This document shows, piece by piece, positions 1 to 64,000 of a stretch of 64,000 nt of DNA (positions are counted from its first letter, which is position 1; each line of letters starts with the position of its first letter). This DNA is from Maribacter algarum (ex Zhang et al. 2020). Lineage in GTDB: Bacteria > Bacteroidota > Bacteroidia > Flavobacteriales > Flavobacteriaceae. The translations under genes and the position numbers were made by a program. Location: contig NZ_VATY01000007.1 of assembly GCF_005885635.1 (NCBI RefSeq), positions 1-64,000 of the forward strand, in the 5' to 3' direction. The notes under the pieces are model-generated. The model made no database searches. It was not told the DNA's origin and was given only the letters and a program-made list of their open reading frames with translations.

Positions 1-1
1 T

Positions 2-205
2 ACCTCTTTAGCTTAAAAGGAAGAGCTGTGGTAAAAGCTATTGATCGTAGCCACGGAGTGATTGGAAGATGTTGTTAGCGGCGTGCCTGCTAATGAATAG
101 AATTTGCAGAAGCACCGAAATGGTCAAAAATCAAAGTAGGGAAGCGCATTTATAGCCAATCTGTTCGTTTCGACGAAAGTGTCAGTTCGAATCTGGCAAG
201 AGGTA
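2..205 (+). ncRNA. tRNA-like RNA with expanded anticodon/variable region
   Basis: ACCTCTT (2-8) pairs over all 7 bases with AAGAGGT (198-204), like an acceptor stem, with A205 in the discriminator place. TA (9-10) is followed by a D-arm (GCTT 11-14 with GAGC 23-26) and by a stem GTGGT (28-32) with GCCAC (50-54) whose loop is 17 bases rather than 7. A T-arm (GTCAG 181-185, TTCGAAT, CTGGC 193-197) closes the 3' side. About 125 bases separate the second hairpin from the T-arm, which is too long for a normal variable arm and short for a group I intron, whose core I cannot find. No anticodon can be read. This looks like a structural tRNA mimic rather than a decoding tRNA. Confidence 0.6.
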
Positions 206-560
206 CAAAGTTCATTGAAATTAGAGGTTCCACAATGGAGCTTCATCGTGTAAATCGTCATTTCTTTTAAATGACGGGGCGGCTTATCGTCCTTAGATAA
301 ACTTGGTAACAAGGATAAATCTGTTAGCTGGCACAGCAAGCGGAGACTGTTTTTTGCAATACAGTACAGGTAAGCAAGCAACCAACATAAGTCATGATTT
401 GCCAGGGGCGACCGCTTAAGCAGATTAGGACTTATAGCTAATACTTTTGGGTAGGCTTGAGATGGAGACATCAATAGGTGAAGTTGTGGTAATGGGTTAC
501 GTATAGGTCATCCAACCTAGCGGAGCTTATTGCAGCATTAAAGGTACCCGGCGGGAAACT
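206..560 (+). ncRNA. Hairpin-rich non-coding stretch, left part
   Basis: This stretch has no supported gene. It begins with the 14-base string AAAGTTCATTGAAA (207-220), which recurs at 1153-1166. A strong hairpin lies at 256-276 (CGTCATTT with AAATGACG, loop CTTTT). The rest has many short self-complementary pieces but I could not derive a confident fold. It is treated as RNA because it sits between tRNA-like modules and has no open frame with family resemblance. Confidence 0.35.
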
Positions 561-697
561 GTTCGGTAGCTTAAAGTGCTGTGTGTCGGGAGACATACAA
601 GAAGAAGGTTGGTATTTTGTAGGCAAAATCTACGGAGCCATTCTCGAAGCCCTTCTTCTAGGCCAAATATGTTTAGGTTCGAATCCTAGAGAAACAC
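557..697 (+). ncRNA. Possible second tRNA-like RNA with long variable arm
   Basis: The 3' end is clear: T-arm TTAGG (673-677), TTCGAAT, CCTAG (685-689), then AGAAACA and ACC-like bases. The 5' end is weaker. TGTT near 560 could pair with AACA (693-696), followed by a D-arm-like TAGCTTAAAGTGCT (567-580) resembling the one at the window start. Between them are an 8-bp hairpin TGTGTGTC/GACATACA (580-587 with 592-599, loop GGGA) and a longer arm GAAGAAGG/CCTTCTTC (601-608 with 651-658) holding GTAG-7 nt-CTAC (619-633). The T-arm is sure; the assignment of the 5' half is a guess. Confidence 0.4.
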
Positions 698-760
698 CTT
701 TTAGTTCTTTTAGCTCAATTGGTGAGCAATACAGCAAAAGACTTCGAGCATTGTAGCAGC
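673..760 (+). ncRNA. T-arm followed directly by a D-arm module
   Basis: The T-arm at 673-689 and its 3' acceptor strand (about 690-696) are followed after six bases by GTTCTTT (704-710), TA and a clean D-arm GCTC/GAGC (713-716 with 724-727, loop AATTGGT). A stem ATACA/TGTAG (729-733 with 752-756, four pairs) with a long loop comes next, much like the hairpin after the D-arm at 11-26. The 3' strand AGAAAC and the 5' strand GTTCT can pair only with a bulged A, so the acceptor pairing is imperfect. It could be a degenerate permuted tRNA, or the 3' end of one tRNA-like RNA next to the 5' end of another. Confidence 0.4.
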
Positions 761-1310
761 TAGTAGTTGCCTAAACCCATTGTGATATATGGGGTGGTAG
801 AGGTGGCAAGCCTATACCATGCGGTGAACATTCTAATAGGTCGCCCTAAAAAGGGACACCTATGAACGGTGGGGGAGCCAACCCCTGTAGTTGCAAAGCG
901 TGACTAAATAGTCACTATGCAAGCCAAGTCTAAGTTGCCGAACAGTTGTAATGATTTATGGCATCGGACAAATACGTGATTTCCAAAGCAACGGAGAAAA
1001 CGTGGAAAAGTAGGGAACGCTTCGGCTATAATCCTACGAAAGTTTGTCCATAAGCGTGGGTATTCCCAGAACGCTTATTAAAATATTTTCAAACCACTTC
1101 GTGGTTTGCTAGAAGTTCCCCGCAACAACGAGGGGTGTTGTGGGGCATATCAAAAGTTCATTGAAAATAAGATTCCTGCCTTCGCGGGAACAAGATATCA
1201 AGCTAGTCTTGTTGGGTGTTTCTGTATAGCACTATTGTGTGAAGTTTTGCTGAGAAGTATTAGGTCTTCATATACAACTTGACTTGAAGGTTTTGGCTGT
1301 TTTCCAAAAA
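761..1310 (+). ncRNA. Large hairpin-rich non-coding stretch
   Basis: There is no supported gene here but there are many strong stems: TTGCA/TGCAA enclosing GTGACTA/TAGTCAC (891-922), TAAGCGT/ACGCTTA (1051-1077), CAAACCAC/GTGGTTTG (1090-1108), a 10-bp stem 1118-1127 with 1136-1145 (one G-T pair), and AACAAGA/TCTTGTT (1189-1213). The 14-base repeat of 207-220 recurs at 1153-1166. At 1291-1309 a 6-bp stem TTTTGG/CCAAAA carries a 7-base loop CTGTTTT with T at the U33 position, so it looks like an anticodon arm. The density of stems supports a structured RNA; its identity is unknown. Confidence 0.45.
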
Positions 1311-1321
1311 ATAGTCACTAC

Positions 1322-1390
1322 TCTGTAGGACATGGGTTCGATTCCCATTCTCGTTTTTGACGAGGTAGTTCAGTGGTAAGAACAACAGAC
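1322..1390 (+). ncRNA. Circularly permuted tRNA-like module (first)
   Basis: The order is 3' half then 5' half. TCTGT (1322-1326), AGGAC as variable loop, a T-arm (ATGGG 1332-1336, TTCGATT, CCCAT 1344-1348) and TCTCGTT (1349-1355) come first. After three T's come GACGAGG (1359-1365), TA, a D-arm (GTTC 1368-1371 with GAAC 1380-1383), A and ACAGA (1385-1389). GACGAGG pairs with TCTCGTT over seven positions (two G-T), and ACAGA pairs with TCTGT over all five. Two independent stems therefore join the halves in permuted order. The anticodon cannot be read because the loop is broken at the module ends. A CCA is not encoded. Confidence 0.65.
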
Positions 1391-1470
1391 GTAGGTGTCG
1401 CGGGTTCGATTCCCGTCAGGTATAAAAACCTGTAGCTCAGTGGGTAGAGCACTACACTTTTAATGTAGGT
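1391..1470 (+). ncRNA. Circularly permuted tRNA-Lys(UUU)-like module
   Basis: The 3' half comes first: GTAGGTGTC, T-arm GCGGG (1400-1404), TTCGATT, CCCGT (1412-1416), then CAGGTAT (1417-1423). Two bases later comes the 5' half: AAACCTG (1426-1432), TA, D-arm GCTC/GAGC (1435-1450), A, and a complete anticodon arm CTACA (1452-1456), CTTTTAA, TGTAG (1464-1468) with anticodon TTT at 1459-1461. GTAGGT stands at both module ends (1391-1396 and 1465-1470). Joining the halves at this repeat gives an almost ideal tRNA-Lys cloverleaf, with one A-A mismatch in the acceptor stem. Permuted tRNA genes are known from some red and green algae and archaea; I know of no such bacterial array. Confidence 0.7.
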
Positions 1471-1560
1471 TATGGACTCAAAATCCATTTTCAACAAGAA
1501 GGTCACTTGTAAAAAGACCACCGGACGGTCACTCCGTATAATTGACAAAAAGCCGTAGTT
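1471..1560 (+). ncRNA. Series of anticodon-arm-like hairpins
   Basis: Directly after the Lys module is ATGGA-CTCAAAA-TCCAT (1472-1488), a 5-bp stem with 7-base loop and T33, reading CAA (Leu). Next is GGTC/GACC (1501-1519) with an 11-base loop containing CTTGTAA, and then CGGA-CGGTCAC-TCCG (1522-1536), whose loop holds GTC as in tRNA-Asp but has G instead of T at position 33. GTATAA/TTATAC (1536-1564) may form a further stem. No D- or T-arms accompany these hairpins. They look like detached anticodon arms. The first is convincing; the others are weaker. Confidence 0.45.
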
Positions 1561-1871
1561 ATACCTCGGTTGGTTTTTCTTCGGATGAGCCAACAGTCTT
1601 GAAACTACTTTGAATTACTGAATTTTTGATGTGAAAGGCAATTTCTTTTTTGAATATCCTTCCCTCGGAAAAACCAATAAATAGTATTGGAAACACCGAC
1701 CGAAGCATACCAAAAAACAAGTCGTAACGAGCTTCGAAAACCAATATTTCCGTATCGAATAGATGAGTTATTGTTGCGGTTTTTTAAAAGAGAATTAAAC
1801 CAATTAATAATAAATGAAAATAGTTTAACCCGTTCGTCCGTCAATCGACTGGCGGACACAAATTTTAAGTA
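1561..1871 (+). other. Leader region before slipin gene
   Basis: About 300 bases without a supported gene. GGTTTTTC-type sequence at 1570-1579 is complementary to GAAAAACCAA at about 1677-1686, so a long-range stem is possible. CGAAGC (about 1702) can pair with GCTTCG (about 1734). Just before the slipin start, GTCCGTCA and TGGCGGAC form an 8-bp hairpin (about 1839-1860). Short open frames on both strands here lack family features and a ribosome-binding site and are not annotated. The hairpin may affect slipin translation or end the upstream RNA, but it has no T-tract. Confidence 0.3.
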
Positions 1872-2972
1872 ATGAAAAGAGTAAGAATCAATGCAGGAAA
1901 AGTAGGTTTGGTCTTCAAAAGAGGCGATTACCAAAAAGTTATTACCCAAGGTACACACTGGGTAGGCTTTCAAAATATGGTTAAGGTCTATGACCTTACC
2001 AAAGCCTTTGTTGCTCCTATAGCATTAGAAATCTTGCTAAAGGACCAAGGATTGGAAGCTATGTTGCATATCATCGAAGTTAAGGATGCCGAATTGGCCT
2101 TGGTTTCTGAAAACGGAAACTTGAAACAAGTCCTAACTGCTGGTAAGTACGCTTTCTGGAAAGGTCTGATAAACTTCGAGTTCGTTATGGCGGACCTGAG
2201 TAAGATCTACATCACAGAAGCTATCAGTAAAGCGATGCTAAGCCATCCTCAGTTGCGAGCGTATGTTCGTACTTTGGAAGTTGCGGCTTACGAGAAAGCC
2301 GTCCTTTTGGTCGATGATGTTTATGTCAAAACGCTGGAAAGTGGTACCTACCATTTCTGGAAGAACGACATTTCCATCAAAATCGCCAGAGCGGATATGC
2401 GTCAATTGCAATTGGAAATTTCTGGTCAAGAGTTGTTGACTAAAGACAAGGCCGCTATTCGTATCAACTTCTATACACAGTATAAAGTTGTTGATATTGA
2501 AAAGGCTTTGCTAGGTAGCAAGGACTATGAAAAGCAATTGTACATTGCGATGCAGTTGGTATTGCGTGCCTACATTGGCACCTATACCTTGGATGAGCTT
2601 TTAGAGCGAAAAGAAAGTATCGCTGAAGCCGTATTTGCAGATATCAAAACAGCAGCTACCCAGTTGGGTGTTGAAGTTTTGAGCTGCGGTATCCGTGATG
2701 TAATCTTAACTGGTGAAATGAAAGACATCATGAACCAGGTTTTGGTTGCTCAAAAGAGAGCTCAGGCGAATATCATTACCCGACGTGAAGAGACTGCGTC
2801 TACCAGAAGTTTGTTGAACACCGCAAAGTTGATGGAAGACAACGAAATGCTCTTCAAGTTGAAGGAAATGGAATACGTTGAAAAGATCGCCGAAAAAATC
2901 GGCAAGATTACCGTCTCTGGAAACGGAGGTATGGTAAAGCAATTGAAGGAGATTTTCTCCGTCAATAAGTAG
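1872..2972 (+). CDS. Slipin-type SPFH/Band-7 protein with three N-terminal repeats
   Basis: A 366-residue SPFH protein. The N-terminal half holds three similar beta-rich units (about residues 10-40, 74-110 and 141-175), each with a hydrophobic strand, a charged turn and a G-x-Y/H plus aromatic-W element (GTHWVGF, GKYAFWKG, GTYHFWKN). The third leads into the SPFH core (about 178-290), followed by a charged helical tail. No signal peptide or membrane helix is visible, so it is probably a soluble scaffold, unlike stomatins. SPFH proteins oligomerise into rings. Known: slipins of this kind occur in predicted RNA-repair loci with RtcB ligases and a tRNA-like RNA. Here the RNA array is directly upstream on the same strand; no ligase is in the window. 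Its exact task is inferred. Confidence 0.85.
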   Translation: MKRVRINAGKVGLVFKRGDYQKVITQGTHWVGFQNMVKVYDLTKAFVAPIALEILLKDQGLEAMLHIIEVKDAELALVSENGNLKQVLTAGKYAFWKGLINFEFVMADLSKIYITEAISKAMLSHPQLRAYVRTLEVAAYEKAVLLVDDVYVKTLESGTYHFWKNDISIKIARADMRQLQLEISGQELLTKDKAAIRINFYTQYKVVDIEKALLGSKDYEKQLYIAMQLVLRAYIGTYTLDELLERKESIAEAVFADIKTAATQLGVEVLSCGIRDVILTGEMKDIMNQVLVAQKRAQANIITRREETASTRSLLNTAKLMEDNEMLFKLKEMEYVEKIAEKIGKITVSGNGGMVKQLKEIFSVNK

Positions 2973-2981
2973 GTTGGTTAG

Positions 2982-3011
2982 AATGCGTCAATGTGAGTTG
3001 GCGCATTTTTT
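2982..3011 (+). terminator. Terminator after slipin
   Basis: A 10-bp stem (2982-2991 with 2998-3007, one T-G pair), loop TGTGAG, runs into a T-tract on the plus strand. It lies between two convergent genes and ends the slipin transcript. Confidence 0.8.
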
Positions 3012-3963
3012 ATTTCCATTTTTCTTCAAGTCGATTAGCCAGTTCTTCTATTTGTTTTGTCATTACTAAACCATCAAGCCAATTTTCGGGAAACGATTCA
3101 TAACCATAATAAATACCAGCCAATCCACCTGTAATTGCAGCTGTAGTATCAGTATCTTCTCCTAGATTCACAGCTTTTAAAATACAGTCTTTATAGCTTT
3201 CACTCTTCAAAAAACACCATAAAGAAGCCTCCAAGCTATCAACTACATAACCACTTGATTTAATTTCATTCCTATCTAAATCTTGAATATTGTTTGTAAT
3301 AATCCTATCAAATTGTTGTGTTTCACTTGTAACGATTTCACGTTCTTGAAAGAATTTATTAATTCGTGTTCTTGTATTAAAATAGGCTGTCGCTTTTTCT
3401 CTTTCTTCCATTAACTCATCTACCAAAACTAAATATATTAAACAGGAAATCGCTGCCCTTATATGACCATGGGTCAATGCAGAAACTTCCCATATAATTT
3501 CAAATCCTTTTTCAACACCTTCGCCCTTTAAAACATGATAAAGCGGAAGTATTCGCATAAGCGAACCATTTCCATTTGTGAATTCGTCTACTTCATACCT
3601 TAAGTATTTCAGGCTTTCCCAATCCTTATCTTGATTGATTTGAATTAATTGATTTATGGCTTTCATTGTTTGAATACCTATATCAAAAACTTCATCATGC
3701 GCTGTCCATTTAGCATTGAGTTTCCAGGCTATAAACTGCTTCGCAATATCAGCTAAATCAAAACCGTCACATAAGCTATCGGCTAAACAAAAAGTAAGTG
3801 AGCTATCATCGGACCAAGTTCCTGGAGGTTGATGATGAGTGCCGAATCCTTGCATGTCAGTAACTGGGCTTTTATCCAGCATAACTCGAGATTGAAATTC
3901 AACAGGCACGCCAATGGCGTCCCCAATGGCTAAACCTAAAATTCCATCCTTAATAGTTTTCAT
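3010..3963 (-). CDS. ADP-ribosylglycohydrolase (DraG/ARH family)
   Basis: A 317-residue protein with the family hallmarks: GLAIGDAIGVPVEF near the N-terminus, WSDDS at about 50-54 (the metal-binding T/S-D-D site) and GEDTDT at about 268-273 near the C-terminus, the second di-metal site. These enzymes hydrolyse ADP-ribose from proteins or nucleic acids using magnesium or manganese. Length is normal for the family. It is the last gene of the minus-strand operon that starts with an SPFH gene at 7543, 18 bases after the DUF4291 gene. With NADAR in the same operon, its likely role is removing or recycling ADP-ribose marks. The substrate is not deducible. Confidence 0.9.
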   Translation of the reverse strand: MKTIKDGILGLAIGDAIGVPVEFQSRVMLDKSPVTDMQGFGTHHQPPGTWSDDSSLTFCLADSLCDGFDLADIAKQFIAWKLNAKWTAHDEVFDIGIQTMKAINQLIQINQDKDWESLKYLRYEVDEFTNGNGSLMRILPLYHVLKGEGVEKGFEIIWEVSALTHGHIRAAISCLIYLVLVDELMEEREKATAYFNTRTRINKFFQEREIVTSETQQFDRIITNNIQDLDRNEIKSSGYVVDSLEASLWCFLKSESYKDCILKAVNLGEDTDTTAAITGGLAGIYYGYESFPENWLDGLVMTKQIEELANRLEEKWK

Positions 3964-3981
3964 AAAATATCCTATTTAGGC

Positions 3982-4617
3982 TTATTTTAGTTTTAATCGT
4001 TTACAAACCTCCCGTTCCTTTGGCATATATGCGGTTTCCTCTGGAATCAACAGCTTGTCTAAAGTGTTTTGAACTACCCATTTTCGTTGTTCCTTAACAT
4101 AATTCGAAATATCTTCGATTTTCAGAATATCTTCTTTTGCGAATTTTTCTATTTCCTCATTACGAATCCCTATTTGAATCGCTCTTCTTTCAAGTTTTGC
4201 CCCATACGGGTCATGATCAGGATCCCATTGCAATCGTATATTTGAGTTCTTTACCGCTTCAGACCAAACATTTCGATCTCCGTAAATATCTTGTTGGTAG
4301 CTTGAATAAACGGCAAGACTTAAGTAGCGTTCAAAAGCTTCGCGTTTTAAGTGAAGCGCTAAAACAACTTCTTGACCTTCTTTTGTTCCCCATCCATTTC
4401 GATACATCATCCAGAGAAAATTGGGTTTAATCCAGGTCATTCTGGCTAGACTGAAATCACCTCCAAAATATTGGTTTTTAATTGCAAAATCACCTATGCT
4501 TGGTCTATATGATTGGTATACAATGACTTTATCATCATCATACTGGGCCATTATATGATATCCGTTATCTGGCCACAATTCGTTTTGTTCTATATATAAT
4601 TTCGTTTTTAAGTTCAT
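3982..4617 (-). CDS. DUF4291 family protein
   Basis: A 211-residue protein matching DUF4291 in its conserved blocks: IMAQYDDDKVIVYQSYRP, FGGDFSLARMTWIKPNFLWMM, RNGWGTKEGQE, and LQWDPDHDPYGAKLERRAIQ. I know no firm biochemical function for the family. It is highly conserved in sequence, which suggests an enzyme with nucleotide or RNA-related substrates. The start overlaps the stop of the preceding gene by four bases (ATGA), so translation is coupled. Its place between a crystallin-J1-like gene and ADP-ribosylglycohydrolase, in an operon with NADAR, ties it to ADP-ribose or NAD chemistry by context only. Confidence 0.85.
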   Translation of the reverse strand: MNLKTKLYIEQNELWPDNGYHIMAQYDDDKVIVYQSYRPSIGDFAIKNQYFGGDFSLARMTWIKPNFLWMMYRNGWGTKEGQEVVLALHLKREAFERYLSLAVYSSYQQDIYGDRNVWSEAVKNSNIRLQWDPDHDPYGAKLERRAIQIGIRNEEIEKFAKEDILKIEDISNYVKEQRKWVVQNTLDKLLIPEETAYMPKEREVCKRLKLK

Positions 4618-5030
4618 TTTATTTCTGTTCTTTTGATTATCCCATCAACGACGCTAGTCACCTTGGGAACGAACTGTTTTCCTAAAAAGGTTTTAGTTAC
4701 ATAGATTTTATCTTGAATGTTTTTGTTAAACTCCTCAAGTTCTTTAGACGGAACCCACAGCTCATTATGAATCTTATTCCCCACATTTTGAACTTCGTAT
4801 TTTTCAATAAAATCCGAACTCATAACAAAGGCAGTAACAAATCCACAATAGCCTGAAAATTCATCAATAGTATTCCATTTAAGAGCTATTTCAATAGCGT
4901 AATCTTCATTCATCACTGGATAGAAGATTGGTTGCCAATCTAACCTGGGTGGAAAAGCTTTAAAATCATTTTCTATAATTAGCTCCAATTCTTTTAAACC
5001 TACAGGACGATATAAGGTTATATTCTTCAT
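4614..5030 (-). CDS. Small 'ADP-ribosylation/crystallin J1'-like protein
   Basis: A 138-residue protein beginning MKNITLYRPVGLKELELI, with FPPRLDWQPIFYPVMNEDYA and ELWVPSKELEEFN. I recognise the family that databases commonly label ADP-ribosylation/crystallin J1; the label is inherited and the activity is unknown to me. It has no membrane segment or signal. It lies nine bases after NADAR and overlaps DUF4291 by four bases. The operon context suggests a part in ADP-ribose or NAD handling. Confidence 0.7.
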   Translation of the reverse strand: MKNITLYRPVGLKELELIIENDFKAFPPRLDWQPIFYPVMNEDYAIEIALKWNTIDEFSGYCGFVTAFVMSSDFIEKYEVQNVGNKIHNELWVPSKELEEFNKNIQDKIYVTKTFLGKQFVPKVTSVVDGIIKRTEIK

Positions 5031-5039
5031 TTTGTATAG

Positions 5040-5585
5040 TTAAATAAGTTCATCCCTCACCTCCATTAAAGCAAAACCCAACAAGTTTTCACCTCTCCAA
5101 AATTCTGGGTTCTGAGCTTTTTCGTTCGATTGCGCCATACCGATTCCCCAAATTCTATCTCTTGGACTTGCTTCTACTAAAACACGGTTTTTTGTATTTA
5201 ACAAATACTCCTTTAAATCCTGATGCTGTGAGAATTTGTACATATTTCCTTGTTTTACGATTTGATATTTTTGTTTATCCCATTCTTCCGGTATAAACCC
5301 AACTACTTTCCTTCCCCATTTTTTGGCTTCGGCAGGAGACTCACAATTAATAATCTCTCCTAAACTATTTCCGTCATTAAACAGTCTTGCCTTTTCTGCC
5401 ATCATCCAATGTTCTGTACTTTTATAAGTAATTCCATCTACAATAAAAGGAGCAATCCACCATTGACTAAAGCAGCTTTTACCAATACTCCCGTCTTTGT
5501 TAGCTGCATGGCCCCAAAAGAATAAAAACTTGATTTTACTTTCGTTATGAAAATCATTAACAAGCTGTTGTCTATTATATTTCAT
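5040..5585 (-). CDS. NADAR (YbiA-like) family protein
   Basis: A 181-residue NADAR domain protein. Features are FLFFWGH near the N-terminus, FSQWW, the STEHWMMAEKARLF motif at about 55-70, and the C-terminal LVEASPRDRIWGIGM and WRGENLLGFALMEVRD blocks. Known: NADAR proteins are glycosidases able to remove ADP-ribose from guanine bases in nucleic acids, and YbiA relatives act on riboflavin intermediates. In this operon, the de-ADP-ribosylation role fits better than riboflavin metabolism. It is the third operon gene, 16 bases after the NAD-kinase-like gene. Confidence 0.9.
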   Translation of the reverse strand: MKYNRQQLVNDFHNESKIKFLFFWGHAANKDGSIGKSCFSQWWIAPFIVDGITYKSTEHWMMAEKARLFNDGNSLGEIINCESPAEAKKWGRKVVGFIPEEWDKQKYQIVKQGNMYKFSQHQDLKEYLLNTKNRVLVEASPRDRIWGIGMAQSNEKAQNPEFWRGENLLGFALMEVRDELI

Positions 5586-5601
5586 TTTCTATTTAATAAA
5601 C

Positions 5602-6525
5602 TTATACTATCAAATTTGCTTTTTCTTTAGCTATACTAATCTCAGCAATACTTCCTGAATTAAAATTCAAAAAATCAGATTCAATTCCATCACTAAAAAT
5701 TACTCCTTTGGTGGGCATTTTGGACTCGATTTTCAAAGTCTTACCTCTTGTAATGGTTCCATAACCTAAGCCTATCTGCGACATTTTACTGAGAAACGGC
5801 TCACGAACCACAAATAATAACTTATCATCTTCCCAATCCACTCCAGAATCAAATTCTCTCTTCTGATTATAAAAATAGCTGTTAATATTATTGGTCATGT
5901 TAAAAACAGAACTGATCCATCCGGTGGAGCCAGCGCCTGTTGACACTAAAACACCACTGGAAGATTGGCTTTCTCTTTTTCCTCCAAATTCAAGACTATA
6001 TCGTGAAGATACATGTGAAGCAGCCCCAATATAAAAATCGTTAAATGCTAAAAGAGATTGTCCGTCATTCATTGTTGCCTTTGCCATGGTTACCATTTTC
6101 GATGTATGATTTCCATGAACAAAATTCTTTATTGCTGTTAGAAAAGTCTCTGGGTTATGAGGTAATAAAACCCCATCATAACGTTCTGCATCTGGGTTAA
6201 CGGCCACCATTGGTAAGCCATTTATATACTTGGCTGTATTGGCAACCAATCCGTCTTGTCCTATAACCACAATCAAATCTCCTTCGGCAAACATATAGGT
6301 GGGTAAAAAAGAACGAAACAATACTTTATGCTTAAATGATGTAGAAATTGCTTTTTCAACTTCACTCAGCGAGTTATAAAAAGTATCATGTTCCTTTTCG
6401 TAGAACCCAAAGTCTTCCCCTGAACGTTCTAAATAAAACTTGGCTTGAGCTTTTGAGTTGAAACGCTCGATGAGCTGCTCAAGCCTTGTTTTATCTCTGA
6501 TGACTATTACCTTATCTAGTTCCAT
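5602..6525 (-). CDS. NAD-kinase-like protein
   Basis: A 307-residue protein of the NAD kinase/diacylglycerol kinase-like fold. Evidence is the VNPDAERYDGVLLPHN block (NPD at about 110-112), and GVLVSTGAGSTGW at about 191-203, equivalent to the STPTGSTAY loop of NAD kinases. The glycine-rich GGDGT motif is altered to GQDGL (about 89-93), so ATP binding may differ or be lost. The first 80 residues have no clear match. It starts one base after the SPFH gene stop, indicating translational coupling. It could be an NADP-making enzyme, a relative acting on another nucleotide or a sensor; the family is fairly sure and the activity is not. Confidence 0.75.
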   Translation of the reverse strand: MELDKVIVIRDKTRLEQLIERFNSKAQAKFYLERSGEDFGFYEKEHDTFYNSLSEVEKAISTSFKHKVLFRSFLPTYMFAEGDLIVVIGQDGLVANTAKYINGLPMVAVNPDAERYDGVLLPHNPETFLTAIKNFVHGNHTSKMVTMAKATMNDGQSLLAFNDFYIGAASHVSSRYSLEFGGKRESQSSSGVLVSTGAGSTGWISSVFNMTNNINSYFYNQKREFDSGVDWEDDKLLFVVREPFLSKMSQIGLGYGTITRGKTLKIESKMPTKGVIFSDGIESDFLNFNSGSIAEISIAKEKANLIV

Positions 6526-6526
6526 C

Positions 6527-7543
6527 TTACTTATTCTTGGTGCTCATTATTGATTCCAACAACTCTGGCGAAATATTGAGGTTGCCAATTTTATCAGCAT
6601 TCTCAGCCAATTCTCTAAAGGCAAGTGCAATATGGTTTCTCGGGTCAACACCTTTTGAATTGATAGCCATGAGTGTTTTCCAATCCAATTCTTTATACGG
6701 ACGAAGATTGGCATGTAAAACATATTCTTTAACATCAGCTTCTTTCTTCTCGTTTTCCACCTTTATTTCGATTAACTTCTGTTTGCTATCTTCAAGTGAA
6801 ATGTTGGAAGCCATATCCATTTCTTTAAGCTTCTGCTCATTTTCTTGTTTCACCACTTCCGTTTCCATTTGCTTTTCAGCAATCTGTTTTTGTTTCTCCT
6901 CAATAGCAATTTCAGTATTCAATTCGGTTTCCTTAATAATACGCTCTTGTTCAACTGCGAAATTTCTTCGTTCATAGATGGCTTGATCAGCTTCTTTTTG
7001 AAGAGACTCACGCATTTGAGCTTCTAAAGCCCGAGCCATTTCAGGGTTAGGTGTTACTCCTAAAACATTCACACTCAATATTTCAAGTCCTAGCATATTC
7101 ACAGTTTTAGAATTTTGAACACTATCCAAAATCTGTGTTTCTATTTGCTGCAGTTGACGCAGTGCCTCTTTCAAGCTCAATTTTTGTATAACTCCAGCAC
7201 TAGCAGTTTGGGCTTCATTAATGATACGCTGTTGAATTTTTTCGTTATCATCTTTTACATAGTAACCTTTACTATCTACTGTGAAATCAAGAACTTCAGC
7301 CAGTTGCTTTGGGTCTTTTACCTTATAGGTTATTTGCCCTTGAATAGAAACTTCTTGGTAGTCTTTCGTTGTTTCGTTAAAAATGAACTGAAAATCTTTA
7401 CTCTCCATAGGAATGGAAACTATGGAAGAATTCGGAGCAAAGTAGAAAAAAGACAATCCCCTACCTTCATTCCTGATATTTCCATTTTTGAAATAGATAA
7501 CGTAATTCATTGAATCGAATTTGATATAGTTTATTCCGAACAT
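6527..7543 (-). CDS. SPFH domain protein with long coiled coil
   Basis: A 338-residue SPFH/Band-7 protein. The SPFH core covers about residues 1-165 with no N-terminal membrane helix. A highly charged region rich in E, K and Q (about 180-275) predicts a long coiled coil, as in flotillin-like proteins. The C-terminus (about 276-338) is mixed. It differs from the slipin at 1872, which lacks such a coiled coil and has three N-terminal repeats. It is the first gene of the operon, downstream of three NrtR-like operator sites. The likely role is an oligomeric scaffold for the NADAR/ARH enzymes; this is inferred. Confidence 0.8.
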   Translation of the reverse strand: MFGINYIKFDSMNYVIYFKNGNIRNEGRGLSFFYFAPNSSIVSIPMESKDFQFIFNETTKDYQEVSIQGQITYKVKDPKQLAEVLDFTVDSKGYYVKDDNEKIQQRIINEAQTASAGVIQKLSLKEALRQLQQIETQILDSVQNSKTVNMLGLEILSVNVLGVTPNPEMARALEAQMRESLQKEADQAIYERRNFAVEQERIIKETELNTEIAIEEKQKQIAEKQMETEVVKQENEQKLKEMDMASNISLEDSKQKLIEIKVENEKKEADVKEYVLHANLRPYKELDWKTLMAINSKGVDPRNHIALAFRELAENADKIGNLNISPELLESIMSTKNK

Positions 7544-7566
7544 AATATATAGTTTTAAAAAATTAA

Positions 7567-7587
7567 TTTGTGTATTTATTACGCAAA
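7567..7587. promoter_or_regulatory. NrtR-like operator 1 before SPFH operon
   Basis: An inverted repeat of TTTGTGTA, five bases and TACGCAAA, with one mismatched pair. It resembles the perfect GTGTATA-type palindrome upstream of the nrtR-like gene and lies 24 bases from the SPFH start, where it could block transcription. Confidence 0.6.
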
Positions 7588-7593
7588 TATAAA

Positions 7594-7614
7594 ATGTGTT
7601 TTTGAATCACGCAA
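7594..7614. promoter_or_regulatory. NrtR-like operator 2 (weak)
   Basis: ATGTGT at 7594-7599 and ACGCAA at 7609-7614 repeat the half-sites of the neighbouring operators at a spacing of about 26-28 bases. The symmetry is poorer than in the other two. Confidence 0.35.
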
Positions 7615-7619
7615 GATAT

Positions 7620-7640
7620 TTTGTGTTTTTTTTACGCAAA
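7620..7640. promoter_or_regulatory. NrtR-like operator 3 before SPFH operon
   Basis: TTTGTGTT, five T's and TACGCAAA form the third copy of the same inverted repeat, 53 bases from the first. It sits just after the regulator's own stop codon. Confidence 0.5.
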
Positions 7641-7666
7641 TTAAAATTCAAAGCTTGTAGATAAGG

Positions 7667-8341
7667 CTATATTTCGAAGATGATACCTTCCATTTTTAGT
7701 TGGAAATAGCGTTTCTTATTAAAGCTAAAAAGGCTGGCAGGCCTACCTCTGCCTATAGAAACCTTCTCGTCTAATTCATCTAAAACTTTCAGGCTAGTAA
7801 TTTTCTTTTTGAAATTTCTTCTATCAATTTCACGATCCAGCAGGGTGGTGTAAAGCTTTTCTAAATCGGAAAAAGGGAACTTTTTATCGAGTAACTCAAA
7901 TCCGATAGGCTCATATGTAATCTTTCCTTGTAGTCTTTCAATGGCAATTTTTAAGATTTTTTTGTGGTCAAATGCTAACTTAGGCAACCGTTTAATATCG
8001 AACCATTCTGCTTTCTTTGCATCAGTAGACGCGGTCAACTTGAAGGCATTTGGTTTGACCAATCCGAAGTAGGCCACTGAGACCACCCTACCCCTCGGGT
8101 CTCGTCCTAAATCTCCAAAGGTGTACAATTGTTCCAAGTAGTTAATTTTAGCTCCCGTCTCTTCGGACAATTCTCTTTGAACCGCTTGTTCCAAATTTTC
8201 ATTTTCCAATACAAAGCCTCCTGGCAGTGCCCAACCATCTTTAAAGGGTTCGTATTTACGTTTGACCAGAAGTACAGATATATTCCCAGAATCATAACCA
8301 AATACTACTGCGTCGACGGTAAGTTGAATTTTGTTTTTCAT
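7667..8341 (-). CDS. nrtR: NrtR-type Nudix-domain transcriptional regulator
   Basis: I use the ATG at 8341 (protein starts MKNKIQLTV, 224 residues); the open frame runs 27 codons further but through the operator. The N-terminal Nudix domain has a complete box, G-x5-E-x7-RELSEETGA, so hydrolase activity is possible. The C-terminal half (PIGFELLDKKFPFSDLEKLY through GRGRPASLFSF) matches the winged-helix region of NrtR regulators, which repress NAD-related genes and respond to ADP-ribose or related nucleotides. It is followed by the SPFH/NADAR operon on the same strand with operator-like palindromes between. A near-perfect palindrome overlaps its own promoter, suggesting autoregulation. Confidence 0.85.
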   Translation of the reverse strand: MKNKIQLTVDAVVFGYDSGNISVLLVKRKYEPFKDGWALPGGFVLENENLEQAVQRELSEETGAKINYLEQLYTFGDLGRDPRGRVVSVAYFGLVKPNAFKLTASTDAKKAEWFDIKRLPKLAFDHKKILKIAIERLQGKITYEPIGFELLDKKFPFSDLEKLYTTLLDREIDRRNFKKKITSLKVLDELDEKVSIGRGRPASLFSFNKKRYFQLKMEGIIFEI

Positions 8342-8345
8342 TATA

Positions 8346-8362
8346 TGTGTATAATATACACA
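8346..8362. promoter_or_regulatory. Palindromic NrtR-like operator of the regulator gene
   Basis: TGTGTATA-A-TATACACA is a 17-base palindrome, perfect apart from its central base, ending five bases from the ATG of the Nudix regulator. The same half-site GTGTA recurs before the SPFH operon. NrtR operators are known to be A/T-rich palindromes of this kind. Confidence 0.75.
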
Positions 8363-8408
8363 AATATAGCTAAGATTGTATTTAATTCTGCTAGATACTT
8401 TAAAACAA

Positions 8409-8439
8409 AAAAGCCAGTTCAAAAAATGAACTGGCTTTT
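8409..8439. terminator. Bidirectional terminator
   Basis: A 13-bp perfect stem (8409-8421 with 8427-8439), AAAAGCCAGTTCA and its complement around five A's, with T's on both outer arms. It separates the NAD/ADP-ribose region from the island and directly abuts the 13-bp direct repeat at 8440. Confidence 0.8.
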
Positions 8440-8452
8440 GTCGGGGTGGCAG
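8440..8452. repeat. Left 13-bp direct repeat, candidate attachment site
   Basis: GTCGGGGTGGCAG occurs here and again at 32102-32114 near the integrase. In antisense it reads like the 3' end of a tRNA (CTGCCACCCCGAC), a common integration target. No full tRNA remains here. Confidence 0.5.
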
Positions 8453-8744
8453 ACTTAAAATAACTCATATACCACTTTGACTTTCAATACTTTACCTCGC
8501 TAATTTAAAGCTATACACCGTATTGCAATTTTTAACCTATATAGACACAAATGATGTAATTCCTTATTAGCTAAAAGTAAGAAAATATTTTCTTGAAATC
8601 AATAATTGCCAATTGGCTATAATATCATTTGATATTATCATATTATGCTAATTTTAGAGTACAAAAAAAATCGAATTTATAAGGATTCAATTTTTATCTT
8701 AGTATAACTAGTAACCACCCAGTCAATCACTGCGTTTTTAAAAA
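8453..8744. other. Intergenic region without recognised features
   Basis: An AT-rich stretch before the TolB/TPR/AraC gene. I see no gene, strong hairpin or repeat. It presumably holds the promoter of the downstream gene. Confidence 0.4.
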
Positions 8745-10559
8745 TTGAATTTATCGAGTTCTAATATAGCATCCATAGACAAATCCATTGCCGTATTACC
8801 TTTTGTGAATATGAGCAATAGCATTGATAATGAATATTTTTGTGACGGTCTTACAGAGGAAATTATCAATGCGCTGGCAAAAGTTAAAGAGTTGTCAGTT
8901 ACCTCAAGAACCTCTTCATTTTACTTTAAAAACAAAAAAGTAACCTCAAAAGAAATAAGAGAGCAACTAGGGGTATCTGTTTTTATTGAAGGAAGTATCA
9001 GAGTATCGAAAGATACAATGAGAATTACGGTTCAGATGATAGACGCTCTTAATGATTTCCATTTTTGGTCAGAAACCTTTGACAGAAACCCAGAAGATGT
9101 TTTTGCTATTCAAGACGAAGTAAGTCTATTTATTGCCGAAAAGTTACGTGAACATATAGGTCATATTGAGATTGAAGACAAATTAGTTGAGCCCATTGAT
9201 GTGCCAATCCATATTTATAGAGAATATCTAAAAGGAAGATATTATTTAATGAAAATGGGGTATGAAAACACGGTTAAAGCAATTTCAATTTTTGAAAGTA
9301 TTATCCAAAAAGCACCAAACTTTCCGAATGCATATATAGACATAAATCACGGCTATACCTATATGGGAGCTATGGGACTGATGCCTGCTTTTGAAGGCTT
9401 TCAAAAAGCACAACCTTTTCTTAAAAAAGGGTTAGAACTTAATCCAAACCTTTATCGTACGCAATTAAATTTATCTTGGATAGAATGTTGGCAAAATTGG
9501 AATTTAAAGAAAGCCTATTTGCACGCAAACAAAGCATTAGAAATTCAACCTGCCGATGAGATTTATCTTACTATTTCTAATTATTTAACGGTAGAGGGCA
9601 AATTAAATTCTGCTCATAATTATATTGATAAGGCCATAGAACTCGACCCTTTCTCCCCAATGAACATTCATTACAAGGGCTTTTTATTATACCTACAAGA
9701 GGATTACAACGAGGCACTGCCATACTTTCAAAAAGCGTTAGCGCTAAATCCCATTTTGCCATTTCCACCATTGTATATTGGAGAATGCCTTTTATTTTCA
9801 GATAAAAATCAGGAGGCATTAAATTATTATAAAGGGCTAAATGGTGTCTCCATAAACGATTTAACGCAATTAGGCGGCATCACTATGTGCTATGCAAAAA
9901 TGGGTGACATTGAAAAATGTAATGAAAAGATTCGTGAGCTAGAATCTTACTTAACATCTGAAAAGATGGATAAAGCCTTCAATTTTTTAATTTTGGTAAA
10001 TGTTTTATTAGAGAATTATGACAAGGCTTTAGAATGTATAGAGAAAGCTTTTGAAAATCATCTACCTCTAATTTTATTATTGAATACTGAACCTATTTTA
10101 AAGCCAATAAGAAATCTTGAGAGGTTTAAAAAATTAATGGTTCAGGCTATACCAGATAATAATAACTACAAATCACAAAAAAAATATAAGCAAATCTTAT
10201 TGAGTGATGATGAAATTGAAACACACGGCAGTGCGTTGAAGAAAATAATGAAAGAACATAAGTTGTACTTAAATCCAGATGTATCTTTAAAAGATTTAGC
10301 TTCTTATCTAGAACTTCCGACTAACTATGTCTCACAACTTTTAAGTCTGGGTTTTCAAAAAAACTTCTCTGAGTTTATCAATACGTATCGAGTTGAAGAA
10401 TTTAAACAGCGTGTCATATTAGAGGAAAATAAAGGTTTAACCATTATGGCGGTAGCTTACGATAGTGGTTTCAATTCTAAAACAGTCTTTAATACGTTTT
10501 TCAAAAAGATTGAGGGTACTACACCCAATTCTTATCTAAGAATGAATAGAAGGAATTAG
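8745..10559 (+). CDS. Regulator fusing TolB-like, TPR and AraC-type domains
   Basis: A 604-residue soluble protein. Residues about 12-125 match the TolB-N-like domain often seen with adenylate cyclase or CadC regulators (SIAVLPFVNMSNSIDNEYFCDGL and following). About 150-440 hold TPR repeats, for example YNEALPYFQKALALNP. The C-terminus (about 500-604) is an AraC-type double helix-turn-helix with LKDLASYLELPTNYVSQLL and ITIMAVAYDSGF-like elements. The start appears to be TTG, because the first ATG would cut into the TolB-like domain. It is probably a DNA-binding regulator sensing a ligand or partner through the TPRs. Targets may be the neighbouring cargo genes. No membrane helix is present. 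Confidence 0.8.
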   Translation: MNLSSSNIASIDKSIAVLPFVNMSNSIDNEYFCDGLTEEIINALAKVKELSVTSRTSSFYFKNKKVTSKEIREQLGVSVFIEGSIRVSKDTMRITVQMIDALNDFHFWSETFDRNPEDVFAIQDEVSLFIAEKLREHIGHIEIEDKLVEPIDVPIHIYREYLKGRYYLMKMGYENTVKAISIFESIIQKAPNFPNAYIDINHGYTYMGAMGLMPAFEGFQKAQPFLKKGLELNPNLYRTQLNLSWIECWQNWNLKKAYLHANKALEIQPADEIYLTISNYLTVEGKLNSAHNYIDKAIELDPFSPMNIHYKGFLLYLQEDYNEALPYFQKALALNPILPFPPLYIGECLLFSDKNQEALNYYKGLNGVSINDLTQLGGITMCYAKMGDIEKCNEKIRELESYLTSEKMDKAFNFLILVNVLLENYDKALECIEKAFENHLPLILLLNTEPILKPIRNLERFKKLMVQAIPDNNNYKSQKKYKQILLSDDEIETHGSALKKIMKEHKLYLNPDVSLKDLASYLELPTNYVSQLLSLGFQKNFSEFINTYRVEEFKQRVILEENKGLTIMAVAYDSGFNSKTVFNTFFKKIEGTTPNSYLRMNRRN

Positions 10560-10637
10560 TTCCGTTTTCTAAACACGAACTTTTTTCGACTAATCCTACT
10601 GTAGATTTGTCTCATATTAATCGTAAAACGAAAAATT

Positions 10638-10805
10638 ATGAGAAAGACTAGAAAAATTATACCAGGAGCACGATTGGCATTTGGTATTATCTTAGGTTGT
10701 ATAGTTGGCTATTTAACTTCAAATACAAAAGTGTGGTTTATTTTGGGTATCGCTATTGGTGCTGCCTTAGAGTACGGCAACAAAAAAGCAACAACCAAAC
10801 AATAG
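10638..10805 (+). CDS. Small glycine-rich two-helix membrane protein
   Basis: A 55-residue protein starting MRKTRKIIPGARLAFGIILG and ending KKATTKQ. Two hydrophobic, glycine-spaced segments are separated by a short loop (GYLTSNTKVW), with positive ends. A similar 46-residue protein is encoded at 25462-25602. The function is unknown. It follows the TolB/TPR/AraC gene by 78 bases. Confidence 0.6.
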   Translation: MRKTRKIIPGARLAFGIILGCIVGYLTSNTKVWFILGIAIGAALEYGNKKATTKQ

Positions 10806-10986
10806 ATAAAGTGAGCTAGTTATTTCAGTTGCAGAAAAACAATCTAATTTCAAACAATCATAATCTAGGCTACACTCCATCTTAATAATAGAGTAATGTC
10901 CTAAGGAATCGAAAATAAAAACTAATCGTTAATCAATATTAATTCTTTAAAAAAAAAGAAATTTAATAAAGTGTAGGCTTCCCCTA

Positions 10987-12087
10987 TTATGATAAATAAT
11001 GAACTGCACATACCTGAATCGACTTTGTTTTACCTTTCAGGATTTTAGTTCCTAAATTTTCCAAACTATAATCTTCCGAAGTTTCCAGCTTTCGCGAAAG
11101 CGGTTCAGAAATTAAGATATCTTCTTTTAATTCCGTAGTTAATCCTAGAATCCTTGCTGTGGTATTGAGCACATCGCCCGTAAAGAAAATGTCTTTTTTT
11201 AATGCGCCTATTTCACCTGTGGTGACTTCGCCGAAGTGCATAGCTGCTTTGAAATTTGGAATAGTGTTATACTTCTTTTCAAAATTCTGTGTTTGTTTTT
11301 CTAAAGCAGTTTTCATTTCAAAAAAACATTGAATACATCGGTTTTGTTTTAATCCGTCATCCAAATTCCAAGTGATAACAATCTCATCACCCACATATTG
11401 ATAGACTTCCCCGTAATTCTTGATGATAGCATCAGAAAAACTTCGGTAATAGTCTTTGAGTAATTTGAAGTAGTTTTTATGACCTAGTTTTTCAGCAATA
11501 GTGGTACTGTCCTTCATATCTACAAACATAAAGATGCGGTTTTCATCTACAGGTTTATGGTAGCGGCCTGTAAAGAAATTATATAAGATGTTTTGACCTA
11601 GATTCTCGCTTACTTCGGCATAAATTAATGAGACTAATAGTGAAAATAACAATTGCACCCAAGTGCTTACGTGCGTTATGCTAGTAAAGAATTGGACATA
11701 CTGATTCCAGACGGATTTACTGAAGACAGATTCTTTAGATACAATGCTGGCTGCTATCAAGTAAAGTATAAAAACCAGAATAAAAAGTACTGTTGTGTAC
11801 AGTAGAAACTTACCTATAATTTTTTTTGGAAAGCTTTGATTGTCAAAAAGCTTATTGACTGCAAATACCTCAATCGCACCGACTAAGCAGCCCACTATAA
11901 AAACACTTACAGAGGAAAACACAAAAATGGTTGGTGTAATGGGTATCACCCATTCATCCACTTGTGATTGGTCTGCCAACACAGCATAGTCTGACCATAA
12001 CAATAGTAATGAAATAGCAAGCCAAATGATTCCGAAAGGAAGTATGCGTTTAAGATAGTATTTGTTTTTGGCTGAAAGTGACATCAT
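10987..12087 (-). CDS. Membrane adenylate/guanylate cyclase, class III
   Basis: I choose the ATG at 12087 (366 residues); the frame extends seven codons further to a TTG. Four or five membrane helices occupy about residues 14-165. The C-terminal class III cyclase domain follows, with the first metal-binding Asp in FMFVDMKDST (about 190), the second in VGDEIVITW (about 234) and the transition-state Asn and Arg in FTGDVLNTTARI. All key residues seem present, so it should make cAMP or cGMP. It reads toward the TolB/TPR/AraC gene. A Crp-type regulator lies at 20497 in the same island and could be a receptor; this is only a suggestion. Confidence 0.88.
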   Translation of the reverse strand: MMSLSAKNKYYLKRILPFGIIWLAISLLLLWSDYAVLADQSQVDEWVIPITPTIFVFSSVSVFIVGCLVGAIEVFAVNKLFDNQSFPKKIIGKFLLYTTVLFILVFILYLIAASIVSKESVFSKSVWNQYVQFFTSITHVSTWVQLLFSLLVSLIYAEVSENLGQNILYNFFTGRYHKPVDENRIFMFVDMKDSTTIAEKLGHKNYFKLLKDYYRSFSDAIIKNYGEVYQYVGDEIVITWNLDDGLKQNRCIQCFFEMKTALEKQTQNFEKKYNTIPNFKAAMHFGEVTTGEIGALKKDIFFTGDVLNTTARILGLTTELKEDILISEPLSRKLETSEDYSLENLGTKILKGKTKSIQVCAVHYLS

Positions 12088-12257
12088 TACAAAGTTCGTA
12101 GAATTCAAACCACAATTCCAAAATCAAGGGTCTAAAAAAGTTTTAATGCTCATCATATAGGTTCTGATTTTCATTTCAGAACAATTGTCTTTTTTTTTAA
12201 AATCATCTTTGTACCATCAAATTACAAGAGTTTATTCATCAATCAAATCGATACAGT

Positions 12258-12548
12258 ATGAAAACAGATTTTTATTTACTTGCTACCTACGTGCAAGAGC
12301 TACAACTCTTAGCAATACAACCGCATTTAGACGCCATCGTAGGAAAAGGACAATGGAATTTTGACCTTGAGGATTGTGACAAGGTATTGCGATTGCATTG
12401 CAACTACTGCACAAAAGAAAAGGTGATTCGTTTTCTTGACCGAAACGAACTTTTTGACAAAGAGCTTCACTATTTAGAAAGTGAGCAATATGCATATATC
12501 GGTAAAGTAAGACCGTTATCGGTTTACAATATTCCCATAAACGCTTAA
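12258..12548 (+). CDS. Conserved hypothetical protein, paralogue of 23784-24104
   Basis: A 96-residue soluble protein without a recognised domain. It is about three quarters identical to the protein at 23784-24104, sharing MKTDFYLLATYVQ, GQWNFDLED, KVLRLH and TKEKVIRFL. The short beta-alpha pattern is reminiscent of small ferredoxin-like folds, but I cannot assign one. It precedes an NAD(P)-dependent oxidoreductase by 11 bases, and the paralogue also lies before an NAD(P)-binding protein. Confidence 0.65.
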   Translation: MKTDFYLLATYVQELQLLAIQPHLDAIVGKGQWNFDLEDCDKVLRLHCNYCTKEKVIRFLDRNELFDKELHYLESEQYAYIGKVRPLSVYNIPINA

Positions 12549-12559
12549 ACCTATCAAAA

Positions 12560-13480
12560 ATGAAAGCAGTAGTTTATTCTAAATATGGCGCGCCAGAAGT
12601 CCTACAACTTAAGGAACTTGAAAAACCTGTGCCTAAATCCAATGAGATTTTGATAAAAGTGTTTGCAACCTCTGTAACATCTGGTGACGTTCGCTTGCGA
12701 GCTTCAGATTTTCCACCACTATTTTGGTTACCGGCACGATTGATTTTCGGATTGTTCCGTCCCAAAAAGCAAATCTTAGGTCACGAATGGTCTGGAGTCA
12801 TTGAGCAATTGGGTAGCAAGGCATCAAAGTTTAAGGTTGGCGATGAAGTGTTTGGCACCACCACTATGTTGAGGACAGGAGCCTATGCCGAATATATGTG
12901 TATTCCTGAACATTGGAGTCAAGGAGTTGTTATCAAAAAATCAAAACAGCTTTCTCACAAAGAAGCTGCGGTATTACCCATTGGTTGTATGACGGCGCTG
13001 TTTCTACTTCAAAAAGCAAATATTCAAAGAGACCAAAAAGTACTCATTTATGGTGCTTCGGGCAGTGTGGGAAGCTATGCAGTACAAATTGCTAACTATT
13101 TTGGAACACGTGTTACAGGGGTCTGTAGCACTCGGAATATCGAAATGGTTGAACAATTGGGCGCAGAAACCGTAATCGATTACAAAAAACAGGACTATAC
13201 TCAATCACCAGAGCGCTACGATATTGTATTTGATGCCGTAGGTAAAACTTCGAAGTCGGCTGCTAAAAAGATACTCAAGGACAACGGGAAATTCGTTACT
13301 ACAAAAATGCTAACAAAAGAAAGTACAGAACTGCTTTTACAAGCCCGTCAATTGGCAGAAACAGAAAAAGTAAAACCATTTATAGATAAAGAATACAACC
13401 TAAAAAATATAGTTGAAATACACCGATATGTAGATTCTGGCAGAAAACGAGGAAATGTATCCGTGGTCATGAATCATTAA
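12560..13480 (+). CDS. NAD(P)-dependent alcohol dehydrogenase (MDR, quinone-oxidoreductase type)
   Basis: A 306-residue medium-chain dehydrogenase/reductase. The N-terminus MKAVVYSKYGAPEVLQL is typical, GHEWSGVIEQLG is the conserved catalytic-domain strand, and YGASGSVGSYAVQIA (about 155-170) is the nucleotide-binding Rossmann loop, followed by the GAETVIDYKKQDY segment. The zinc ligands of alcohol dehydrogenases are not evident, which fits a quinone or enone reductase. The substrate is unknown. It is probably co-transcribed with the small protein before it and the DoxX-like gene after it. Confidence 0.88.
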   Translation: MKAVVYSKYGAPEVLQLKELEKPVPKSNEILIKVFATSVTSGDVRLRASDFPPLFWLPARLIFGLFRPKKQILGHEWSGVIEQLGSKASKFKVGDEVFGTTTMLRTGAYAEYMCIPEHWSQGVVIKKSKQLSHKEAAVLPIGCMTALFLLQKANIQRDQKVLIYGASGSVGSYAVQIANYFGTRVTGVCSTRNIEMVEQLGAETVIDYKKQDYTQSPERYDIVFDAVGKTSKSAAKKILKDNGKFVTTKMLTKESTELLLQARQLAETEKVKPFIDKEYNLKNIVEIHRYVDSGRKRGNVSVVMNH

Positions 13481-13501
13481 AATATCTAAATCAAGAGAAT
13501 T

Positions 13502-13954
13502 ATGAAACCACTCATTGTACTTATTGTAAGTTTTGCTATCTCAATTTTGGCTATCAAAATCATCAAAAAAGAATATGATTTTACTTTGTCTGCAAGAATA
13601 GCGATGGCCATAATGCTCGTTTTCACAGCCATTGGACACTTTGTATTCACCAAGGGAATGAAAATGATGATACCCGATTTTATTCCTTTTAAGGAGAGCT
13701 GTGTTCACTTTACAGGAATATTTGAAATCATTATGGCTGTTGGTCTTCTTATTCCAAAGTATCAGTCATTATCTGGTTGGGCACTCATCATTTTTCTATT
13801 ACTGATGTTACCTGCCAATATTTATGCATCAGTACATCAAATAAATTATCAAACAGGAACATTCGACGGACACGGTCTTGTTTATTTGTGGTTTAGAATT
13901 CCATTGCAATTACTTTTTATAACTTGGACGTATATCAGTACCATCCGAATGTAG
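13502..13954 (+). CDS. DoxX-like membrane protein
   Basis: A 150-residue protein with four hydrophobic helices and the pattern HFVFTKGMKMMIPDFIPF and FTGIFEIIMAVGLLIPKY, as in DoxX-like/DUF4267-type membrane proteins. Members are linked to redox stress or quinone-related functions without a defined reaction. It starts 21 bases after the dehydrogenase. A DoxX family relative occurs at 21801-22256. Confidence 0.7.
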   Translation: MKPLIVLIVSFAISILAIKIIKKEYDFTLSARIAMAIMLVFTAIGHFVFTKGMKMMIPDFIPFKESCVHFTGIFEIIMAVGLLIPKYQSLSGWALIIFLLLMLPANIYASVHQINYQTGTFDGHGLVYLWFRIPLQLLFITWTYISTIRM

Positions 13955-13978
13955 TTTCAATACAAAGCGACACTAATT

Positions 13979-15079
13979 ATGAAAACACTAGTCCTATTTT
14001 TATCAATGTTCCCATTTCTTATGAATGCCCAAGAGATTTCCAAACTTTTGGAGGTAAAACTAATCGATAGTACAGATAATCCCATTAACGGTATATCTGT
14101 GTTGCTTGAGGAAAAAGGGAAAACATTAATAATTGAAGCTGTTGGCAAACGAAAGAAAAATGCAGATGTTTTACAAGTTACTGACCAGTTTAGAATAGCT
14201 AGTAGCACTAAGACATTTACTGCAACTATAATTTTGCAGCTGGAAGAAGAAGGCAAGCTTTCACTTTCAGATAATATCTATTCATATTTAAAGGATATTG
14301 AATATTTAAGACTGGACGATTTTCATTTTTATAAGAATGCCGCTTTCGCGAAAGTAATAAGCATACAGCAATTACTATCACATAAAAGTGGACTAGCTGA
14401 TGTTTTTAACGACAAACAAGAAGCCTTTTTTGGGCGTGTAATGCAAAACCCAGAGCAACAGTATCAACCCGAAAATGTGGTAGACTTGTATTTTGAATTT
14501 GGGCTTCATAAGGAAGCAAAATTCAAACCTGGAGAAGGTTGGCACTATTCTGATATGAATTATCTATTGCTCGGGTTACTAATCGAAAAACTAGACCAAA
14601 AATCACTAGCGCAATCCATTAGAGAACGTATTGTCAAGCCTCTTCATTTAAAAGACACCTATTTAGAATATTATGAGAGTGCGAGAGACAGCAAACCTAG
14701 ATTGCATCAGTACGTAGGCACCATCGATTTTAATAGTGTAAATACCTCTTTTGATTGGTCAGGTGGAGGGCTGGTCAGTACGCATCAAGACTTAGCTACA
14801 TTTATCAAGGCGCTGTTCAATGGAAAGCTTATTTCTGAAAAGTCATTACAAAAGATGATAACCACCGAAGCAACTTTTGAAAATCACCTTCCCTATGGGC
14901 TTGGAGTCTATAAGTCGGTCTATAATGGTCAAACCTTTTATGGACATTATGGCTTTTTTGGTACGTATATTGGCTACTGTCCAGAAACCAAAACAGTACT
15001 TTCGTATTGCGTCACTCAGGCTACGCCTTCTTTTAATGTTTATGAATTTGTAAATTACATTGTCGAAAATTCAAAATGA
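13979..15079 (+). CDS. Serine hydrolase, beta-lactamase/penicillin-binding family
   Basis: A 366-residue protein with a signal peptide (cleavage near MNAQEI, about 17-18). The SxxK nucleophile motif is S75-S-T-K78 in RIASSTKTFTATI, with LLSHKSGL downstream and YSDMNYLLLGLLIE as the Y-x-N-like element. A GHYGFFG stretch near the C-terminus corresponds to the third motif. Such proteins are periplasmic or secreted esterases, peptidases or D-aminoacyl hydrolases. The substrate is unknown. A palindrome GCTTTCGCGAAAGT lies in the coding region. It overlaps the next gene by four bases. Confidence 0.85.
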   Translation: MKTLVLFLSMFPFLMNAQEISKLLEVKLIDSTDNPINGISVLLEEKGKTLIIEAVGKRKKNADVLQVTDQFRIASSTKTFTATIILQLEEEGKLSLSDNIYSYLKDIEYLRLDDFHFYKNAAFAKVISIQQLLSHKSGLADVFNDKQEAFFGRVMQNPEQQYQPENVVDLYFEFGLHKEAKFKPGEGWHYSDMNYLLLGLLIEKLDQKSLAQSIRERIVKPLHLKDTYLEYYESARDSKPRLHQYVGTIDFNSVNTSFDWSGGGLVSTHQDLATFIKALFNGKLISEKSLQKMITTEATFENHLPYGLGVYKSVYNGQTFYGHYGFFGTYIGYCPETKTVLSYCVTQATPSFNVYEFVNYIVENSK

Positions 15080-15513
15080 ATACACGTAAATCCATAGCTA
15101 TTTCTTTCTTTTTAATCGCCTTGGTGATGGGTGTTGTATTCTATTCATATTTGAATTTTCCTGTAGGTTTAGAAGGGTATTTCACAAGGTCGTATTATGC
15201 CCAGTTTGCTGCGCTTGCCATTGCCATAGAATTGATAATCGCATCATATTATTTGTTTCGGGGAAATAACAAAGCAAATTTCTATCTAGCACTATTCGGT
15301 TTTACAGCTGTTTTGGATATACTATTTCATATCAGCGGTTTTCTCACAAGTAATGTTCCGATTTATGGAATGATTATGTTTGGAATCTGTGCTATCATCT
15401 CCTTTTACATTTCATTTTCAAACTCTTTTAATTTAGGCAAGATATCCCTTTGGGGTGCCTTATTGAGCTTTGTAATGGGGAACGCTATTGAGTGGTTTTT
15501 TAATTTTAGTTGA
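15076..15513 (+). CDS. Four-helix membrane protein of unknown function
   Basis: A 145-residue integral membrane protein with four predicted helices and no recognised domain. The start overlaps the serine hydrolase stop (ATGA), so the two are translationally coupled. Its 3' end overlaps the convergent minus-strand gene by 54 bases. Confidence 0.6.
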   Translation: MNTRKSIAISFFLIALVMGVVFYSYLNFPVGLEGYFTRSYYAQFAALAIAIELIIASYYLFRGNNKANFYLALFGFTAVLDILFHISGFLTSNVPIYGMIMFGICAIISFYISFSNSFNLGKISLWGALLSFVMGNAIEWFFNFS

Positions 15514-16323
15514 ATTGTTTACACTATTTCTTGATGTGTAAATAGCTTGAATGGGAGTACCGAATTTTAGTTTATTTTCTCTTGAGTAAGGTAATGCCGT
15601 AATTACATAATGTCTCTCATTTTTGTGTTTTTTATTATCACATACAAATTCATAATAAATGTGATTATCTGAAACCCAAGTAAGTTGGCTTTGGTTATTT
15701 ACTAATGCATAATGCGGATTTTCATAATCTAGCTTTCCTATTGTATTAAAATGATATACGTGGCCTAAGATGATTGTTTCCTCCCCTTTCTGAATCAAAT
15801 AATTCCATCCAAATCCATCTCCTGTAAAACAAGTTTGAAAACCGATTATTTTAAACAATTCATTAATTTCAAGATTAATTTCTTTGAATGGAAGCCAAAG
15901 ATGCCTTACAGGCATCGATTTCCATTTACCACTCCATTCACCAGAGAATGTATTTAAAACACTTCGGACTTTTAAATTTTTGGAATTACTCTTAGATGGT
16001 TTCTTCAATGGATGTTTTAAATCTTGGTAATTAATGAGTTCCCTTTCAATCATTCGATTTAAGTTAGACTGTTTCATATAATGAGACGACTGATGAAAAT
16101 TGAAAGACTCTAAAGCTCCTTTATGAAAAAAGGATTCAAAATTTTCTTGTGTGATTCCATAGAGCTTCATTTTTTCAGAAAACTCTAAAATTTCTAGGAA
16201 ATCCGTTGCCAATTGTTCTCTAAGCCTTGAAGAATTCAATTTGCCATTTACAGTATCAAATTGATTACTCGAAAAACAAGTCATTAATACTATCAGTCCT
16301 TTGATATAGATTTTGGCAATCAC
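15460..16323 (-). CDS. Hypothetical secreted lipoprotein
   Basis: A 287-residue protein with GTG start. The N-terminal hydrophobic stretch ends in LMTCFSS, a possible lipobox. The C-terminal half includes FTGDGFGWNYLIQKGEETIILGHVYHF, with pattern of a beta-rich domain. I recognise no family. It overlaps the end of the plus-strand gene at 15513 by 54 bases, so one of the two 3' ends may be unusual, but both frames are long and intact. Confidence 0.5.
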   Translation of the reverse strand: MIAKIYIKGLIVLMTCFSSNQFDTVNGKLNSSRLREQLATDFLEILEFSEKMKLYGITQENFESFFHKGALESFNFHQSSHYMKQSNLNRMIERELINYQDLKHPLKKPSKSNSKNLKVRSVLNTFSGEWSGKWKSMPVRHLWLPFKEINLEINELFKIIGFQTCFTGDGFGWNYLIQKGEETIILGHVYHFNTIGKLDYENPHYALVNNQSQLTWVSDNHIYYEFVCDNKKHKNERHYVITALPYSRENKLKFGTPIQAIYTSRNSVNNSTKIKKPLNSVPHYKAQ

Positions 16324-16332
16324 AACTGACTA

Positions 16333-16728
16333 TTAGAGGGAGTGATTTTTTTTAGATTGTGGTAATTTCCACGCTATTCGTAAAATGATGAGAAGAAGAA
16401 TATTTTCAACAATCACAAAGAAAATATCATCCATATCAGCTGCTGGTAAAGTACTCAAGAAACCCAAAGATGTAATTACTGCAGCAACAGTATTGTACCA
16501 TTTGTTGGCCTTGTTTTTTAATATTCTTGACAAGAGTATCATAAGAATGGGTACTTGGGCCACAAAACCATAAAACAACATATTTATTTCCGGCACTTGA
16601 AGTGACATCATTTGTTCTATATAGCCTTCACGTAAAAACTCGTGTAGGTCTCTTACTATCATATTAAACAGTATGACAATCCATAAGGTAGATAGCAGAA
16701 TTTTTGGGTCTATGTTTTTTGTGTTCAT
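16333..16728 (-). CDS. Small integral membrane protein
   Basis: A 131-residue protein with about four hydrophobic helices (IVILFNMIV, LFYGFVAQVPILMILL, TVAAVITSLGFLSTL, VIVENILLLIILRIAW). The pattern is similar to DUF6326-type small membrane proteins, but I cannot confirm the family. It is nine bases from the downstream hypothetical lipoprotein gene and is likely in one operon with it. Confidence 0.55.
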   Translation of the reverse strand: MNTKNIDPKILLSTLWIVILFNMIVRDLHEFLREGYIEQMMSLQVPEINMLFYGFVAQVPILMILLSRILKNKANKWYNTVAAVITSLGFLSTLPAADMDDIFFVIVENILLLIILRIAWKLPQSKKNHSL

Positions 16729-16784
16729 AATGCATTATTTTATAATTTGTTTGTTGTGAACCATTAGTTTGCTTGTACTAAATT

Positions 16785-17396
16785 TTAAATGGTTATGAAT
16801 TTTAAATCATCTATTACGGCATTAGATTGCCCCCAATAATAACTATCATCACTGCCAGATATAATCTGAATGACAATAGTTAAATAAGTATTCTTAGGAA
16901 TTTCGTTGATATCTAAATGAAACCACTCAAATTGTGCTTCAGGCGTAGTTATGTTTAGTATTGTAGCTTTTTCAGGAAGTGTAAAAGGAGTTTCATCCAT
17001 TGAACTTTCAGAAGAAAAAACTGCAATGCGTAAAGTATCCTTAGCAGTATCAATATCTGAGCCTGAAAATTTATAACGCCCAACTAGTCGGAGGTTTTTT
17101 TTGTTTTGAGGAATTGAAAAACTTGTGGTTACACTATTAGCTTGTACATCATATGTCCTGTGTAACACCAAAGCATTTTCGTTGGCATCTGGTAAGTAAT
17201 ATTTGTACGTAAAACCTTGTCCATCATCTAGTCTTGAAACTTCATTTTTTGGATGCTCTTTCCAACCTACAGGAACGTCATAAGTGTGTTTGTCGGTGAT
17301 AATGGTTTCAAATTCATTAAAGTCACCATTTGGAACTTCTATTTGCGCTACCATTTCAAATGATACGCAGAGAATTAATAGTATTATTTTGTACAT
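16785..17396 (-). CDS. Secreted protein with carbohydrate-binding-like fold
   Basis: I use the ATG at 17396 (MYKIILLILCVSFEMVAQIEVPNGDFN, 203 residues); the frame extends 12 codons upstream. A signal peptide is followed by EVPNGDFNEFE, like the start of PCMD or CBM-type jelly-roll domains, and by WFHLDINEIPKNTYLTIVIQI and SNAVIDDLKF, a typical end of such folds. The function is unknown; it may bind a surface ligand. Confidence 0.55.
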   Translation of the reverse strand: MYKIILLILCVSFEMVAQIEVPNGDFNEFETIITDKHTYDVPVGWKEHPKNEVSRLDDGQGFTYKYYLPDANENALVLHRTYDVQANSVTTSFSIPQNKKNLRLVGRYKFSGSDIDTAKDTLRIAVFSSESSMDETPFTLPEKATILNITTPEAQFEWFHLDINEIPKNTYLTIVIQIISGSDDSYYWGQSNAVIDDLKFITI

Positions 17397-17489
17397 AATA
17401 AAGTATTTGAAAGATTTTGTTTTGAATGCCAATTAGAAAGGCGGAAGGGTTGTGGTAACAAATTGCTAAGTGAGCTTTTTTTTGTTTCA

Positions 17490-18107
17490 TCAAAATTTAT
17501 AGCCTATGAAAAACCAAAAATTGTTTACGAATTTATGAGCTGAAATTGTTGTATCTCCCCATTCTGTTTCTGGAATGTCATTAAAATAGTATCGAAACGG
17601 TATAGATATATTAGCATATAAATGCTTAAGACCAAATAACTTCTCTTTTCTATAGCCAATGGCAAACCCAACAGTAGCTGTTTCATTTTCTAGGCTGTTA
17701 TCCGAAATAAGGTGATTGTATTCGTCCTTGACGTAGGCTATACTGCCGCCGTAATAAAAATTCTTACGTTTTCCAAAATATCGGTCGTAGTATAATTCAT
17801 AGATTCGGAAGTACCCTTCCACATTATCTCCATCAACAGCTGCAGATTCCCATTTACTAGACAAGTGTCTTTCTGTTAGGTTGACTTCCCCAATCATTAA
17901 TCTTATTTGATTTTTATCACCGAAACGATAGCCTACCTCACCTGCAAAATTTTGAAACTTATTCATAGTCATTTCAAAGGTTTCATAACCAATAAAAAAT
18001 GATGACCGGTCCTTGTCCTGAGCCTTAACTGAACTAGCTAGTAAGCAAATAATAAACCCAACAATTATTTTGAATTTATTGCTAATTGAATTTATTTTTT
18101 TAGTCAT
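17490..18107 (-). CDS. Outer membrane beta-barrel protein
   Basis: The start is taken at MTKKINS (ATG at 18107, 205 residues). After a signal peptide (ending SSVKAQ), the sequence alternates in amphipathic strands rich in Y and G, for example SFFIGYETFEM, FRIYELYYDRYFGKRKNFYYGG and VGFAIGYRKEK, and ends in WFFIGYKF with an aromatic terminus as expected for BamA-inserted barrels. No specific family is recognised. The adjacent LytTR-type two-component genes might regulate it. Confidence 0.65.
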   Translation of the reverse strand: MTKKINSISNKFKIIVGFIICLLASSVKAQDKDRSSFFIGYETFEMTMNKFQNFAGEVGYRFGDKNQIRLMIGEVNLTERHLSSKWESAAVDGDNVEGYFRIYELYYDRYFGKRKNFYYGGSIAYVKDEYNHLISDNSLENETATVGFAIGYRKEKLFGLKHLYANISIPFRYYFNDIPETEWGDTTISAHKFVNNFWFFIGYKF

Positions 18108-18461
18108 AATAAAAGATTTTAACCTATTAAATAGTTGATTATGAGGCAAATATTAGCATATTCAAATAACTAAAAAATTGTATTATGCAAGGTCTGTATA
18201 GCTATCTGCGAAATGGTCTTTTTAATCTGCAAAAGATTTTGATTTAAGAGCTGTTTTAAAAAAAAGTAATGGAGAATTCTGAAGTGGTTACCATAAATAT
18301 CTCAGTGGTAAACCAATACTATAATTCTAACTTTTTAATCATATGGTGAAGAGGTATGATGCGAAAGTACCCGATAAAAAAGCGATTAGTTTCTAATTTG
18401 AAACTAATCGCCATATATGAAAAACCCATTTACAGGCTTTGTTTTGTATTATTTTATGAAA

Positions 18462-19160
18462 TCACCATTTACTGTTACTTATTTGCTCAAAAAAACTAGT
18501 TTTATACGTTTCTGAAATAGGAATGAGCTGGTCTGCAATTCTTATTCTATTTCTTTCTATGGAATCGATTTTACTTAAGGAAACCATATAGGATTTATGT
18601 ACTCTACATACCAAATTGGGCGGTATAATTTGTTCAAATTCTTTGAAGTTTTGCAAGGTCATAATCCTTTTATCAATAGTATGTATTCTTCGATAATCAC
18701 GCATTCCTTCAATGTATAAAATATCTTGAAGGTTAATTTTCTCTAATCGATTCTCTGTCTTAACAAAAATAAATTCAGGAGTAGTAATTGCCCCTACTTT
18801 GTTTAAATTATCCAGAGCTTTATTAGCTGCTTGAAGAAATCTATTAAAAGTAAAAGGTTTTAGTAAGTAATCGGTAACGTTTAGCTCATAGCTTTTTAGT
18901 GCATATTCTTGGTAAGCCGTAGTAATGATTACTTGACTTTCTATTTTTGAACTTTCTAGTAATTCTACTCCAGTTAACTCATCCATATTAATGTCCAGAA
19001 AGAGAACATCTACTTTTTGGGTTTTCAGAAAAGCAAGACCATCCAGGGCATTGTCAAAAGTAGCTGAGAGCTCAAGAAACGGCACTTTTTGAGCGAACTG
19101 TTTCGTTCTTTCGAGTGCCAACGGTTCGTCTTCAATGATTATACAGTTAAATGGTCTCAT
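18462..19160 (-). CDS. LytTR-family response regulator
   Basis: A 232-residue response regulator. The receiver domain (about 1-120) has the acidic pair near the N-terminus (IIEDEP), the phospho-acceptor D56 in VLFLDINMD, T in IITTAYQ and K in YLLKPF. The LytTR DNA-binding domain follows (about 135-232), with FIFVKTENRLEKINLQDILYIEGMRDYRRIHT and CRVHKSYMV. It is 11 bases from its sensor kinase gene (19172-20314), so the two form an operon. The targets are unknown. Confidence 0.92.
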   Translation of the reverse strand: MRPFNCIIIEDEPLALERTKQFAQKVPFLELSATFDNALDGLAFLKTQKVDVLFLDINMDELTGVELLESSKIESQVIITTAYQEYALKSYELNVTDYLLKPFTFNRFLQAANKALDNLNKVGAITTPEFIFVKTENRLEKINLQDILYIEGMRDYRRIHTIDKRIMTLQNFKEFEQIIPPNLVCRVHKSYMVSLSKIDSIERNRIRIADQLIPISETYKTSFFEQISNSKW

Positions 19161-19171
19161 TTCTTATAAAT

Positions 19172-20314
19172 TTATTGAATAATGGTTAACCTAACACAAT
19201 ATTCCTCTTTTCCTTTCTCGACTTCTAAAGTGTGTTTCTCTCGGTAGAGAAGGTTTAGCCTCTTTTCAATTAGTGTATTTCCCAAACCACTATTTTCATG
19301 CCTCACTTTTCTATTTGGATTAAACTTGTTTTTACATTCGAATTTCACGATTTCCTTATGTACGGCAATGTGAATTGTAATCGCATTATCCAGTTTCTTG
19401 TTTGTGGTATGCTTAAAGGCATTTTCAATAAAAGGAAGAAAGACCATAGGTGCAATGGTCTTACCATTTGGCGAACCTGTAATGCCAAAATTTACGTAAC
19501 TGGAATTGGCCGTTCTTATTTTTTGTAAAGCGATGTACTTTTCAATGTATTCAATTTCTTTGGATAGTAGAATTTTGTCCGCTTTGGTTTCGAACAACAT
19601 AAAGCGCATAATATCCGACAGTTTATTCAGGTATTTGGAAGCTTCGGTGGCATCCTTTAAAATAAGGATGTCGATATTATTCAAAGTGTTGAACAAAAAA
19701 TGTGGATCCAGTTGCGACTTGACCAACGCCATTTCCATTTCATGATTTTTTTGTTTGAGTTCCTCTTTCAATTTTAATTCTTCGTACCAAGTGATGAACC
19801 CTTTAGTGATTAGTGCTACCATACCTGTTGCTAAACAGACAAAAAAGCTGAAAACGATACCAACCATCATAGATTCCTCGCGTTCCGTCAGGCTCTCTAA
19901 CCCTAAAAAAATGTAGATTAAAAGATTTCCAATTATAGATGCACCAATTGCAAACAAAAGTGCATATGCAATGGTGAGCACAAACTTCTTTTCACGAATC
20001 TTAGGAAAGACAAGAAAATAGAATAAATAGTAGCAAATAACAGAAGGAATTACTGTAAAATACAGGACTCTTTCAGTCGTTTCATCTACAATAGCATTAT
20101 TATCCTCTCCACGTAATGAAAGGACAACTAAAACAATGGTCAAGACCAAGTAGCATAACCAAAACCCAATATGTAACCCAACAACAATTGATTTTTTCAC
20201 GATTTCAAAATACTGAATAATTCTAAGTAAAAATCGATGTATTCCTTGTCTATAGAAAATAGGTTCTGCAAATTGGGAATATTTGTCTGTCAAATGATGT
20301 TTACTGAATGTCAC
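19172..20314 (-). CDS. LytS/YehU-type sensor histidine kinase
   Basis: A 380-residue membrane kinase. Four hydrophobic helices occupy about residues 40-165, followed by a short coiled coil and the His_kinase block QLDPHFLFNTLNNIDIL with H195. The ATPase region has FLPFIENAFKHTTNKK (N-box) and SGLGNTLIEKRLNLLY. There is no separate sensor domain besides the helices, as usual for this family. It pairs with the LytTR regulator that follows. Confidence 0.92.
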   Translation of the reverse strand: MTFSKHHLTDKYSQFAEPIFYRQGIHRFLLRIIQYFEIVKKSIVVGLHIGFWLCYLVLTIVLVVLSLRGEDNNAIVDETTERVLYFTVIPSVICYYLFYFLVFPKIREKKFVLTIAYALLFAIGASIIGNLLIYIFLGLESLTEREESMMVGIVFSFFVCLATGMVALITKGFITWYEELKLKEELKQKNHEMEMALVKSQLDPHFLFNTLNNIDILILKDATEASKYLNKLSDIMRFMLFETKADKILLSKEIEYIEKYIALQKIRTANSSYVNFGITGSPNGKTIAPMVFLPFIENAFKHTTNKKLDNAITIHIAVHKEIVKFECKNKFNPNRKVRHENSGLGNTLIEKRLNLLYREKHTLEVEKGKEEYCVRLTIIQ

Positions 20315-20496
20315 GCAGATTTATGCAACAATTGATGAGACGAGGAATTCGAGAGTGTTTGAGCGCAAATAGGATTTAGCTTTGATGGTCATAGAATACT
20401 ATTCCAAGTCTATTTTGAGTAGTTAGTCATAGTATTATAGAATTTCTAAATCTGAGATTTATTATTTAAATTATAGTCAATCAAATTTCACAAGAA

Positions 20497-21090
20497 TTGA
20501 ATTATAAAGCATCACAAACGCTTATACTTAACAATGTATCTCGGTTTATCGATTTAACGGAGTTAGAAAAGCAGAAATACATCTCTTTACTGACTGAAGT
20601 TAAGGTAGAGAAAAAAGACTTTCTGATGCAGGCGGGTGAGATTGCCAAGTATGAGTACTTTATAACAAAAGGATGCTTGAAAGTCTATACCTTAGATGAA
20701 GATGGGGCACCTCATATTTCAATGTTTGCTATTGAAGATTACTGGACTGGTGATTTGTCAAGCTTTATGACCAAAGAACCTTCTAGGTATTATATTAAAG
20801 CAACGGAACATTCAGAACTTCTGGGAATTTCGAGAGAGAATTATGATTTGTTGTTTCGAGAGATTCCAAAATTTGAACGGTTTTATCGAATCTTATATCA
20901 AAAGTCTTTAATCAGTTATATCAGACGCTCAAACTACGGCATATCACTAACAGCTGAAGAACGATATTTAGAATTCAAAAAGAAATATCCGCAAATTGTC
21001 AATAGAATTACTCAAAAAGACTTAGCCGCATACATTGGGATTACTCCAGAATTTATGAGCAAAATAATTACAAAAGTCAACCGAATGTAA
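20497..21090 (+). CDS. Crp/Fnr-family transcriptional regulator
   Basis: A 197-residue regulator. The start seems to be TTG at 20497 (MNYKASQTL). The cyclic-nucleotide-binding-like beta-roll spans about 15-125 (FLMQAGEIAKYEYFITKGCLKVYTLDEDG), and the C-terminus has a helix-turn-helix (RITQKDLAAYIGITPEFMSKIITKV). The arginine and glutamate of the classical cAMP pocket are not clear, as in many Bacteroidota relatives. It is followed by a small set of genes (21144-22789), which it may control in response to redox or stress signals. Confidence 0.88.
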   Translation: MNYKASQTLILNNVSRFIDLTELEKQKYISLLTEVKVEKKDFLMQAGEIAKYEYFITKGCLKVYTLDEDGAPHISMFAIEDYWTGDLSSFMTKEPSRYYIKATEHSELLGISRENYDLLFREIPKFERFYRILYQKSLISYIRRSNYGISLTAEERYLEFKKKYPQIVNRITQKDLAAYIGITPEFMSKIITKVNRM

Positions 21091-21143
21091 AAGTCTTAAA
21101 CTAGTTCATTTTTTTTCACACTTCACCATCGCAATTTTGAAGT

Positions 21144-21788
21144 GTGAAAAGAATAAGACTCATATCGGCAACATTCCTAATTGGTTTTGTAAGCACCTTA
21201 CAAGCTCAATTTACCCAACTAGAACTCTTTTCGGGTTTTGAGAAAACAAACTTCACTTTGCTGTCTAGTTATTCAATTAATGACAGCAACACCTTAAGCA
21301 TAACTACCCTAGCTTTCTTCCAAAAATTCAGAGAAAAAGAAAATCAAATCTTTGATGAAGTAGGCATACAACCTACATTATTCTGGAATTTTAATGAGAC
21401 TCTATCCGTCGGACCTTCCCTATACTATAATAGTTTCGGAGGGTTTTCAGAAAGATTATCAGCTAAGCTCACCTTAAATGATTCCAACGCTCTATTTATT
21501 GTTATTCCAACTATAGCATATTCAGAAAAGAAAGATGCGGGACTAGGTGAATTCTTTATCCAATTTCAAATACAAAAACCACTTAATACAAAAGTAAGTC
21601 TATGGCTAAACGGGCAGTTCCTAACGGTCTGGGATAATTTCAAATCGCATTCCAGAAGTTTTCAACAATTACGTGTAGGTCTATCCTACAAAGGACACCA
21701 ATTTGGACTTGGGGTAGATTATGACCAATACGGACTTAAACCTATTCATAAATCCTCTTTCGGATTGTATTACCGTAAAACATTTTAA
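21144..21788 (+). CDS. Predicted outer membrane protein
   Basis: A 214-residue protein with a GTG start and signal peptide (cleavage near TLQAQ). The rest has short alternating amphipathic strands (TLFWNFNETLSVGPSLYYN, QLRVGLSYKGHQFGLGVDYD) and ends with an aromatic Y-Y-R-K-T-F, so a small beta-barrel is likely. No named family is recognised. It lies 53 bases after the Crp-type regulator. Confidence 0.55.
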   Translation: MKRIRLISATFLIGFVSTLQAQFTQLELFSGFEKTNFTLLSSYSINDSNTLSITTLAFFQKFREKENQIFDEVGIQPTLFWNFNETLSVGPSLYYNSFGGFSERLSAKLTLNDSNALFIVIPTIAYSEKKDAGLGEFFIQFQIQKPLNTKVSLWLNGQFLTVWDNFKSHSRSFQQLRVGLSYKGHQFGLGVDYDQYGLKPIHKSSFGLYYRKTF

Positions 21789-21800
21789 ACCCTATATATT

Positions 21801-22256
21801 ATGAAAAATTCATTCAAAAAATTAGTAACGACACATCCTAATCTAGGATACAGTATTGCACGTTTAACACTTGGTTTAGTACTATTTCCACATGGTGCAC
21901 AGAAATTACTAGGGTTCTTTGGAGGCTATGGCTATTCAGCTACTATTGAAATGTTCACAACACAAATGGGTCTGCCCAGCATTGTAGCCTTCTCAGTAAT
22001 AATGATTGAATTTTTTGGCTCTATTTCCTTAATACTCGGTCTCTTTAGTCGGTTTTGGGCATTGTCACTTATTGGAATGTTCTCGGGTATCATTTTCACA
22101 ACCCAACTAGAACACGGATTTTTTATGAATTGGTTTGGCAACCAAGCAGGAGAAGGATTCGAGTATTCTCTACTAGTCATTGGTTTAGCACTAACAATTC
22201 TAATAAATGGAAGTGGAAAATGGTCAATTGATTCTATAATCTTAAAAAACAAATAA
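21801..22256 (+). CDS. DoxX family membrane protein
   Basis: A 151-residue DoxX protein. The diagnostic elements are GYSIARLTLGLVLFPHGAQKLLGFFGGYG and the IEFFGSISLILGLFSRFWALSLIGMF helix pair; four helices are predicted. DoxX proteins are linked to thiosulfate:quinone oxidoreductase or to oxidative stress. It is followed after two bases by an NADPH-dependent FMN reductase, a common flavin/redox pairing. Confidence 0.88.
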   Translation: MKNSFKKLVTTHPNLGYSIARLTLGLVLFPHGAQKLLGFFGGYGYSATIEMFTTQMGLPSIVAFSVIMIEFFGSISLILGLFSRFWALSLIGMFSGIIFTTQLEHGFFMNWFGNQAGEGFEYSLLVIGLALTILINGSGKWSIDSIILKNK

Positions 22257-22258
22257 TT

Positions 22259-22789
22259 ATGAAAAAAATAATCACGATTGCAGGCAGCAACAGTCAAAAA
22301 TCAATCAACAAAGCTTTAGTAGGTTACACAGCTAGCTTATTGAAAAATGTAGAAATCATATCTATCGATTTGAATGATTATGTACTTCCTGTTTACGGGG
22401 AAGACTACGAGGCAGAGAATGGCATCCCCACAGCCGTCAAGAGATTAGATGAAATCATCAATACGGCAGATGCATTTATTATCTCTTTAGCAGAACATAA
22501 TGGTTCCTATGCCGCAGTATTTAAAAATACCTTAGACTGGTTATCACGTTTAGATATGAAAATTTGGAAGGAGAAACCTATGCTACTTATGGCAACTTCC
22601 CCCGGAGGAAGAGGTGGAGCAACTGTACTGCAAGGGGCAAGCACCTATTTTCCATTTCTTGGAGCAAATCTCATAGGAACATATTCGTTACCATCTTTTT
22701 ATGACAACTTTAAGGAAGGTGAAATCATAGAGGAGAGTTTTAGAAAAGAATTAGAAGATAAAACAGTCAGATTTTCTAAAGAACTCTAA
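22259..22789 (+). CDS. NADPH-dependent FMN reductase
   Basis: A 176-residue flavodoxin-fold protein. ITIAGSNSQKSINKALVGY binds the FMN phosphate, followed by LPVYGEDYE, and FIISLAEHNGSYAAVFKNTLDWLSRL is the family motif (usually P-E-Y-N-x-S, with A-E-H-N here). SPGGRGGATVLQ follows. It likely reduces FMN, quinones or azo compounds using NADPH. It is coupled to the DoxX gene. Confidence 0.88.
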   Translation: MKKIITIAGSNSQKSINKALVGYTASLLKNVEIISIDLNDYVLPVYGEDYEAENGIPTAVKRLDEIINTADAFIISLAEHNGSYAAVFKNTLDWLSRLDMKIWKEKPMLLMATSPGGRGGATVLQGASTYFPFLGANLIGTYSLPSFYDNFKEGEIIEESFRKELEDKTVRFSKEL

Positions 22790-22899
22790 ACCAGTTTATG
22801 GGAATGAACTTTTCGAACAAATCATATTTCCGCTCGAATAAATGATGGGGAGTATATCTGCGCAACTTTGTATCATCATTAACAATCAACCTTTTAACA

Positions 22900-23268
22900 A
22901 TGACCACATTAGTGAAATTAATTGTCGCCATCTGTCTAACAACTATGACAGGGCAAAATGACCCTCAGACATCATCTGATGGATATGAAAGTCTAGCGTA
23001 TACAGGTCTATCTAAAGAACACCCGATAGAGGAAAGAGCGTTTACGGTTCTTACAAACAAATGCAACGTCTGTCACGAGAATCGTAATCGTAGACGTGTC
23101 TTCACTGAAGATAATATGAATGGCTGGTCAAATGATGTATACAAGCAGGTGTTCATTAAAAAGCGAATGCCCAAAGGCAAGAAAATAAAATTAACTAGCG
23201 AAGAATATCAAGATTTATTAACCTGGATATCATTCATAAAAAATAATGAAAATGGAAATCAACTTTAA
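22900..23268 (+). CDS. Secreted cytochrome c-like protein
   Basis: A 122-residue protein with an N-terminal hydrophobic signal and one haem-binding CNVCH motif at about 52-56. A likely axial methionine lies in KRMPKGKK. The length fits a small monohaem cytochrome. It overlaps the next gene by 23 bases. The partner is unknown; the DUF1772 membrane protein next to it may work in the same membrane redox process. Confidence 0.7.
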   Translation: MTTLVKLIVAICLTTMTGQNDPQTSSDGYESLAYTGLSKEHPIEERAFTVLTNKCNVCHENRNRRRVFTEDNMNGWSNDVYKQVFIKKRMPKGKKIKLTSEEYQDLLTWISFIKNNENGNQL

Positions 23269-23749
23269 AATTATCGTATTGATGCTAGGCATCTTATTTA
23301 CAGGGCTTACGGCAGGATTATGTTTTACGTGGTCTAATGCCATAACCCCAGGAATCGGCAGACTGGATGATTTAGGGTTTCTGCAATCATTTCAGGCGAT
23401 GAACCGAGCCATCATTAACCGCAGTTTTCTCATCACCTTTTTTGGGCCAGTAATACTACTATTCATCAATGCCTATTTGCATCGTAATGCACATCCCACG
23501 ACATTTTGGTCATTTATGCTAGCTGCTATTTTATTCTTAGCAGGAATTGGGCTTATAACGGTTTTCAAAAATGTGCCGCTTAACGAAATGTTAGATAAAA
23601 CAGTGCTCGAAAGTCTTTCGGCAATTGAGCTCAAAGAGTTGCGAACCAAATTTGAGCAGCCTTGGAACCGCTGGCACATACAGCGTACCATTGCTTCTTT
23701 CACATCCTTTTCGCTACTGCTAATAGGATTGATTTACTCAAAATTTTAG
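23246..23749 (+). CDS. DUF1772-type membrane protein
   Basis: A 167-residue membrane protein with four helices. It shows features of the DUF1772/anthrone-oxygenase-like family: TAGLCFTWSNAITPGIGRLDDLGFLQSFQAMNRAI, and WNRWHIQRTIASFTSFSLLL near the end. The biochemical role in bacteria is not defined. It overlaps the cytochrome gene and belongs to the same operon. Confidence 0.75.
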   Translation: MKMEINFKIIVLMLGILFTGLTAGLCFTWSNAITPGIGRLDDLGFLQSFQAMNRAIINRSFLITFFGPVILLFINAYLHRNAHPTTFWSFMLAAILFLAGIGLITVFKNVPLNEMLDKTVLESLSAIELKELRTKFEQPWNRWHIQRTIASFTSFSLLLIGLIYSKF

Positions 23750-23783
23750 TGCTTTTGCTAAAGCAAGTAGAAGTAACAACAGC

Positions 23784-24104
23784 ATGAATACGGAAATTAT
23801 GAAAACAGATTTTTATTTACTCGCTACGTATGTTCAAAAGATACAGCTTCTAGCTATCCGACCGCATTTGGATGTTATCGTGGGTACTGGTCAATGGAAT
23901 TTTGACCTAGAGGATAATGATAAGGTTTTAAGATTACACAGTAACCATTCAACCAAAGAGAAGGTGATTCGTTTCCTAAAACGAAATGAACTCTTTCATA
24001 AGGAACTTCATTATTTGGCAAGTGAGCAATTTGCGCATATAGGTCAAGTAAGACCGCTTTCATTTTACAATCAATCAAAAACGAACAGTTATGAAATATT
24101 TTAG
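23784..24104 (+). CDS. Conserved hypothetical protein, paralogue of 12258-12548
   Basis: A 106-residue protein that aligns along its length with the 96-residue protein at 12258-12548. The first five residues come from an upstream ATG; MKTDFYLL is the start shared with the paralogue and may be the true one. It overlaps the next gene by 14 bases. The function is unknown. Both copies stand at the head of oxidoreductase gene sets. Confidence 0.6.
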   Translation: MNTEIMKTDFYLLATYVQKIQLLAIRPHLDVIVGTGQWNFDLEDNDKVLRLHSNHSTKEKVIRFLKRNELFHKELHYLASEQFAHIGQVRPLSFYNQSKTNSYEIF

Positions 24105-24498
24105 AGCTATCAGTATTGGAATTATTATCTGGATTATTGGGGTGAGCGTATACAATATATCGTTTTTCATACCCATTTTAGAAAACCCAGCAGAACAAGC
24201 AAACACTGCGTTATTCATTGCAGTAATACCATTGGTGTGGTTTGGAGCAAGGCGGTATTATGAGAAGGACAATCATACCCAAGGATACAGGGTTGGACTA
24301 ACATTCTTTTTAATTGCAGCCATTCTGGATGCATTGATAACAGTACCTCTTTTTATTATTCCAGACGGAGGTTCTCATTACGAATTCTTCACAGACTTGG
24401 GCTTTTGGCTGATAGGTCTTGAATTTATAGTCATAGCTGCACTGTATTGGTTTGCTAAAGTCTATACCAAAAGAACCATATCAAATTTTCAAAAATAG
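24091..24498 (+). CDS. DUF5367-like membrane protein
   Basis: A 135-residue protein with four hydrophobic helices, resembling DUF5367 family proteins (MKYFRAISIGIIIWIIGVSVYN, YRVGLTFFLIAAILDALITVPLFIIP). No function is known. It begins inside the previous gene and precedes an NmrA-like gene. Confidence 0.6.
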   Translation: MKYFRAISIGIIIWIIGVSVYNISFFIPILENPAEQANTALFIAVIPLVWFGARRYYEKDNHTQGYRVGLTFFLIAAILDALITVPLFIIPDGGSHYEFFTDLGFWLIGLEFIVIAALYWFAKVYTKRTISNFQK

Positions 24499-24558
24499 AA
24501 TCAAAAAAGACTTCAAGAGTTGAAGCACAATTATTTATCAATTTAAAAACAAATAAAA

Positions 24559-25398
24559 ATGAAAACTGAAAACATCGTAGTTATCGGAGGAACTGGAAAA
24601 ACTGGTCGCCTAGTAGCAAAAAACTTAAAGGAAGCTGGATACAACGTTCGAGTTGTCGGCCAAAAAACGAGTCCCGCTTTAGATTGGGAAAATCCGGAAA
24701 CCTATGACGCCGTACTAGAAGGTATGGATAGAGCTTATATTGTGTATTACCCAGACTTAGCTGTACCAGGCTCGAAAGAAGCAATAACTACCTTAACGAA
24801 AAAAGCTATAGCTGCTGGTATGAAAAAAGTAGTATTGCTTTCTGGTAAAGGGGAAACCGAGGCTGAAGCTTGTGAACAAATTGTGGCTAATTCAGGCTTA
24901 GATTACACCTTGGTAAGAGCATCTTGGTTTAATCAGAATTTTAGCGAAGGTGCTTTTATAGATTTTGTATTAGATGGTGTTGTGGCATTGCCTATGCCTG
25001 AAGCTAAAATTCCCTTTGTAGATGCTAATGATATCGCAGATGTGGTCTCTAAGGTGCTGGTAGATGATTCTTACAATGGACAAACTATAACGGTTACGGG
25101 TCCAAAAATGAGAACTTTTGAAGAAGTTGTTGGGATTATGGCAGCGGCTACAAAAAGACATATTCAATATGTTCCTATTTCTATTGAAGAATTTAAGGAA
25201 GGAATGCGAAAAGCCGGGTTACCGGATTCTTATGTATGGCTTTTTGGCTACCTATTTAAAGAAGTATTAGGAAATCCAGATAACCAAGAAGTTTCTTATG
25301 ACGTTGAAAAAGTTCTGGGTAGAAAGGCTATCGACTTTACCGAGTACGCAGCAAAAGTGGCAGCGACAGGTATTTGGAAACAAAAGAGTTTAGCATAA
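24559..25398 (+). CDS. NmrA-like NAD(P)-binding protein
   Basis: A 279-residue atypical short-chain dehydrogenase. IVVIGGTGKTGRLVAKNLKEAGYNVRVV is the Rossmann loop, and VVLLSGKGE, YTLVRASWFNQNFSE and IPFVDANDIADVVSKVL are typical of NmrA/azoreductase-like sensors. It may reduce a small molecule or act as an NADP redox sensor. A hairpin terminator at 25415 follows. Confidence 0.85.
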   Translation: MKTENIVVIGGTGKTGRLVAKNLKEAGYNVRVVGQKTSPALDWENPETYDAVLEGMDRAYIVYYPDLAVPGSKEAITTLTKKAIAAGMKKVVLLSGKGETEAEACEQIVANSGLDYTLVRASWFNQNFSEGAFIDFVLDGVVALPMPEAKIPFVDANDIADVVSKVLVDDSYNGQTITVTGPKMRTFEEVVGIMAAATKRHIQYVPISIEEFKEGMRKAGLPDSYVWLFGYLFKEVLGNPDNQEVSYDVEKVLGRKAIDFTEYAAKVAATGIWKQKSLA

Positions 25399-25414
25399 AA
25401 ACATAGAAAAAAAA

Positions 25415-25446
25415 GGCTGTGTTCACGTCATAGGTGTAACACAGCC
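25415..25446 (+). terminator. Hairpin after NmrA-like gene
   Basis: GGCTGTGTT pairs with AACACAGCC over nine bases around a 14-base loop. A long A-run precedes it and no T-run follows, so it would end transcription better on the minus strand. On the plus strand it may protect mRNA or attenuate. Confidence 0.5.
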
Positions 25447-25461
25447 AATAAAAATGATAAA

Positions 25462-25602
25462 ATGAAAAAGAAATTGATATTAGGGTTGATTTTTGGAGCA
25501 GGAATCGGGCTTTGCGTCGGCATCTTCACCAATACGATTGCAATAGGACTAGCACTTGGAGCTGGCATAGGTTTAGTTTTTGGAAGTATTATTAAAAAAT
25601 AG
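25462..25602 (+). CDS. Small glycine-rich two-helix membrane protein
   Basis: A 46-residue protein starting MKKKLILGLIFGAGIGLCVG and ending GSIIKK. Two glycine-zipper-like helices lie around a short FTNT loop. It resembles the 55-residue protein at 10638-10805. It lies two bases before the serine hydrolase start, so it is probably co-translated. The function is unknown. Confidence 0.6.
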   Translation: MKKKLILGLIFGAGIGLCVGIFTNTIAIGLALGAGIGLVFGSIIKK

Positions 25603-25604
25603 CT

Positions 25605-26873
25605 ATGAAACGATTTTTGAAATATTCTTTTCTATCATTTATACTCATAGCAGTATGGGTGATAGTGATTTTCTTAGGCACAGATAAAGGCTGGTGGCAC
25701 GCACCATTTACTCAGGAAAATGAGCCTAATAAATTTATCTCCTCAGTAGAAGTGGAACTCCAAAATGATTTCGTCGGAAGTATGGCTATTGGAGTATTTA
25801 AAGATGGAAAAATAGTGAAGGAATCTTTTCACTCGAATGGTAAGACTGTAGATAGAAACACCGTTTTTCAAGTGGCATCATTATCTAAGTTTGTTTCTGC
25901 CATTGGCGTGATGAAACTTGTACAAGATGGAAGATTAGATTTAGATGTTCCAATAAACCAATACCTGACCAGATGGCACTTACCAAAAAGTGACTTTGAC
26001 GATTCAAAAGTAACAGTTAGACGTTTGTTAAGTCATACCGCAGGATTAACCGATGGTCTCGGTTATGCGGGTTTTGAAAATACAGAAGATGTTCAAACTT
26101 TAGAAGCATCCTTAACCAAAGCGAAAGATGCGGACCTAGGTAGTGATGGTAGAACGGTCGTTGGTATCGAGCCAGGAATTGAGTGGCGATACTCAGGTGG
26201 TGGTTTCACCCTTTTGCAAATTATTGTTGAAGAAGTAAGTGGGCAATCTTTCGATGCCTATATGAAAACTGAAATTTTTGAGCCATTACAAATGACATCG
26301 TCCTTTTATGAATGGGATGAACGCTTTCGCGAAAGCGTAGCAGATTTCTACAATTCAGATGGTTCAAAAGCAAGACATCGCTATTATACAGCACAGGCAG
26401 CAAGTGCGCTTTACACCACTTTGGCAGACTTAGAAAAGCTCCTTTATTTATTTGATAAAGACCATATTAATCAAAAACCATTATCAACTGATTTTCAAAA
26501 AATGATGTGGCAGGCGGAAGCAGAAACACTTGGAGCTCCCATTTATGGGTTAGGCACCTTTTTATATACCGAAATAGACAACCAAAACTTTATCATAGGT
26601 CACGACGGAAAGAACAATCCTTCCATAAATACAGCATTTCGATATAATCCCATAGCAAATGATGGCATTATTATTTTAACAACGGGCAGTAATGATTTTG
26701 CAACAAGAATTGCAAGCGACTGGGTTTATATACATACCGCAAAGGTAGATGCACTTTTGTTTGCGATGCAACAGGGTCAAATGTTACAGTGTATGGCAAT
26801 AGGAGGTATGATAATCATTCTGGGAATAATCATAATTGCGTTTTTTCGAAAGCATCAAAAAAGAAATAAGTAA
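25605..26873 (+). CDS. Membrane-anchored serine hydrolase, beta-lactamase family
   Basis: A 422-residue protein with one N-terminal membrane anchor (about 7-26) and another helix near the C-terminus (about 395-416). The catalytic SxxK is S92-L-S-K95 in VFQVASLSKFVSAIG. LLSHTAGLTDG and WRYSGGGFTLLQIIVEE carry the second motif, with Y-S-G in the Y-x-N place, and IIGHDGKNNPS is the third. It probably acts in the periplasm on esters or peptides. It contains a perfect 18-bp palindrome ACGCTTTCGCGAAAGCGT at 26321-26338. A related enzyme lies at 13979. Confidence 0.87.
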   Translation: MKRFLKYSFLSFILIAVWVIVIFLGTDKGWWHAPFTQENEPNKFISSVEVELQNDFVGSMAIGVFKDGKIVKESFHSNGKTVDRNTVFQVASLSKFVSAIGVMKLVQDGRLDLDVPINQYLTRWHLPKSDFDDSKVTVRRLLSHTAGLTDGLGYAGFENTEDVQTLEASLTKAKDADLGSDGRTVVGIEPGIEWRYSGGGFTLLQIIVEEVSGQSFDAYMKTEIFEPLQMTSSFYEWDERFRESVADFYNSDGSKARHRYYTAQAASALYTTLADLEKLLYLFDKDHINQKPLSTDFQKMMWQAEAETLGAPIYGLGTFLYTEIDNQNFIIGHDGKNNPSINTAFRYNPIANDGIIILTTGSNDFATRIASDWVYIHTAKVDALLFAMQQGQMLQCMAIGGMIIILGIIIIAFFRKHQKRNK

Positions 26874-26961
26874 GTAAAATAGTCAGCGTACAGAATTATG
26901 TCGGGTGCTCATCACACCCTTAGAGTTTATTCATCAATATCATTTAAAAAACAATCAAAAA

Positions 26962-27792
26962 ATGAAAAATCTAATAGCAGTCTTTCTAATAATTTCAAGT
27001 CCAATTTTTGGGCAAGATAAATTCGAAAATAGTTCTGAAACTATTTGGAATCTTCTCAAACATGATGCAGGAAGCATCATTGGCGGTATGGGTTATGCAT
27101 ATAGTAGACCGATGCATTGGAAAGAAAGTCAATGGCTTACATTTGGGGGAGTTGCAGCTGGAACCGGAACATTATACATTTTCGACGAAGAATCTTCAAA
27201 ATTCTTTAGGAATCAAAAAGACGATACTCCTCAGAGTATCAGAGACTACGGGTACAAAGTAGGAAGTCCACAAAATAATTACATGTTCACAGGGGCCATA
27301 TACCTTACCGGACTATTCACTAAAAATGAAAAGCTTAGAAGAACAGGTGTTTTACTGATATCTTCCGCTTCCGCCGCTGGTCTTTTACAACAAGTATCCA
27401 AGACTGTTATAGGTCGAGCACGGCCCACGAGTGGAAAATCAAAAGATACTTTCGCTCCATTTAGTTTTGATAAAAACTATGATTCTTTTCCTTCAGGTCA
27501 TACCATTTTAGCCTTTACCAATGCCTATGCCATCGCCAAACAGTTTAAAAGCCCTTGGATAAAAGGAGGAATTTATGCAGTGGGACTCGTACCTGGTGTT
27601 TCAAGGCTATGGGAAGGAAAACACTGGTTTAGTGATGTAGCTCTTGGAGTGGCAATAAGCATCTTTACCGTAGAGGCTATTGACAAGTATCTTGATAAGC
27701 GTTACAACCAAAAATATAACGAAGGGACTAAAAAAATAAGTTGGAATCTAAACTTTGCTCCGGGACAAGTCGGGGTTGTAATGAACTTTTAG
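26962..27792 (+). CDS. PAP2-family phosphatase
   Basis: The start is taken at MKNLIAVFLII (ATG at 26962, 276 residues), giving a normal signal peptide ending FGQDK; the frame extends 19 codons upstream. The PAP2 motifs are present: K-x6-R-P as KTVIGRARPTSGK, SFPSGHT (P-S-G-H), and SRLWEGKHWFSDVALG (S-R-x5-H-x3-D). It is expected to dephosphorylate lipid phosphates such as undecaprenyl pyrophosphate or phosphatidic acid in the periplasm. Confidence 0.9.
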   Translation: MKNLIAVFLIISSPIFGQDKFENSSETIWNLLKHDAGSIIGGMGYAYSRPMHWKESQWLTFGGVAAGTGTLYIFDEESSKFFRNQKDDTPQSIRDYGYKVGSPQNNYMFTGAIYLTGLFTKNEKLRRTGVLLISSASAAGLLQQVSKTVIGRARPTSGKSKDTFAPFSFDKNYDSFPSGHTILAFTNAYAIAKQFKSPWIKGGIYAVGLVPGVSRLWEGKHWFSDVALGVAISIFTVEAIDKYLDKRYNQKYNEGTKKISWNLNFAPGQVGVVMNF

Positions 27793-27858
27793 AAAATAAC
27801 CATACCTGATTTCTTAATTGATATTAATACGTAAAGCTTTCAATAAAAATCAATAGTC

Positions 27859-28611
27859 ATGCTTATATCCTATCCTTTAATCAGGCCAAATTATTACTGG
27901 TCTCTAATTAAAGATTTGAGGAATTTCATAAAGTCTCCTAGACTTAACCCATCGGTTGAAAAATCTGTAAAAAATAAAGTGTACGATACCATTGGCCTCT
28001 TTTTAATCAAAGTGGTTTTTTCAGTAGTAGTCGCATCATTGCTTCAGTTTATCTATGACCCTGAAAACTTGACGTCCACAAGTATGGCGGAACGTTTTTC
28101 TCCATTACTCTTACTGCTAGTAGGTGGAATTGTGTTACCTCTATTCGAAGAAATGACCTTTAGACTGTCATTAAAATTTAATCCAATGTATCTAGCCCTG
28201 ACTGCGGGAGGTTTTACCTATTACATTCTAACTAAGGTAGTCTTTAAAAGCAGATTATCTCTTATGGATGATACGTTTTGGTACAGAGTAATTAGCGCTG
28301 TTATTATTGTTTTGATTGTTTATGCGGTATGTAGCAGAAAAACCGTCAATGTAAATGTACAGCGGTTTTGGGAAAGGCATTTCAGAATGATATACTACTT
28401 GTCTTGTCTAAGTTTTGCTTGGTTACACATTTTTAATTTTGAGTTGAGTTTAGTCAATCTATTATGGATGCCTATTCTAACACTTCCGCAATTATTTAGT
28501 GCTACCATAGCGGGGTATACAAGAGTAGCTTTTGGGTTTCAATATCCACTTCTCGTACATATGATAACTAACATTTTCTTTTTGAGTCTCACATTTTTAC
28601 CGATAGACTAA
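27859..28611 (+). CDS. CPBP-family intramembrane protease
   Basis: A 250-residue protein with about six helices. The CPBP/CAAX protease motifs are partly clear: LPLFEEMTFRLSL (E-E-x3-R), SFAWLHIFNF (F-x3-H) and LLVHMITNIFF (H-x3-N/B). It may process peptides or regulators in the membrane, and such proteins sometimes give immunity to bacteriocins. It is 66 bases after the PAP2 gene. Confidence 0.8.
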   Translation: MLISYPLIRPNYYWSLIKDLRNFIKSPRLNPSVEKSVKNKVYDTIGLFLIKVVFSVVVASLLQFIYDPENLTSTSMAERFSPLLLLLVGGIVLPLFEEMTFRLSLKFNPMYLALTAGGFTYYILTKVVFKSRLSLMDDTFWYRVISAVIIVLIVYAVCSRKTVNVNVQRFWERHFRMIYYLSCLSFAWLHIFNFELSLVNLLWMPILTLPQLFSATIAGYTRVAFGFQYPLLVHMITNIFFLSLTFLPID

Positions 28612-28640
28612 GTTGGAAAGACTAATGAAAAAAGGTTCAG

Positions 28641-29495
28641 CTATTTAATTTGACTTGGGCGATAGCCAAACTTTTTCGCGAAAGCATTAGAGAATGAGCT
28701 AAGGCTATCGTAACCCACTTGCCAAGCGGCTTCTTGTACTGTAGCTTCATTTTTACTTATGAGTTTATGTGCAGAAGTTAGCCTTTCGTTTTGTAGATAT
28801 TTAAAGACAGGAACACCAAAAATAGCTTTAAATTCTTTTTTAAGTCGGGTAGTGTTAAAACCAATGGCTTTAGAAAGCTCTGAAAGTGAAGGTGGGTTTT
28901 CCATATTTTCAAGAAGAATATCTTTTGCCTTATTCAACTGCTCTCTATGTAGTGGCTTCGAAGCTTCTTCTTGTTTTAATGCTAGTTGACCAAAGAAATG
29001 AGATAATAACGCGGTAATCTGACTCCTAAAAAACATCATTTTTGTTTTTCCCGAATAGCTATTTGAGAAAAAGGCATCAACGATATGTTCCATCTCTGGT
29101 GTCATAAAGAAACTAGGTCCTTCTACATAATGGTCTTTAGGGTTCACCAATTCTTGCAAAAGGTCAAAGAACAATTCGCCTTCTTGATTAGGTAGCTGTT
29201 CTAGATTACTCAACTTAGTTGCTACAACAAGACACTTCAGACTTTTATCAGCGCTCACCGTATGCTCAAATTCAACTTCTTGGTCAGCATAAAAAGAAAG
29301 TGCCAGGCCCTTCGTGTGTTTAAAATCCTTGCGCTTTTCACCATATTTTACTGCCAAATCTACATTCCCCCAACCATAAAAAGCTACAGCAATAAGAGGC
29401 TCGTCGAAGTAACACGAATCAACTTCTATTCTAGTTGTATTTGCTTCCTCAACAAGAATTACAAAATCATTGATATGGATAAAATCACGGTTCAT
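28641..29495 (-). CDS. AraC-family transcriptional regulator
   Basis: A 284-residue regulator with an N-terminal region of unclear fold (about 1-185) and a C-terminal AraC double helix-turn-helix (PPSLSELSKAIGFNTTRLKKEFKAIFGVPVFKYLQNERL and VQEAAWQVGYDSLSSFSNAFAKKFGYRPSQIK). It is convergent with the CPBP gene. A TTTCGCGAAA palindrome lies in its 3' part (28674-28683). Targets are probably nearby. Confidence 0.88.
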   Translation of the reverse strand: MNRDFIHINDFVILVEEANTTRIEVDSCYFDEPLIAVAFYGWGNVDLAVKYGEKRKDFKHTKGLALSFYADQEVEFEHTVSADKSLKCLVVATKLSNLEQLPNQEGELFFDLLQELVNPKDHYVEGPSFFMTPEMEHIVDAFFSNSYSGKTKMMFFRSQITALLSHFFGQLALKQEEASKPLHREQLNKAKDILLENMENPPSLSELSKAIGFNTTRLKKEFKAIFGVPVFKYLQNERLTSAHKLISKNEATVQEAAWQVGYDSLSSFSNAFAKKFGYRPSQIK

Positions 29496-29751
29496 AGGAG
29501 CATTATAAATTTACACAAATAGAATGAAACTTGAATGGATGGACACAAGGAGAAAGTTCAGAAAGTCTCAACAAAGGCTTATTAATTTTTGTACTCTTAA
29601 TTAGCAACTTTAAAAAAAAATTAAACAATTATAACTCTTATTTAAAATTTCACCTGTCATTGTAAGTTGCAAAGCGAGCGAAACGAAGTTTCGTGCTGCA
29701 AGTCCCAAATCCTTACCAAACTAATCTGCTTGCGAGGCATCTAATTTCATA
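29496..29751. other. Intergenic region with long hairpin
   Basis: About 256 bases without a gene. From about 29662 to 29698 TTGCA and TGCAA enclose CGAAAC-GAA-GTTTCG, a long imperfect hairpin. It has no clear T-tract, so it may be a chromosomal repeat or part of the island's end region. Confidence 0.35.
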
Positions 29752-30297
29752 TTAATTTGTGAATTGACGTTTAAGTTTAGCCAATTCCATTGGACTTATT
29801 TCTATTTTTAGGTATGGTTTCCCAAATCGTGGTTCTATCTTTTGGACCTTATTCAAAGTGTTTAAAATTATCTCCATATTGGAATCGTGTTTTTCCTTAA
29901 GCCGGTCATACTTGATTCGTGAGACCTTGTTTCCCTTTTTGTTCCATTCTTCCCTTGTGAGCTTTTCGAACTTCGTTTCTACCAATTTCGGCTCTTTTCT
30001 TTTCCGTACGATTTCATGCTTTCCGAACAAAGCTTCCAACATAATATTCGTTGGCAGCGTTTGCGTCTTCTCGATGTTTCTAATTATGGCAATAGCCGCT
30101 TCTACCCTCTTCCTCGTTTTCGCTTCTTCTTTGTTGATTTGGTCTGCAAAACGTTTCGATGGTAAGATTCCATGCCACTCGAAAAAGTCCATAACCGCTT
30201 CAAGGGTTTCCGAATAGGAACTTTTGAATTTCCTTGAAAACCCCTTGAACCTTTTAATGGTTCTATGATGTAGCCTTATGGTTCCGAATCCGTCCAT
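29752..30297 (-). CDS. BfmA/BtgA-type mobilization protein
   Basis: A 181-residue, basic, helical protein. The arrangement RTIKRFKGFSRKFKSSYSETLEAVMDFFEWHGILPSKRFA resembles a ribbon-helix-helix region as found in Bacteroidota mobilization proteins of the BfmA/BtgA group. Such proteins help recognise the transfer origin. No relaxase gene is adjacent, so the element may rely on others or be decayed. The family call is from recognition of the pattern and is moderate. Confidence 0.6.
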   Translation of the reverse strand: MDGFGTIRLHHRTIKRFKGFSRKFKSSYSETLEAVMDFFEWHGILPSKRFADQINKEEAKTRKRVEAAIAIIRNIEKTQTLPTNIMLEALFGKHEIVRKRKEPKLVETKFEKLTREEWNKKGNKVSRIKYDRLKEKHDSNMEIILNTLNKVQKIEPRFGKPYLKIEISPMELAKLKRQFTN

Positions 30298-30626
30298 TTT
30301 TCACCTCTTATTCGCACGATTGTTACAATTTCTTTCCCTTCTCATTGGGCCTATGGTATATATTGTTACAATTTTGACAATTTCAATTGTTTTAGAATTT
30401 ATTTTAATATATTGATTTTCAATACCTTATACGCTATTTATAAAACACAACGTCGCTTTAGCGCGTTGTCCTCTTGCTATTCAAATCTTCTCCGTTTCAC
30501 TCCTAAGTTTTGAATACCCTAAAAAGGGCTCTTCAATAACCAAAAAGTAGGATGCGCCCTATTCCATTTTTGCTTTACGCTTACCTATCGGGACGCTACA
30601 AAAATCAAACAGGGACCATGCGCATT
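30298..30626. other. Intergenic region, possible transfer-origin-like site
   Basis: The palindromic string ATTGTTACAATTT occurs twice (30319-30331 and 30362-30374). ACAACG and CGTTGT enclose CGC/GCG around TTTA (about 30447-30469), a strong hairpin. No gene is seen. Lying between the mobilization-like gene and the integrase, it might hold an origin of transfer or operators. Confidence 0.35.
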
Positions 30627-31886
30627 TCAGTTATGGTAGGATTTGGGGGCTTCGCTTCTTTGTTTATTTTTGGCCTCTAACAGGTCCATCAGGTTTTGCA
30701 TGTCCTCACCTACTTTCTTCTGTAATACCCTTGCATATATCTGGGTGGTGGATAGCTTTGTATGACCCAATAGTTTTGAAACCGTCTCAATCGGTACTCC
30801 ATTGGATAATGTCACCGTTGTTGCAAAGGTATGCCGTGCAACATGGAAGGTGATGTTCTTATGGATTCCACAGGCCTTGCCGATTTCCTTTAGGTATTTA
30901 TTGGTCTTTTGATTGCTGTAGACTGGGAGTAGTTTGCCCGACAATTCCTGTTCCTCTTTGTACTTTTCTATTATCCCGCGCGCCCTCGGTAAAAGTGGAA
31001 TTTTCAGTGGCTTGTTGGTCTTTGTCCTTTTGGTATATATCCACTGGTTGCAATCTATGCCCATGAGAACGTGTTCCGGTTGTAACTCTCTGATATCAAC
31101 ATAGGAAAGGCCCGTATAGCAGCTAAAGAGAAAAATATCCTTTACCCTTTCAAGACCATTTGGAATAAATGAGGTGTTTTCCAACAAGTCCATTTCTCTT
31201 TCTGTTAGATAATCCCGCTCGTTTTTGACAAACCGAAGTTTATAGTTCTTGAAAGGGTCTTTTTCCAACCATTCCATCCTTATGGCCATATTCGTTATTT
31301 TCATAAGTCTAGAGAGGTGTTTCATCACCCCGTTATTGGTACACGTCCTTCTTTCCATTTTCGGCTGGTAGGTCCTTATGAAGTTCTCGAAGTCTACGAT
31401 GAACCTATAGTTGAGCTGAATCAAATAGATGTCATCCGTCTTTAGGCTTTCCCTTAAAAACTCTCTTAGGTATTTCTCCGTGGAAAAGTAGTTCTTTAAG
31501 GTTCCAGGTCTGAGAGCGTTGTTTAAATTTCTGTTATGGTACTCGACCGCTTTCATCAAGGTCATTCGGTCTTCGTCCTCCCCGAGGTACCTTAGCTTGA
31601 TCGCTTTGGCGGTAATGAGTTTACGTTCGGAGTGCAATTGCTTGTGTGCATTGAGGACTTCAGCATGTACATCGTCCAAATAGGAATTAAGCAGAATCAG
31701 GTTTTCGCTCGTTTCTTTTGCACGACACCTGAAAATGTCCCAATTGCACACCGCAATGTCACGTTTTATACTCAGTTCCGCCCGCTGTTTGTTGACTGTT
31801 ATCCGCACATAAATATCCAACCTCTCGGGATCGTTCCGTTTCTTTCTGGTGAAGAAAATCACTCCTAAAGTACTGTCTGTTCGCAT
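30627..31886 (-). CDS. Tyrosine site-specific integrase (CTnDOT type)
   Basis: A 419-residue integrase with an N-terminal arm-binding region, a SAM-like core-binding domain (about 110-210) and a C-terminal catalytic domain. The catalytic H-x-x-R is H348-VA-R351, the second histidine H375 is in KLLGH, and the nucleophile is Y384 in TTQIYARV. The usual first arginine of TGLR is replaced by serine (CYTGLSYVDI), as described for IntDOT-type enzymes. It starts about 215 bases from the right direct repeat and should catalyse insertion and excision there. The gene looks complete. Confidence 0.92.
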   Translation of the reverse strand: MRTDSTLGVIFFTRKKRNDPERLDIYVRITVNKQRAELSIKRDIAVCNWDIFRCRAKETSENLILLNSYLDDVHAEVLNAHKQLHSERKLITAKAIKLRYLGEDEDRMTLMKAVEYHNRNLNNALRPGTLKNYFSTEKYLREFLRESLKTDDIYLIQLNYRFIVDFENFIRTYQPKMERRTCTNNGVMKHLSRLMKITNMAIRMEWLEKDPFKNYKLRFVKNERDYLTEREMDLLENTSFIPNGLERVKDIFLFSCYTGLSYVDIRELQPEHVLMGIDCNQWIYTKRTKTNKPLKIPLLPRARGIIEKYKEEQELSGKLLPVYSNQKTNKYLKEIGKACGIHKNITFHVARHTFATTVTLSNGVPIETVSKLLGHTKLSTTQIYARVLQKKVGEDMQNLMDLLEAKNKQRSEAPKSYHN

Positions 31887-31968
31887 GTTGTAAGTCTTTT
31901 TAAGTTAAACATCATTAGTTTAAAGACTACATCCAGAAGGCCTAAATGCTACTTAAATTTACAACAAA

Positions 31969-32001
31969 TTGCGTACCGCTTTGCACACCGAATTGCACAC
32001 C
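31969..32001. repeat. 12-bp iterons upstream of integrase
   Basis: TTGCGTACC (31969-31977), TTGCACACC (31981-31989) and TTGCACACC (31993-32001) follow each other with an exact 12-base period. A further TTGCACACC lies in the integrase gene at 31744-31752. They could be integrase arm sites or binding sites of an excisionase or repressor. Confidence 0.55.
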
Positions 32002-32048
32002 AAAAAGGTGGTTTCAGATGATATCATATGAATGCAAGGAAAATGAAA

Positions 32049-32099
32049 ATCCCTGCTAATCAATGAATTAGCAGGGATTGATACCACCTTAAAAGTGGT
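32049..32099. terminator. Two hairpins before the right repeat
   Basis: A perfect 12-bp stem, ATCCCTGCTAAT and complement (32049-32060 with 32067-32078, loop CAATGA), is followed by ACCAC/GTGGT (32083-32099, 7-base loop). It has no long T-tract. The position just before the 13-bp repeat mirrors the strong hairpin just before the left repeat at 8440. Confidence 0.5.
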
Positions 32100-32101
32100 T
32101 C

Positions 32102-32114
32102 GTCGGGGTGGCAG
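32102..32114. repeat. Right 13-bp direct repeat, candidate attachment site
   Basis: GTCGGGGTGGCAG, identical to 8440-8452. The bases after it (GGATCTGAAATCC) keep a T-arm-like inverted repeat, so in antisense the site looks like the 3' end of a degenerate tRNA. Confidence 0.5.
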
Positions 32115-32495
32115 GATCTGAAATCCTACCCTACTCCATTATAAATCAATATTTTACAATCTTATTTTCAAAATAGGACACCTAAAAGGACACCTATTGC
32201 AGCGGTTTGACGCTTTCGTAAAACAAAGATAAAAAAGCCATGCGAATGATAGCAAAATGATTCAAATATAATTAGGTCCTGGAATAATAGAAATTAGCGG
32301 TATAGTACAGGATGCAAATTCACAGAATCTCCCTTAAAATTGTTTTATGGCCAAGATTTCATTCCATTGCAATAAGCGGGGTTGAATAATTAGACCATTC
32401 CCTTAAATTACTAACTTACATGGGGAACTTGAATTCTCTATTTTTCAAGCTTGAATAATCGTTTATAAATCTCAAAATTTTAGGGATACGCCCAT
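32115..32495. other. Intergenic region at island/PUL junction
   Basis: This 381-base region has no gene. It holds a copy of GTACAGGATG at 32305-32314, the motif shared by the polysaccharide locus, about 180 bases from the next start codon. Confidence 0.5.
32305..32314 (+). promoter_or_regulatory. Shared PUL motif GTACAGGATG (cytochrome gene)
   Basis: Identical over ten bases to the copy at 36865. It is upstream of the planctomycete-type cytochrome gene and suggests that gene belongs to the same regulon. Confidence 0.5.
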
Positions 32496-35330
32496 ATGGA
32501 AAATTTAAATTGGATATTTCAGTTTCTAGGTCGACTACATCCTTTGCTAGTCCATTTTCCTATTGGCTTATTAGTGGTTGCATTATTCATGGAACTATTG
32601 ACCATTGGCGGAAAACGGAAAGGACTTCGAGAAGGTACCCATTGGGTAGTTTATGTGGGAACGGTATTCGCGATACTCTCCGCCCTATTTGGTTGGCTGT
32701 TGCGCACGCAAGAAGAATACAGTGGGGAATTGGTGGACAACCACCAATATACAGGCATTGCAACGGCTGTTTTGGCCACATTGACAACGATTTTACTCAG
32801 GTTAACCATTAAGGGTAAACTGCCAGATTTCCGAGCGTACAGAGCAGGACTTTCGGTAACGGTGGTATTCTTGACCATCGCAGGCCATCTGGGTGCATCG
32901 CTAACCCATGGTGAAGATTACCTAACCAGTGTTTTACCAGGTAATACAGATGTATACGACAATACAAAAGGGTTGGCCTTACTGACGGAATTGAAGAATT
33001 CCGATTCTATTTCCTTAGCACAGCAAGACAAATTGAACTTGGAGGTTAGGGCCATATTCGCCCATAATTGCTACCAATGCCATAGCGAGAACAAATCGAA
33101 AGGCGAATTGGTCTTGGAAAATAAGAAGGGGGTTTTCAGAGGTGGTGAATCGGGGGTCATAATTGTATCTGGAAAGCCAGATGAAAGTGAATTGTATAAA
33201 CGAATTACCCTTTCCCCAAATGAGGAAGGCGTAATGCCCAAAAAAGGGAAAGTCCTTAAGAAAACCGAAATCGAATTAATCAAATTATGGATTCAAAATG
33301 GGGCACATTGGTCCGACCAGGCCTTAAAAGTATTTCCCGAGGCGGAGATGGCGCTTGTAAAACCGGAGTTACCAGAATCCAACCAAACAAATCCCGTAGA
33401 TAAAATTACAGCTACTTATTTTGAAGCCAAAGATGTAGAATGGTCACCTATCGTTGAAGACCGCATTTTTATGAGACGCGCCTATTTGGATATTGTGGGG
33501 CTGTTACCCGAACCTGAAGCTATTTCCCAATTTGCCAAGGATGGGAACCCCAATAAAAGGGAAATTCTTATTGATACCTTATTGGCTGATACCCATAATT
33601 ACACACAACATTGGTTGAGTTTTTGGAATGATTTACTGCGGAATGACTACAGCGGCACGGGCTTTATCACCGGTGGTAGAAAACAGATTACCGATTGGTT
33701 GTACACTTCCTTGGAAGAAAACAAACCTTATGATCAAATGGTTGCGGAGCTGGTTAATCCTGTTGAGGGTTCAGAGGGTTTCATAAAAGGAATTCAATGG
33801 AGAGGTGTCGTCAATGCGAGTCAACGTACGGAAATGCAAGCAGCGCAAAATATCGGGCAATCCTTACTAGGAGCCAATGTCAAATGCGCCTCCTGTCATA
33901 ATAGTTTTGTGAGTAACATGACCTTAGAACAGGCCTATGGATTCGCAACTGTTTTTGCCGATTCCGTTTTAGAATTGAATCGCTGTGACAAGCCCATTGG
34001 CAAAATGGCCACTCCGAATTTTTTGTATCCCGAATTGGGAAGTGTCGAAGGCGAGACCGTTCAAGAGCGCTTGTACAATCTTTCAAAATTGATGGTCAAA
34101 CGCGAGAACGGCAGACTGTATCGAACCCTAACCAATCGTTTTTGGCACCGTTTGATGGGAAGGGGTATCATCGAACCTCTTGATGAAATGGACAATAGCC
34201 CTTGGAACGGTGATTTGCTGGATTGGCTCGCCGTTGATTTCATCGAATCGGGACATGATTTAAAACATTTGATAAAAAGAATTATGATGTCAAAGGCATA
34301 TCAATTGCCCACAATAAAATATGCCAAGCAGGAAGAATTAAAGACAGATTATGTATTTCAAGGACCCATTACCAGACGCTTGAGTGCCGAGCAATTTTCC
34401 GATGCGGTGAGCCAGGTGATTTCCCCTGTATATCATGCTGTTGAATATAGCCCTAGCGAGGCGAAACTTTCGGCTAAAAGAGTATGGCATCCGGAAATAA
34501 AATTCGATCGCAACGTGCTTCCCGAACCTGGCAAGCGTTATTTTAGGAAGTCCTTTACCCTTCCCAACAAAGCCATTACCGAAGCCAAAGTTTTGCTTTC
34601 CGTAGACCACTCTTATCAGTTATTTATCAACGGAATCAAAGTATCGGAAGGCTCCGATTGGAAAAAAGTGGCAAAACTTGATGTTAGCGAATTTCTAAAA
34701 CCCGGAAAAAATAGTATTGCAATAGAGGGAAGCAATGAAGGAAGCATCGCGAATCCGGCAGGAATTTTATTCTCCATGAAAATACAATACGATTCGAAAG
34801 AAGTGGTTCAAATCGACTCGGATACCAGTTGGAAAAGTGTCGCCGAGGCTCCCCACCCAAATTGGACTTCTGAGGATTACCATGATATCGCATGGACGGA
34901 AGTCCGTAATTATGGCACTGCGAATTGGGGTCGTCTAATCGATTTTACCTTTGAAAACCTAAATGGCGCTTTTGCAAGGGCAAGTTTGGTAAAACAGCAT
35001 CCGTTCATGAAAGCGCTGGGGAGACCAAGTCGTGAAAACGTGACCACATCAAGAGATGAACAAGCCACCCTATTACAGGCTTTGGAATTGACCAACGGTG
35101 AATTTTTTAACGGGGTTTTAGAGGAAGGCGCAACCCTTTGGCTGGAGCGATACAATTATGATAGTAAAAAAATAGTCGAAAACTTGTATCTAAAATCATT
35201 GGGCCGAAAACCCTCTGATTCGGAGAAGGAAGTTTTACTGAGCGTTTTGGGAGACCGACCGCAATTAGAAAATGTGCAAGATGTTTTCTGGTCGACTATG
35301 ATTTTACCGGAATTTCAATTTATCAATTAG
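32496..35330 (+). CDS. Membrane DUF2231 / planctomycete-type cytochrome c / DUF1549-DUF1553 protein
   Basis: A 944-residue protein. The first 145 residues have four or five helices like DUF2231. A cytochrome-like segment has CYQCH at 192-196. The region after about 300 matches DUF1549 (RIFMRRAYLDIVGLLPEPEAI), with a second CASCH at about 465-469, and the C-terminus matches DUF1553 (FQGPITRRLSAEQFSDAVSQVI). An inserted lectin-like stretch lies near 680-780. These giant proteins are frequent in Planctomycetota and some Bacteroidota near sulfatase genes and are thought to perform redox or surface functions on sugars. It forms an operon with the DUF1501 gene 38 bases downstream. Confidence 0.85.
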   Translation: MENLNWIFQFLGRLHPLLVHFPIGLLVVALFMELLTIGGKRKGLREGTHWVVYVGTVFAILSALFGWLLRTQEEYSGELVDNHQYTGIATAVLATLTTILLRLTIKGKLPDFRAYRAGLSVTVVFLTIAGHLGASLTHGEDYLTSVLPGNTDVYDNTKGLALLTELKNSDSISLAQQDKLNLEVRAIFAHNCYQCHSENKSKGELVLENKKGVFRGGESGVIIVSGKPDESELYKRITLSPNEEGVMPKKGKVLKKTEIELIKLWIQNGAHWSDQALKVFPEAEMALVKPELPESNQTNPVDKITATYFEAKDVEWSPIVEDRIFMRRAYLDIVGLLPEPEAISQFAKDGNPNKREILIDTLLADTHNYTQHWLSFWNDLLRNDYSGTGFITGGRKQITDWLYTSLEENKPYDQMVAELVNPVEGSEGFIKGIQWRGVVNASQRTEMQAAQNIGQSLLGANVKCASCHNSFVSNMTLEQAYGFATVFADSVLELNRCDKPIGKMATPNFLYPELGSVEGETVQERLYNLSKLMVKRENGRLYRTLTNRFWHRLMGRGIIEPLDEMDNSPWNGDLLDWLAVDFIESGHDLKHLIKRIMMSKAYQLPTIKYAKQEELKTDYVFQGPITRRLSAEQFSDAVSQVISPVYHAVEYSPSEAKLSAKRVWHPEIKFDRNVLPEPGKRYFRKSFTLPNKAITEAKVLLSVDHSYQLFINGIKVSEGSDWKKVAKLDVSEFLKPGKNSIAIEGSNEGSIANPAGILFSMKIQYDSKEVVQIDSDTSWKSVAEAPHPNWTSEDYHDIAWTEVRNYGTANWGRLIDFTFENLNGAFARASLVKQHPFMKALGRPSRENVTTSRDEQATLLQALELTNGEFFNGVLEEGATLWLERYNYDSKKIVENLYLKSLGRKPSDSEKEVLLSVLGDRPQLENVQDVFWSTMILPEFQFIN

Positions 35331-35371
35331 TTCCAATATGCCTGCTACTTGATTAAAAAAAGTAAATAGTG

Positions 35372-36835
35372 ATGGACAACCAAAATACACGGCGAGAGTT
35401 TCTAAAAAAGATGACGGCAGCGAGTCTGGCAGCTTCGGCGACCACGATTCCATTGGCCAGCTTTTTGAGTTCTTGCTCGACTTCGGTTCCTAAAATTCTA
35501 TCTACAGCGGATACGGTTATTCTGCTTTGGATGGCAGGTGGCATGGCACATACGGAAACCTTTGACCCCAAGGCCTACGTACCTTATGAAAAAGGTGTAG
35601 AAAGTAAAAGAGTACTCAGCACCTTCCCAAAAAAACCAACAGCGGTCGATGGACTTGATTTCTCAGAAGGCCTCGAATCGATTGGGAGTGTCATGGACAA
35701 AGGAGCTATCATACGTTCATACAAATCGGCCGATCTCGGGCACATTCTCCATACACGTCATCAATACCATTGGCACACCTGTTACGAACCGCCACAGTCG
35801 GTACAAGCACCACATATTGGCGCATGGATTGCAAAGGAATTGGGTCCCGTCAATCCTGTTATTCCGCCTTTTATAAGTATGGGGCAACGCTTTACGGTCG
35901 GTGAAGCGGAGGAGTTAAAAGCCTTTCATTCGGCCGGTTTCCTAGGTACGGAATTCGGACCTTTTTTAATTCCGGATCCTTCGGGCGGACTTGAAAGTGT
36001 ACGTCCCCCACAAGGGATGTCCCTTAAACGCTTTGAAGCGAGGTACAAACTCTATAAAGAACTGGCCAATAAAAGCAAGGTCATGGAAGAAGGGAGTGAC
36101 TACCAACGAGAATCGTTGATGCGTTCTATGGAACAATCGTATCGATTGTTAAATTCCCCTGAGGCCAAGGTTTTTGATTTATCCGAAGAACCCAAAGAAG
36201 TGTATGACACCTACAACACTGGACGATTCGGACTGGGTTGCCTCCTAGCCAAAAGACTAGCCATGAATGGCGGACGCTTCATCAGTGTTTCCACAGAATA
36301 TGAACCTTTTTTAGGGTGGGACACCCATGAGAATGGACATACCCGTGCCAAGAAAATGAAAGAATTAATCGACAGGCCTATAGCACAATTGATTAAAGAT
36401 TTGGATGAAAGTGGCCATCTAGATCGAACCCTGATTATCTTGGCCAGTGAGTTCAGTCGTGATGCCATTATGGAGGGTCGCCCCGGAGAACCTGTAAAAG
36501 ACCAGGTCGATCAACCCGATATTATCGAAGACGAAAAGTTCTACGGAATGCACCGCCATTTCACCGATGGCAGCTCTATTTTGCTATGGGGCGGGGGGAT
36601 AAAGAAGGGATTGGTTTACGGTAAGACGGCCGATGAGCGACCTTGCTCATCTATCGAAAACCCAGTGGTTATCGATCAGGTACATCAATCGATATATCAC
36701 GCTCTAGGTATGCATCCTGAAACGCAGTATACCATTGAGGGCAGACCTTTTTATACTACCCCAGATGGGCACGGGAAGCCTATTTTGGATTTGTTTGGAA
36801 ATCCGCTTCAGAAAGATTCTGGCGGCGCAAGTTGA
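35372..36835 (+). CDS. DUF1501 family protein with Tat signal
   Basis: A 487-residue protein using the ATG at 35372 (a GTG lies one codon upstream). The N-terminus NTRREFLKKMTAASLAASA is a twin-arginine signal, and SSCS could be a lipobox. The body resembles DUF1501, a relative of the alkaline phosphatase/sulfatase fold, with VILLWMAGGMAHTETFDPK, FGLGCLLAKRLAMNGGRFISV and LIILASEFSRDA. Export by Tat suggests folding with a cofactor in the cytoplasm. DUF1501 genes nearly always accompany DUF1549/DUF1553 genes, as here. Its substrate is unknown. Confidence 0.85.
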   Translation: MDNQNTRREFLKKMTAASLAASATTIPLASFLSSCSTSVPKILSTADTVILLWMAGGMAHTETFDPKAYVPYEKGVESKRVLSTFPKKPTAVDGLDFSEGLESIGSVMDKGAIIRSYKSADLGHILHTRHQYHWHTCYEPPQSVQAPHIGAWIAKELGPVNPVIPPFISMGQRFTVGEAEELKAFHSAGFLGTEFGPFLIPDPSGGLESVRPPQGMSLKRFEARYKLYKELANKSKVMEEGSDYQRESLMRSMEQSYRLLNSPEAKVFDLSEEPKEVYDTYNTGRFGLGCLLAKRLAMNGGRFISVSTEYEPFLGWDTHENGHTRAKKMKELIDRPIAQLIKDLDESGHLDRTLIILASEFSRDAIMEGRPGEPVKDQVDQPDIIEDEKFYGMHRHFTDGSSILLWGGGIKKGLVYGKTADERPCSSIENPVVIDQVHQSIYHALGMHPETQYTIEGRPFYTTPDGHGKPILDLFGNPLQKDSGGAS

Positions 36836-36864
36836 GTAAATCTGAGATTCATCTTAACAGCACG

Positions 36865-36874
36865 GTACAGGATG
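36865..36874 (+). promoter_or_regulatory. Shared PUL motif GTACAGGATG (639-residue protein gene)
   Basis: Ten bases identical to 32305-32314, ending 76 bases before the next start codon. Confidence 0.55.
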
Positions 36875-36950
36875 CCTATTCATGTGAAGTCCATTATACT
36901 TGTAAGGCTACTTGTTTCAGAAAGAAAAACCTAATGCAAAATAACCATAG

Positions 36951-38870
36951 ATGAAGCGCAAAGATTTTGTTCAACTTTCGGCATTGGGTGGTTTAGGTCT
37001 AACCCTTCCCTCGGTTACTTTGCTAAATTCTTGTTCTGATAAAACCGCAGCCGCACATTCCCTGGAATTCAAAAACCTAACATCAACCCTCTTAAAAGAT
37101 TGGTGCGACGGAATGATTAGGGTACAAATCAATAATCCATCCGATTTAGAAGAGCATGGTGCTATGGGCTGCCCTGCCTGTTCACATATACATGGGCGTT
37201 GTATGGATGCCGTGTACCCATTTTTATATATGGCAGATGTAACCGGCCATACGAAATATTTAGATGCAGCTGTTTTGGTCATGGATTGGGCCGAGAACAA
37301 CGTATCACAAGAAAACGGAAGTTGGACGGTAGTATCCAATCCGAAATCATGGAAAGGAATTACGGTTTTTGGAGCCATCGCCTTAGCGGAGGCATTGCAC
37401 TATCACGGTCATGTTTTAGATAAAGAAAGACATGCAGCTTGGACCAATCGTTTGGAAAAAGCTGCCAACTATGTGTATGATACGTTTACCATTGATTTTA
37501 CCAATATTAATTATGGAGGCACCGCTATTTACGGCTTGAGCCTGATAGGACATTTACTTAAAAACGAGAAGTTTCTTAAAAAGAGTAAAGAATTGGCCGA
37601 AGGTGTGAAATCTTATTTTACCGCCAATGAGGATTTACTCTTCGGTGAATGTAAACCCCATGCAAAAAAATTAAGTGCCAAAGGGCTACATGGGGTAGAC
37701 TTGGGTTATAATGTTGAAGAAACATTAAATAGTTTGGTCATGTATGCCTTAAAGGAAAAGGATGATGAGCTTATACAAATTCTTACGAAATCTTTAAATA
37801 GCCATTTGGAATTTATGTTACCCGATGGCGCCTGGGACAACAGCTGGGGAACACGACAATACAAATGGAGTTACTGGGGAAGCCGCACCTGTGATGGCAG
37901 TCAACCTGCATTTGCAATGATGGCACATATCAATCCGGCCTTTGGAACAGCGGCCATAAAGAATACCGAACTATTGAAACGCTGTACTGCACAAGGTTTG
38001 ATACATGGTGGTCCGCATTATATATCCCATGGAATTCCACCCTGTGTGCACCATACATTTACACATGCCAAACCATTAACGGCCTTGCTGGACCATTGGG
38101 AACAGCTATCAGAAGTGAACACGAACACAATATTACCGAGAGTCACGGCAGATGGAGTCAAAAATTTTAAGGATTTGGATGTCTCTCTTTTTGCCAAAGG
38201 CGATTGGCGGGGGACTATTTCGGCATATGATGCCATTTACAAAGACGGCGATTATCGTCAAGCTACGGGCGGCGCACTTTCGGTATTGTACCACAACAAA
38301 GTGGGATTGTTATGCACTGCGAGCATGGCCATCTATAAAATGGTCGAGGCCTATAATCAACAACCTAATCCAGGCGAAGATTTCGCCCTGACGCCTCGAG
38401 TTGAAACCTTTAAAGACGATGTTTGGTATAGCAATATTTTTGATAGAGCGGCAACAATTCATTCCGAAGAGAATGACATTGATATTCGGTTGCTTGCGAA
38501 ATCCGCACTAAAAAACAAATCGAATGAAATCGTAACTGAAACAGCATCGGATTTTGAGTTATCGTATCAGTGCTCAAACGATTCCTTGCGAATCATCGCT
38601 AAAACTGACCAATCCATTACTGAACCCACGGCATTTGTTTTGCCGATGGTTTCTCCAACCGGAGAAAAAGTCGCACAACCCAATCCGAATGAAATCACCA
38701 TTCAAAAGCCTGAGGGTCTTGTAAGTATTAAGGCAAGCGTACCTCTGAAATTAAAAGATACCCAAAAGGAAAGAATATTCAATATGGTGCCGGGTGTGGA
38801 AGTGGTTCCAATAATAGCTTATTTCAAAGACAAATCCCAAGAGTTGGAAATACGAATAAAGGTTGCGTAA
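36951..38870 (+). CDS. Putative (alpha/alpha)6-barrel carbohydrate-active protein
   Basis: A 639-residue lipoprotein (LLNSCSDK after a Tat-like MKRKDF start). Residues about 45-430 look like repeated helical hairpins of a six-hairpin toroid (YLDAAVLVMDWAENN, WTNRLEKAANYVYDTF, NVEETLNSLVMYALKEKDDEL), with conserved aromatic and Asp/His patches such as MLPDGAWDNSWGTRQYKWSYWGSRTCDGSQ. The last 180 residues are beta-rich. I cannot place it in a numbered family. It may be a lyase, hydrolase or the kind of oligosaccharide dehydratase described in ulvan loci. Two sulfatase genes follow directly. Confidence 0.6.
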   Translation: MKRKDFVQLSALGGLGLTLPSVTLLNSCSDKTAAAHSLEFKNLTSTLLKDWCDGMIRVQINNPSDLEEHGAMGCPACSHIHGRCMDAVYPFLYMADVTGHTKYLDAAVLVMDWAENNVSQENGSWTVVSNPKSWKGITVFGAIALAEALHYHGHVLDKERHAAWTNRLEKAANYVYDTFTIDFTNINYGGTAIYGLSLIGHLLKNEKFLKKSKELAEGVKSYFTANEDLLFGECKPHAKKLSAKGLHGVDLGYNVEETLNSLVMYALKEKDDELIQILTKSLNSHLEFMLPDGAWDNSWGTRQYKWSYWGSRTCDGSQPAFAMMAHINPAFGTAAIKNTELLKRCTAQGLIHGGPHYISHGIPPCVHHTFTHAKPLTALLDHWEQLSEVNTNTILPRVTADGVKNFKDLDVSLFAKGDWRGTISAYDAIYKDGDYRQATGGALSVLYHNKVGLLCTASMAIYKMVEAYNQQPNPGEDFALTPRVETFKDDVWYSNIFDRAATIHSEENDIDIRLLAKSALKNKSNEIVTETASDFELSYQCSNDSLRIIAKTDQSITEPTAFVLPMVSPTGEKVAQPNPNEITIQKPEGLVSIKASVPLKLKDTQKERIFNMVPGVEVVPIIAYFKDKSQELEIRIKVA

Positions 38871-38894
38871 AACAGATGTTAAAACAAAAGAGAA

Positions 38895-40232
38895 ATGAAA
38901 AATTGTACTACTCTACTCATAACCATATCAGTCATTATAACAATTGTCTCCTGTAATGAAACCAAGAAAGAGGTAAAAGAAAGCCCAACGGAAGAACAAC
39001 CACCTAACATTGTCTTTATAATTTCAGATGATCAGGCATGGACCGATTATGGCTTTATGGATCACGAGGCCATCGAAACGCCAAACCTTGATAAGCTTGC
39101 CAATGAAAGTCACACCTTTACCCATGGATATGTGCCTACCTCTTTATGTGCACCATCTTTGGCTTCAATTATAACTGGCGTTTTTCCCAGAGACCACATG
39201 GTCTTGGGTAATGACCGGGTATTGCCAGGTGATGACAAAGGAGGAAAACCGGCATGGCTATCCACCTGGAGAGCGGATAACTATTCTACCGTAATAGAAG
39301 ATTTTAAAGAGCTGAATACCCTTCCAAAGTTGCTCAAAGAAAAAGGATACCTCTCTTTTCAAACTGGTAAATGGTGGTTGGGTAATTATGAAAATGGAGG
39401 TTTTGATGATGGAATGACACATGGCAATCCAGAAAGAGGTGGACGACATGGTGATTATGGACTCGAAATTGGCCGAAAAGGCATGGATACCCTTAACAAC
39501 TATATCGATTTGGCCTTGGAAAAGAAAAAGCCTTTTTTCATGTGGTATGCGCCCTTCTTACCGCATTCCCCTCATAATCCGCCAGATAGTCTTTTACAAA
39601 AATACCTTCCCAAAGCACCTACTGAATTTGTCGCTAAATATTGGGCGATGTGTGAATGGTTTGACCAAACCTGTGGCGAACTGACGGATTACATCGAGGA
39701 GAAAGGACAGACAGAAAACACCTTGTTCGTTTATGTCTGCGATAACGGATGGGTGCAAAACGAAAACAATAGCAGGTACAATCCGATTTCAAAACGAGCG
39801 CCCTATGATTATGGCATGCGCACCCCAATCATGTTCAAATGGAAAGGCAAAATCGAACCCATGCTCGATGATAGAACCTTGGTGAGCAGTTTAGATATGC
39901 TTCCTACAGTTTTGGATTTAGTGGGAATCGAACGACCGAAAGAATTGGATGGCATCAATGTATTGAATAAAACCGAACTTGAAAATAGAGAAGCTATTTT
40001 TGGTGAAATCTACGCCCATGACTTCAACACAGTCGATGAAAGTCTTTTTTATCAAATAGTAATAACGGAACCACATAAGCTTATTGTTCCTAACGAGGTC
40101 AACAAACCGAATGAAAAAATCCAATTGTTCGATATTTATAAAGACCCTTTTGAACAAGAAGATTTGGCCGATGAAAATCCGGAAATTGTTATGAAACTAA
40201 AAGCCCAGATTGAAGAATCTTGGAATGAATAA
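38895..40232 (+). CDS. S1-family sulfatase, lipoprotein
   Basis: A 445-residue sulfatase with a lipoprotein signal (TIVSCNE). IVFIISDDQAWTDYG holds the metal-binding Asp pair. The catalytic motif is C85-A-P-S-L-A-S-I-I-T-G; the cysteine that becomes formylglycine is present, but the arginine normally four residues later is leucine. YVCDNGWVQNEN near 283 carries the second metal site. It is expected to remove sulfate from an algal sugar. It stands between the (alpha/alpha)6 gene (24 bases) and the next sulfatase (12 bases). Confidence 0.87.
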   Translation: MKNCTTLLITISVIITIVSCNETKKEVKESPTEEQPPNIVFIISDDQAWTDYGFMDHEAIETPNLDKLANESHTFTHGYVPTSLCAPSLASIITGVFPRDHMVLGNDRVLPGDDKGGKPAWLSTWRADNYSTVIEDFKELNTLPKLLKEKGYLSFQTGKWWLGNYENGGFDDGMTHGNPERGGRHGDYGLEIGRKGMDTLNNYIDLALEKKKPFFMWYAPFLPHSPHNPPDSLLQKYLPKAPTEFVAKYWAMCEWFDQTCGELTDYIEEKGQTENTLFVYVCDNGWVQNENNSRYNPISKRAPYDYGMRTPIMFKWKGKIEPMLDDRTLVSSLDMLPTVLDLVGIERPKELDGINVLNKTELENREAIFGEIYAHDFNTVDESLFYQIVITEPHKLIVPNEVNKPNEKIQLFDIYKDPFEQEDLADENPEIVMKLKAQIEESWNE

Positions 40233-40244
40233 ACCATACGTACA

Positions 40245-41744
40245 TTGGGTAAAATTAAAAGTAGGCACTTTTATATAATTGGGCTAAGCCTGTTTGTACT
40301 TTGCGCCTGCGTGGATAATAAGAAAACCATAGTGTCCGAAAAAAAAGTGGCGCCGAATGTGTTGTTCATTTCTGTCGATGACTTAAACAATATGTTGGGC
40401 GTCCTAAAAACCTATCCCAATGCGAAAACTCCCAACATCGATAAACTAGCCTCTAGAGGTGTTCTTTTTTCAAATGCCCATTGCCAAGCACCTTTGTGCG
40501 GACCATCACGAGCTTCAATAATGAGTGGTTTACGGCCTTCCACAACGGGCATTTATGGAATGATTCAAGATGATAAGATACGGTCGGATAATCCCGCAAC
40601 GAAAGATATTATTTTCCTTCCCGAGTATTTTAGCAACAACGGCTATCATACTATGGGAATTGGCAAATTGTTCCATAGTCATGCACCCGAAGGAATGTTC
40701 GATGAATCTGGAGGAAGGGTAGCACGGTTTGGTCCTTACCCAGACGAACGATTTGTATGGGACGGTTTTGGCACATCGGATAGAAAAAACTACGGTCGTA
40801 CGAATACCGATTGGGGTGCATTTCCTGAAGCGGATTCGCTTATGCCAGATCACCAATCTGTAGATTGGGCAATCAATCGGTTGAACAAAAAATACGACAA
40901 ACCCTTTTTTATGGGTGTTGGTTTTTTAAGACCCCATGTACCGCTATACGTACCTCAAAAGTGGTTTGATTTGCATCCGTTGGATAGCATAAAAACAGTT
41001 CCTTACGAATCGGATGATTTAGAGGATGTTCCGCCTGTGGCAGTGCAAATCAATGATTTGCCCATGATGCCATCAACGGATTGGGCGATCGAAAGAGGGG
41101 AATGGCCTAAAATCATTCAAGCCTATTTGGCCTGTGTCAGTTTTGTGGATTACGAAATTGGTCGCATGTTAGAAGCTCTTGAAAACAGTGAACATGCGGA
41201 AAACACCATCATCGTATTTTGGTCCGATCACGGATATCGATTAGGGGAAAAAGGCACTTTTGCCAAACATGCCTTATGGGAATCAGCTACAAAGGCACCT
41301 TTGCTGTTTGTTGCTCCCAATCTTCCGAAAGGAAAAGTCATTGACCAACCTGCAGAAATGCTTTCTATCTACCCCACCCTATTGGAATTATGTGGGCTTC
41401 CAGCCTATGAAAGAAACGAAGGCAAAAGTTTAGTGTCTCTAATGCAAGGGAAAAACAAGGAAACTTTTGTGGCCATTACGACCTTTGGCATGAACAATCA
41501 TACAGTGAAATCAGATCGCTTCCGTTATATTCAATACGAAGATGGCGGTGAAGAGTTTTACGATCATAACAACGATCCGAACGAATTTACCAATCAGGCT
41601 AAAAACCCTGAATATCAGGATGAGATGGCCGCATTAAAAAAGTTATTGCCAAAAGCGAATGCGACCTGGGATCCGAACTCTTCCTATAACTTTCAACCAT
41701 ACTTTGTGGAACAAAAGGCAAGAACCAGTGGCGCTAAGAAATAA
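40245..41744 (+). CDS. S1-family sulfatase, iduronate-2-sulfatase-like
   Basis: A 499-residue lipoprotein sulfatase (FVLCACVDN) with apparent TTG start. NVLFISVDDLNNMLGVL gives the metal-binding Asp residues, and C85-G-P-S-R89 is a canonical formylglycine motif. VGFLRPHVPLYVPQKWF and FWSDHGYRLGEKGTFAKHALWE match iduronate-2-sulfatase-like enzymes. Ulvan contains iduronate and rhamnose-3-sulfate, so either could be relevant; the actual target is not deducible. It is co-transcribed with the preceding sulfatase. Confidence 0.9.
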   Translation: MGKIKSRHFYIIGLSLFVLCACVDNKKTIVSEKKVAPNVLFISVDDLNNMLGVLKTYPNAKTPNIDKLASRGVLFSNAHCQAPLCGPSRASIMSGLRPSTTGIYGMIQDDKIRSDNPATKDIIFLPEYFSNNGYHTMGIGKLFHSHAPEGMFDESGGRVARFGPYPDERFVWDGFGTSDRKNYGRTNTDWGAFPEADSLMPDHQSVDWAINRLNKKYDKPFFMGVGFLRPHVPLYVPQKWFDLHPLDSIKTVPYESDDLEDVPPVAVQINDLPMMPSTDWAIERGEWPKIIQAYLACVSFVDYEIGRMLEALENSEHAENTIIVFWSDHGYRLGEKGTFAKHALWESATKAPLLFVAPNLPKGKVIDQPAEMLSIYPTLLELCGLPAYERNEGKSLVSLMQGKNKETFVAITTFGMNNHTVKSDRFRYIQYEDGGEEFYDHNNDPNEFTNQAKNPEYQDEMAALKKLLPKANATWDPNSSYNFQPYFVEQKARTSGAKK

Positions 41745-41803
41745 GTTGTTGCCCTAATGTTGATTCAGAAACAATGGCTTCCGTTGAATTGCTTTGAATC
41801 AAA

Positions 41804-43504
41804 TTATAAATTCATCTTTTTCAACTCATCGGCAGCGTAATTGGCGGCTCTTGCTGTCAACGCCATATAGGTCAACGAGGGGTTTTGATTACCTGCGGAG
41901 GTCATACAAGCCCCATCTGTAACAAACACATTAGGCACTTCATGCAATTGATTGTATTTATTCAATACCGAAGTTTTTGGGTTGCGCCCCATTCGAGCAG
42001 TTCCCATCTCGTGTATTCCTCCGCCCATGTACGAATCTCTATATGTTGCACGAACATCTTTAAAACCTGATTTTTCGAGCATTTCTTGGGCCTGGATTAT
42101 CCAATCCTTTTTCATGAGCTTTTCATTTTCTTTGAACTCAGCATCAAATACAATGGTGGGCAAGCCATACTTGTCTAATTTATCATGATTGAGGTACATC
42201 TTATTTTCATGATACGGTAGGACCTCCCCAAAGCCTAATAAATTTATTCGCCATTCACCAGGTTCCAATATTGCTTTTTTGAGGTCTTGACCATAAGCCG
42301 CTTCGGCAACCATAGTCCTGTAGTCACTGCGACCTGCGCCACCTTGATACCCGTATCCCCTTATAAAATCTACTTTCTCAGATTTCGAATTTACATTTCT
42401 GAATCTCGGAATATAAATCCCATTGGGTCTTCTTCCACTATAGTACTTATCTTCATACCCGTCTATTTTAGCGGTTGCACCAGATCCTAATTGATGATCC
42501 ATGATGTTATGTCCCAATTCTCCGCTAGCATTGCCCATTCCATTCGGAAAAGCTTCCGATTTCGACTGCATTAAAATAGAAGTAGAAGCCATAGAAGAAG
42601 CACATAAAAAGACGATTTTTGATTTAAATTCGATGATTTCCTTTGTTTCCGTATCTACAATACGCACCCCGGTCGCTTTCCTTTTATCTTTATCATAAAC
42701 AACCTCAAATACAATGGAATTTGGTCGGAGGGTCATATTTCCTGTTGCCTCGGCCATCGGCAATGTTGAGGAATTTGAACTGAAATAGGCACCATATGGG
42801 CATCCTCTTTTGCAACGATTTCTGTATTGGCACGTTCCCCTACCCGCACCTGGTTTTGACCCTTCGGTAATGTGCGCTACCCTTCCAATGGTCAAGACGC
42901 GATCCTTATAATTTTTTGCAATCCCCTTTTTTAAATGCTCTTCGACGCAATTCAAATCCATAGGTTTTAAAAACAAGCTATCGGGCAGTTGTGGCAAGCC
43001 CAATGCTTCCCCGCTGATGCCCACATGTTTTTCTACGTATTCATACCAAGGCTTAAGGTCTTTGTATCGAATGGGCCAATCGACCCCGATACCGTCTTTT
43101 GCATTGGCTTCAAAATCGAGATCGGACCAACGATAGGTTTGTTTTCCCCAAATAAGCGAACGACCACCAACCTGTGTACCTCGAATCCAATCGAAACGCT
43201 TCACCTCATCATAGTCATAGTCTTCATCCTTATTAAAAAAGTGTCGTGTTGCTTCATTAAAACCCCAGCGGGATTGTTTTGGGTACTTGGCCAAAACCTT
43301 TGCCGGCGTCTTTCCTCCATTAGGCATGTCCCATGGGTCCAAATGCATGGTTGTATAATCCACAGGATGCTGCACCATTCTGCCTCGTTCAAGAACGAGT
43401 GTTTTGAGCCCTTTTTCGCACAGCTCTTTAGCTGCCCATCCACCACTTATTCCGGTTCCGACTACTATCGCGTCAAAAGTTTCTCCAGATGATTTTATTT
43501 GCAT
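41804..43504 (-). CDS. GMC family oxidoreductase
   Basis: A 566-residue flavoprotein without signal peptide. The FAD-binding GxGxxG is VVGTGISGGWAAKELCEKGLKTLVLERG at about 16-42. GGRSLIWGKQTYRW follows, and CQYRNRCKRGCPYGAYFSS is a cysteine-rich stretch. The C-terminal HEMGTARMG and VTDGACMTSAGNQNPSLTYMALTARAA are diagnostic. It would oxidise a sugar or alcohol in the cytoplasm. As last gene of the GH3-GH105-mutarotase operon, an oxidised rhamnose or uronate product is plausible but not shown. Confidence 0.9.
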   Translation of the reverse strand: MQIKSSGETFDAIVVGTGISGGWAAKELCEKGLKTLVLERGRMVQHPVDYTTMHLDPWDMPNGGKTPAKVLAKYPKQSRWGFNEATRHFFNKDEDYDYDEVKRFDWIRGTQVGGRSLIWGKQTYRWSDLDFEANAKDGIGVDWPIRYKDLKPWYEYVEKHVGISGEALGLPQLPDSLFLKPMDLNCVEEHLKKGIAKNYKDRVLTIGRVAHITEGSKPGAGRGTCQYRNRCKRGCPYGAYFSSNSSTLPMAEATGNMTLRPNSIVFEVVYDKDKRKATGVRIVDTETKEIIEFKSKIVFLCASSMASTSILMQSKSEAFPNGMGNASGELGHNIMDHQLGSGATAKIDGYEDKYYSGRRPNGIYIPRFRNVNSKSEKVDFIRGYGYQGGAGRSDYRTMVAEAAYGQDLKKAILEPGEWRINLLGFGEVLPYHENKMYLNHDKLDKYGLPTIVFDAEFKENEKLMKKDWIIQAQEMLEKSGFKDVRATYRDSYMGGGIHEMGTARMGRNPKTSVLNKYNQLHEVPNVFVTDGACMTSAGNQNPSLTYMALTARAANYAADELKKMNL

Positions 43505-43513
43505 TTTTTATTA

Positions 43514-43828
43514 TTATTTCATGAAAAAAACTTCTTCTAAGGGTATAGATACAGGTGAATTATCCGGATTGACCTCCATGATATCCGACATAAAATTCCA
43601 CCACTTTTTCACAATTGGGTTTTCAGCCAAATCTTGGGAGCCTCCTTCGCCAGTTACTTTTTGAAAAGCGAAAAGGGTATGTGTGTCCTCATCAAAAAAA
43701 ATGGAATATTCACTGACTCCAGAATCTTTAAGCAGTTCCTTTAATTCTGGCCAGATAGCATTATGCCTTTGGGCATAAGCTTCTTTTTGACCAGGGTTTA
43801 GCTTCATTTTGAAGGCTAGTCTTTTCAT
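43514..43828 (-). CDS. rhaM: L-rhamnose mutarotase
   Basis: A 104-residue protein of the RhaM family. MKRLAFKMKLNPGQKEAYAQRHNAIWPELKELL has the histidine at about 22 that catalyses anomer interchange, with YSIFFDEDTHTLFAFQKV and WWNFMSDIM as further family blocks. It converts alpha- and beta-L-rhamnose, so it handles rhamnose released by the GH78 enzymes. It starts nine bases after the GH105 stop and is followed closely by the GMC gene. Confidence 0.93.
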   Translation of the reverse strand: MKRLAFKMKLNPGQKEAYAQRHNAIWPELKELLKDSGVSEYSIFFDEDTHTLFAFQKVTGEGGSQDLAENPIVKKWWNFMSDIMEVNPDNSPVSIPLEEVFFMK

Positions 43829-43837
43829 ATTCTTAGT

Positions 43838-44968
43838 TTAGTCATCCATCTTCAGTATTTCACTACCCGCCAATAAAAAAGCTCCTGTGCCGAAATTTTG
43901 CCAACTGTCAACGCTTGCCGGTTGCGGGTCAGCACCAATATTTTGCACCCAACCTACCATTCCGGTATCTTGTTGACACTTTTCTAAAGCAGCCCAAGCT
44001 TTATAAACTGAGGACACATACTCTGATTTATCTAATATACCGTTATTGATTCCCCAAGCAAGGGCAAAGGTGTAAAAACCACTTCCACTAACCTCACCAT
44101 GGTCAAAAGATTCTGGCGAAAGCAAACTAGTGCGCCAGAGGCCGTCTTCAGGTTGTATACTCTTGATTTTTGCCGCCATTTCTTTGTAAAGATTTAGGTA
44201 AAAATCTCTGTGCTTATAATCTTTTGGCATATCATCAAGAATAAGAGCAAGCCCACCAAGAACCCATCCATTACCGCGTGACCAGAATATTTTTTTTCCA
44301 TTTTCTTCCTTTAAATCATCCGCATTCCCTTTCCATTGATAACGCGTGTCTCTTGCAAAAAGATGTTCTTCTTTGTTGTAAAGAAGATTATAAGTCTCCA
44401 TGTAATACTTGTGCATTGTATCTAAGTGATTCATTTCACCAGTATGATTTGCGTACAACGTAAGCATTGGTGGCGCCATAAAAAGCGCATCACACCACCA
44501 CCACAGTATATTCTTTACTGGGTCTTTATCCGTACCATCTCTCCACTTGTTGGGTTCGTACAAGTGTTTTTGGATAAAGGTTTCGGTTGGCTTCAAATCC
44601 ACGTAATTTTTACGCGTATCGTTCATCACCAAATAGAGATAACCATAGGAAACCGTTACATCATCTGCATGAAAGTAGCGGTCGTATGTATTCCACTTGT
44701 TCCGATAACCCGTATTTTTCAGGGCTGCAAGGAAAATCTGATTCTGGGTTGTCTTATGTGCCCGTGCGATTCCAACTTGGTATGCTCCATTGGTCCAATC
44801 CGTAGGTGCGACTGCGAATATGGGGTGCGCTTCTTGCCACTCCATGGCCCGCACCATGGCCTTTTCAATTTCTTTATTGTTGAATTGTTGGGCAGAAACA
44901 GTGTAGACACATAGAATTCCGATAAGAGATATGGTCACTAAGTTTCGGAAAGTCTGATTTTTTTTCAT
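43838..44968 (-). CDS. GH105 unsaturated uronyl hydrolase
   Basis: A 376-residue secreted protein with signal peptide (cleaved near TVSAQQ). The six-hairpin fold shows [42 protein letters not shown] and [34 protein letters not shown], all typical of GH105. It removes the unsaturated uronic acid (delta-4,5) that lyases leave at the non-reducing end, here probably joined to sulfated rhamnose. It stands between GH3 and rhaM in one operon. Confidence 0.92.
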
Positions 44969-44991
44969 TGTATTCTTCTTAAAGTTACGTT

Positions 44992-47259
44992 CTATTTTTC
45001 AAGTCTGAATTGGGCTGAAACCCCTTCTTTGGATGAAGTGCCTATCATAACGGTGTAATCTCCAGCTTCCCATATTTTTTCCATTTTGGGTCCGGTGAAT
45101 TTCAGCATCTCGGGAGTTATGGTAAAAGTTACGGATTTTGATTGACCTGGGTCAAGTTCAATTTTCTCGAAGCCCTTCAACTCTTTATCCGGCCGAGTTA
45201 CCGAGCCGATTTCATCTTTTAAATAGAGTTGTACCACTTCTTTGGCTTTCATTTTTCCGGTATTGGTTACTTGAACACTTACCGTTATTTCGGTGGAGGG
45301 TGTCATGGTCATACCGGATAATTGTAATTCGCTATATTCAAAATTGCCGTAGCTCAATCCATATCCAAAAGGAAATAACGGGCCATCCTCCAAGAACAAG
45401 TATCCTTTTTTATTGTTGATTTCCTTCATGCTATAGTGAAAAGGTAATTGCCCGATAGATCTCGGAATGGTCACCGGGGATTTCCCTGAAGGGGAAACTT
45501 CCCCGAAAATAATTTTGGCCGCAGAAGAATCGCCGAATTCGCTCAGGTCCCATCCGTCTAAAATGGCATCCGCTTGTTCGGCGATTGTGTTAATGGCGAG
45601 TGTTCTTCTATGCTTTAAAACTACTATTAGCGGTTTTCCAAGAGCCTTTACCCTTTTAACCAATTCATCTTGCGCGCCAACAGGTTCAATGGTCGCTCGA
45701 TCTCCAACAGCATTATTGAAATAGGCTTCCTTTGCCGTAAATTCATCTCCACCCAAGAACAAAATGGTCATATCCGATTCATTGGCAACATCGACGAGTT
45801 TCTTGATTGTTTTTTCATCGGTAGGCAACAAGCTAGGTGCCCCTTTGTCACCATCGGTCAATTCAAAGCCCTTGTCTGCCACAAACGAAACGTTTTCTCC
45901 TGCAACGGATTCAAAAGCGGCTTGGGTTCCTTGATATACCAGTGGCCCCAAGAGTGCAATCTTTTGATTCTCCCTTTTAAGTGGGAGTAAATTGTTTTCA
46001 TTTTTTAAAAGGATGATAGACTCCAAATCTGCTTGTTGCGCAAGCTCCAAAGATGCAGTTGAACGAACTTCTTTTTCCACCTCTTTAATATCTATATAAG
46101 GATTGTCAAAGAGACCTAAAATCATTTTTGTTCGCAATACACGCCTTACGGAACGATCTATCATTTTTTCAATGCTTGGGTCTTTTTTTACCATTTCAGG
46201 CAAATACGCATAGGAGTCCTCAGCATATAAATCTACATCGATACCGGCAACCAGACCCATTAAGGCAGCCGCTTGAGGACTTTCAGCAACCTTCATAAAA
46301 TAAAAAAGACGAGCAATGTCATTGGAATCGGAAACCACATACCCATCAAAGCCCCATTGGTCACGTAAAACACCTGTCAGCAATTCTTCATTCCCATGAG
46401 TCGCAATTCCATTCAAATCGCCATGCGACGCCATAATACCCAGCGTGCGCGCTTCTTTAACGGCAGCTTCAAAGGGCGGGTAAATTTCATCGATTAAGGT
46501 TCGTGGTGATATCTCTACCGCCGCAAAATTGGAACCTCCAAGTACTTGTCCATATCCTGCAAAATGCTTGGCAACGGCACCGATATGTGTTCCGTTACCT
46601 AAACCTTCGTAATTACCTTGTACCCCTTTTATTGCGTTAATGACCATTTGGGTGGTCAGGTAAGTATCTTCTCCAAAGGCTTCCGACATACGTCCAAAAC
46701 GAGGGTCTCGGACGATATCAGCCTCAGGGGAATGGCACATATGCATGCCGCGTAAACGGGCCTCCCGACCGACCACATCCCAAATTCGATTTACCAATTC
46801 AGGATTGAACGATGCCGCGGAAGTTATCGGTCGACCAAATTTGGTACATCCCTCGGCATCTACCCCATTATATGACTCCGTAACAAACAAAGCTGGAATG
46901 CCCCATCGGTTGCTTTTGATAATATACTTTTGTAGTTCGTTGTTTAGCTTGGCAGCAGCCAAGGGTGAAATGTGCTCTCCAGGATTTTTAATTCCCGCTA
47001 TACCCAATTTTAATTTTTCAATAACCCGATCAGACAGTTCCAATTCACCTTTTTCATTGGCTCCAACCCCTATATTGGCGTGAAAAATCCGCATCTGGGC
47101 AACCTTTTCTTCCAAAGACATTCTTGGCAACAGATCTTCTACCCTTTCGTTTATGCGAAGGGACTTATCTTGAAAGGGCATCCTTCCCTTTTGTGCATAA
47201 CCAGCGCCTAAACTAATTAGCACCAGTATAAGGGATAAAATTTTGTTCTTCATTTTCAA
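44992..47259 (-). CDS. GH3 family glycoside hydrolase
   Basis: A 755-residue secreted GH3 enzyme with a signal peptide (GAGYAQK). The N-terminal barrel has [23 protein letters not shown] and the nucleophile Asp in [15 protein letters not shown] (about 300). The second alpha/beta domain and a C-terminal fibronectin III-like domain ([21 protein letters not shown]) follow, as in beta-glucosidase and beta-xylosidase-type members. In an ulvan context beta-xylosidase or beta-glucuronidase-like activity is possible. It is the first gene of its operon, 43 bases from a motif variant. Confidence 0.9.
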
Positions 47260-47301
47260 TAATTCATTTGTGGACTAAAATACCACTATGAATAAATTAA
47301 G

Positions 47302-47314
47302 GTATCCTGCTCTG
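47302..47314 (-). promoter_or_regulatory. Variant of the shared PUL motif before the GH3 operon
   Basis: On the minus strand the bases read CAGAGCAGGATAC, similar to GTGCAGGATG of the susC cluster, ending 43 bases from the GH3 start codon. Confidence 0.4.
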
Positions 47315-47418
47315 TCGTGTTAGGAATCTAAATTGGATATGCTAATTATGCTGGTAAATGAGAAATGAAGCCATCCAACAAACCATGTAAATAAGAAAAA
47401 TTTCACCAAAATTATTAA

Positions 47419-47458
47419 GTACAGGACAGTACAGGATAGTACAGTACAGTGCAGGATG
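47419..47458 (+). repeat. Cluster of GTACAG motifs upstream of susC
   Basis: GTACAGGAC (47419), GTACAGGAT (47429), GTACAG (47439), GTACAG (47444) and GTGCAGGATG (47449-47458) follow one another at 10- or 5-base steps, about one or half a helical turn. The cluster lies 69 bases before the SusC start. Single copies precede several other genes of the locus, so it is a likely binding site array of a shared regulator. Confidence 0.7.
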
Positions 47459-47527
47459 AACATATAAACGGACTCCAATATTTTTGACCATATTCAACGA
47501 TAACTCATTCCTTAAATAAACAACTGT

Positions 47528-50500
47528 ATGAAAAAAACAAAATCAACTTCAAACAAAATTTGGACACCGTTCCTGACTTTGTTGTTTGCATTCAGCTCGA
47601 TGGCTGTGTGGTCTCAGCAAACCGTTACAGGTACAGTATCGGCAGATGACGGGCCTCTACCAGGAGCCTCGGTCGTGGTAAAAGGAACTACAACTGGGGT
47701 CAGTACCGATTTCGACGGTAATTTTACCATTGAAGCAGGTCCTGATGATACGCTTCAATTCTCTTACATCGGATATGTGGCCCAAGAAATCTTGGTTGGC
47801 ACACAAACTCAAATCAATGTAACCTTAGCACCAGGCAACGAACTAGATGAAGTTGTTGTCATTGGTTATGGAACGCAACGTAAATCTGATTTGACTGGTT
47901 CCGTCGCATCGGTAAGTGCTGAAGATGTAGCGGCTATACCTGTTTCGAGAGTTGACCAAGCTTTACAAGGTAGGGCAGCTGGTGTGCAAGTTACTCAAGT
48001 TAGTGGTGCACCTGGTGCGTCTACTTCCATAAGAGTCAGAGGTGGTAACTCCATTCAGGGTAGTAACGAACCCCTTTGGGTTGTGGACGGTATTATAGTA
48101 GGTACGAATTTCAACCTAAATAATATAAGTGCCAATGATGTTCAATCCATAGAAATATTAAAAGATGCCTCCTCAATTGCTATATATGGATCTAGGGGTG
48201 CAAATGGTGTGGTATTGGTAACCACTAAAAGTGGTGCCCGTGTAGGCGGGGGTAAACCTCAAGTAAGTGTAGGTTTATATACAAGTATGCAAATGGTACC
48301 TGAGCAACCAGCGTATTTAAATCAAGCACAACAAATAGATTATACAAATCAAGATGCCATAATAAGAGGTGTAGCGGAGCCATTTCCAGGAAATCCATCG
48401 GACTACCCAGATAACGACTTTTTTGACCTTTTGCTAGGCCCATCACCTATATATAATGCAGATGTTTCTATAGCTGGTTCTTCAGAGAATGGAAATGTTA
48501 ATTATTACAATTCGCTTAATTTTTTCGATCAAGATGGTCTTATTGAGAATTCAGGAATAGAAAAATATATTTTTAGATCTAATTTGGATTTTAAGTTAAG
48601 TGATAAATTAAAGGCAGGTCTCCGTATTAATTATTCAAGAATTAAACAAGAGAATGGTGTTGTTGGCTACGGCGGTCTTCTGGGTATTTTACCAACCCAG
48701 CCCATATATAATGATGACGGTTCTTTTAATGGGGCTAATGAAGTAACAGGTAATCCTTTTAACAACCCCGTTGCAACGTCACAATTGGATATAAATGAAA
48801 CTACGGCAAGCAATTTGTTAGGAACGGTTTATTTAGAGTATAATCCTATTGAAAATTTAACTATTCGTTCTACTTTTAATCCCGACATTACCAATTCTAA
48901 AAACAATCGATTTACGTCTAGTCAAAGACCAGATTTACAAACGGGTGACAGTAATGCTAGGATAAGTACTACATCTATTTTTAATTGGAATAACGAAAAT
49001 ACCATTCAATATTCTGGAGATTTTGGTGATAAACATAATTATACACTACTTGGTGGTGCCTCTTTCCAGAAAGATGTTACCGAAACCACTTCGGCCCAAG
49101 CTTTTGGGTTTACTACAGATGCCACGACATTCAACTCTTTGGGACTAGGATCTGATCCGTCAAGAAATATAGTAACTTCTGGTTATAATCAAAGAACCCT
49201 TGTTTCCTTTTTCGGCAGGCTTAATTATACCTTTGATGACAAGTACTTACTAACCTTAGTTGGAAGAAGTGACGGTAGTTCTGTATTTGCTCCCGGTAAT
49301 AAATATGAATTTTACCCATCAATAGCTGCTGCATGGAAAATTTCGGAAGAGGCATTTATGGAAAATCAAGATATCTTTCAAGATTTAAAGTTAAGAGCCA
49401 GTTATGGTAAAGCTGGTAACCAAGCTATTGGGCCTTATAGGACTTTGGCGCTCTATTCTGAGGGTAATACCTCCGTTAACGGTGTTGAGGTTCCTGGAGC
49501 GGTCTTAGGAAGACCAGCAAATCCTAATTTAATTTGGGAAACAACAACATCTTTTGATATTGCTTTAGAAGCTTCACTTTTTGGCGGCAGGCTCTTTACA
49601 GAATTTAATTATTATCAGAAAGAGACCAATGACCTGTTATTGGATGTTACCATACCCAGACAAACAGGTTATTCAAATCAATTGCAAAATATCGGATCTT
49701 TAGAAAACAAAGGTTGGGAATTTTTACTTAATTCTAGGAATATCCAGAATGAAAACTTCAATTGGAATTCTACCATAACCTTATCTTCCAATAAAAATAA
49801 GATTTTGGATCTTGGAGGAGAGGAGTTTATTGACGTAGTGGTAGATCAGATTTTAGGTGCAGGTAACTTAAGGTTAATCGTTGGTGAATCGGCGCCAGTA
49901 TTTACAGGAGCACAGTATTTAGGAACCTGGAAAAGTCAAGCAGAAATTGATGCTTCGGGGCAAGATCCAGCAACAAATTTTGTTGGTGGTCCAAGATATC
50001 AAGATACAGATGGAGATGGCATCATATCCAATGAGGATTTTGAAGTGTTAGGTAATCCATGGCCAGATTTAATTTATGGATTTGAAAACAATTTTTCCTA
50101 TAAAAACCTTGATCTAAATATTTATATACAAGGAACGGTTGGTAATGAAGTTTTTAATCGAAGAACGCGTAATAGCTTTTTCATTCGCGGAGAGCTTCCA
50201 AAGTATGCAGAAGTTGCTGATTATTGGTCGGCTGATAACCCAACATCAGATGTTCCTAGACCAGGGTTTGTTGAAGGTGCATACCAACCCAACTCCTTTG
50301 ATGTTGAGGACGGTACGCATCTGCGTTTAAAAAATGTGCGATTGACCTATAATTTCCCAGTGGAAAAAATGGGATGGAATGGTGTAAAAAACATGTCACT
50401 TTATGCAACTGGAACTAATTTGCTACTATTTTCGGATTTCAGATTAATCGATCCTGAGTCAAGTAGTTATGGTCGAAATGGTTTGGGTAATCTTGCTCAA

Positions 50501-50566
50501 GGATTTTCAAATGGGGAATATCCAAACGCTAGAGTTTTAAGTTTAGGCCTTAACGTAACTTTTTAA
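47528..50566 (+). CDS. SusC-like TonB-dependent transporter
   Basis: A 1012-residue outer membrane transporter. A signal peptide (VWSQQ) is followed by a carboxypeptidase D-like beta domain (TVTGTVSADDGPLPGASVVVKGTTTGV), the TonB-box/plug (DEVVVIGYGTQRKSDLTGSVASV, and GGNSIQGSNEPLWVVDGI) and a barrel ending in VLSLGLNVTF with terminal phenylalanine. It takes up oligosaccharides with the SusD-like lid encoded 12 bases downstream. It is probably induced through the repeated GTACAG cluster. Confidence 0.95.
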   Translation: MKKTKSTSNKIWTPFLTLLFAFSSMAVWSQQTVTGTVSADDGPLPGASVVVKGTTTGVSTDFDGNFTIEAGPDDTLQFSYIGYVAQEILVGTQTQINVTLAPGNELDEVVVIGYGTQRKSDLTGSVASVSAEDVAAIPVSRVDQALQGRAAGVQVTQVSGAPGASTSIRVRGGNSIQGSNEPLWVVDGIIVGTNFNLNNISANDVQSIEILKDASSIAIYGSRGANGVVLVTTKSGARVGGGKPQVSVGLYTSMQMVPEQPAYLNQAQQIDYTNQDAIIRGVAEPFPGNPSDYPDNDFFDLLLGPSPIYNADVSIAGSSENGNVNYYNSLNFFDQDGLIENSGIEKYIFRSNLDFKLSDKLKAGLRINYSRIKQENGVVGYGGLLGILPTQPIYNDDGSFNGANEVTGNPFNNPVATSQLDINETTASNLLGTVYLEYNPIENLTIRSTFNPDITNSKNNRFTSSQRPDLQTGDSNARISTTSIFNWNNENTIQYSGDFGDKHNYTLLGGASFQKDVTETTSAQAFGFTTDATTFNSLGLGSDPSRNIVTSGYNQRTLVSFFGRLNYTFDDKYLLTLVGRSDGSSVFAPGNKYEFYPSIAAAWKISEEAFMENQDIFQDLKLRASYGKAGNQAIGPYRTLALYSEGNTSVNGVEVPGAVLGRPANPNLIWETTTSFDIALEASLFGGRLFTEFNYYQKETNDLLLDVTIPRQTGYSNQLQNIGSLENKGWEFLLNSRNIQNENFNWNSTITLSSNKNKILDLGGEEFIDVVVDQILGAGNLRLIVGESAPVFTGAQYLGTWKSQAEIDASGQDPATNFVGGPRYQDTDGDGIISNEDFEVLGNPWPDLIYGFENNFSYKNLDLNIYIQGTVGNEVFNRRTRNSFFIRGELPKYAEVADYWSADNPTSDVPRPGFVEGAYQPNSFDVEDGTHLRLKNVRLTYNFPVEKMGWNGVKNMSLYATGTNLLLFSDFRLIDPESSSYGRNGLGNLAQGFSNGEYPNARVLSLGLNVTF

Positions 50567-50577
50567 AAAAAATAGAT

Positions 50578-52131
50578 ATGAAAACAAAATATATAGTACT
50601 ATACCTCCTCATAATAACCTCATTTGTAGGTTGTGAGAAATTTTTAGATGAAGACCCAAGAGATATTATTGCTCCAGAAAATTTTTTTGCTACCGATTCG
50701 GATGCAATACAAGGTATTACGGGTATATACTCCGTAGTTAAAAATAACTCTATTTACGGACAAGCTGGGTTGGATAATTGGTATGACAACGGGGTCGATA
50801 TCATAGAGCCAAATCGATCACATCCAATATTCGAGGTCATGGGTAATTACACTTTAAGTGCAGTCACTGCCGATGCATCAAACCAACTAATGAGTGTATC
50901 GGATACTTGGCAAAATCTGTATAGGGTTATCCTAAATACAAATGTTATAATTGACAGGGTTGATGGAAATGAAGCCATTTCAGCAGATGTGCAGACCGAT
51001 GTTATTGCACAGGCAAGATTTCTACGTGCGTTGGCTTATTGGCATATTACCAACCTTTGGGGTGATGCACCTTTTTATACAGAAGTTCTTACACTAGAAG
51101 AGATTGGTTCACTAGCAAGAACTGATAAAGAAACTATTTTAGCCAGTGTATTGGATGATTTGGCATTTGCACAAAGCAATTTGCCGTCTGTAATTCCAGA
51201 TGATGAAAGGGGTAAAGCCTCTAAATGGGCAGCAGCTATTATTGAAGCAAAAATACATATGAAAGCCCAAGATTGGCAAGCAGGATTGAATAAATGTTTG
51301 GAAATAATTAACCAATCCTCACATGCGTTATTGCCAACTTATGCCGAGGTTTTTGATCCAGGCAATGAATACAATGCGGAAATTATTTGGTCTTTGGATT
51401 TTGCCAAGGATATTACAGGTCAATTTGAGCCAGCCTTCCCAGGTCGTTCATTTGCAGGTAATAATTATTGGAGACCAAGTCTTTTTAACCCACGTATTAG
51501 GGATGAGCCAGTTAATTCAGATGATAGGCAACTTTTAAGGGATGCATTGGCGGCCAATGGAGAGGAATTCAATGGTACTGGACTTCAGATAGCATCAGTA
51601 GACTTTGTCAATAAATTTCCTATGAATGATTTACGAAGACCTCTGAATATCATGGGTGATTACGAGGGTATTCCATTGAATCACACTTACATGCCTAAAT
51701 TTATGAATCGTAATTTTGAGACTTCGCCACGTTTTAATCACGGAGATAATCGATTGGTATTTAGACTTGCAGATGTCTATTTAATGGCTGCCGAGTGCGA
51801 AAATGAACTGAATGGCCCAGGAAATGCATACCAGTATATCCACCCGATTCGCCAGCGCGCTTATGAAACACAAGCCGAATGGGAACTTGTCGGGTTAAGC
51901 GCACAAGAGTTTAGAGAGGCTATTTATGATGAGCGTAAATGGGAGTTGGCAGCGGAAGCAACAAGAAGATATGACTTAATTAGATGGGGTATCTATTTGG
52001 ATGTTGTTCGCAATGCTGAATTTAAAACGTATACTCCTAATACGAACATACAAGACCATCATGTTTTGCTGCCAATTCCTTTAAATCAGTTGCAGTTAAA
52101 CCCGAATTTAACTCAAAATCCGGGTTATTAA
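50578..52131 (+). CDS. SusD/RagB-like glycan-binding lipoprotein
   Basis: A 517-residue lipoprotein (SFVGCEKFLDEDP with lipobox). SusD/RagB family features are RFLRALAYWHITNLWGDAPF, a helical TPR-like body, and the C-terminal YDERKWELAAEATRRYDLIRWG, RPS-like block and HVLLPIPLNQLQLNPNLTQNPGY ending, which is diagnostic. It binds the glycan at the cell surface with SusC. The operon order susC-susD is typical. Confidence 0.95.
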   Translation: MKTKYIVLYLLIITSFVGCEKFLDEDPRDIIAPENFFATDSDAIQGITGIYSVVKNNSIYGQAGLDNWYDNGVDIIEPNRSHPIFEVMGNYTLSAVTADASNQLMSVSDTWQNLYRVILNTNVIIDRVDGNEAISADVQTDVIAQARFLRALAYWHITNLWGDAPFYTEVLTLEEIGSLARTDKETILASVLDDLAFAQSNLPSVIPDDERGKASKWAAAIIEAKIHMKAQDWQAGLNKCLEIINQSSHALLPTYAEVFDPGNEYNAEIIWSLDFAKDITGQFEPAFPGRSFAGNNYWRPSLFNPRIRDEPVNSDDRQLLRDALAANGEEFNGTGLQIASVDFVNKFPMNDLRRPLNIMGDYEGIPLNHTYMPKFMNRNFETSPRFNHGDNRLVFRLADVYLMAAECENELNGPGNAYQYIHPIRQRAYETQAEWELVGLSAQEFREAIYDERKWELAAEATRRYDLIRWGIYLDVVRNAEFKTYTPNTNIQDHHVLLPIPLNQLQLNPNLTQNPGY

Positions 52132-52317
52132 GAGTCAAATTAGCTTTGTTGGAATCAGACCCAATAAATAATGGGTATCGCTAACCATTAACTGAAAAGA
52201 TTTAGAGTTCAACGAAATCATAGATTGTTAGTTTGAGTTAGTTTTGAAAATGGGGTAAACGATATGTTTGCTCCATTTTTATTTTATTGATATTGCTAGT
52301 TTTTAGGAAAGCAGTAT

Positions 52318-52327
52318 GGTACAGGAC
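52318..52327 (+). promoter_or_regulatory. Shared PUL motif GGTACAGGAC before GH78 gene
   Basis: Matches the motif at eight of the shared positions and lies 64 bases from the GH78 start, similar to the distances before susC and the 639-residue protein gene. Confidence 0.55.
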
Positions 52328-52391
52328 ACCATAACTAATCCTGAAGGCTATTTTTAGGCGTGGTAAATAGCACGTGAATAAATTTTATTTC

Positions 52392-55154
52392 ATGAAAAAA
52401 GCAATACAATTCGGATTCTTGTTAGTGTGTCTGACACTAACGACATCCTACTCCTTGAAAAAAGACGAAGTCGTCAAACTTGTATGTGAATATCATAAAA
52501 ACCCTGTCGGCATTGACGTAGAAAAACCCCGACTAAGCTGGCAAATTATTTCAGAGAGCCAAAATTGGATGCAATCAGCCTATGAAATACGGGTGGCCGA
52601 TTCTAAAAAGGAGCTACAAAGCGGTAAGAACCTTATCTGGTCTTCGGGCAAGGTAGAAAGCGACCAGTCTGTAAATGTGGTGTACGTTGGGCCAGCACTC
52701 AAATCGATGCAACGGGTATATTGGCAAGTCCGGGTTTGGAATAATAAGAACAAGGCCTCTTCATGGAGCGCCCCTGCTTTTTGGGAAATGGGAATTTTAG
52801 ACAGCTCACTTTGGACTGCCTCCTACATTGCCATGGAGGACATTACTACCGAAAAGAAATCGCACCCGGCCCAATATTTCAGAAATGAATTTAAGACCAG
52901 TAAACCAATTAAATCGGCTAAAGTACAGGTTACCGCATTAGGTCTTTATGAATTGTACTTGAATGGGAAAAAGGTTGGTAACGACCTTTTTACACCAGGA
53001 TATACTACCTATAACAAAAGACTGCAATATCAGACCTACGATGTTACGAATATGCTTCAAACAAACAATGCCATCGGGGCTATCGTAGGCGATGGTTGGT
53101 ATCGCGGCAATATCGGTTGGAAGGGCGACTATGCCTTTTACGGGAAACAATTGGGACTATTGGTACAATTGAACATCAACTATACCGATGGTACAAGCGA
53201 AACTGTTGTAAGCAACGGCGATTGGAAAGCTTCGTACGGACCAATCTTAGAATCCGATATTTACAATGGCGAACTATATGATGCCCGTTTAGAAATGGAC
53301 GGCTGGGCGGAAAGCGGATTTCTGGACGACCAATGGACAAAGGTCCAAATCTTAGAACATTCGAAAGAAATTCTGGCTGCTCCACAAGGGCCAGCCGTAA
53401 AAGCTATTGAAGAAATTAAACCTAAGGAATTGATTACAACACCAAAAGGAGAAATTGTATTCAATCTAGGTCAGAATATCGTTGGCTGGGCCCGTATGAA
53501 AGTTAAGGGAAAAGCCGGAGATAAAGTCACCCTAAAATTTGCCGAGGTTTTGGATAAAGAGGGTAATTTTTATACCACCAATCTTCGGGCGGCCAAAGCT
53601 ACGGATACCTACATTTTAAAAGGGGAAGGTGAAGAAGTTTTTGAGCCCCATTTTACCAATCACGGGTTTCGTTACATTCAGGTTATCGATTATCCAGGTG
53701 ATTTGAGTCTTGATGACATTACCGGAGTCGTCATCCATTCCGATATCAAACCTACTGGTAATTTTACCACATCCGACCCTATGATAAATCAGTTACAAAG
53801 CAATATTCAGTGGGGGCAAAAAGATAATTTTTTGGATATTCCTACCGATTGTCCACAACGGGACGAACGCGCCGGTTGGACGGGAGATGCCCAAGTGTTT
53901 AGCATGACGGCTGCCTATAATTTTGATGTCGCTGCCTTCTATACGAAGTGGTTAAAGGATTTGGCTCTAGACCAGCATGAGAATGGGTTAGTACCTAATG
54001 TGATTCCAGATATTCTAACGGGAGCCAAAGGGGTTGCAGCCAAGGGAGGTGCAACAGGTTGGGCAGATGCGGCGGTTATTATTCCTTGGACCGTATACCA
54101 ATCTTATGGAGACAAGCGCATTTTAGAAGAGCAATATGAAAGCATGAAGGGCTGGGTCGACTATATGGCCAAAGAATCGGGCGATGACTATTTATGGAAC
54201 AATAACAAGCATTGGCATTGGGGCGACTGGCTCGCCTTTGACGCCAACAATCCTGCGTACAATGGTTCTGTTACCGAAAAAGATTTGATTGCAACGGCTT
54301 ACGCCTATTACTCGACAACCTTGTTGAGCAAAACTGCGGCTATTCTAGGTAAAACAAAAGATGTTGATAACTATAAGGCCTTAAAAAAAAATATAAAAGA
54401 AGCTTTTGTAGAGGAGTATATCACACCAAACGGAAGGTTGGTATCACACACCCAAACGGCCTATGCCTTGGCACTTTCATTTGATTTAATTCCCGAAAAC
54501 CTAATCGAAGAAGCAGGAGCATATTTTGCGCAAGATGTGGAGAAATTTGGGCATCTGACCACAGGGTTTTTGGGCACTCCCCTACTCTGTACCACATTAT
54601 CTAAAATAGGTCGTGACGATTTGGCCTTTATGTTACTGAATCGAAAGGAATTCCCCTCTTGGCTCTATCCTATCACAATGGGTGCAACCACCATTTGGGA
54701 ACGCTGGGATACCCAAAAACCAGACGGGACCATCATTGAAGGTATGAACAGTTTTAACCATTATTCGTATGGTGCGGTTGGTGAATGGATGTATAATTAT
54801 ATCGGAGGATTGCGCATAGACCCTGAAAATCCGGGATACAAGCACATACTTTTTCATCCACATCCTGGCGGGGGACTAACTTCTGCCAATGCGGAATTCT
54901 TGTCCGTTTATGGAAAAATAAAATCCAATTGGGAAATCAAGGGCAATGATTTCAGCTATGAAATAGTAATTCCTGCGAACACGACTGCCACAATCACTTT
55001 GCCTGAAGCCGAACTGGAAAACACTATTTTAAACGGTCGTAAACCAAAATCTGATGTACAAAAAAAAATGAAACAAACTGATGATGGCGTTGTATTGGAG
55101 TTGGGCTCGGGTACCTATCAGTTTAGCTATCCTGCAAATAACTTAAAGTCATAA
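52392..55154 (+). CDS. GH78 alpha-L-rhamnosidase
   Basis: The ATG at 52392 (MKKAIQFGFLL, 920 residues) gives a signal peptide; the frame extends six codons upstream. Two N-terminal beta domains (PRLSWQIISESQNWMQSAYEIRV; FRNEFKTSKPIKSAKVQVTALGLYELYLNGKKVG) are followed by a six-hairpin catalytic domain with DIPTDCPQRDERAGWTGDAQVF, holding the expected acidic residues, and ATTIWERWD and SFNHYSYGAVGEWMY. It cleaves terminal alpha-L-rhamnose. The product fits L-rhamnose mutarotase in the locus. The stop lies seven bases from the convergent sulfatase end. Confidence 0.93.
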   Translation: MKKAIQFGFLLVCLTLTTSYSLKKDEVVKLVCEYHKNPVGIDVEKPRLSWQIISESQNWMQSAYEIRVADSKKELQSGKNLIWSSGKVESDQSVNVVYVGPALKSMQRVYWQVRVWNNKNKASSWSAPAFWEMGILDSSLWTASYIAMEDITTEKKSHPAQYFRNEFKTSKPIKSAKVQVTALGLYELYLNGKKVGNDLFTPGYTTYNKRLQYQTYDVTNMLQTNNAIGAIVGDGWYRGNIGWKGDYAFYGKQLGLLVQLNINYTDGTSETVVSNGDWKASYGPILESDIYNGELYDARLEMDGWAESGFLDDQWTKVQILEHSKEILAAPQGPAVKAIEEIKPKELITTPKGEIVFNLGQNIVGWARMKVKGKAGDKVTLKFAEVLDKEGNFYTTNLRAAKATDTYILKGEGEEVFEPHFTNHGFRYIQVIDYPGDLSLDDITGVVIHSDIKPTGNFTTSDPMINQLQSNIQWGQKDNFLDIPTDCPQRDERAGWTGDAQVFSMTAAYNFDVAAFYTKWLKDLALDQHENGLVPNVIPDILTGAKGVAAKGGATGWADAAVIIPWTVYQSYGDKRILEEQYESMKGWVDYMAKESGDDYLWNNNKHWHWGDWLAFDANNPAYNGSVTEKDLIATAYAYYSTTLLSKTAAILGKTKDVDNYKALKKNIKEAFVEEYITPNGRLVSHTQTAYALALSFDLIPENLIEEAGAYFAQDVEKFGHLTTGFLGTPLLCTTLSKIGRDDLAFMLLNRKEFPSWLYPITMGATTIWERWDTQKPDGTIIEGMNSFNHYSYGAVGEWMYNYIGGLRIDPENPGYKHILFHPHPGGGLTSANAEFLSVYGKIKSNWEIKGNDFSYEIVIPANTTATITLPEAELENTILNGRKPKSDVQKKMKQTDDGVVLELGSGTYQFSYPANNLKS

Positions 55155-55161
55155 CAATATT

Positions 55162-56925
55162 TTAATTGCCTTCAACGATTTCACTGGGTTCGAATCCTAT
55201 TCGATGTGCTTGGGTCACAATTCTTGCTTCTCTTGGAAGCTCAAATGGCTCTTGATAAATAGTCCAAACTTTTGGAACTGTTCCACTTTTAGGAATGATT
55301 TTATACCCCAAAGAAGCTCCTGGAGTTTTTGAACTAATAGTGATTTTTCCTTTGGAAGAAACAATGGTCGGCTCTAAAGTTATAGGCTTGGTTTTTTCAC
55401 CCTTCCATAATTTTGCAATGAGTTCTTTTTCCGGTAGGTTGGGTTCGTCGCCTATTGCATCCAACCATCGATCCATCTCAGTTCGCAGTTCATTTAGTTT
55501 TTCCGCATGTTCAGGATTCTTGGCCAAATTATGGAGTTCAAAGGGGTCGGCCACACAATCGAATAATTCCTCAGCGTCTTTACTGCTTCTAAACCACTGG
55601 GCTTGAATACTATCCAAATTTCCCTCTTTACGCAAGCGCAACAAATCTTGCATAGCAGGTATGCGTTCCCGATATTCAACTGGCAAATAATAGCCTTGGT
55701 TAGGCCTATAATTCCTAATGTACTTGAATCGTATATCGCGGACCGCACGAATGGCATCCGTAAAGCCATCAAAACGGTCCGCCGCCGCGTGAATGTACTT
55801 TCTCTCTTTCTTTGCTTTATGGTCTCCTAAAAAAGCCTGCCCTTGCATATATTCTCGAGGGGTTATTCCAATAAGGGAAAGTAAGGTAGGTGCGAAATCA
55901 ACAAAACTTACCAATTCATCATTTCGAGTTCCAGCATGCAATTGATTTGGAAAGCGGATGATCATCGGAGTGTTTAATCCCGTATCATAAATCAGGCGTT
56001 TTTCCCTGGGTAAGGGTCCCCCATGGTCTCCGTAAAAAATGATGATGGTGTTTTCTAAGAGTCCGTCATCTTCCAATTGTTTTAGAACAGCACCGACTTG
56101 TCTGTCCATCTCAGCAATATTGTTGTACAATTTCCACATATCACGGCGAACGAGTTCGGTGTCAGGTAAATACGGCGGAATGTTAAATTTAGTGTCTTTA
56201 GAAATATGAATCGGTGTGTCTTCTTCGGCCATTCTGTTTTGAGCCTGCGAGGCTCCATAATTCTTCCATTTATAGTTGCGATCGCCCGATTGGTAATGCC
56301 TTGTTTCAATTTCTCGATAGCCATAGGGTTCGAACAACCCAGATTCATGGGTCTCAGTAAAATTGAAAATCGAAAAGAAAGGTTGGCCTTTGTCGCGATT
56401 GTGCCAATGCGCATACGGACTACTTTCATCCCAAGCCGTTACGGGTGCCTTGAATTGGTAATCTTCTTTGTAGTTATTCGAACAATAATAACCGTTCATA
56501 CGGAGTAGTTCACTAACCATGCGGGCTTGCAGAGGCGGAATCGCCGCGTATTTAGGTAGGCCGGTCTCCTCGGTATTTGAAGTGGTACGCATGTGATTCG
56601 CACCGATGCTGGAAGGATACATTCCCGTGGTGATTGCAGCTCTACTCGGGGCGCATACACCTGAGGTCGAAAATAAGTTTGGATACACCACCCCCTCTTT
56701 AGCCAAACGACTCAAGTTAGGTGTTACGATGGTGGAATCTCCAAAAGGTGGAATGTACGGACCCATGTCTTCGGTAACTAGCCATAAGATATTTGGACGT
56801 TTTGGCAATTCTGCTTTTACTACGGCTGTTGAATCTATCTTTGCATCTTTGTTCTTTGTTTGACAGCCCAGGCTAAGTAGAAATATTGTCAAGACCCCTC
56901 CAAGAAATTTAGTGCTACGTTTCAT
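55162..56925 (-). CDS. S1-family sulfatase with C-terminal extension
   Basis: A 587-residue lipoprotein sulfatase (LSLGCQTKN). ILWLVTEDMGPYIPPFGD holds the metal site and C91-A-P-S-R95 the formylglycine motif. FYGDHGGPLPREKRLIYDTGLNTPMIIRFP and LVSFVDFAPTLLSLIGI are conserved. A roughly 80-residue tail after about 505 (ITLEPTIVSSKGKITISSKTPGASLGYKI) resembles a small beta-domain found in some of these enzymes. The specificity is unknown, but it is probably exo-acting on sulfated rhamnose units. Confidence 0.92.
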   Translation of the reverse strand: MKRSTKFLGGVLTIFLLSLGCQTKNKDAKIDSTAVVKAELPKRPNILWLVTEDMGPYIPPFGDSTIVTPNLSRLAKEGVVYPNLFSTSGVCAPSRAAITTGMYPSSIGANHMRTTSNTEETGLPKYAAIPPLQARMVSELLRMNGYYCSNNYKEDYQFKAPVTAWDESSPYAHWHNRDKGQPFFSIFNFTETHESGLFEPYGYREIETRHYQSGDRNYKWKNYGASQAQNRMAEEDTPIHISKDTKFNIPPYLPDTELVRRDMWKLYNNIAEMDRQVGAVLKQLEDDGLLENTIIIFYGDHGGPLPREKRLIYDTGLNTPMIIRFPNQLHAGTRNDELVSFVDFAPTLLSLIGITPREYMQGQAFLGDHKAKKERKYIHAAADRFDGFTDAIRAVRDIRFKYIRNYRPNQGYYLPVEYRERIPAMQDLLRLRKEGNLDSIQAQWFRSSKDAEELFDCVADPFELHNLAKNPEHAEKLNELRTEMDRWLDAIGDEPNLPEKELIAKLWKGEKTKPITLEPTIVSSKGKITISSKTPGASLGYKIIPKSGTVPKVWTIYQEPFELPREARIVTQAHRIGFEPSEIVEGN

Positions 56926-57092
56926 CTGTAACTAATTTATGTATTATGCAGTGTTCTACGGTTTTTCAATTTGACTTAATTAACGATATACACGAGTTCT
57001 ATTGCAATCTGTAGTCTTGAAACAAATCTTTTGCTTTAAGATAAATGAGTTGTTCTTCTTAAACAAACCTAGACTTATTTGTTCGTTTTTTA

Positions 57093-57106
57093 ATCCTGTG
57101 GTGTCA
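57093..57106 (-). promoter_or_regulatory. Minus-strand motif variant CACCACAGGATT
   Basis: It reads ACACCACAGGATT on the minus strand, close to the plus-strand TACCACAGGATAG at 57201. It lies about 170 bases from the sulfatase start at 56925. The rest of this 337-base intergenic region shows no gene. Confidence 0.35.
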
Positions 57107-57200
57107 TGGTATGAACTTCTGCTATACATGAGTCAGAAGCCAATTCAATTGGAAGAGGCATGAATAGTCATTCTTTCAAAACTTTACTTATGCTTCGGTA

Positions 57201-57213
57201 TACCACAGGATAG
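57201..57213 (+). promoter_or_regulatory. Motif variant before the lyase gene
   Basis: TACCACAGGATAG shares ACAGGATAG with the susC cluster copy at 47431-47439 and ends 49 bases before the start codon of the lyase. Confidence 0.45.
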
Positions 57214-57262
57214 TTTAGAACACCTATTACCATAGTTTAGCTAAACAAAAGCTCTCATCGAT

Positions 57263-58177
57263 ATGAAAAAATCAAAGCGCCAATACCCGATTATCTTAAC
57301 ACTTTTGGTATCCTTTTTCACAACTCTTATTTCATGCCAATCGAATAATGAACCAGCTGAAGAGAATGTCATCAACAACCCTGAGCAGGTTGATGCCAGT
57401 GATGAAGAAATAGGCGAAATTACCATTTGCACAGACGCCGGTACAAACACGGTAAGAGAAACAGATATAGCCAACCCCGTCAATGTAGGAACTATTGATG
57501 ACCGAAGTTGTTACGCGAACTACAAAGAAGAAAATTTTAATGGTACTGTTTGGGGCGTATACAATATTACACATGAATCAAATCATTTAGATGCCCCCAA
57601 CACACTACAACCCAGAATAGAACGCTCATTATCAAGGTCTCAGAAAACTGGTGTTGGCAGTTACGCGAGTTTTAAGGGTACCGTGCGCATACTAGAAGTT
57701 GGTAATACCGAAGATGAAGGTAGCACTGGTTCGTACATTATGCAAGCCAAAGGCAAGCACACGGGTGGTGGTGGTTCAAATGACCCTGCTATTTGTTTGT
57801 ACCTTGCAAAGCCCGTATACGGCACCGATGAAAATGGCAATCAGGTACAACAATCATTTGACGTATTCAGAGAACAAATAAATTATAGAGGAGGTTCAGG
57901 AGCAGAGGGTAGAGACATTGTTTTTCTTACCAATGTCCAAAAGAATACACCCACTGAAATTGAATTGGAGGTCGGATTTGAACAAGACCCCGAAGATGCC
58001 AACAAAAAAATACACTATGCCAATGCAAAAATTGGCGGCACGGACTTCAATTGGAATATTCCTGAACCTGAGAGAGGAACCCAATCTGGAATTCGGTACG
58101 GAGCATATCGCGTTAAAGGGGGACGGGCCCAAATTAGATGGGCGAATACGACTTACGAAAAAAACGAAGTGGATTAG
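57263..58177 (+). CDS. Putative PL28-like ulvan lyase, lipoprotein
   Basis: A 304-residue lipoprotein (TTLISCQSN). A short linker rich in acidic residues is followed by a beta jelly-roll domain (about 60-300) with [63 protein letters not shown] and the C-terminal [25 protein letters not shown]. The pattern matches what I recall of PL28 ulvan lyases from marine flavobacteria and is related to the PL7/heparinase-I-like fold. It would cut between sulfated rhamnose and uronic acid, producing the unsaturated ends that GH105 removes. Family assignment is by memory of sequence pattern plus context; an alginate lyase-like relative is the alternative. Confidence 0.7.
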
Positions 58178-58337
58178 TAGTTTTATACGTACCTCGAAAA
58201 AGCATAGTTGATTCGCTTGTTAAAAATTGAAGTGAACAGCGTGTCTGAAAGAACGTTTCAGGATTGCTTGATTGCAACAATTTCCACCGAGTAGTCTACC
58301 TAGTGTGTTCATAAGAGTTACCGTTGGAGATGCCGCG

Positions 58338-60356
58338 CTAGTTTTTGCCTACGTAGTTCAACAATAGATGTTTTACATCGAGCACGGTTCCTAGCTTAAG
58401 ACCACCATTCGTAGCTCCGGTAATCCAATAGAGTACCATACCCGCATCGGAGCAGTCCCATTTTCCTTTTTGAAAAGTGACCACGTCATCGACTTCTGCG
58501 ATTTTTCCCAAAAGCCATACCCATTGTATTCTGGAATCCGAATGGTTTTTGGCCCAATCCCACTTTTCAAGGGACACTTTTAAGTTGACATTTTGATCGG
58601 GAATACGGACTTCCTCAACCCCAAAATCCAAAATCTGTTGCCAGGTATAAAAATCACCGGCGTCATCATTGGCAGGATGATGCGTAACCACCTTGACATA
58701 CTTGTGTTTTGCTTTTTTGGAAGCATCCAAAGCGAGCCCTATGATATCCGGTTCACCAGCTTCAACAATCCATAAAGGATCTTCTGCTGTTGAGGCATTA
58801 ATTGCCTTTACCAAATCTTTCACGGTTTCATCTTGTTGCCATTTGGCATCGAAAAAAGTCAAGTCGTCAAAGCCACCCCACCGCCTTGCGGTCACATCAC
58901 AGGCCGTCTGCATTAAGGCATGTCTTTCTTTCTCAGCCCTTTCAGAAATACGTTCAACCCTCTCAAGGTCACAGCTATGGGAATAGTGTGCCAATCTGTC
59001 TTCTAGTCCCGTCGCACGAAGTAAGGAGATGGAAACTGCCGTACCTCCAAGATCATCAGGGTCGGGCGAATTACCATCTGCAACGATCGCAATACGCCCT
59101 GCAGGTGGATTTATCGAAGGCATTCCTGTAGTATCAGACATCGAAGTATCATCTAAAACCGCATTTTTAACTGCTTCACCTTTACCCACTGGGGTAAAAA
59201 TGAGTCCGGCCCAACGCGCCCTCGCCCACTCTTTGCCATCGGCACTTCCGATTTTTGCGGTCACAGTGATATGGTCTCCTTTTTTCAGTTCAACGTTGTT
59301 CCATACCTCATTGAAATTACTGCCCTCGTCGAACATTTTTAGGGTCGTTTCAGGGGAAAAAGAACCCAATTCCGTATCGTTAATAGCCACGGTAAAATTG
59401 GATTGCCCATCGTTTTCACCAACTCCAACGAACACTACATCATACACACCACTTTTAAAGTTGAAGGTTGTTGTAGTCTTCGCTTCCTTTTGTTTATTTG
59501 GATTAATGGCAAGCCATCTTCTTCCGGCATCTCTATAAAATCCCGTTCCCTCGACTGGAAAATCATCCACTGGCAAGGTTTTGTTTTCAACTACAGAAGT
59601 GCCTATTCGCTGAAAATAAGATGGTTCTGGCCAATTGATTACCACCCGCGGCCCATTATCCTTGGGAACGTAATTCTTGTCCTTTGTCAAAACGAATTTG
59701 TCAAATTCAAAACCATCTTCACGCATGCTGAATTGTATGTCATGAATACCGCTTTCTACGATATCTAAATAGATTTCGTGAGGTACACCGCAATGAATCT
59801 CTTTTGTTCTTTGTTTGCTGGCCCAAGTCCATTCATTTTTTCCATCGCACCATTGCATGCGCTGGCCATGCCCCGGCCACTTACCGTTCAATCCCACATG
59901 AATCCCGTTATCTTCACCGCCTGTGCTGAATGCCCGTACCCAAACATAATAACGACCTGGATCATTGATTTTTACCTTGTAGTGTAGCATAGCCATTTTG
60001 CCCGGTTCATTGGAAAAATTCTCACCTCGAATCAAGGAATCAGCATGGGTTACGCGAGTGTCTGGTAATATTTCCATATAAGTATGGTTACTTGCACTAC
60101 TACCATGGTTTTCATCTTCATCGCGCCCAATTTCCGGTGTTTCATGCCTTGTCGTACGATACCATTGGCGCATTTCAGATTTACTTTGTTTGTAGAAGTA
60201 TTCGGCCTCTATCGCAACTTGGCCATTCTTTTCTTCAAAGACATTGTTTTTATCAATTATCGGAGCTGTGAATTTGGTTTCTTGGGCATTGGATTTTAAC
60301 CCAAATAAGATCAAAGCAATCATTCCAAAAACTAGTAGCTTAGTGTTCATTTTCAT
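58338..60356 (-). CDS. Secreted protein with carbohydrate-binding and nucleoside-hydrolase-like domains
   Basis: A 672-residue protein with a signal peptide (LKSNAQET). The N-terminal part (about 30-240) has GQVAIEAEYFYKQSKSEMRQWYRT, like the starts of CBM-type jelly rolls found in glycan-active proteins. A second jelly roll (about 265-400) follows. The C-terminal domain (about 420-672) starts GRIAIVADGNSPDPDDLGGTAVSISLL, similar to the D-x-D-x-x-x-D loop of nucleoside hydrolases and DUF1593 proteins, and has LWIVEAGEPDIIGLALDAS. The enzyme may cleave an N- or O-glycosidic bond, or only bind. Its place beside the sulfatases ties it to the locus. Confidence 0.6.
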   Translation of the reverse strand: MKMNTKLLVFGMIALILFGLKSNAQETKFTAPIIDKNNVFEEKNGQVAIEAEYFYKQSKSEMRQWYRTTRHETPEIGRDEDENHGSSASNHTYMEILPDTRVTHADSLIRGENFSNEPGKMAMLHYKVKINDPGRYYVWVRAFSTGGEDNGIHVGLNGKWPGHGQRMQWCDGKNEWTWASKQRTKEIHCGVPHEIYLDIVESGIHDIQFSMREDGFEFDKFVLTKDKNYVPKDNGPRVVINWPEPSYFQRIGTSVVENKTLPVDDFPVEGTGFYRDAGRRWLAINPNKQKEAKTTTTFNFKSGVYDVVFVGVGENDGQSNFTVAINDTELGSFSPETTLKMFDEGSNFNEVWNNVELKKGDHITVTAKIGSADGKEWARARWAGLIFTPVGKGEAVKNAVLDDTSMSDTTGMPSINPPAGRIAIVADGNSPDPDDLGGTAVSISLLRATGLEDRLAHYSHSCDLERVERISERAEKERHALMQTACDVTARRWGGFDDLTFFDAKWQQDETVKDLVKAINASTAEDPLWIVEAGEPDIIGLALDASKKAKHKYVKVVTHHPANDDAGDFYTWQQILDFGVEEVRIPDQNVNLKVSLEKWDWAKNHSDSRIQWVWLLGKIAEVDDVVTFQKGKWDCSDAGMVLYWITGATNGGLKLGTVLDVKHLLLNYVGKN

Positions 60357-60408
60357 TTCTTTTTAATTCCGTATTGCTATACAGTACTTAGCGTATAGCA
60401 ATTTTTTG

Positions 60409-61884
60409 TTACCAATGCTCAATCACAAAATAATCTTCTTTCTTTAATGTATTAAGCAAAGAATCAGGAATAGTTCTAACAGTGTTGTTTTGGTCTAGCT
60501 TAAATCCTGTGGCAGTTAGTATTGGCATGTTCCCCAATTCATCGTTCAAGAAATCACCTTGTTCTTTCATCCAACGGAACATTTCCTGTCGCAGCCTATT
60601 TTTTATTTCCTGTAATTCCGAATCCTCGATAAGATTCTTTTGCTCAAAACGGTCATTTTGTATATCATACAATTCCTCAAAAGATTCATCTTTAAATTTT
60701 TCCGCACCCCTTCGAATAAAAACATTGACGTTTTCCTTATCTCCTAAATTTTTATCCAACACATCAATCGAATTAAAATTCCTGATGTATTTGTAGCGTT
60801 TATCTCGAATCATTCTTGACGGAAAAACTTCAGCATTCAGGATGTTCTGATTTGTTCTGACACCATACACATATTTATGAATTTCCATATCCTGCCCTTT
60901 AAGCAGTGGTAAGAAGCTTTTGCCATCTAGATCAGATGGGGGTTTGCCCCCAGCCATTTCAATAAATGTGGGGAGCACATCTGTGTAGTGAATCAATTGA
61001 TTCGATGTCGTCCCCGGTTTTACGATATCTGGCCATCGCACTACAAATGGAACTTTTAAACCAACGTCTTTTACCGTGAACTTTCCCGATACCCCGTGAT
61101 CGGCACTATAGATGAATAGTGTGTTTCTATCCAGATATTGATCTACTAAATCTAAAACCAATTCCAGCTGTCGATTGTCTTCCTCAATACTTCGATAATA
61201 CCCGGCTTTCATTTTAACGAAGGACTCATCATCTTTTTTGTGTTCATTAAAGGGATAGAACTTGATATTTTCAGCTTTTGCGTCAGGGACATCAAAATAC
61301 TTTCCGTGGGGATATTTTGACGTAATGAACATGCAAAAGGGCTTTTTCGCCTGTTTAAAATAATGGTCAATACTGTCTACGGGAATATATTCTCTTGGAA
61401 CTCCTTCTTTTGGAACAGGCTCCCATTCCCTATTCCAATCGTAAACACTCGCTGGTTTGACATGGCTCTTTCCTGCAAGTACTACTTCGTAACCTAATTT
61501 TTGCATGTGCGATGTGACACTTGTTATATCAGGCTTTGATTTGGTATGATTGGCAAAGCAACCATTTTTGAGCGGGTATTGACCCGTGAAAAGTTGCGCC
61601 CTGCTCGGGGCACATATAGCTTGTGCCGTAAAGGCATTTTCGAATAGCATACCTTCTTTCGCCAATCGGTCTAGTGCCGTCGTATGTACCTTCTCATTCC
61701 CATAGCATCCGTAATCATATATATCTTGATCGTCGGCTAAATAGAAAACGATGTTTGGGCGTTCAGCTTGAGCAGCCGTACTAGATTGCATGGCCGTTAC
61801 ATCTTTCTCGGTATTCTCTTTGCAGCCTACGAAAGCGAAGGTGCAGCAAAGAAGCAACAATTGTATTCCGATACCCTTTTTCAT
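60409..61884 (-). CDS. S1-family sulfatase
   Basis: I use the ATG at 61884 (MKKGIGIQLLLLCC, 491 residues), which gives a lipoprotein signal (AFVGCKEN); the frame extends 12 codons further. IVFYLADDQDIYDYGCYG contains the metal site, C91-A-P-S-R95 the formylglycine motif and FIYSADHGVSGKF the second metal region. DLDGKSFLPLLKG is also typical. It is expected to remove sulfate from oligosaccharides in the periplasm or at the surface. It is followed after 36 bases on the same strand, reading downstream from the 61921-63342 sulfatase. Confidence 0.92.
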   Translation of the reverse strand: MKKGIGIQLLLLCCTFAFVGCKENTEKDVTAMQSSTAAQAERPNIVFYLADDQDIYDYGCYGNEKVHTTALDRLAKEGMLFENAFTAQAICAPSRAQLFTGQYPLKNGCFANHTKSKPDITSVTSHMQKLGYEVVLAGKSHVKPASVYDWNREWEPVPKEGVPREYIPVDSIDHYFKQAKKPFCMFITSKYPHGKYFDVPDAKAENIKFYPFNEHKKDDESFVKMKAGYYRSIEEDNRQLELVLDLVDQYLDRNTLFIYSADHGVSGKFTVKDVGLKVPFVVRWPDIVKPGTTSNQLIHYTDVLPTFIEMAGGKPPSDLDGKSFLPLLKGQDMEIHKYVYGVRTNQNILNAEVFPSRMIRDKRYKYIRNFNSIDVLDKNLGDKENVNVFIRRGAEKFKDESFEELYDIQNDRFEQKNLIEDSELQEIKNRLRQEMFRWMKEQGDFLNDELGNMPILTATGFKLDQNNTVRTIPDSLLNTLKKEDYFVIEHW

Positions 61885-61920
61885 TTTATGTATAGCATAG
61901 TTCTTGCCAACCCATGACAA

Positions 61921-63342
61921 TCACTTATTAAGAAAATCTTTGCCCCATTTTTCTCTCAGCTCAATAGCTAATTGAGAGACGAGTGCTTTGTATTCTTCCT
62001 TTTCAGCCAGATTAATTAATTCCAGCGGGTCAGTTTTATGGTCAAACAACATCCGCTCATAGGCGATGCCCTTGTCATTGGTCCATTCCGTATAGAAGTA
62101 GTCTCCCTTTATCAAGGTTACAGCATCCTTAAATTTAGATACCGCATAGTTTTTTGTACGTTTCTTTCCGTTAATAAGCGGAACAAAACTCTCACCCTCT
62201 AGTTGGTTCTCAGGCATCTTTAATCCGGCCAGTTCTACTAGACTGGGGTATATATCAACAAACTCCGTGATATTGGGTACATGCCGTCCATTCGTTTTTC
62301 CCGGGACTTTTACAAGTAAGGGGCTATGCAGCGAAGTTTCAAAGGTGCAATGTTTGCACCATAATTTGTGCTCTCCCAAATTCCATCCGTGATCTCCCCA
62401 AAGTACGACAATGGTATTTTCGGCGAGGCCCTCTTTTTCAAGTTCATCTAACAGTTTTCCAATTTGTGCATCTACAAAACTGACACAGGCATAATACCCT
62501 TGTATCAATTCTTTGGCCATCTCAATAGGCAACGCACCTTTTTCGGGGATATTGGAATAGGTTCTGAGTTCGCCAAAATTATGAAATGCTTTTGACGGTG
62601 TCGTCTTCGGTTGTTGATAGCTTTCCGGGAGGCTTACGGTTTCTATGGGATACATATCCCAATACTTTTGCGGTGCATTAAAAGGCAAGTGTGGCTTCAT
62701 AAAACCCACAGCCATAAAAAAGGGCTTGCCGGCTTCCTTCAGTTTCTTAAGGTCAGCTATGCCTTTAGCAGCAATTTTACCATCCATATACTCGCTGTCT
62801 TCGATACGAGCCGCTTCAAAAGGATTGCCGCGTTGTTTCCGGGAAATCAGTTCTTTATTATCTGGATTGAAATAATTCAAGGTTTCTTTGCTAGGTCTCC
62901 AAACCTCATCCCAGTCGCTCTTGCTATCATCGGGAACATGCAAAACCTTTCCGTTCGAAATTGTTGTATAACCATGGGTCTTGAAAAGTTTGGGCAAAGT
63001 AATCGCCTCCGGCACTTGTTCATCGATTCGGGTATCAAAAGTCAAAAATCGATTTCTAGTAGGTCTTACTCCGGTTAAGATACTTGCCCTCGACGCTCCA
63101 CAGGTAGGAACGCTGCAATAGGCCCTATCAAAAACCAAGCTTTGTGAGGCCAATTTATCAAGGTTAGGGGAATGAATATGGGTCGCACCATAAAAATTGA
63201 GTTCCGGTCGTAAATCATCAACCGCAATGAACAAAATGTTCGGTTGCTGTTGTTGAATCTTTTCTTCGTTCTGCTCCTTTTGTTCAGCTTTGCAAGCCAG
63301 AAGAAAAATACTTGCTAGAACGAAAAGGATTGCACATCTCAT
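61921..63342 (-). CDS. S1-family sulfatase, iduronate-2-sulfatase-like
   Basis: A 473-residue lipoprotein sulfatase (FLLACKAEQ). [18 protein letters not shown] and the motif C81-G-A-S-R85 (alanine in place of proline, as in some iduronate sulfatase-like members) mark the active site. [19 protein letters not shown] and [31 protein letters not shown] agree with that subgroup. It resembles the enzyme at 40245. Ulvan iduronate or rhamnose sulfate are the likely targets. It lies 13 bases after the stop of the upstream GH78 gene, so they form one operon. Confidence 0.92.
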
Positions 63343-63355
63343 AGTTAGTCAACTT

Positions 63356-64000
63356 CTAAAACGAATTGATTTTTAACTGAATGGTATGCTTCCCTGGTGA
63401 AAGTCTGATGGACTCAAAAGCAGACGGCACTTTGTCTCCATTGTGAATAAAATCTTTTCCTTCAAGATTGTTTAAGGAAAATTCAGCCACCATGTTTCCC
63501 GGTATTTCGATTTCGTAGGTTTGAAGCCTAGGACCGTTATGAGTATATTTTCCTTTGATGGTGCCTCGTACTGTCGGCACCTCAATGGTACTCGACTTCA
63601 ACTTGCTCATCTGTGGCTTGATCGTAGCTATTCCGAATCCGGGAGTTTTTGGTTTTATTCCCCACAAACCTCTTGGAATTACATTTGCTGGTACAGCACC
63701 CCAAGCATGGTTCCAATCCAGATTGTTCTTGTATTTATTATCCCATGCTTCCAAGGTAATCGTCGAGCCGATACGAATCATATTGTACCAACTTCGATCA
63801 GTGGTATCAATCAATAAATCTAATGCATAGTCCGCCTCTCCTGCGTTATAAAGTCCGTCCATTAAAAACTGAGATCCATATACACTACATGCCATACCTC
63901 TGGATTTTACGAAGTCAACCACCGACTCAAAGTGTTCTTCTGGCACAAGACCAAAAGCCAATGGCATCATGTTGGCATGTAAAGAGGAGTGGTCCGTACC
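63356..64000 (-). CDS. GH78 alpha-L-rhamnosidase, C-terminal part (cut by window edge)
   Basis: The reading frame stays open to the window end, where it reads TDHSSLHAN before [12 protein letters not shown]. The visible 214 codons contain [35 protein letters not shown] and the following beta domain, all typical of GH78 C-termini. The catalytic half lies beyond the right edge, and the apparent internal start is not real. This is the second rhamnosidase of the locus and the upstream gene of the two sulfatases on the same strand. Confidence 0.85.

What the first reader, a model, noticed from the sequence alone, without database searches (positions are those of the whole stretch)
1..2972. tRNA-like RNA array in front of a soluble slipin: a candidate RNA-sensing or RNA-repair system
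About 1.5 kb without a protein gene holds at least four T-arms, four D-arms, several anticodon-like hairpins and many other strong stems, directly upstream of a slipin without membrane helices. Burroughs and Aravind (2016) proposed SPFH/Band-7 proteins paired with a tRNA-like RNA as scaffolds in RNA repair. Here the RNA seems much more elaborate, with permuted tRNAs and multiple anticodon arms. A possible role, which is inference, is to act as bait or sensor for anticodon nucleases.
Basis: partly seen in the sequence, partly recalled or inferred. Interest (0 to 1): 0.9.

Follow-up and report, generated by a model that had tools for sequence, protein, structure and literature searches.

The report
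tRNA-mimic RNA in repair island
Next to a gene for a soluble scaffold protein lies a large structured RNA built from rearranged copies of tRNA, and in many related bacteria the same pair sits beside banks of spare tRNA genes and RNA-repair enzymes, which suggests a system that protects or replaces damaged tRNA.

Summary
Window 1-1870 has no evident protein gene and holds three structured RNAs: (1) 1-206, tRNA-like with a ~125-nt insert; (2) 221-1152, GOLLD-type (Rfam hit 600-1074, E 6e-33, 122 bits, below the 150-bit cut-off); (3) ~1230-1800, not in Rfam as a whole, with two circularly permuted tRNAs, an anticodon arm and a third T-arm. RNA 3 lies upstream of the slipin in 117 of 120 homologous loci. 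Covariation is strong: 54 of 123 predicted pairs exceed the 99.9th percentile of background, against 0-5 for slid controls. It includes a tRNA-type 15-48 pair in permuted order. In relatives, true tRNA genes precede this RNA (89 of 120 loci; 10 or more in 35), and RtcB, PrfH or a TPR protein lies nearby in 74 of 101 loci with long flanks. In the window's own genome the array is missing: contigs break there at a two-copy repeat, and the facing end of the same contig carries two rlaP genes and rtcB. I read it as an RNA-repair and tRNA-replacement island whose slipin scaffolds tRNA mimics. Scaffold, bait and sensor roles are inferred. The slipin/tRNA-like pair was proposed in 2016 (recalled). The array, GOLLD link, multi-elbow RNA and variable anticodon appear new.

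The parts
1..206 (+). RNA 1: tRNA-like RNA; acceptor stem 2-7/199-204 (can extend by one pair each side), D-arm 10-27, anticodon-position hairpin 28-54, ~125-nt structured insert, T-arm 180-198
   Evidence: Homologs in 27 of 119 other loci. On 28 sequences 14 of 55 pairs exceed the 99.9th percentile against 0-1 when slid.
207..220 (.). 14-bp direct repeat AAAGTTCATTGAAA, left copy
   Evidence: Identical to 1153-1166. The C14 copy of the locus has a single copy and no GOLLD block.
221..1152 (+). RNA 2: GOLLD-type RNA with a conserved 5' domain; Rfam GOLLD match at 600-1074
   Evidence: RF02032 122.2 bits, E 6e-33, model 1-416 of 416; 12 near full-length homologs among 119 loci, 73-93% identical to the window; 4 of 4 relatives scanned match GOLLD at 119-136 bits; covariation, 26 of 261 pairs above the 99.9th percentile against 0-2 slid.
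668..733 (+). Permuted tRNA unit in the linker of the GOLLD-type RNA
   Evidence: Model R1, 24.9 bits, E 1.5e-4; one pair of T-arm 673-689 is above the 99.9th percentile.
1153..1166 (.). 14-bp direct repeat, right copy
1226..1801 (+). RNA 3: slipin-associated RNA; only local Rfam matches (tRNA, YrlA, tmRNA), none over its length
   Evidence: Found upstream of the slipin in 117 of 120 loci, 77 of them complete; 123 predicted pairs, 78 above the 99th and 54 above the 99.9th percentile.
1322..1389 (+). Permuted tRNA 1: anticodon stem 1322-1326/1385-1389, T-arm 1332-1348, closed acceptor stem 1349-1365, D-arm 1368-1383
   Evidence: 93.3% of cells paired and 16 of 21 pairs change on both sides, covariation score 0.561 against 0.210 shuffled; 80 bits (one of the 29 sequences the model was built from).
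1390..1456 (+). Permuted tRNA 2: T-arm 1400-1416, closed acceptor stem 1417-1432, D-arm 1435-1450
   Evidence: 61 bits with model R1. Acceptor stem: 7 of 7 pairs above the 99.9th percentile. Levitt-type pair 1399-1440 is C-G in 36 and U-A in 35 of 74.
1452..1468 (+). Anticodon arm, loop CUUUUAA (triplet UUU, lysine type)
   Evidence: 4 of 5 pairs above the 99.9th percentile; triplet UUU in 29, CAU in 12, UAG in 8, GUU in 5, UCG in 5 of 77.
1472..1488 (+). Third T-arm-like hairpin (loop CUCAAAA)
   Evidence: 94% paired, 1 of 5 pairs above the 99.9th percentile.
1548..1784 (+). 3' domain closed by the long-range helix 1548-1567/1765-1784, which ends in a U-run
   Evidence: 18 pairs, 9 above the 99.9th percentile.
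1872..2972 (+). Soluble slipin: tandem beta-repeats, SPFH domain and long helices
   Evidence: Band_7 E 1.3e-27; highest 19-residue hydropathy 1.2; adjacent repeats 93 and 96% by hhalign, first against third 27%; AlphaFold2 pLDDT 80, pTM 0.59.
3010..3963 (-). ADP-ribosylglycohydrolase (possible accessory)
   Evidence: PF03747 E 2.7e-70; same order in L088.
3982..4617 (-). DUF4291 protein (possible accessory)
   Evidence: PF14124 E 9.3e-67; in L088 and three Aquimarina loci, L103, L106, L148.
5040..5585 (-). NADAR protein (possible accessory)
   Evidence: PF08719 E 2.3e-54; a homolog, 62% identical, lies beside the C14 copy.
5602..6525 (-). NAD kinase-like protein (possible accessory; below the curated cut-off)
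   Evidence: NCBIfam NAD kinase E 2e-4.
6527..7543 (-). Second SPFH/Band_7 protein (possible accessory)
   Evidence: PF01145 E 2.5e-20.
7667..8422 (-). NrtR-type Nudix regulator of NAD metabolism (possible accessory)
   Evidence: NrtR_WHD and NUDIX; also beside the C14 copy, 96% identical.

Best explanation
The region is the RNA half of an RNA-repair and tRNA-replacement island. Shown by sequence: three covarying RNAs, of which RNA 3 is an almost constant partner of a soluble slipin; true tRNA genes in front of it in most relatives; RtcB, PrfH or TPR genes nearby in most relatives with long flanks; RNA 3 carries tRNA elbows in permuted order, so the acceptor stem is a closed hairpin with no free 3' end. 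Inferred: when tRNAs or ribosomes are damaged (anticodon nucleases, colicin-like RNases, other translational stress), the spare tRNAs refill the pool, RtcB and PrfH repair and rescue, and the slipin forms a ring or cage that holds RNA 3. The tRNA elbows of RNA 3 then either recruit tRNA-processing and tRNA-cleaving enzymes to the scaffold or compete for them. The anticodon triplet changes between species while its stem stays much the same in its commonest forms, as expected if it faces a changing enemy or partner. Where present, GOLLD adds a second RNA scaffold.
For: RNA 3 in 117 of 120 loci with strong covariation. Levitt-type pair in permuted order. tRNA genes, outside RNAs 1-3, in 89 of 120 loci. 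RtcB in 53, PrfH in 27 and TPR in 63 of 101 loci with at least 4.8 kb on both sides. Own genome: two RlaP genes and rtcB at the facing end of the same contig, a second rtcB on C12; KptA/Tpt1 and NADAR beside the C14 copy. The permuted unit also lies just upstream of the distant slipin of a Bacillota plasmid record (34.5 bits, E 2.5e-7), and its T-arm plus closed stem upstream of two enterobacterial slipins, weakly (E 0.0026 and 0.026); one of these (L170) has rtcR next to the slipin. Array tRNAs are biased: Ala, Gly, Thr, Val, Met and Ile make 35 of 626, against 12 of 36 in the own genome, Fisher p 1.4e-6, set chosen after seeing the data. Parallel: in Anabaena a silent 26-tRNA operon, rtcB and a slipin are repressed by TrcR and rise in translational stress (PMC10272220, passages).
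Against: No expression, binding or phenotype data. 31 of 120 loci have no tRNA gene outside RNAs 1-3 in the 4.5 kb or less examined; only 5 of these have under 2 kb upstream, so the array is not obligatory. 27 of 101 loci had no RtcB, PrfH or TPR hit in the stretch held. The window's own copy has no tRNA gene in the assembly, and its array is inferred from relatives. Loci were gathered from the slipin side only: how often such arrays occur without slipin was not tested. Mimic anticodon and array content show no simple relation. In Anabaena, deleting the trn operon or rtcB from the trcR mutant did not change its kasugamycin or BMAA resistance. YrlA, a related mimic, was not cleaved by the Salmonella nuclease (PMC7790460, passages), which argues against cleavable bait but not against a competitor.
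Confidence: 0.55

Rival explanations
1. RNA 3 is the long regulatory leader of the slipin mRNA: its tRNA-like elbows sense tRNA level or damage and control read-through into the slipin gene.
For: In the 117 loci found (only this strand was kept) it lies upstream on the slipin strand; the 77 complete matches end 25-385 nt before the start codon; the last helix ends in a U-run.
Against: 570 nt with permuted tRNA folds is unlike known leaders (recalled). No terminator/antiterminator pair was looked for systematically; the one rival pairing tested, of the anticodon stem, is possible in only 20 of 74 sequences. tRNA-like units also occur in GOLLD and RNA 1, away from the slipin.
Confidence: 0.2
2. 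The array and its RNAs are a cargo of selfish or phage origin that supplies codons, and the slipin merely marks an insertion site.
For: tRNA islands and GOLLD are typical of phages (PMC12286853, passages); slipin fragments without T-loop motifs upstream lie in three genomes (L067-L069) and near rtcB in the own genome; the GOLLD block lies between direct repeats.
Against: Slipin relatives: none confirmed in the viral-contig scan, one weak partial hit in phage records. RNA 3 scores above 100 bits with slipins down to 52% identity. RtcB, RlaP and PrfH are not codon-supply genes.
Confidence: 0.12
3. The tRNA-like pieces are decaying tRNA genes without function.
For: ARAGORN finds no tRNA gene in the window.
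Against: Compensatory changes at 16 of 21 pairs, all 7 pairs of the second acceptor stem, and the Levitt-type pair.
Confidence: 0.02
4. The GOLLD-type RNA is an independent passenger of tRNA arrays and has no part in the slipin system.
For: Only 12 of 119 other loci have it near full length; the sister copy on C14 lacks it; GOLLD is known beside tRNA islands (PMC12286853, passages).
Against: It lies upstream of RNA 3 on the same strand in 12 other loci, 69-93% identical among themselves, and in the window carries a permuted tRNA like RNA 3.
Confidence: 0.4

Closest known systems
SPFH/Band-7 scaffold with a novel tRNA-like RNA in RNA repair (Burroughs and Aravind 2016; recalled, paper not held)
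   Same: SPFH protein with an adjacent tRNA-like RNA in an RNA-repair neighbourhood; a distant relative beside rtcR (L170) and RlaP genes in the own genome fit this class.
   Different: Here the RNA is ~570 nt with two permuted tRNAs, an anticodon arm and a large 3' domain, and is joined by tRNA arrays, RNA 1 and GOLLD. Whether the 2016 paper shows any of this could not be checked.
Y RNA YrlA (RF02553)
   Same: tRNA-like domain (PMC7790460, passages; permuted order recalled); rtc operon context in Salmonella. Weak match at 1366-1482, 44 bits.
   Different: Below the 69-bit cut-off; several elbows in a chain; an SPFH protein, and no TROVE gene among the eight window genes scanned.
GOLLD RNA (RF02032)
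   Same: Full-length model match, E 6e-33; tRNA piece in the linker; tRNA arrays beside it in relatives.
   Different: 122 bits against a 150 cut-off; slipin locus of Bacteroidota, whereas the published ones are described from phages and prophages.
RtcB2-PrfH(-TPR) operon
   Same: Genes left of the array in a part of the relatives; the TPR accretion is described in PMC6514570 (passages); protection from colicin E3 is stated in the title of PMC9223846.
   Different: Term searches inside both papers gave no SPFH or tRNA genes, and in PMC9223846 no slipin or tRNA array.
Anabaena trn operon and TrcR regulon
   Same: Silent 26-tRNA array, rtcB and a slipin under one repressor, rising in translational stress (PMC10272220, passages).
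   Different: Array on a plasmid, the other genes on the chromosome; the paper holds no 'tRNA-like'.
Major vault protein and vault RNA
   Same: SPFH fold; MVP is among the structural matches of the whole slipin (E 1.6e-10); small RNA partner (recalled).
   Different: The N-terminal repeats alone do not find MVP in the listed 50 matches; stomatin-type proteins match better. Analogy only.

Membership tests
SPFH/tRNA-like RNA repair class | SPFH/Band-7 protein | tested here: met
   PF01145 E 1.3e-27.
SPFH/tRNA-like RNA repair class | Adjacent tRNA-like RNA | tested here: met
SPFH/tRNA-like RNA repair class | RNA ligase in the neighbourhood | tested here: inconclusive
   Relatives: RtcB in 53 of 101. 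Own locus ends at a contig edge; rtcB lies on facing contig ends, on C18 behind two RlaP genes.
SPFH/tRNA-like RNA repair class | Same RNA as in the 2016 paper | not testable with these tools
   Paper not held.
GOLLD RF02032 | Rfam gathering score of 150 bits | tested here: not met
   122.2 bits; four relatives 119-136. I therefore write GOLLD-type, although the E-value is 6e-33.
GOLLD RF02032 | Match to the complete model | tested here: met
   Positions 1-416 of 416.
GOLLD RF02032 | Cage of 14 copies | not testable with these tools
   Needs cryo-EM.
YrlA Y RNA RF02553 | Gathering score of 69 bits | tested here: not met
   44.1 bits.
YrlA Y RNA RF02553 | TROVE/Rsr partner gene | not tested
   None among the eight genes scanned at 1872-8422; relatives not scanned for it.
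tRNA gene | Complete cloverleaf with free acceptor end | tested here: not met
   ARAGORN 0 genes in 64 kb; the acceptor stems of RNA 3 are closed hairpins.
RtcB2-PrfH system | prfH next to rtcB | tested here: inconclusive
   PrfH in 27 of 101 relatives; the own rtcB is of the other kind and what follows it is cut by the contig end.
Major vault protein | MVP-type repeats | tested here: not met
   Repeat region alone: no match below E 0.001, MVP not among the 50 listed.

The most novel reading that the evidence does not exclude
A bacterial tRNA vault: a soluble SPFH protein forms a cage or ring around chains of permuted tRNA elbows, with GOLLD as an RNA cage in some species. Together they store, shield or sort tRNAs during nuclease attack while spare tRNAs and RtcB/PrfH restore translation. 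The changeable anticodon arm is a decoy or sensor tuned to the attacker. This would give GOLLD its first cellular role.
Probability: 0.2. Interest if true: 0.95.

Novelty: new variant of a known kind. Interest (0 to 1): 0.82.

Why it matters
It joins four loose ends: the SPFH/tRNA-like pair, bacterial tRNA arrays, the RtcB/PrfH repair genes and the giant RNA GOLLD, whose function is unknown. It gives a genetic locus in named strains of marine bacteria (for example Zobellia uliginosa C3R17, L092: array and RNA 3, no GOLLD match) where array, mimic RNA, repair genes and slipin can be tested together. RNA 3 shows natural selection for a tRNA tertiary contact in permuted order, a clean case of tRNA mimicry.

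Tried and rejected
Rejected: decaying tRNAs (covariation); plain tRNA genes; a simple rule between mimic anticodon and array content; vault membership (repeats alone). ROOL: no match in nine loci at the gathering score or in four at E 0.01. Thought unlikely but not excluded: contig C18 as a plasmid (of ten window proteins scanned nine had ordinary chromosomal-type domains; the missing repeat could also close C18 into a circle). The TPR query gave nothing in the own genome, which fits the missing repeat but proves nothing.

Dropped before counts: three loci with only slipin fragments (L067-L069); seven duplicate loci (127 to 120); 11 ARAGORN calls that lie inside RNA 1 or RNA 3 matches, which lowers the loci with tRNA from 93 to 89 and the tRNAs from 637 to 626; 40 of the 117 RNA 3 matches, incomplete or weak, left out of the covariation test. 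The anticodon/array comparison was made before those 11 calls were removed. An earlier count said 26 RNA 1 homologs; the list gives 27.


Full report
Setting. The window is the first 64 kb of contig C18 of a 5.1-Mb, 20-contig genome. The closest slipins in named records are from Flavobacteriaceae, among them Croceitalea, Maribacter and Zobellia. No protein gene is evident in 1-1870; then follow a soluble slipin (1872-2972) and, on the other strand, genes of NAD and ADP-ribose metabolism.

The observation. Rfam, searched with a permissive threshold, finds GOLLD at 600-1074 (122.2 bits, E 6e-33, whole model; cut-off 150), YrlA at 1366-1482 (44 bits, cut-off 69), two tRNA matches and a tmRNA fragment. 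ARAGORN finds no tRNA gene. The same genome has a second copy of the locus at the left end of contig C14: window 1-220 matches at 99% and 1153-3014 at 95%, but the 933 bp between, which hold GOLLD, are absent there; a 14-bp direct repeat marks both edges in the window. Between the two copies the acceptor-like stems differ in sequence yet still pair.

What lies left of base 1. Both C18 and C14 start at the same base. The right end of C18 and the left end of C12 (reversed) both carry rtcB and stop at the same base. So a nearly identical two-copy stretch is probably missing from the assembly. On C18 two RlaP genes (RNA-repair nucleotidyltransferase family, E 3e-71 and 3e-29) precede rtcB. In the relatives L090 and L088 both ends find matches about 1.55 kb apart, and this interval holds 15 and 16 tRNA genes. 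That the window's strain has this array too is an inference.

Relatives. Slipin matches were found in 31 of 299 genomes of the family, three of them fragments only, and in 20 of 395 of the phylum, both counts with the own genome; 80 loci were kept from the genome collection. After removing the fragments and seven duplicates, 120 loci remain. Outside RNAs 1-3, 89 of the 120 have at least one tRNA gene in the 4.5 kb (or less, where held) before the slipin: 35 have ten or more, 16 have five to nine, 38 have one to four; 31 have none, 5 of these with under 2 kb held. The arrays lack alanine tRNA (0 of 626) and are poor in Gly, Thr, Val, Met and Ile (35 of 626 with Ala, against 12 of 36 in the own genome; Fisher p 1.4e-6, set chosen after seeing the data). 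CCA is encoded in 30 of 637. Among 101 loci with at least 4.8 kb on both sides, TPR is found in 63, RtcB in 53, PrfH in 27, at least one of the three in 74. The NAD, ADP-ribose and RNA-phosphate genes counted there are accessory (each in 2 to 6 of 101). The viral-contig scan confirmed no slipin relative, and phage records gave one weak partial match. How often such arrays occur without a slipin was not tested.

RNA 3, the slipin RNA. A 563-position profile finds it before the slipin in 117 of 120 loci, in 77 complete; one of the three misses has only 226 bp of upstream sequence. Among the 77 complete copies, 54 of 123 predicted pairs exceed the 99.9th percentile of all column pairs, against 0 to 5 when partners are slid by 1-3 columns. 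Its parts, in window coordinates, are given in the parts list. The central part reads anticodon stem, T-arm, acceptor stem closed by a short loop, D-arm, anticodon stem: a tRNA opened at the anticodon and sealed at the acceptor end. On a separate 29-sequence alignment this unit is 93.3% paired and 16 of 21 pairs show two-sided change; the number of pair types alone is not exceptional (35 of 500 shuffles reach it). A model of it scores 80 bits on unit 1 (one of its own training sequences), 61 bits on unit 2, and 24.9 bits on a unit inside the GOLLD linker. In unit 2 the position before the T-stem (1399) and the second base of the D-loop (1440) are C-G in 36 and U-A in 35 of 74 sequences. These are the two usual forms of the tRNA 15-48 tertiary pair (recalled), so the T- and D-arms probably dock as in tRNA although their order is reversed. 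In unit 1 the same pair is nearly constant (C-G 69 of 77, C-A 4, U-A 4) and says little.

The anticodon arm. 1452-1468 has the loop CUUUUAA, as in lysine tRNA (array lysine tRNAs have it too). Among 77 sequences the triplet is UUU in 29, CAU 12, UAG 8, GUU 5, UCG 5, missing in 4, others 14; the stem CUACA/UGUAG is found in about half of the UUU and CAU forms (15 of 29 UUU and 7 of 12 CAU have it with the commonest loop) and in some GUU forms. Whether the array holds the same isoacceptor shows no clear relation (UUU: 12 of 19 against 15 of 20).

RNA 1 and RNA 2. RNA 1 (1-206) has 27 homologs among 119 loci; GOLLD has 12 near full-length ones and one cut by a contig end. Both covary. Four of four relatives scanned match Rfam GOLLD at 119-136 bits, each below the cut-off, so this is probably a divergent branch.

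The slipin. It has no strongly hydrophobic segment (19-residue maximum 1.2), and its N-terminus holds tandem beta-repeats (adjacent pairs 93 and 96% by hhalign; first against third only 27%). The model (pLDDT 80, pTM 0.59) matches stomatin best (1e-14), then HflK/C, prohibitin and, at 1.6e-10, major vault protein. The N-terminal 128 residues alone give no match below E 0.001; most of their best-ranked matches are SPFH proteins, and MVP is not in the 50 shown. The vault likeness is thus an analogy.

Beyond Bacteroidota. The permuted unit scores 34.5 bits (E 2.5e-7, rough) 243-328 nt upstream of a slipin match on a Bacillota plasmid record. Its T-arm and closed stem score weakly (E 0.0026 and 0.026) about 155-190 nt upstream of two enterobacterial slipins. 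Both of these slipins are followed by a nucleotidyltransferase gene, and in one (L170) rtcR is the next gene upstream. In P. aeruginosa an SPFH gene is embedded in the rtc locus (PMC13086221, passage). This agrees with the class proposed by Burroughs and Aravind in 2016, which I know by recall only.

Mechanism. Shown: conservation, structure, neighbours. Inferred: joint expression under RNA damage, slipin-RNA binding, scaffold and decoy roles. [quoted passage not shown] In Anabaena a tRNA array, rtcB and a slipin share the repressor TrcR, although deleting the array or rtcB did not change the kasugamycin and BMAA resistance of the trcR mutant (PMC10272220, passages). Together they make repair with tRNA replacement the best reading.

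Novelty. Searches of the held library (listings seen): GOLLD with slipin, 0 papers; three of Band-7/tRNA-like/RtcB/slipin, 0; PrfH/RtcB/tRNA genes, 2, on other subjects by title and abstract start; two of GOLLD/tRNA array/RtcB/PrfH/slipin, 13, of which none holds GOLLD with RtcB, PrfH or slipin and only the Anabaena paper holds tRNA array with RtcB and slipin; three of SPFH/tRNA-like/RtcB/RNA repair, 10, of which only the P. aeruginosa paper holds SPFH. Most subscription papers are not held, so this is weak evidence of novelty. I file it as a new variant of a known kind: the pair is known, the assembly appears not to be.

Noticed in passing
G000:C12:1-3700 (L193): The rtcB on C12 has a different N-terminus from the C18 copy, as if joined to another gene, and a slipin C-terminal relic (112 bp, 81%) lies nearby.
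   Followed up: partly
L067, L068, L069: Three genomes carry only slipin fragments (residues 176-363, 296-363, 311-366) and no T-loop motif in the 3.5 kb upstream: decay, or a site where the island was lost or inserts.
   Followed up: no
L110, L112, L115, L122, L145 (about 2.8 to 1.8 kb before the slipin): A conserved block of about 980 nt inside Aquimarina tRNA arrays; L110 searched permissively, no Rfam match beyond tRNA-type. Possibly another large RNA.
   Followed up: partly
window:1459-1463 and homologs: The anticodon-like loops fall mainly into two classes, U36-A37-A38 and G36-G37-U38, as real tRNA loops do (tRNA rule recalled).
   Followed up: partly
window:1390-1394 against 1452-1456: The 5' strand of the anticodon stem could pair instead with the linker before T-arm 2, a possible switch; possible in only 20 of 74 sequences.
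   Followed up: yes
L006:2099-7196: Beside the C14 copy: metallophosphatase, KptA/Tpt1 RNA 2'-phosphotransferase (E 4e-52), SLOG-family protein, NADAR, deoxyribosyltransferase-like, phosphoribosyltransferase and NAPRTase/NAMPT families.
   Followed up: partly
L046:4811-4886, L103:6780-6882, L045:6136-6208: Flavo-1 RNA (RF01705) near slipin loci, above the Rfam cut-off.
   Followed up: no
L103, L110, L115, L158, L101: Some array tRNAs match the tRNA-Sec model best, at 46-52 bits around its 47-bit cut-off; probably serine tRNAs.
   Followed up: no
window:10987-60356: Of ten proteins scanned nine have ordinary domains: SusC/SusD-type, sulfatase, beta-lactamase-family and others; no sign of a plasmid in these ten.
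   Followed up: partly
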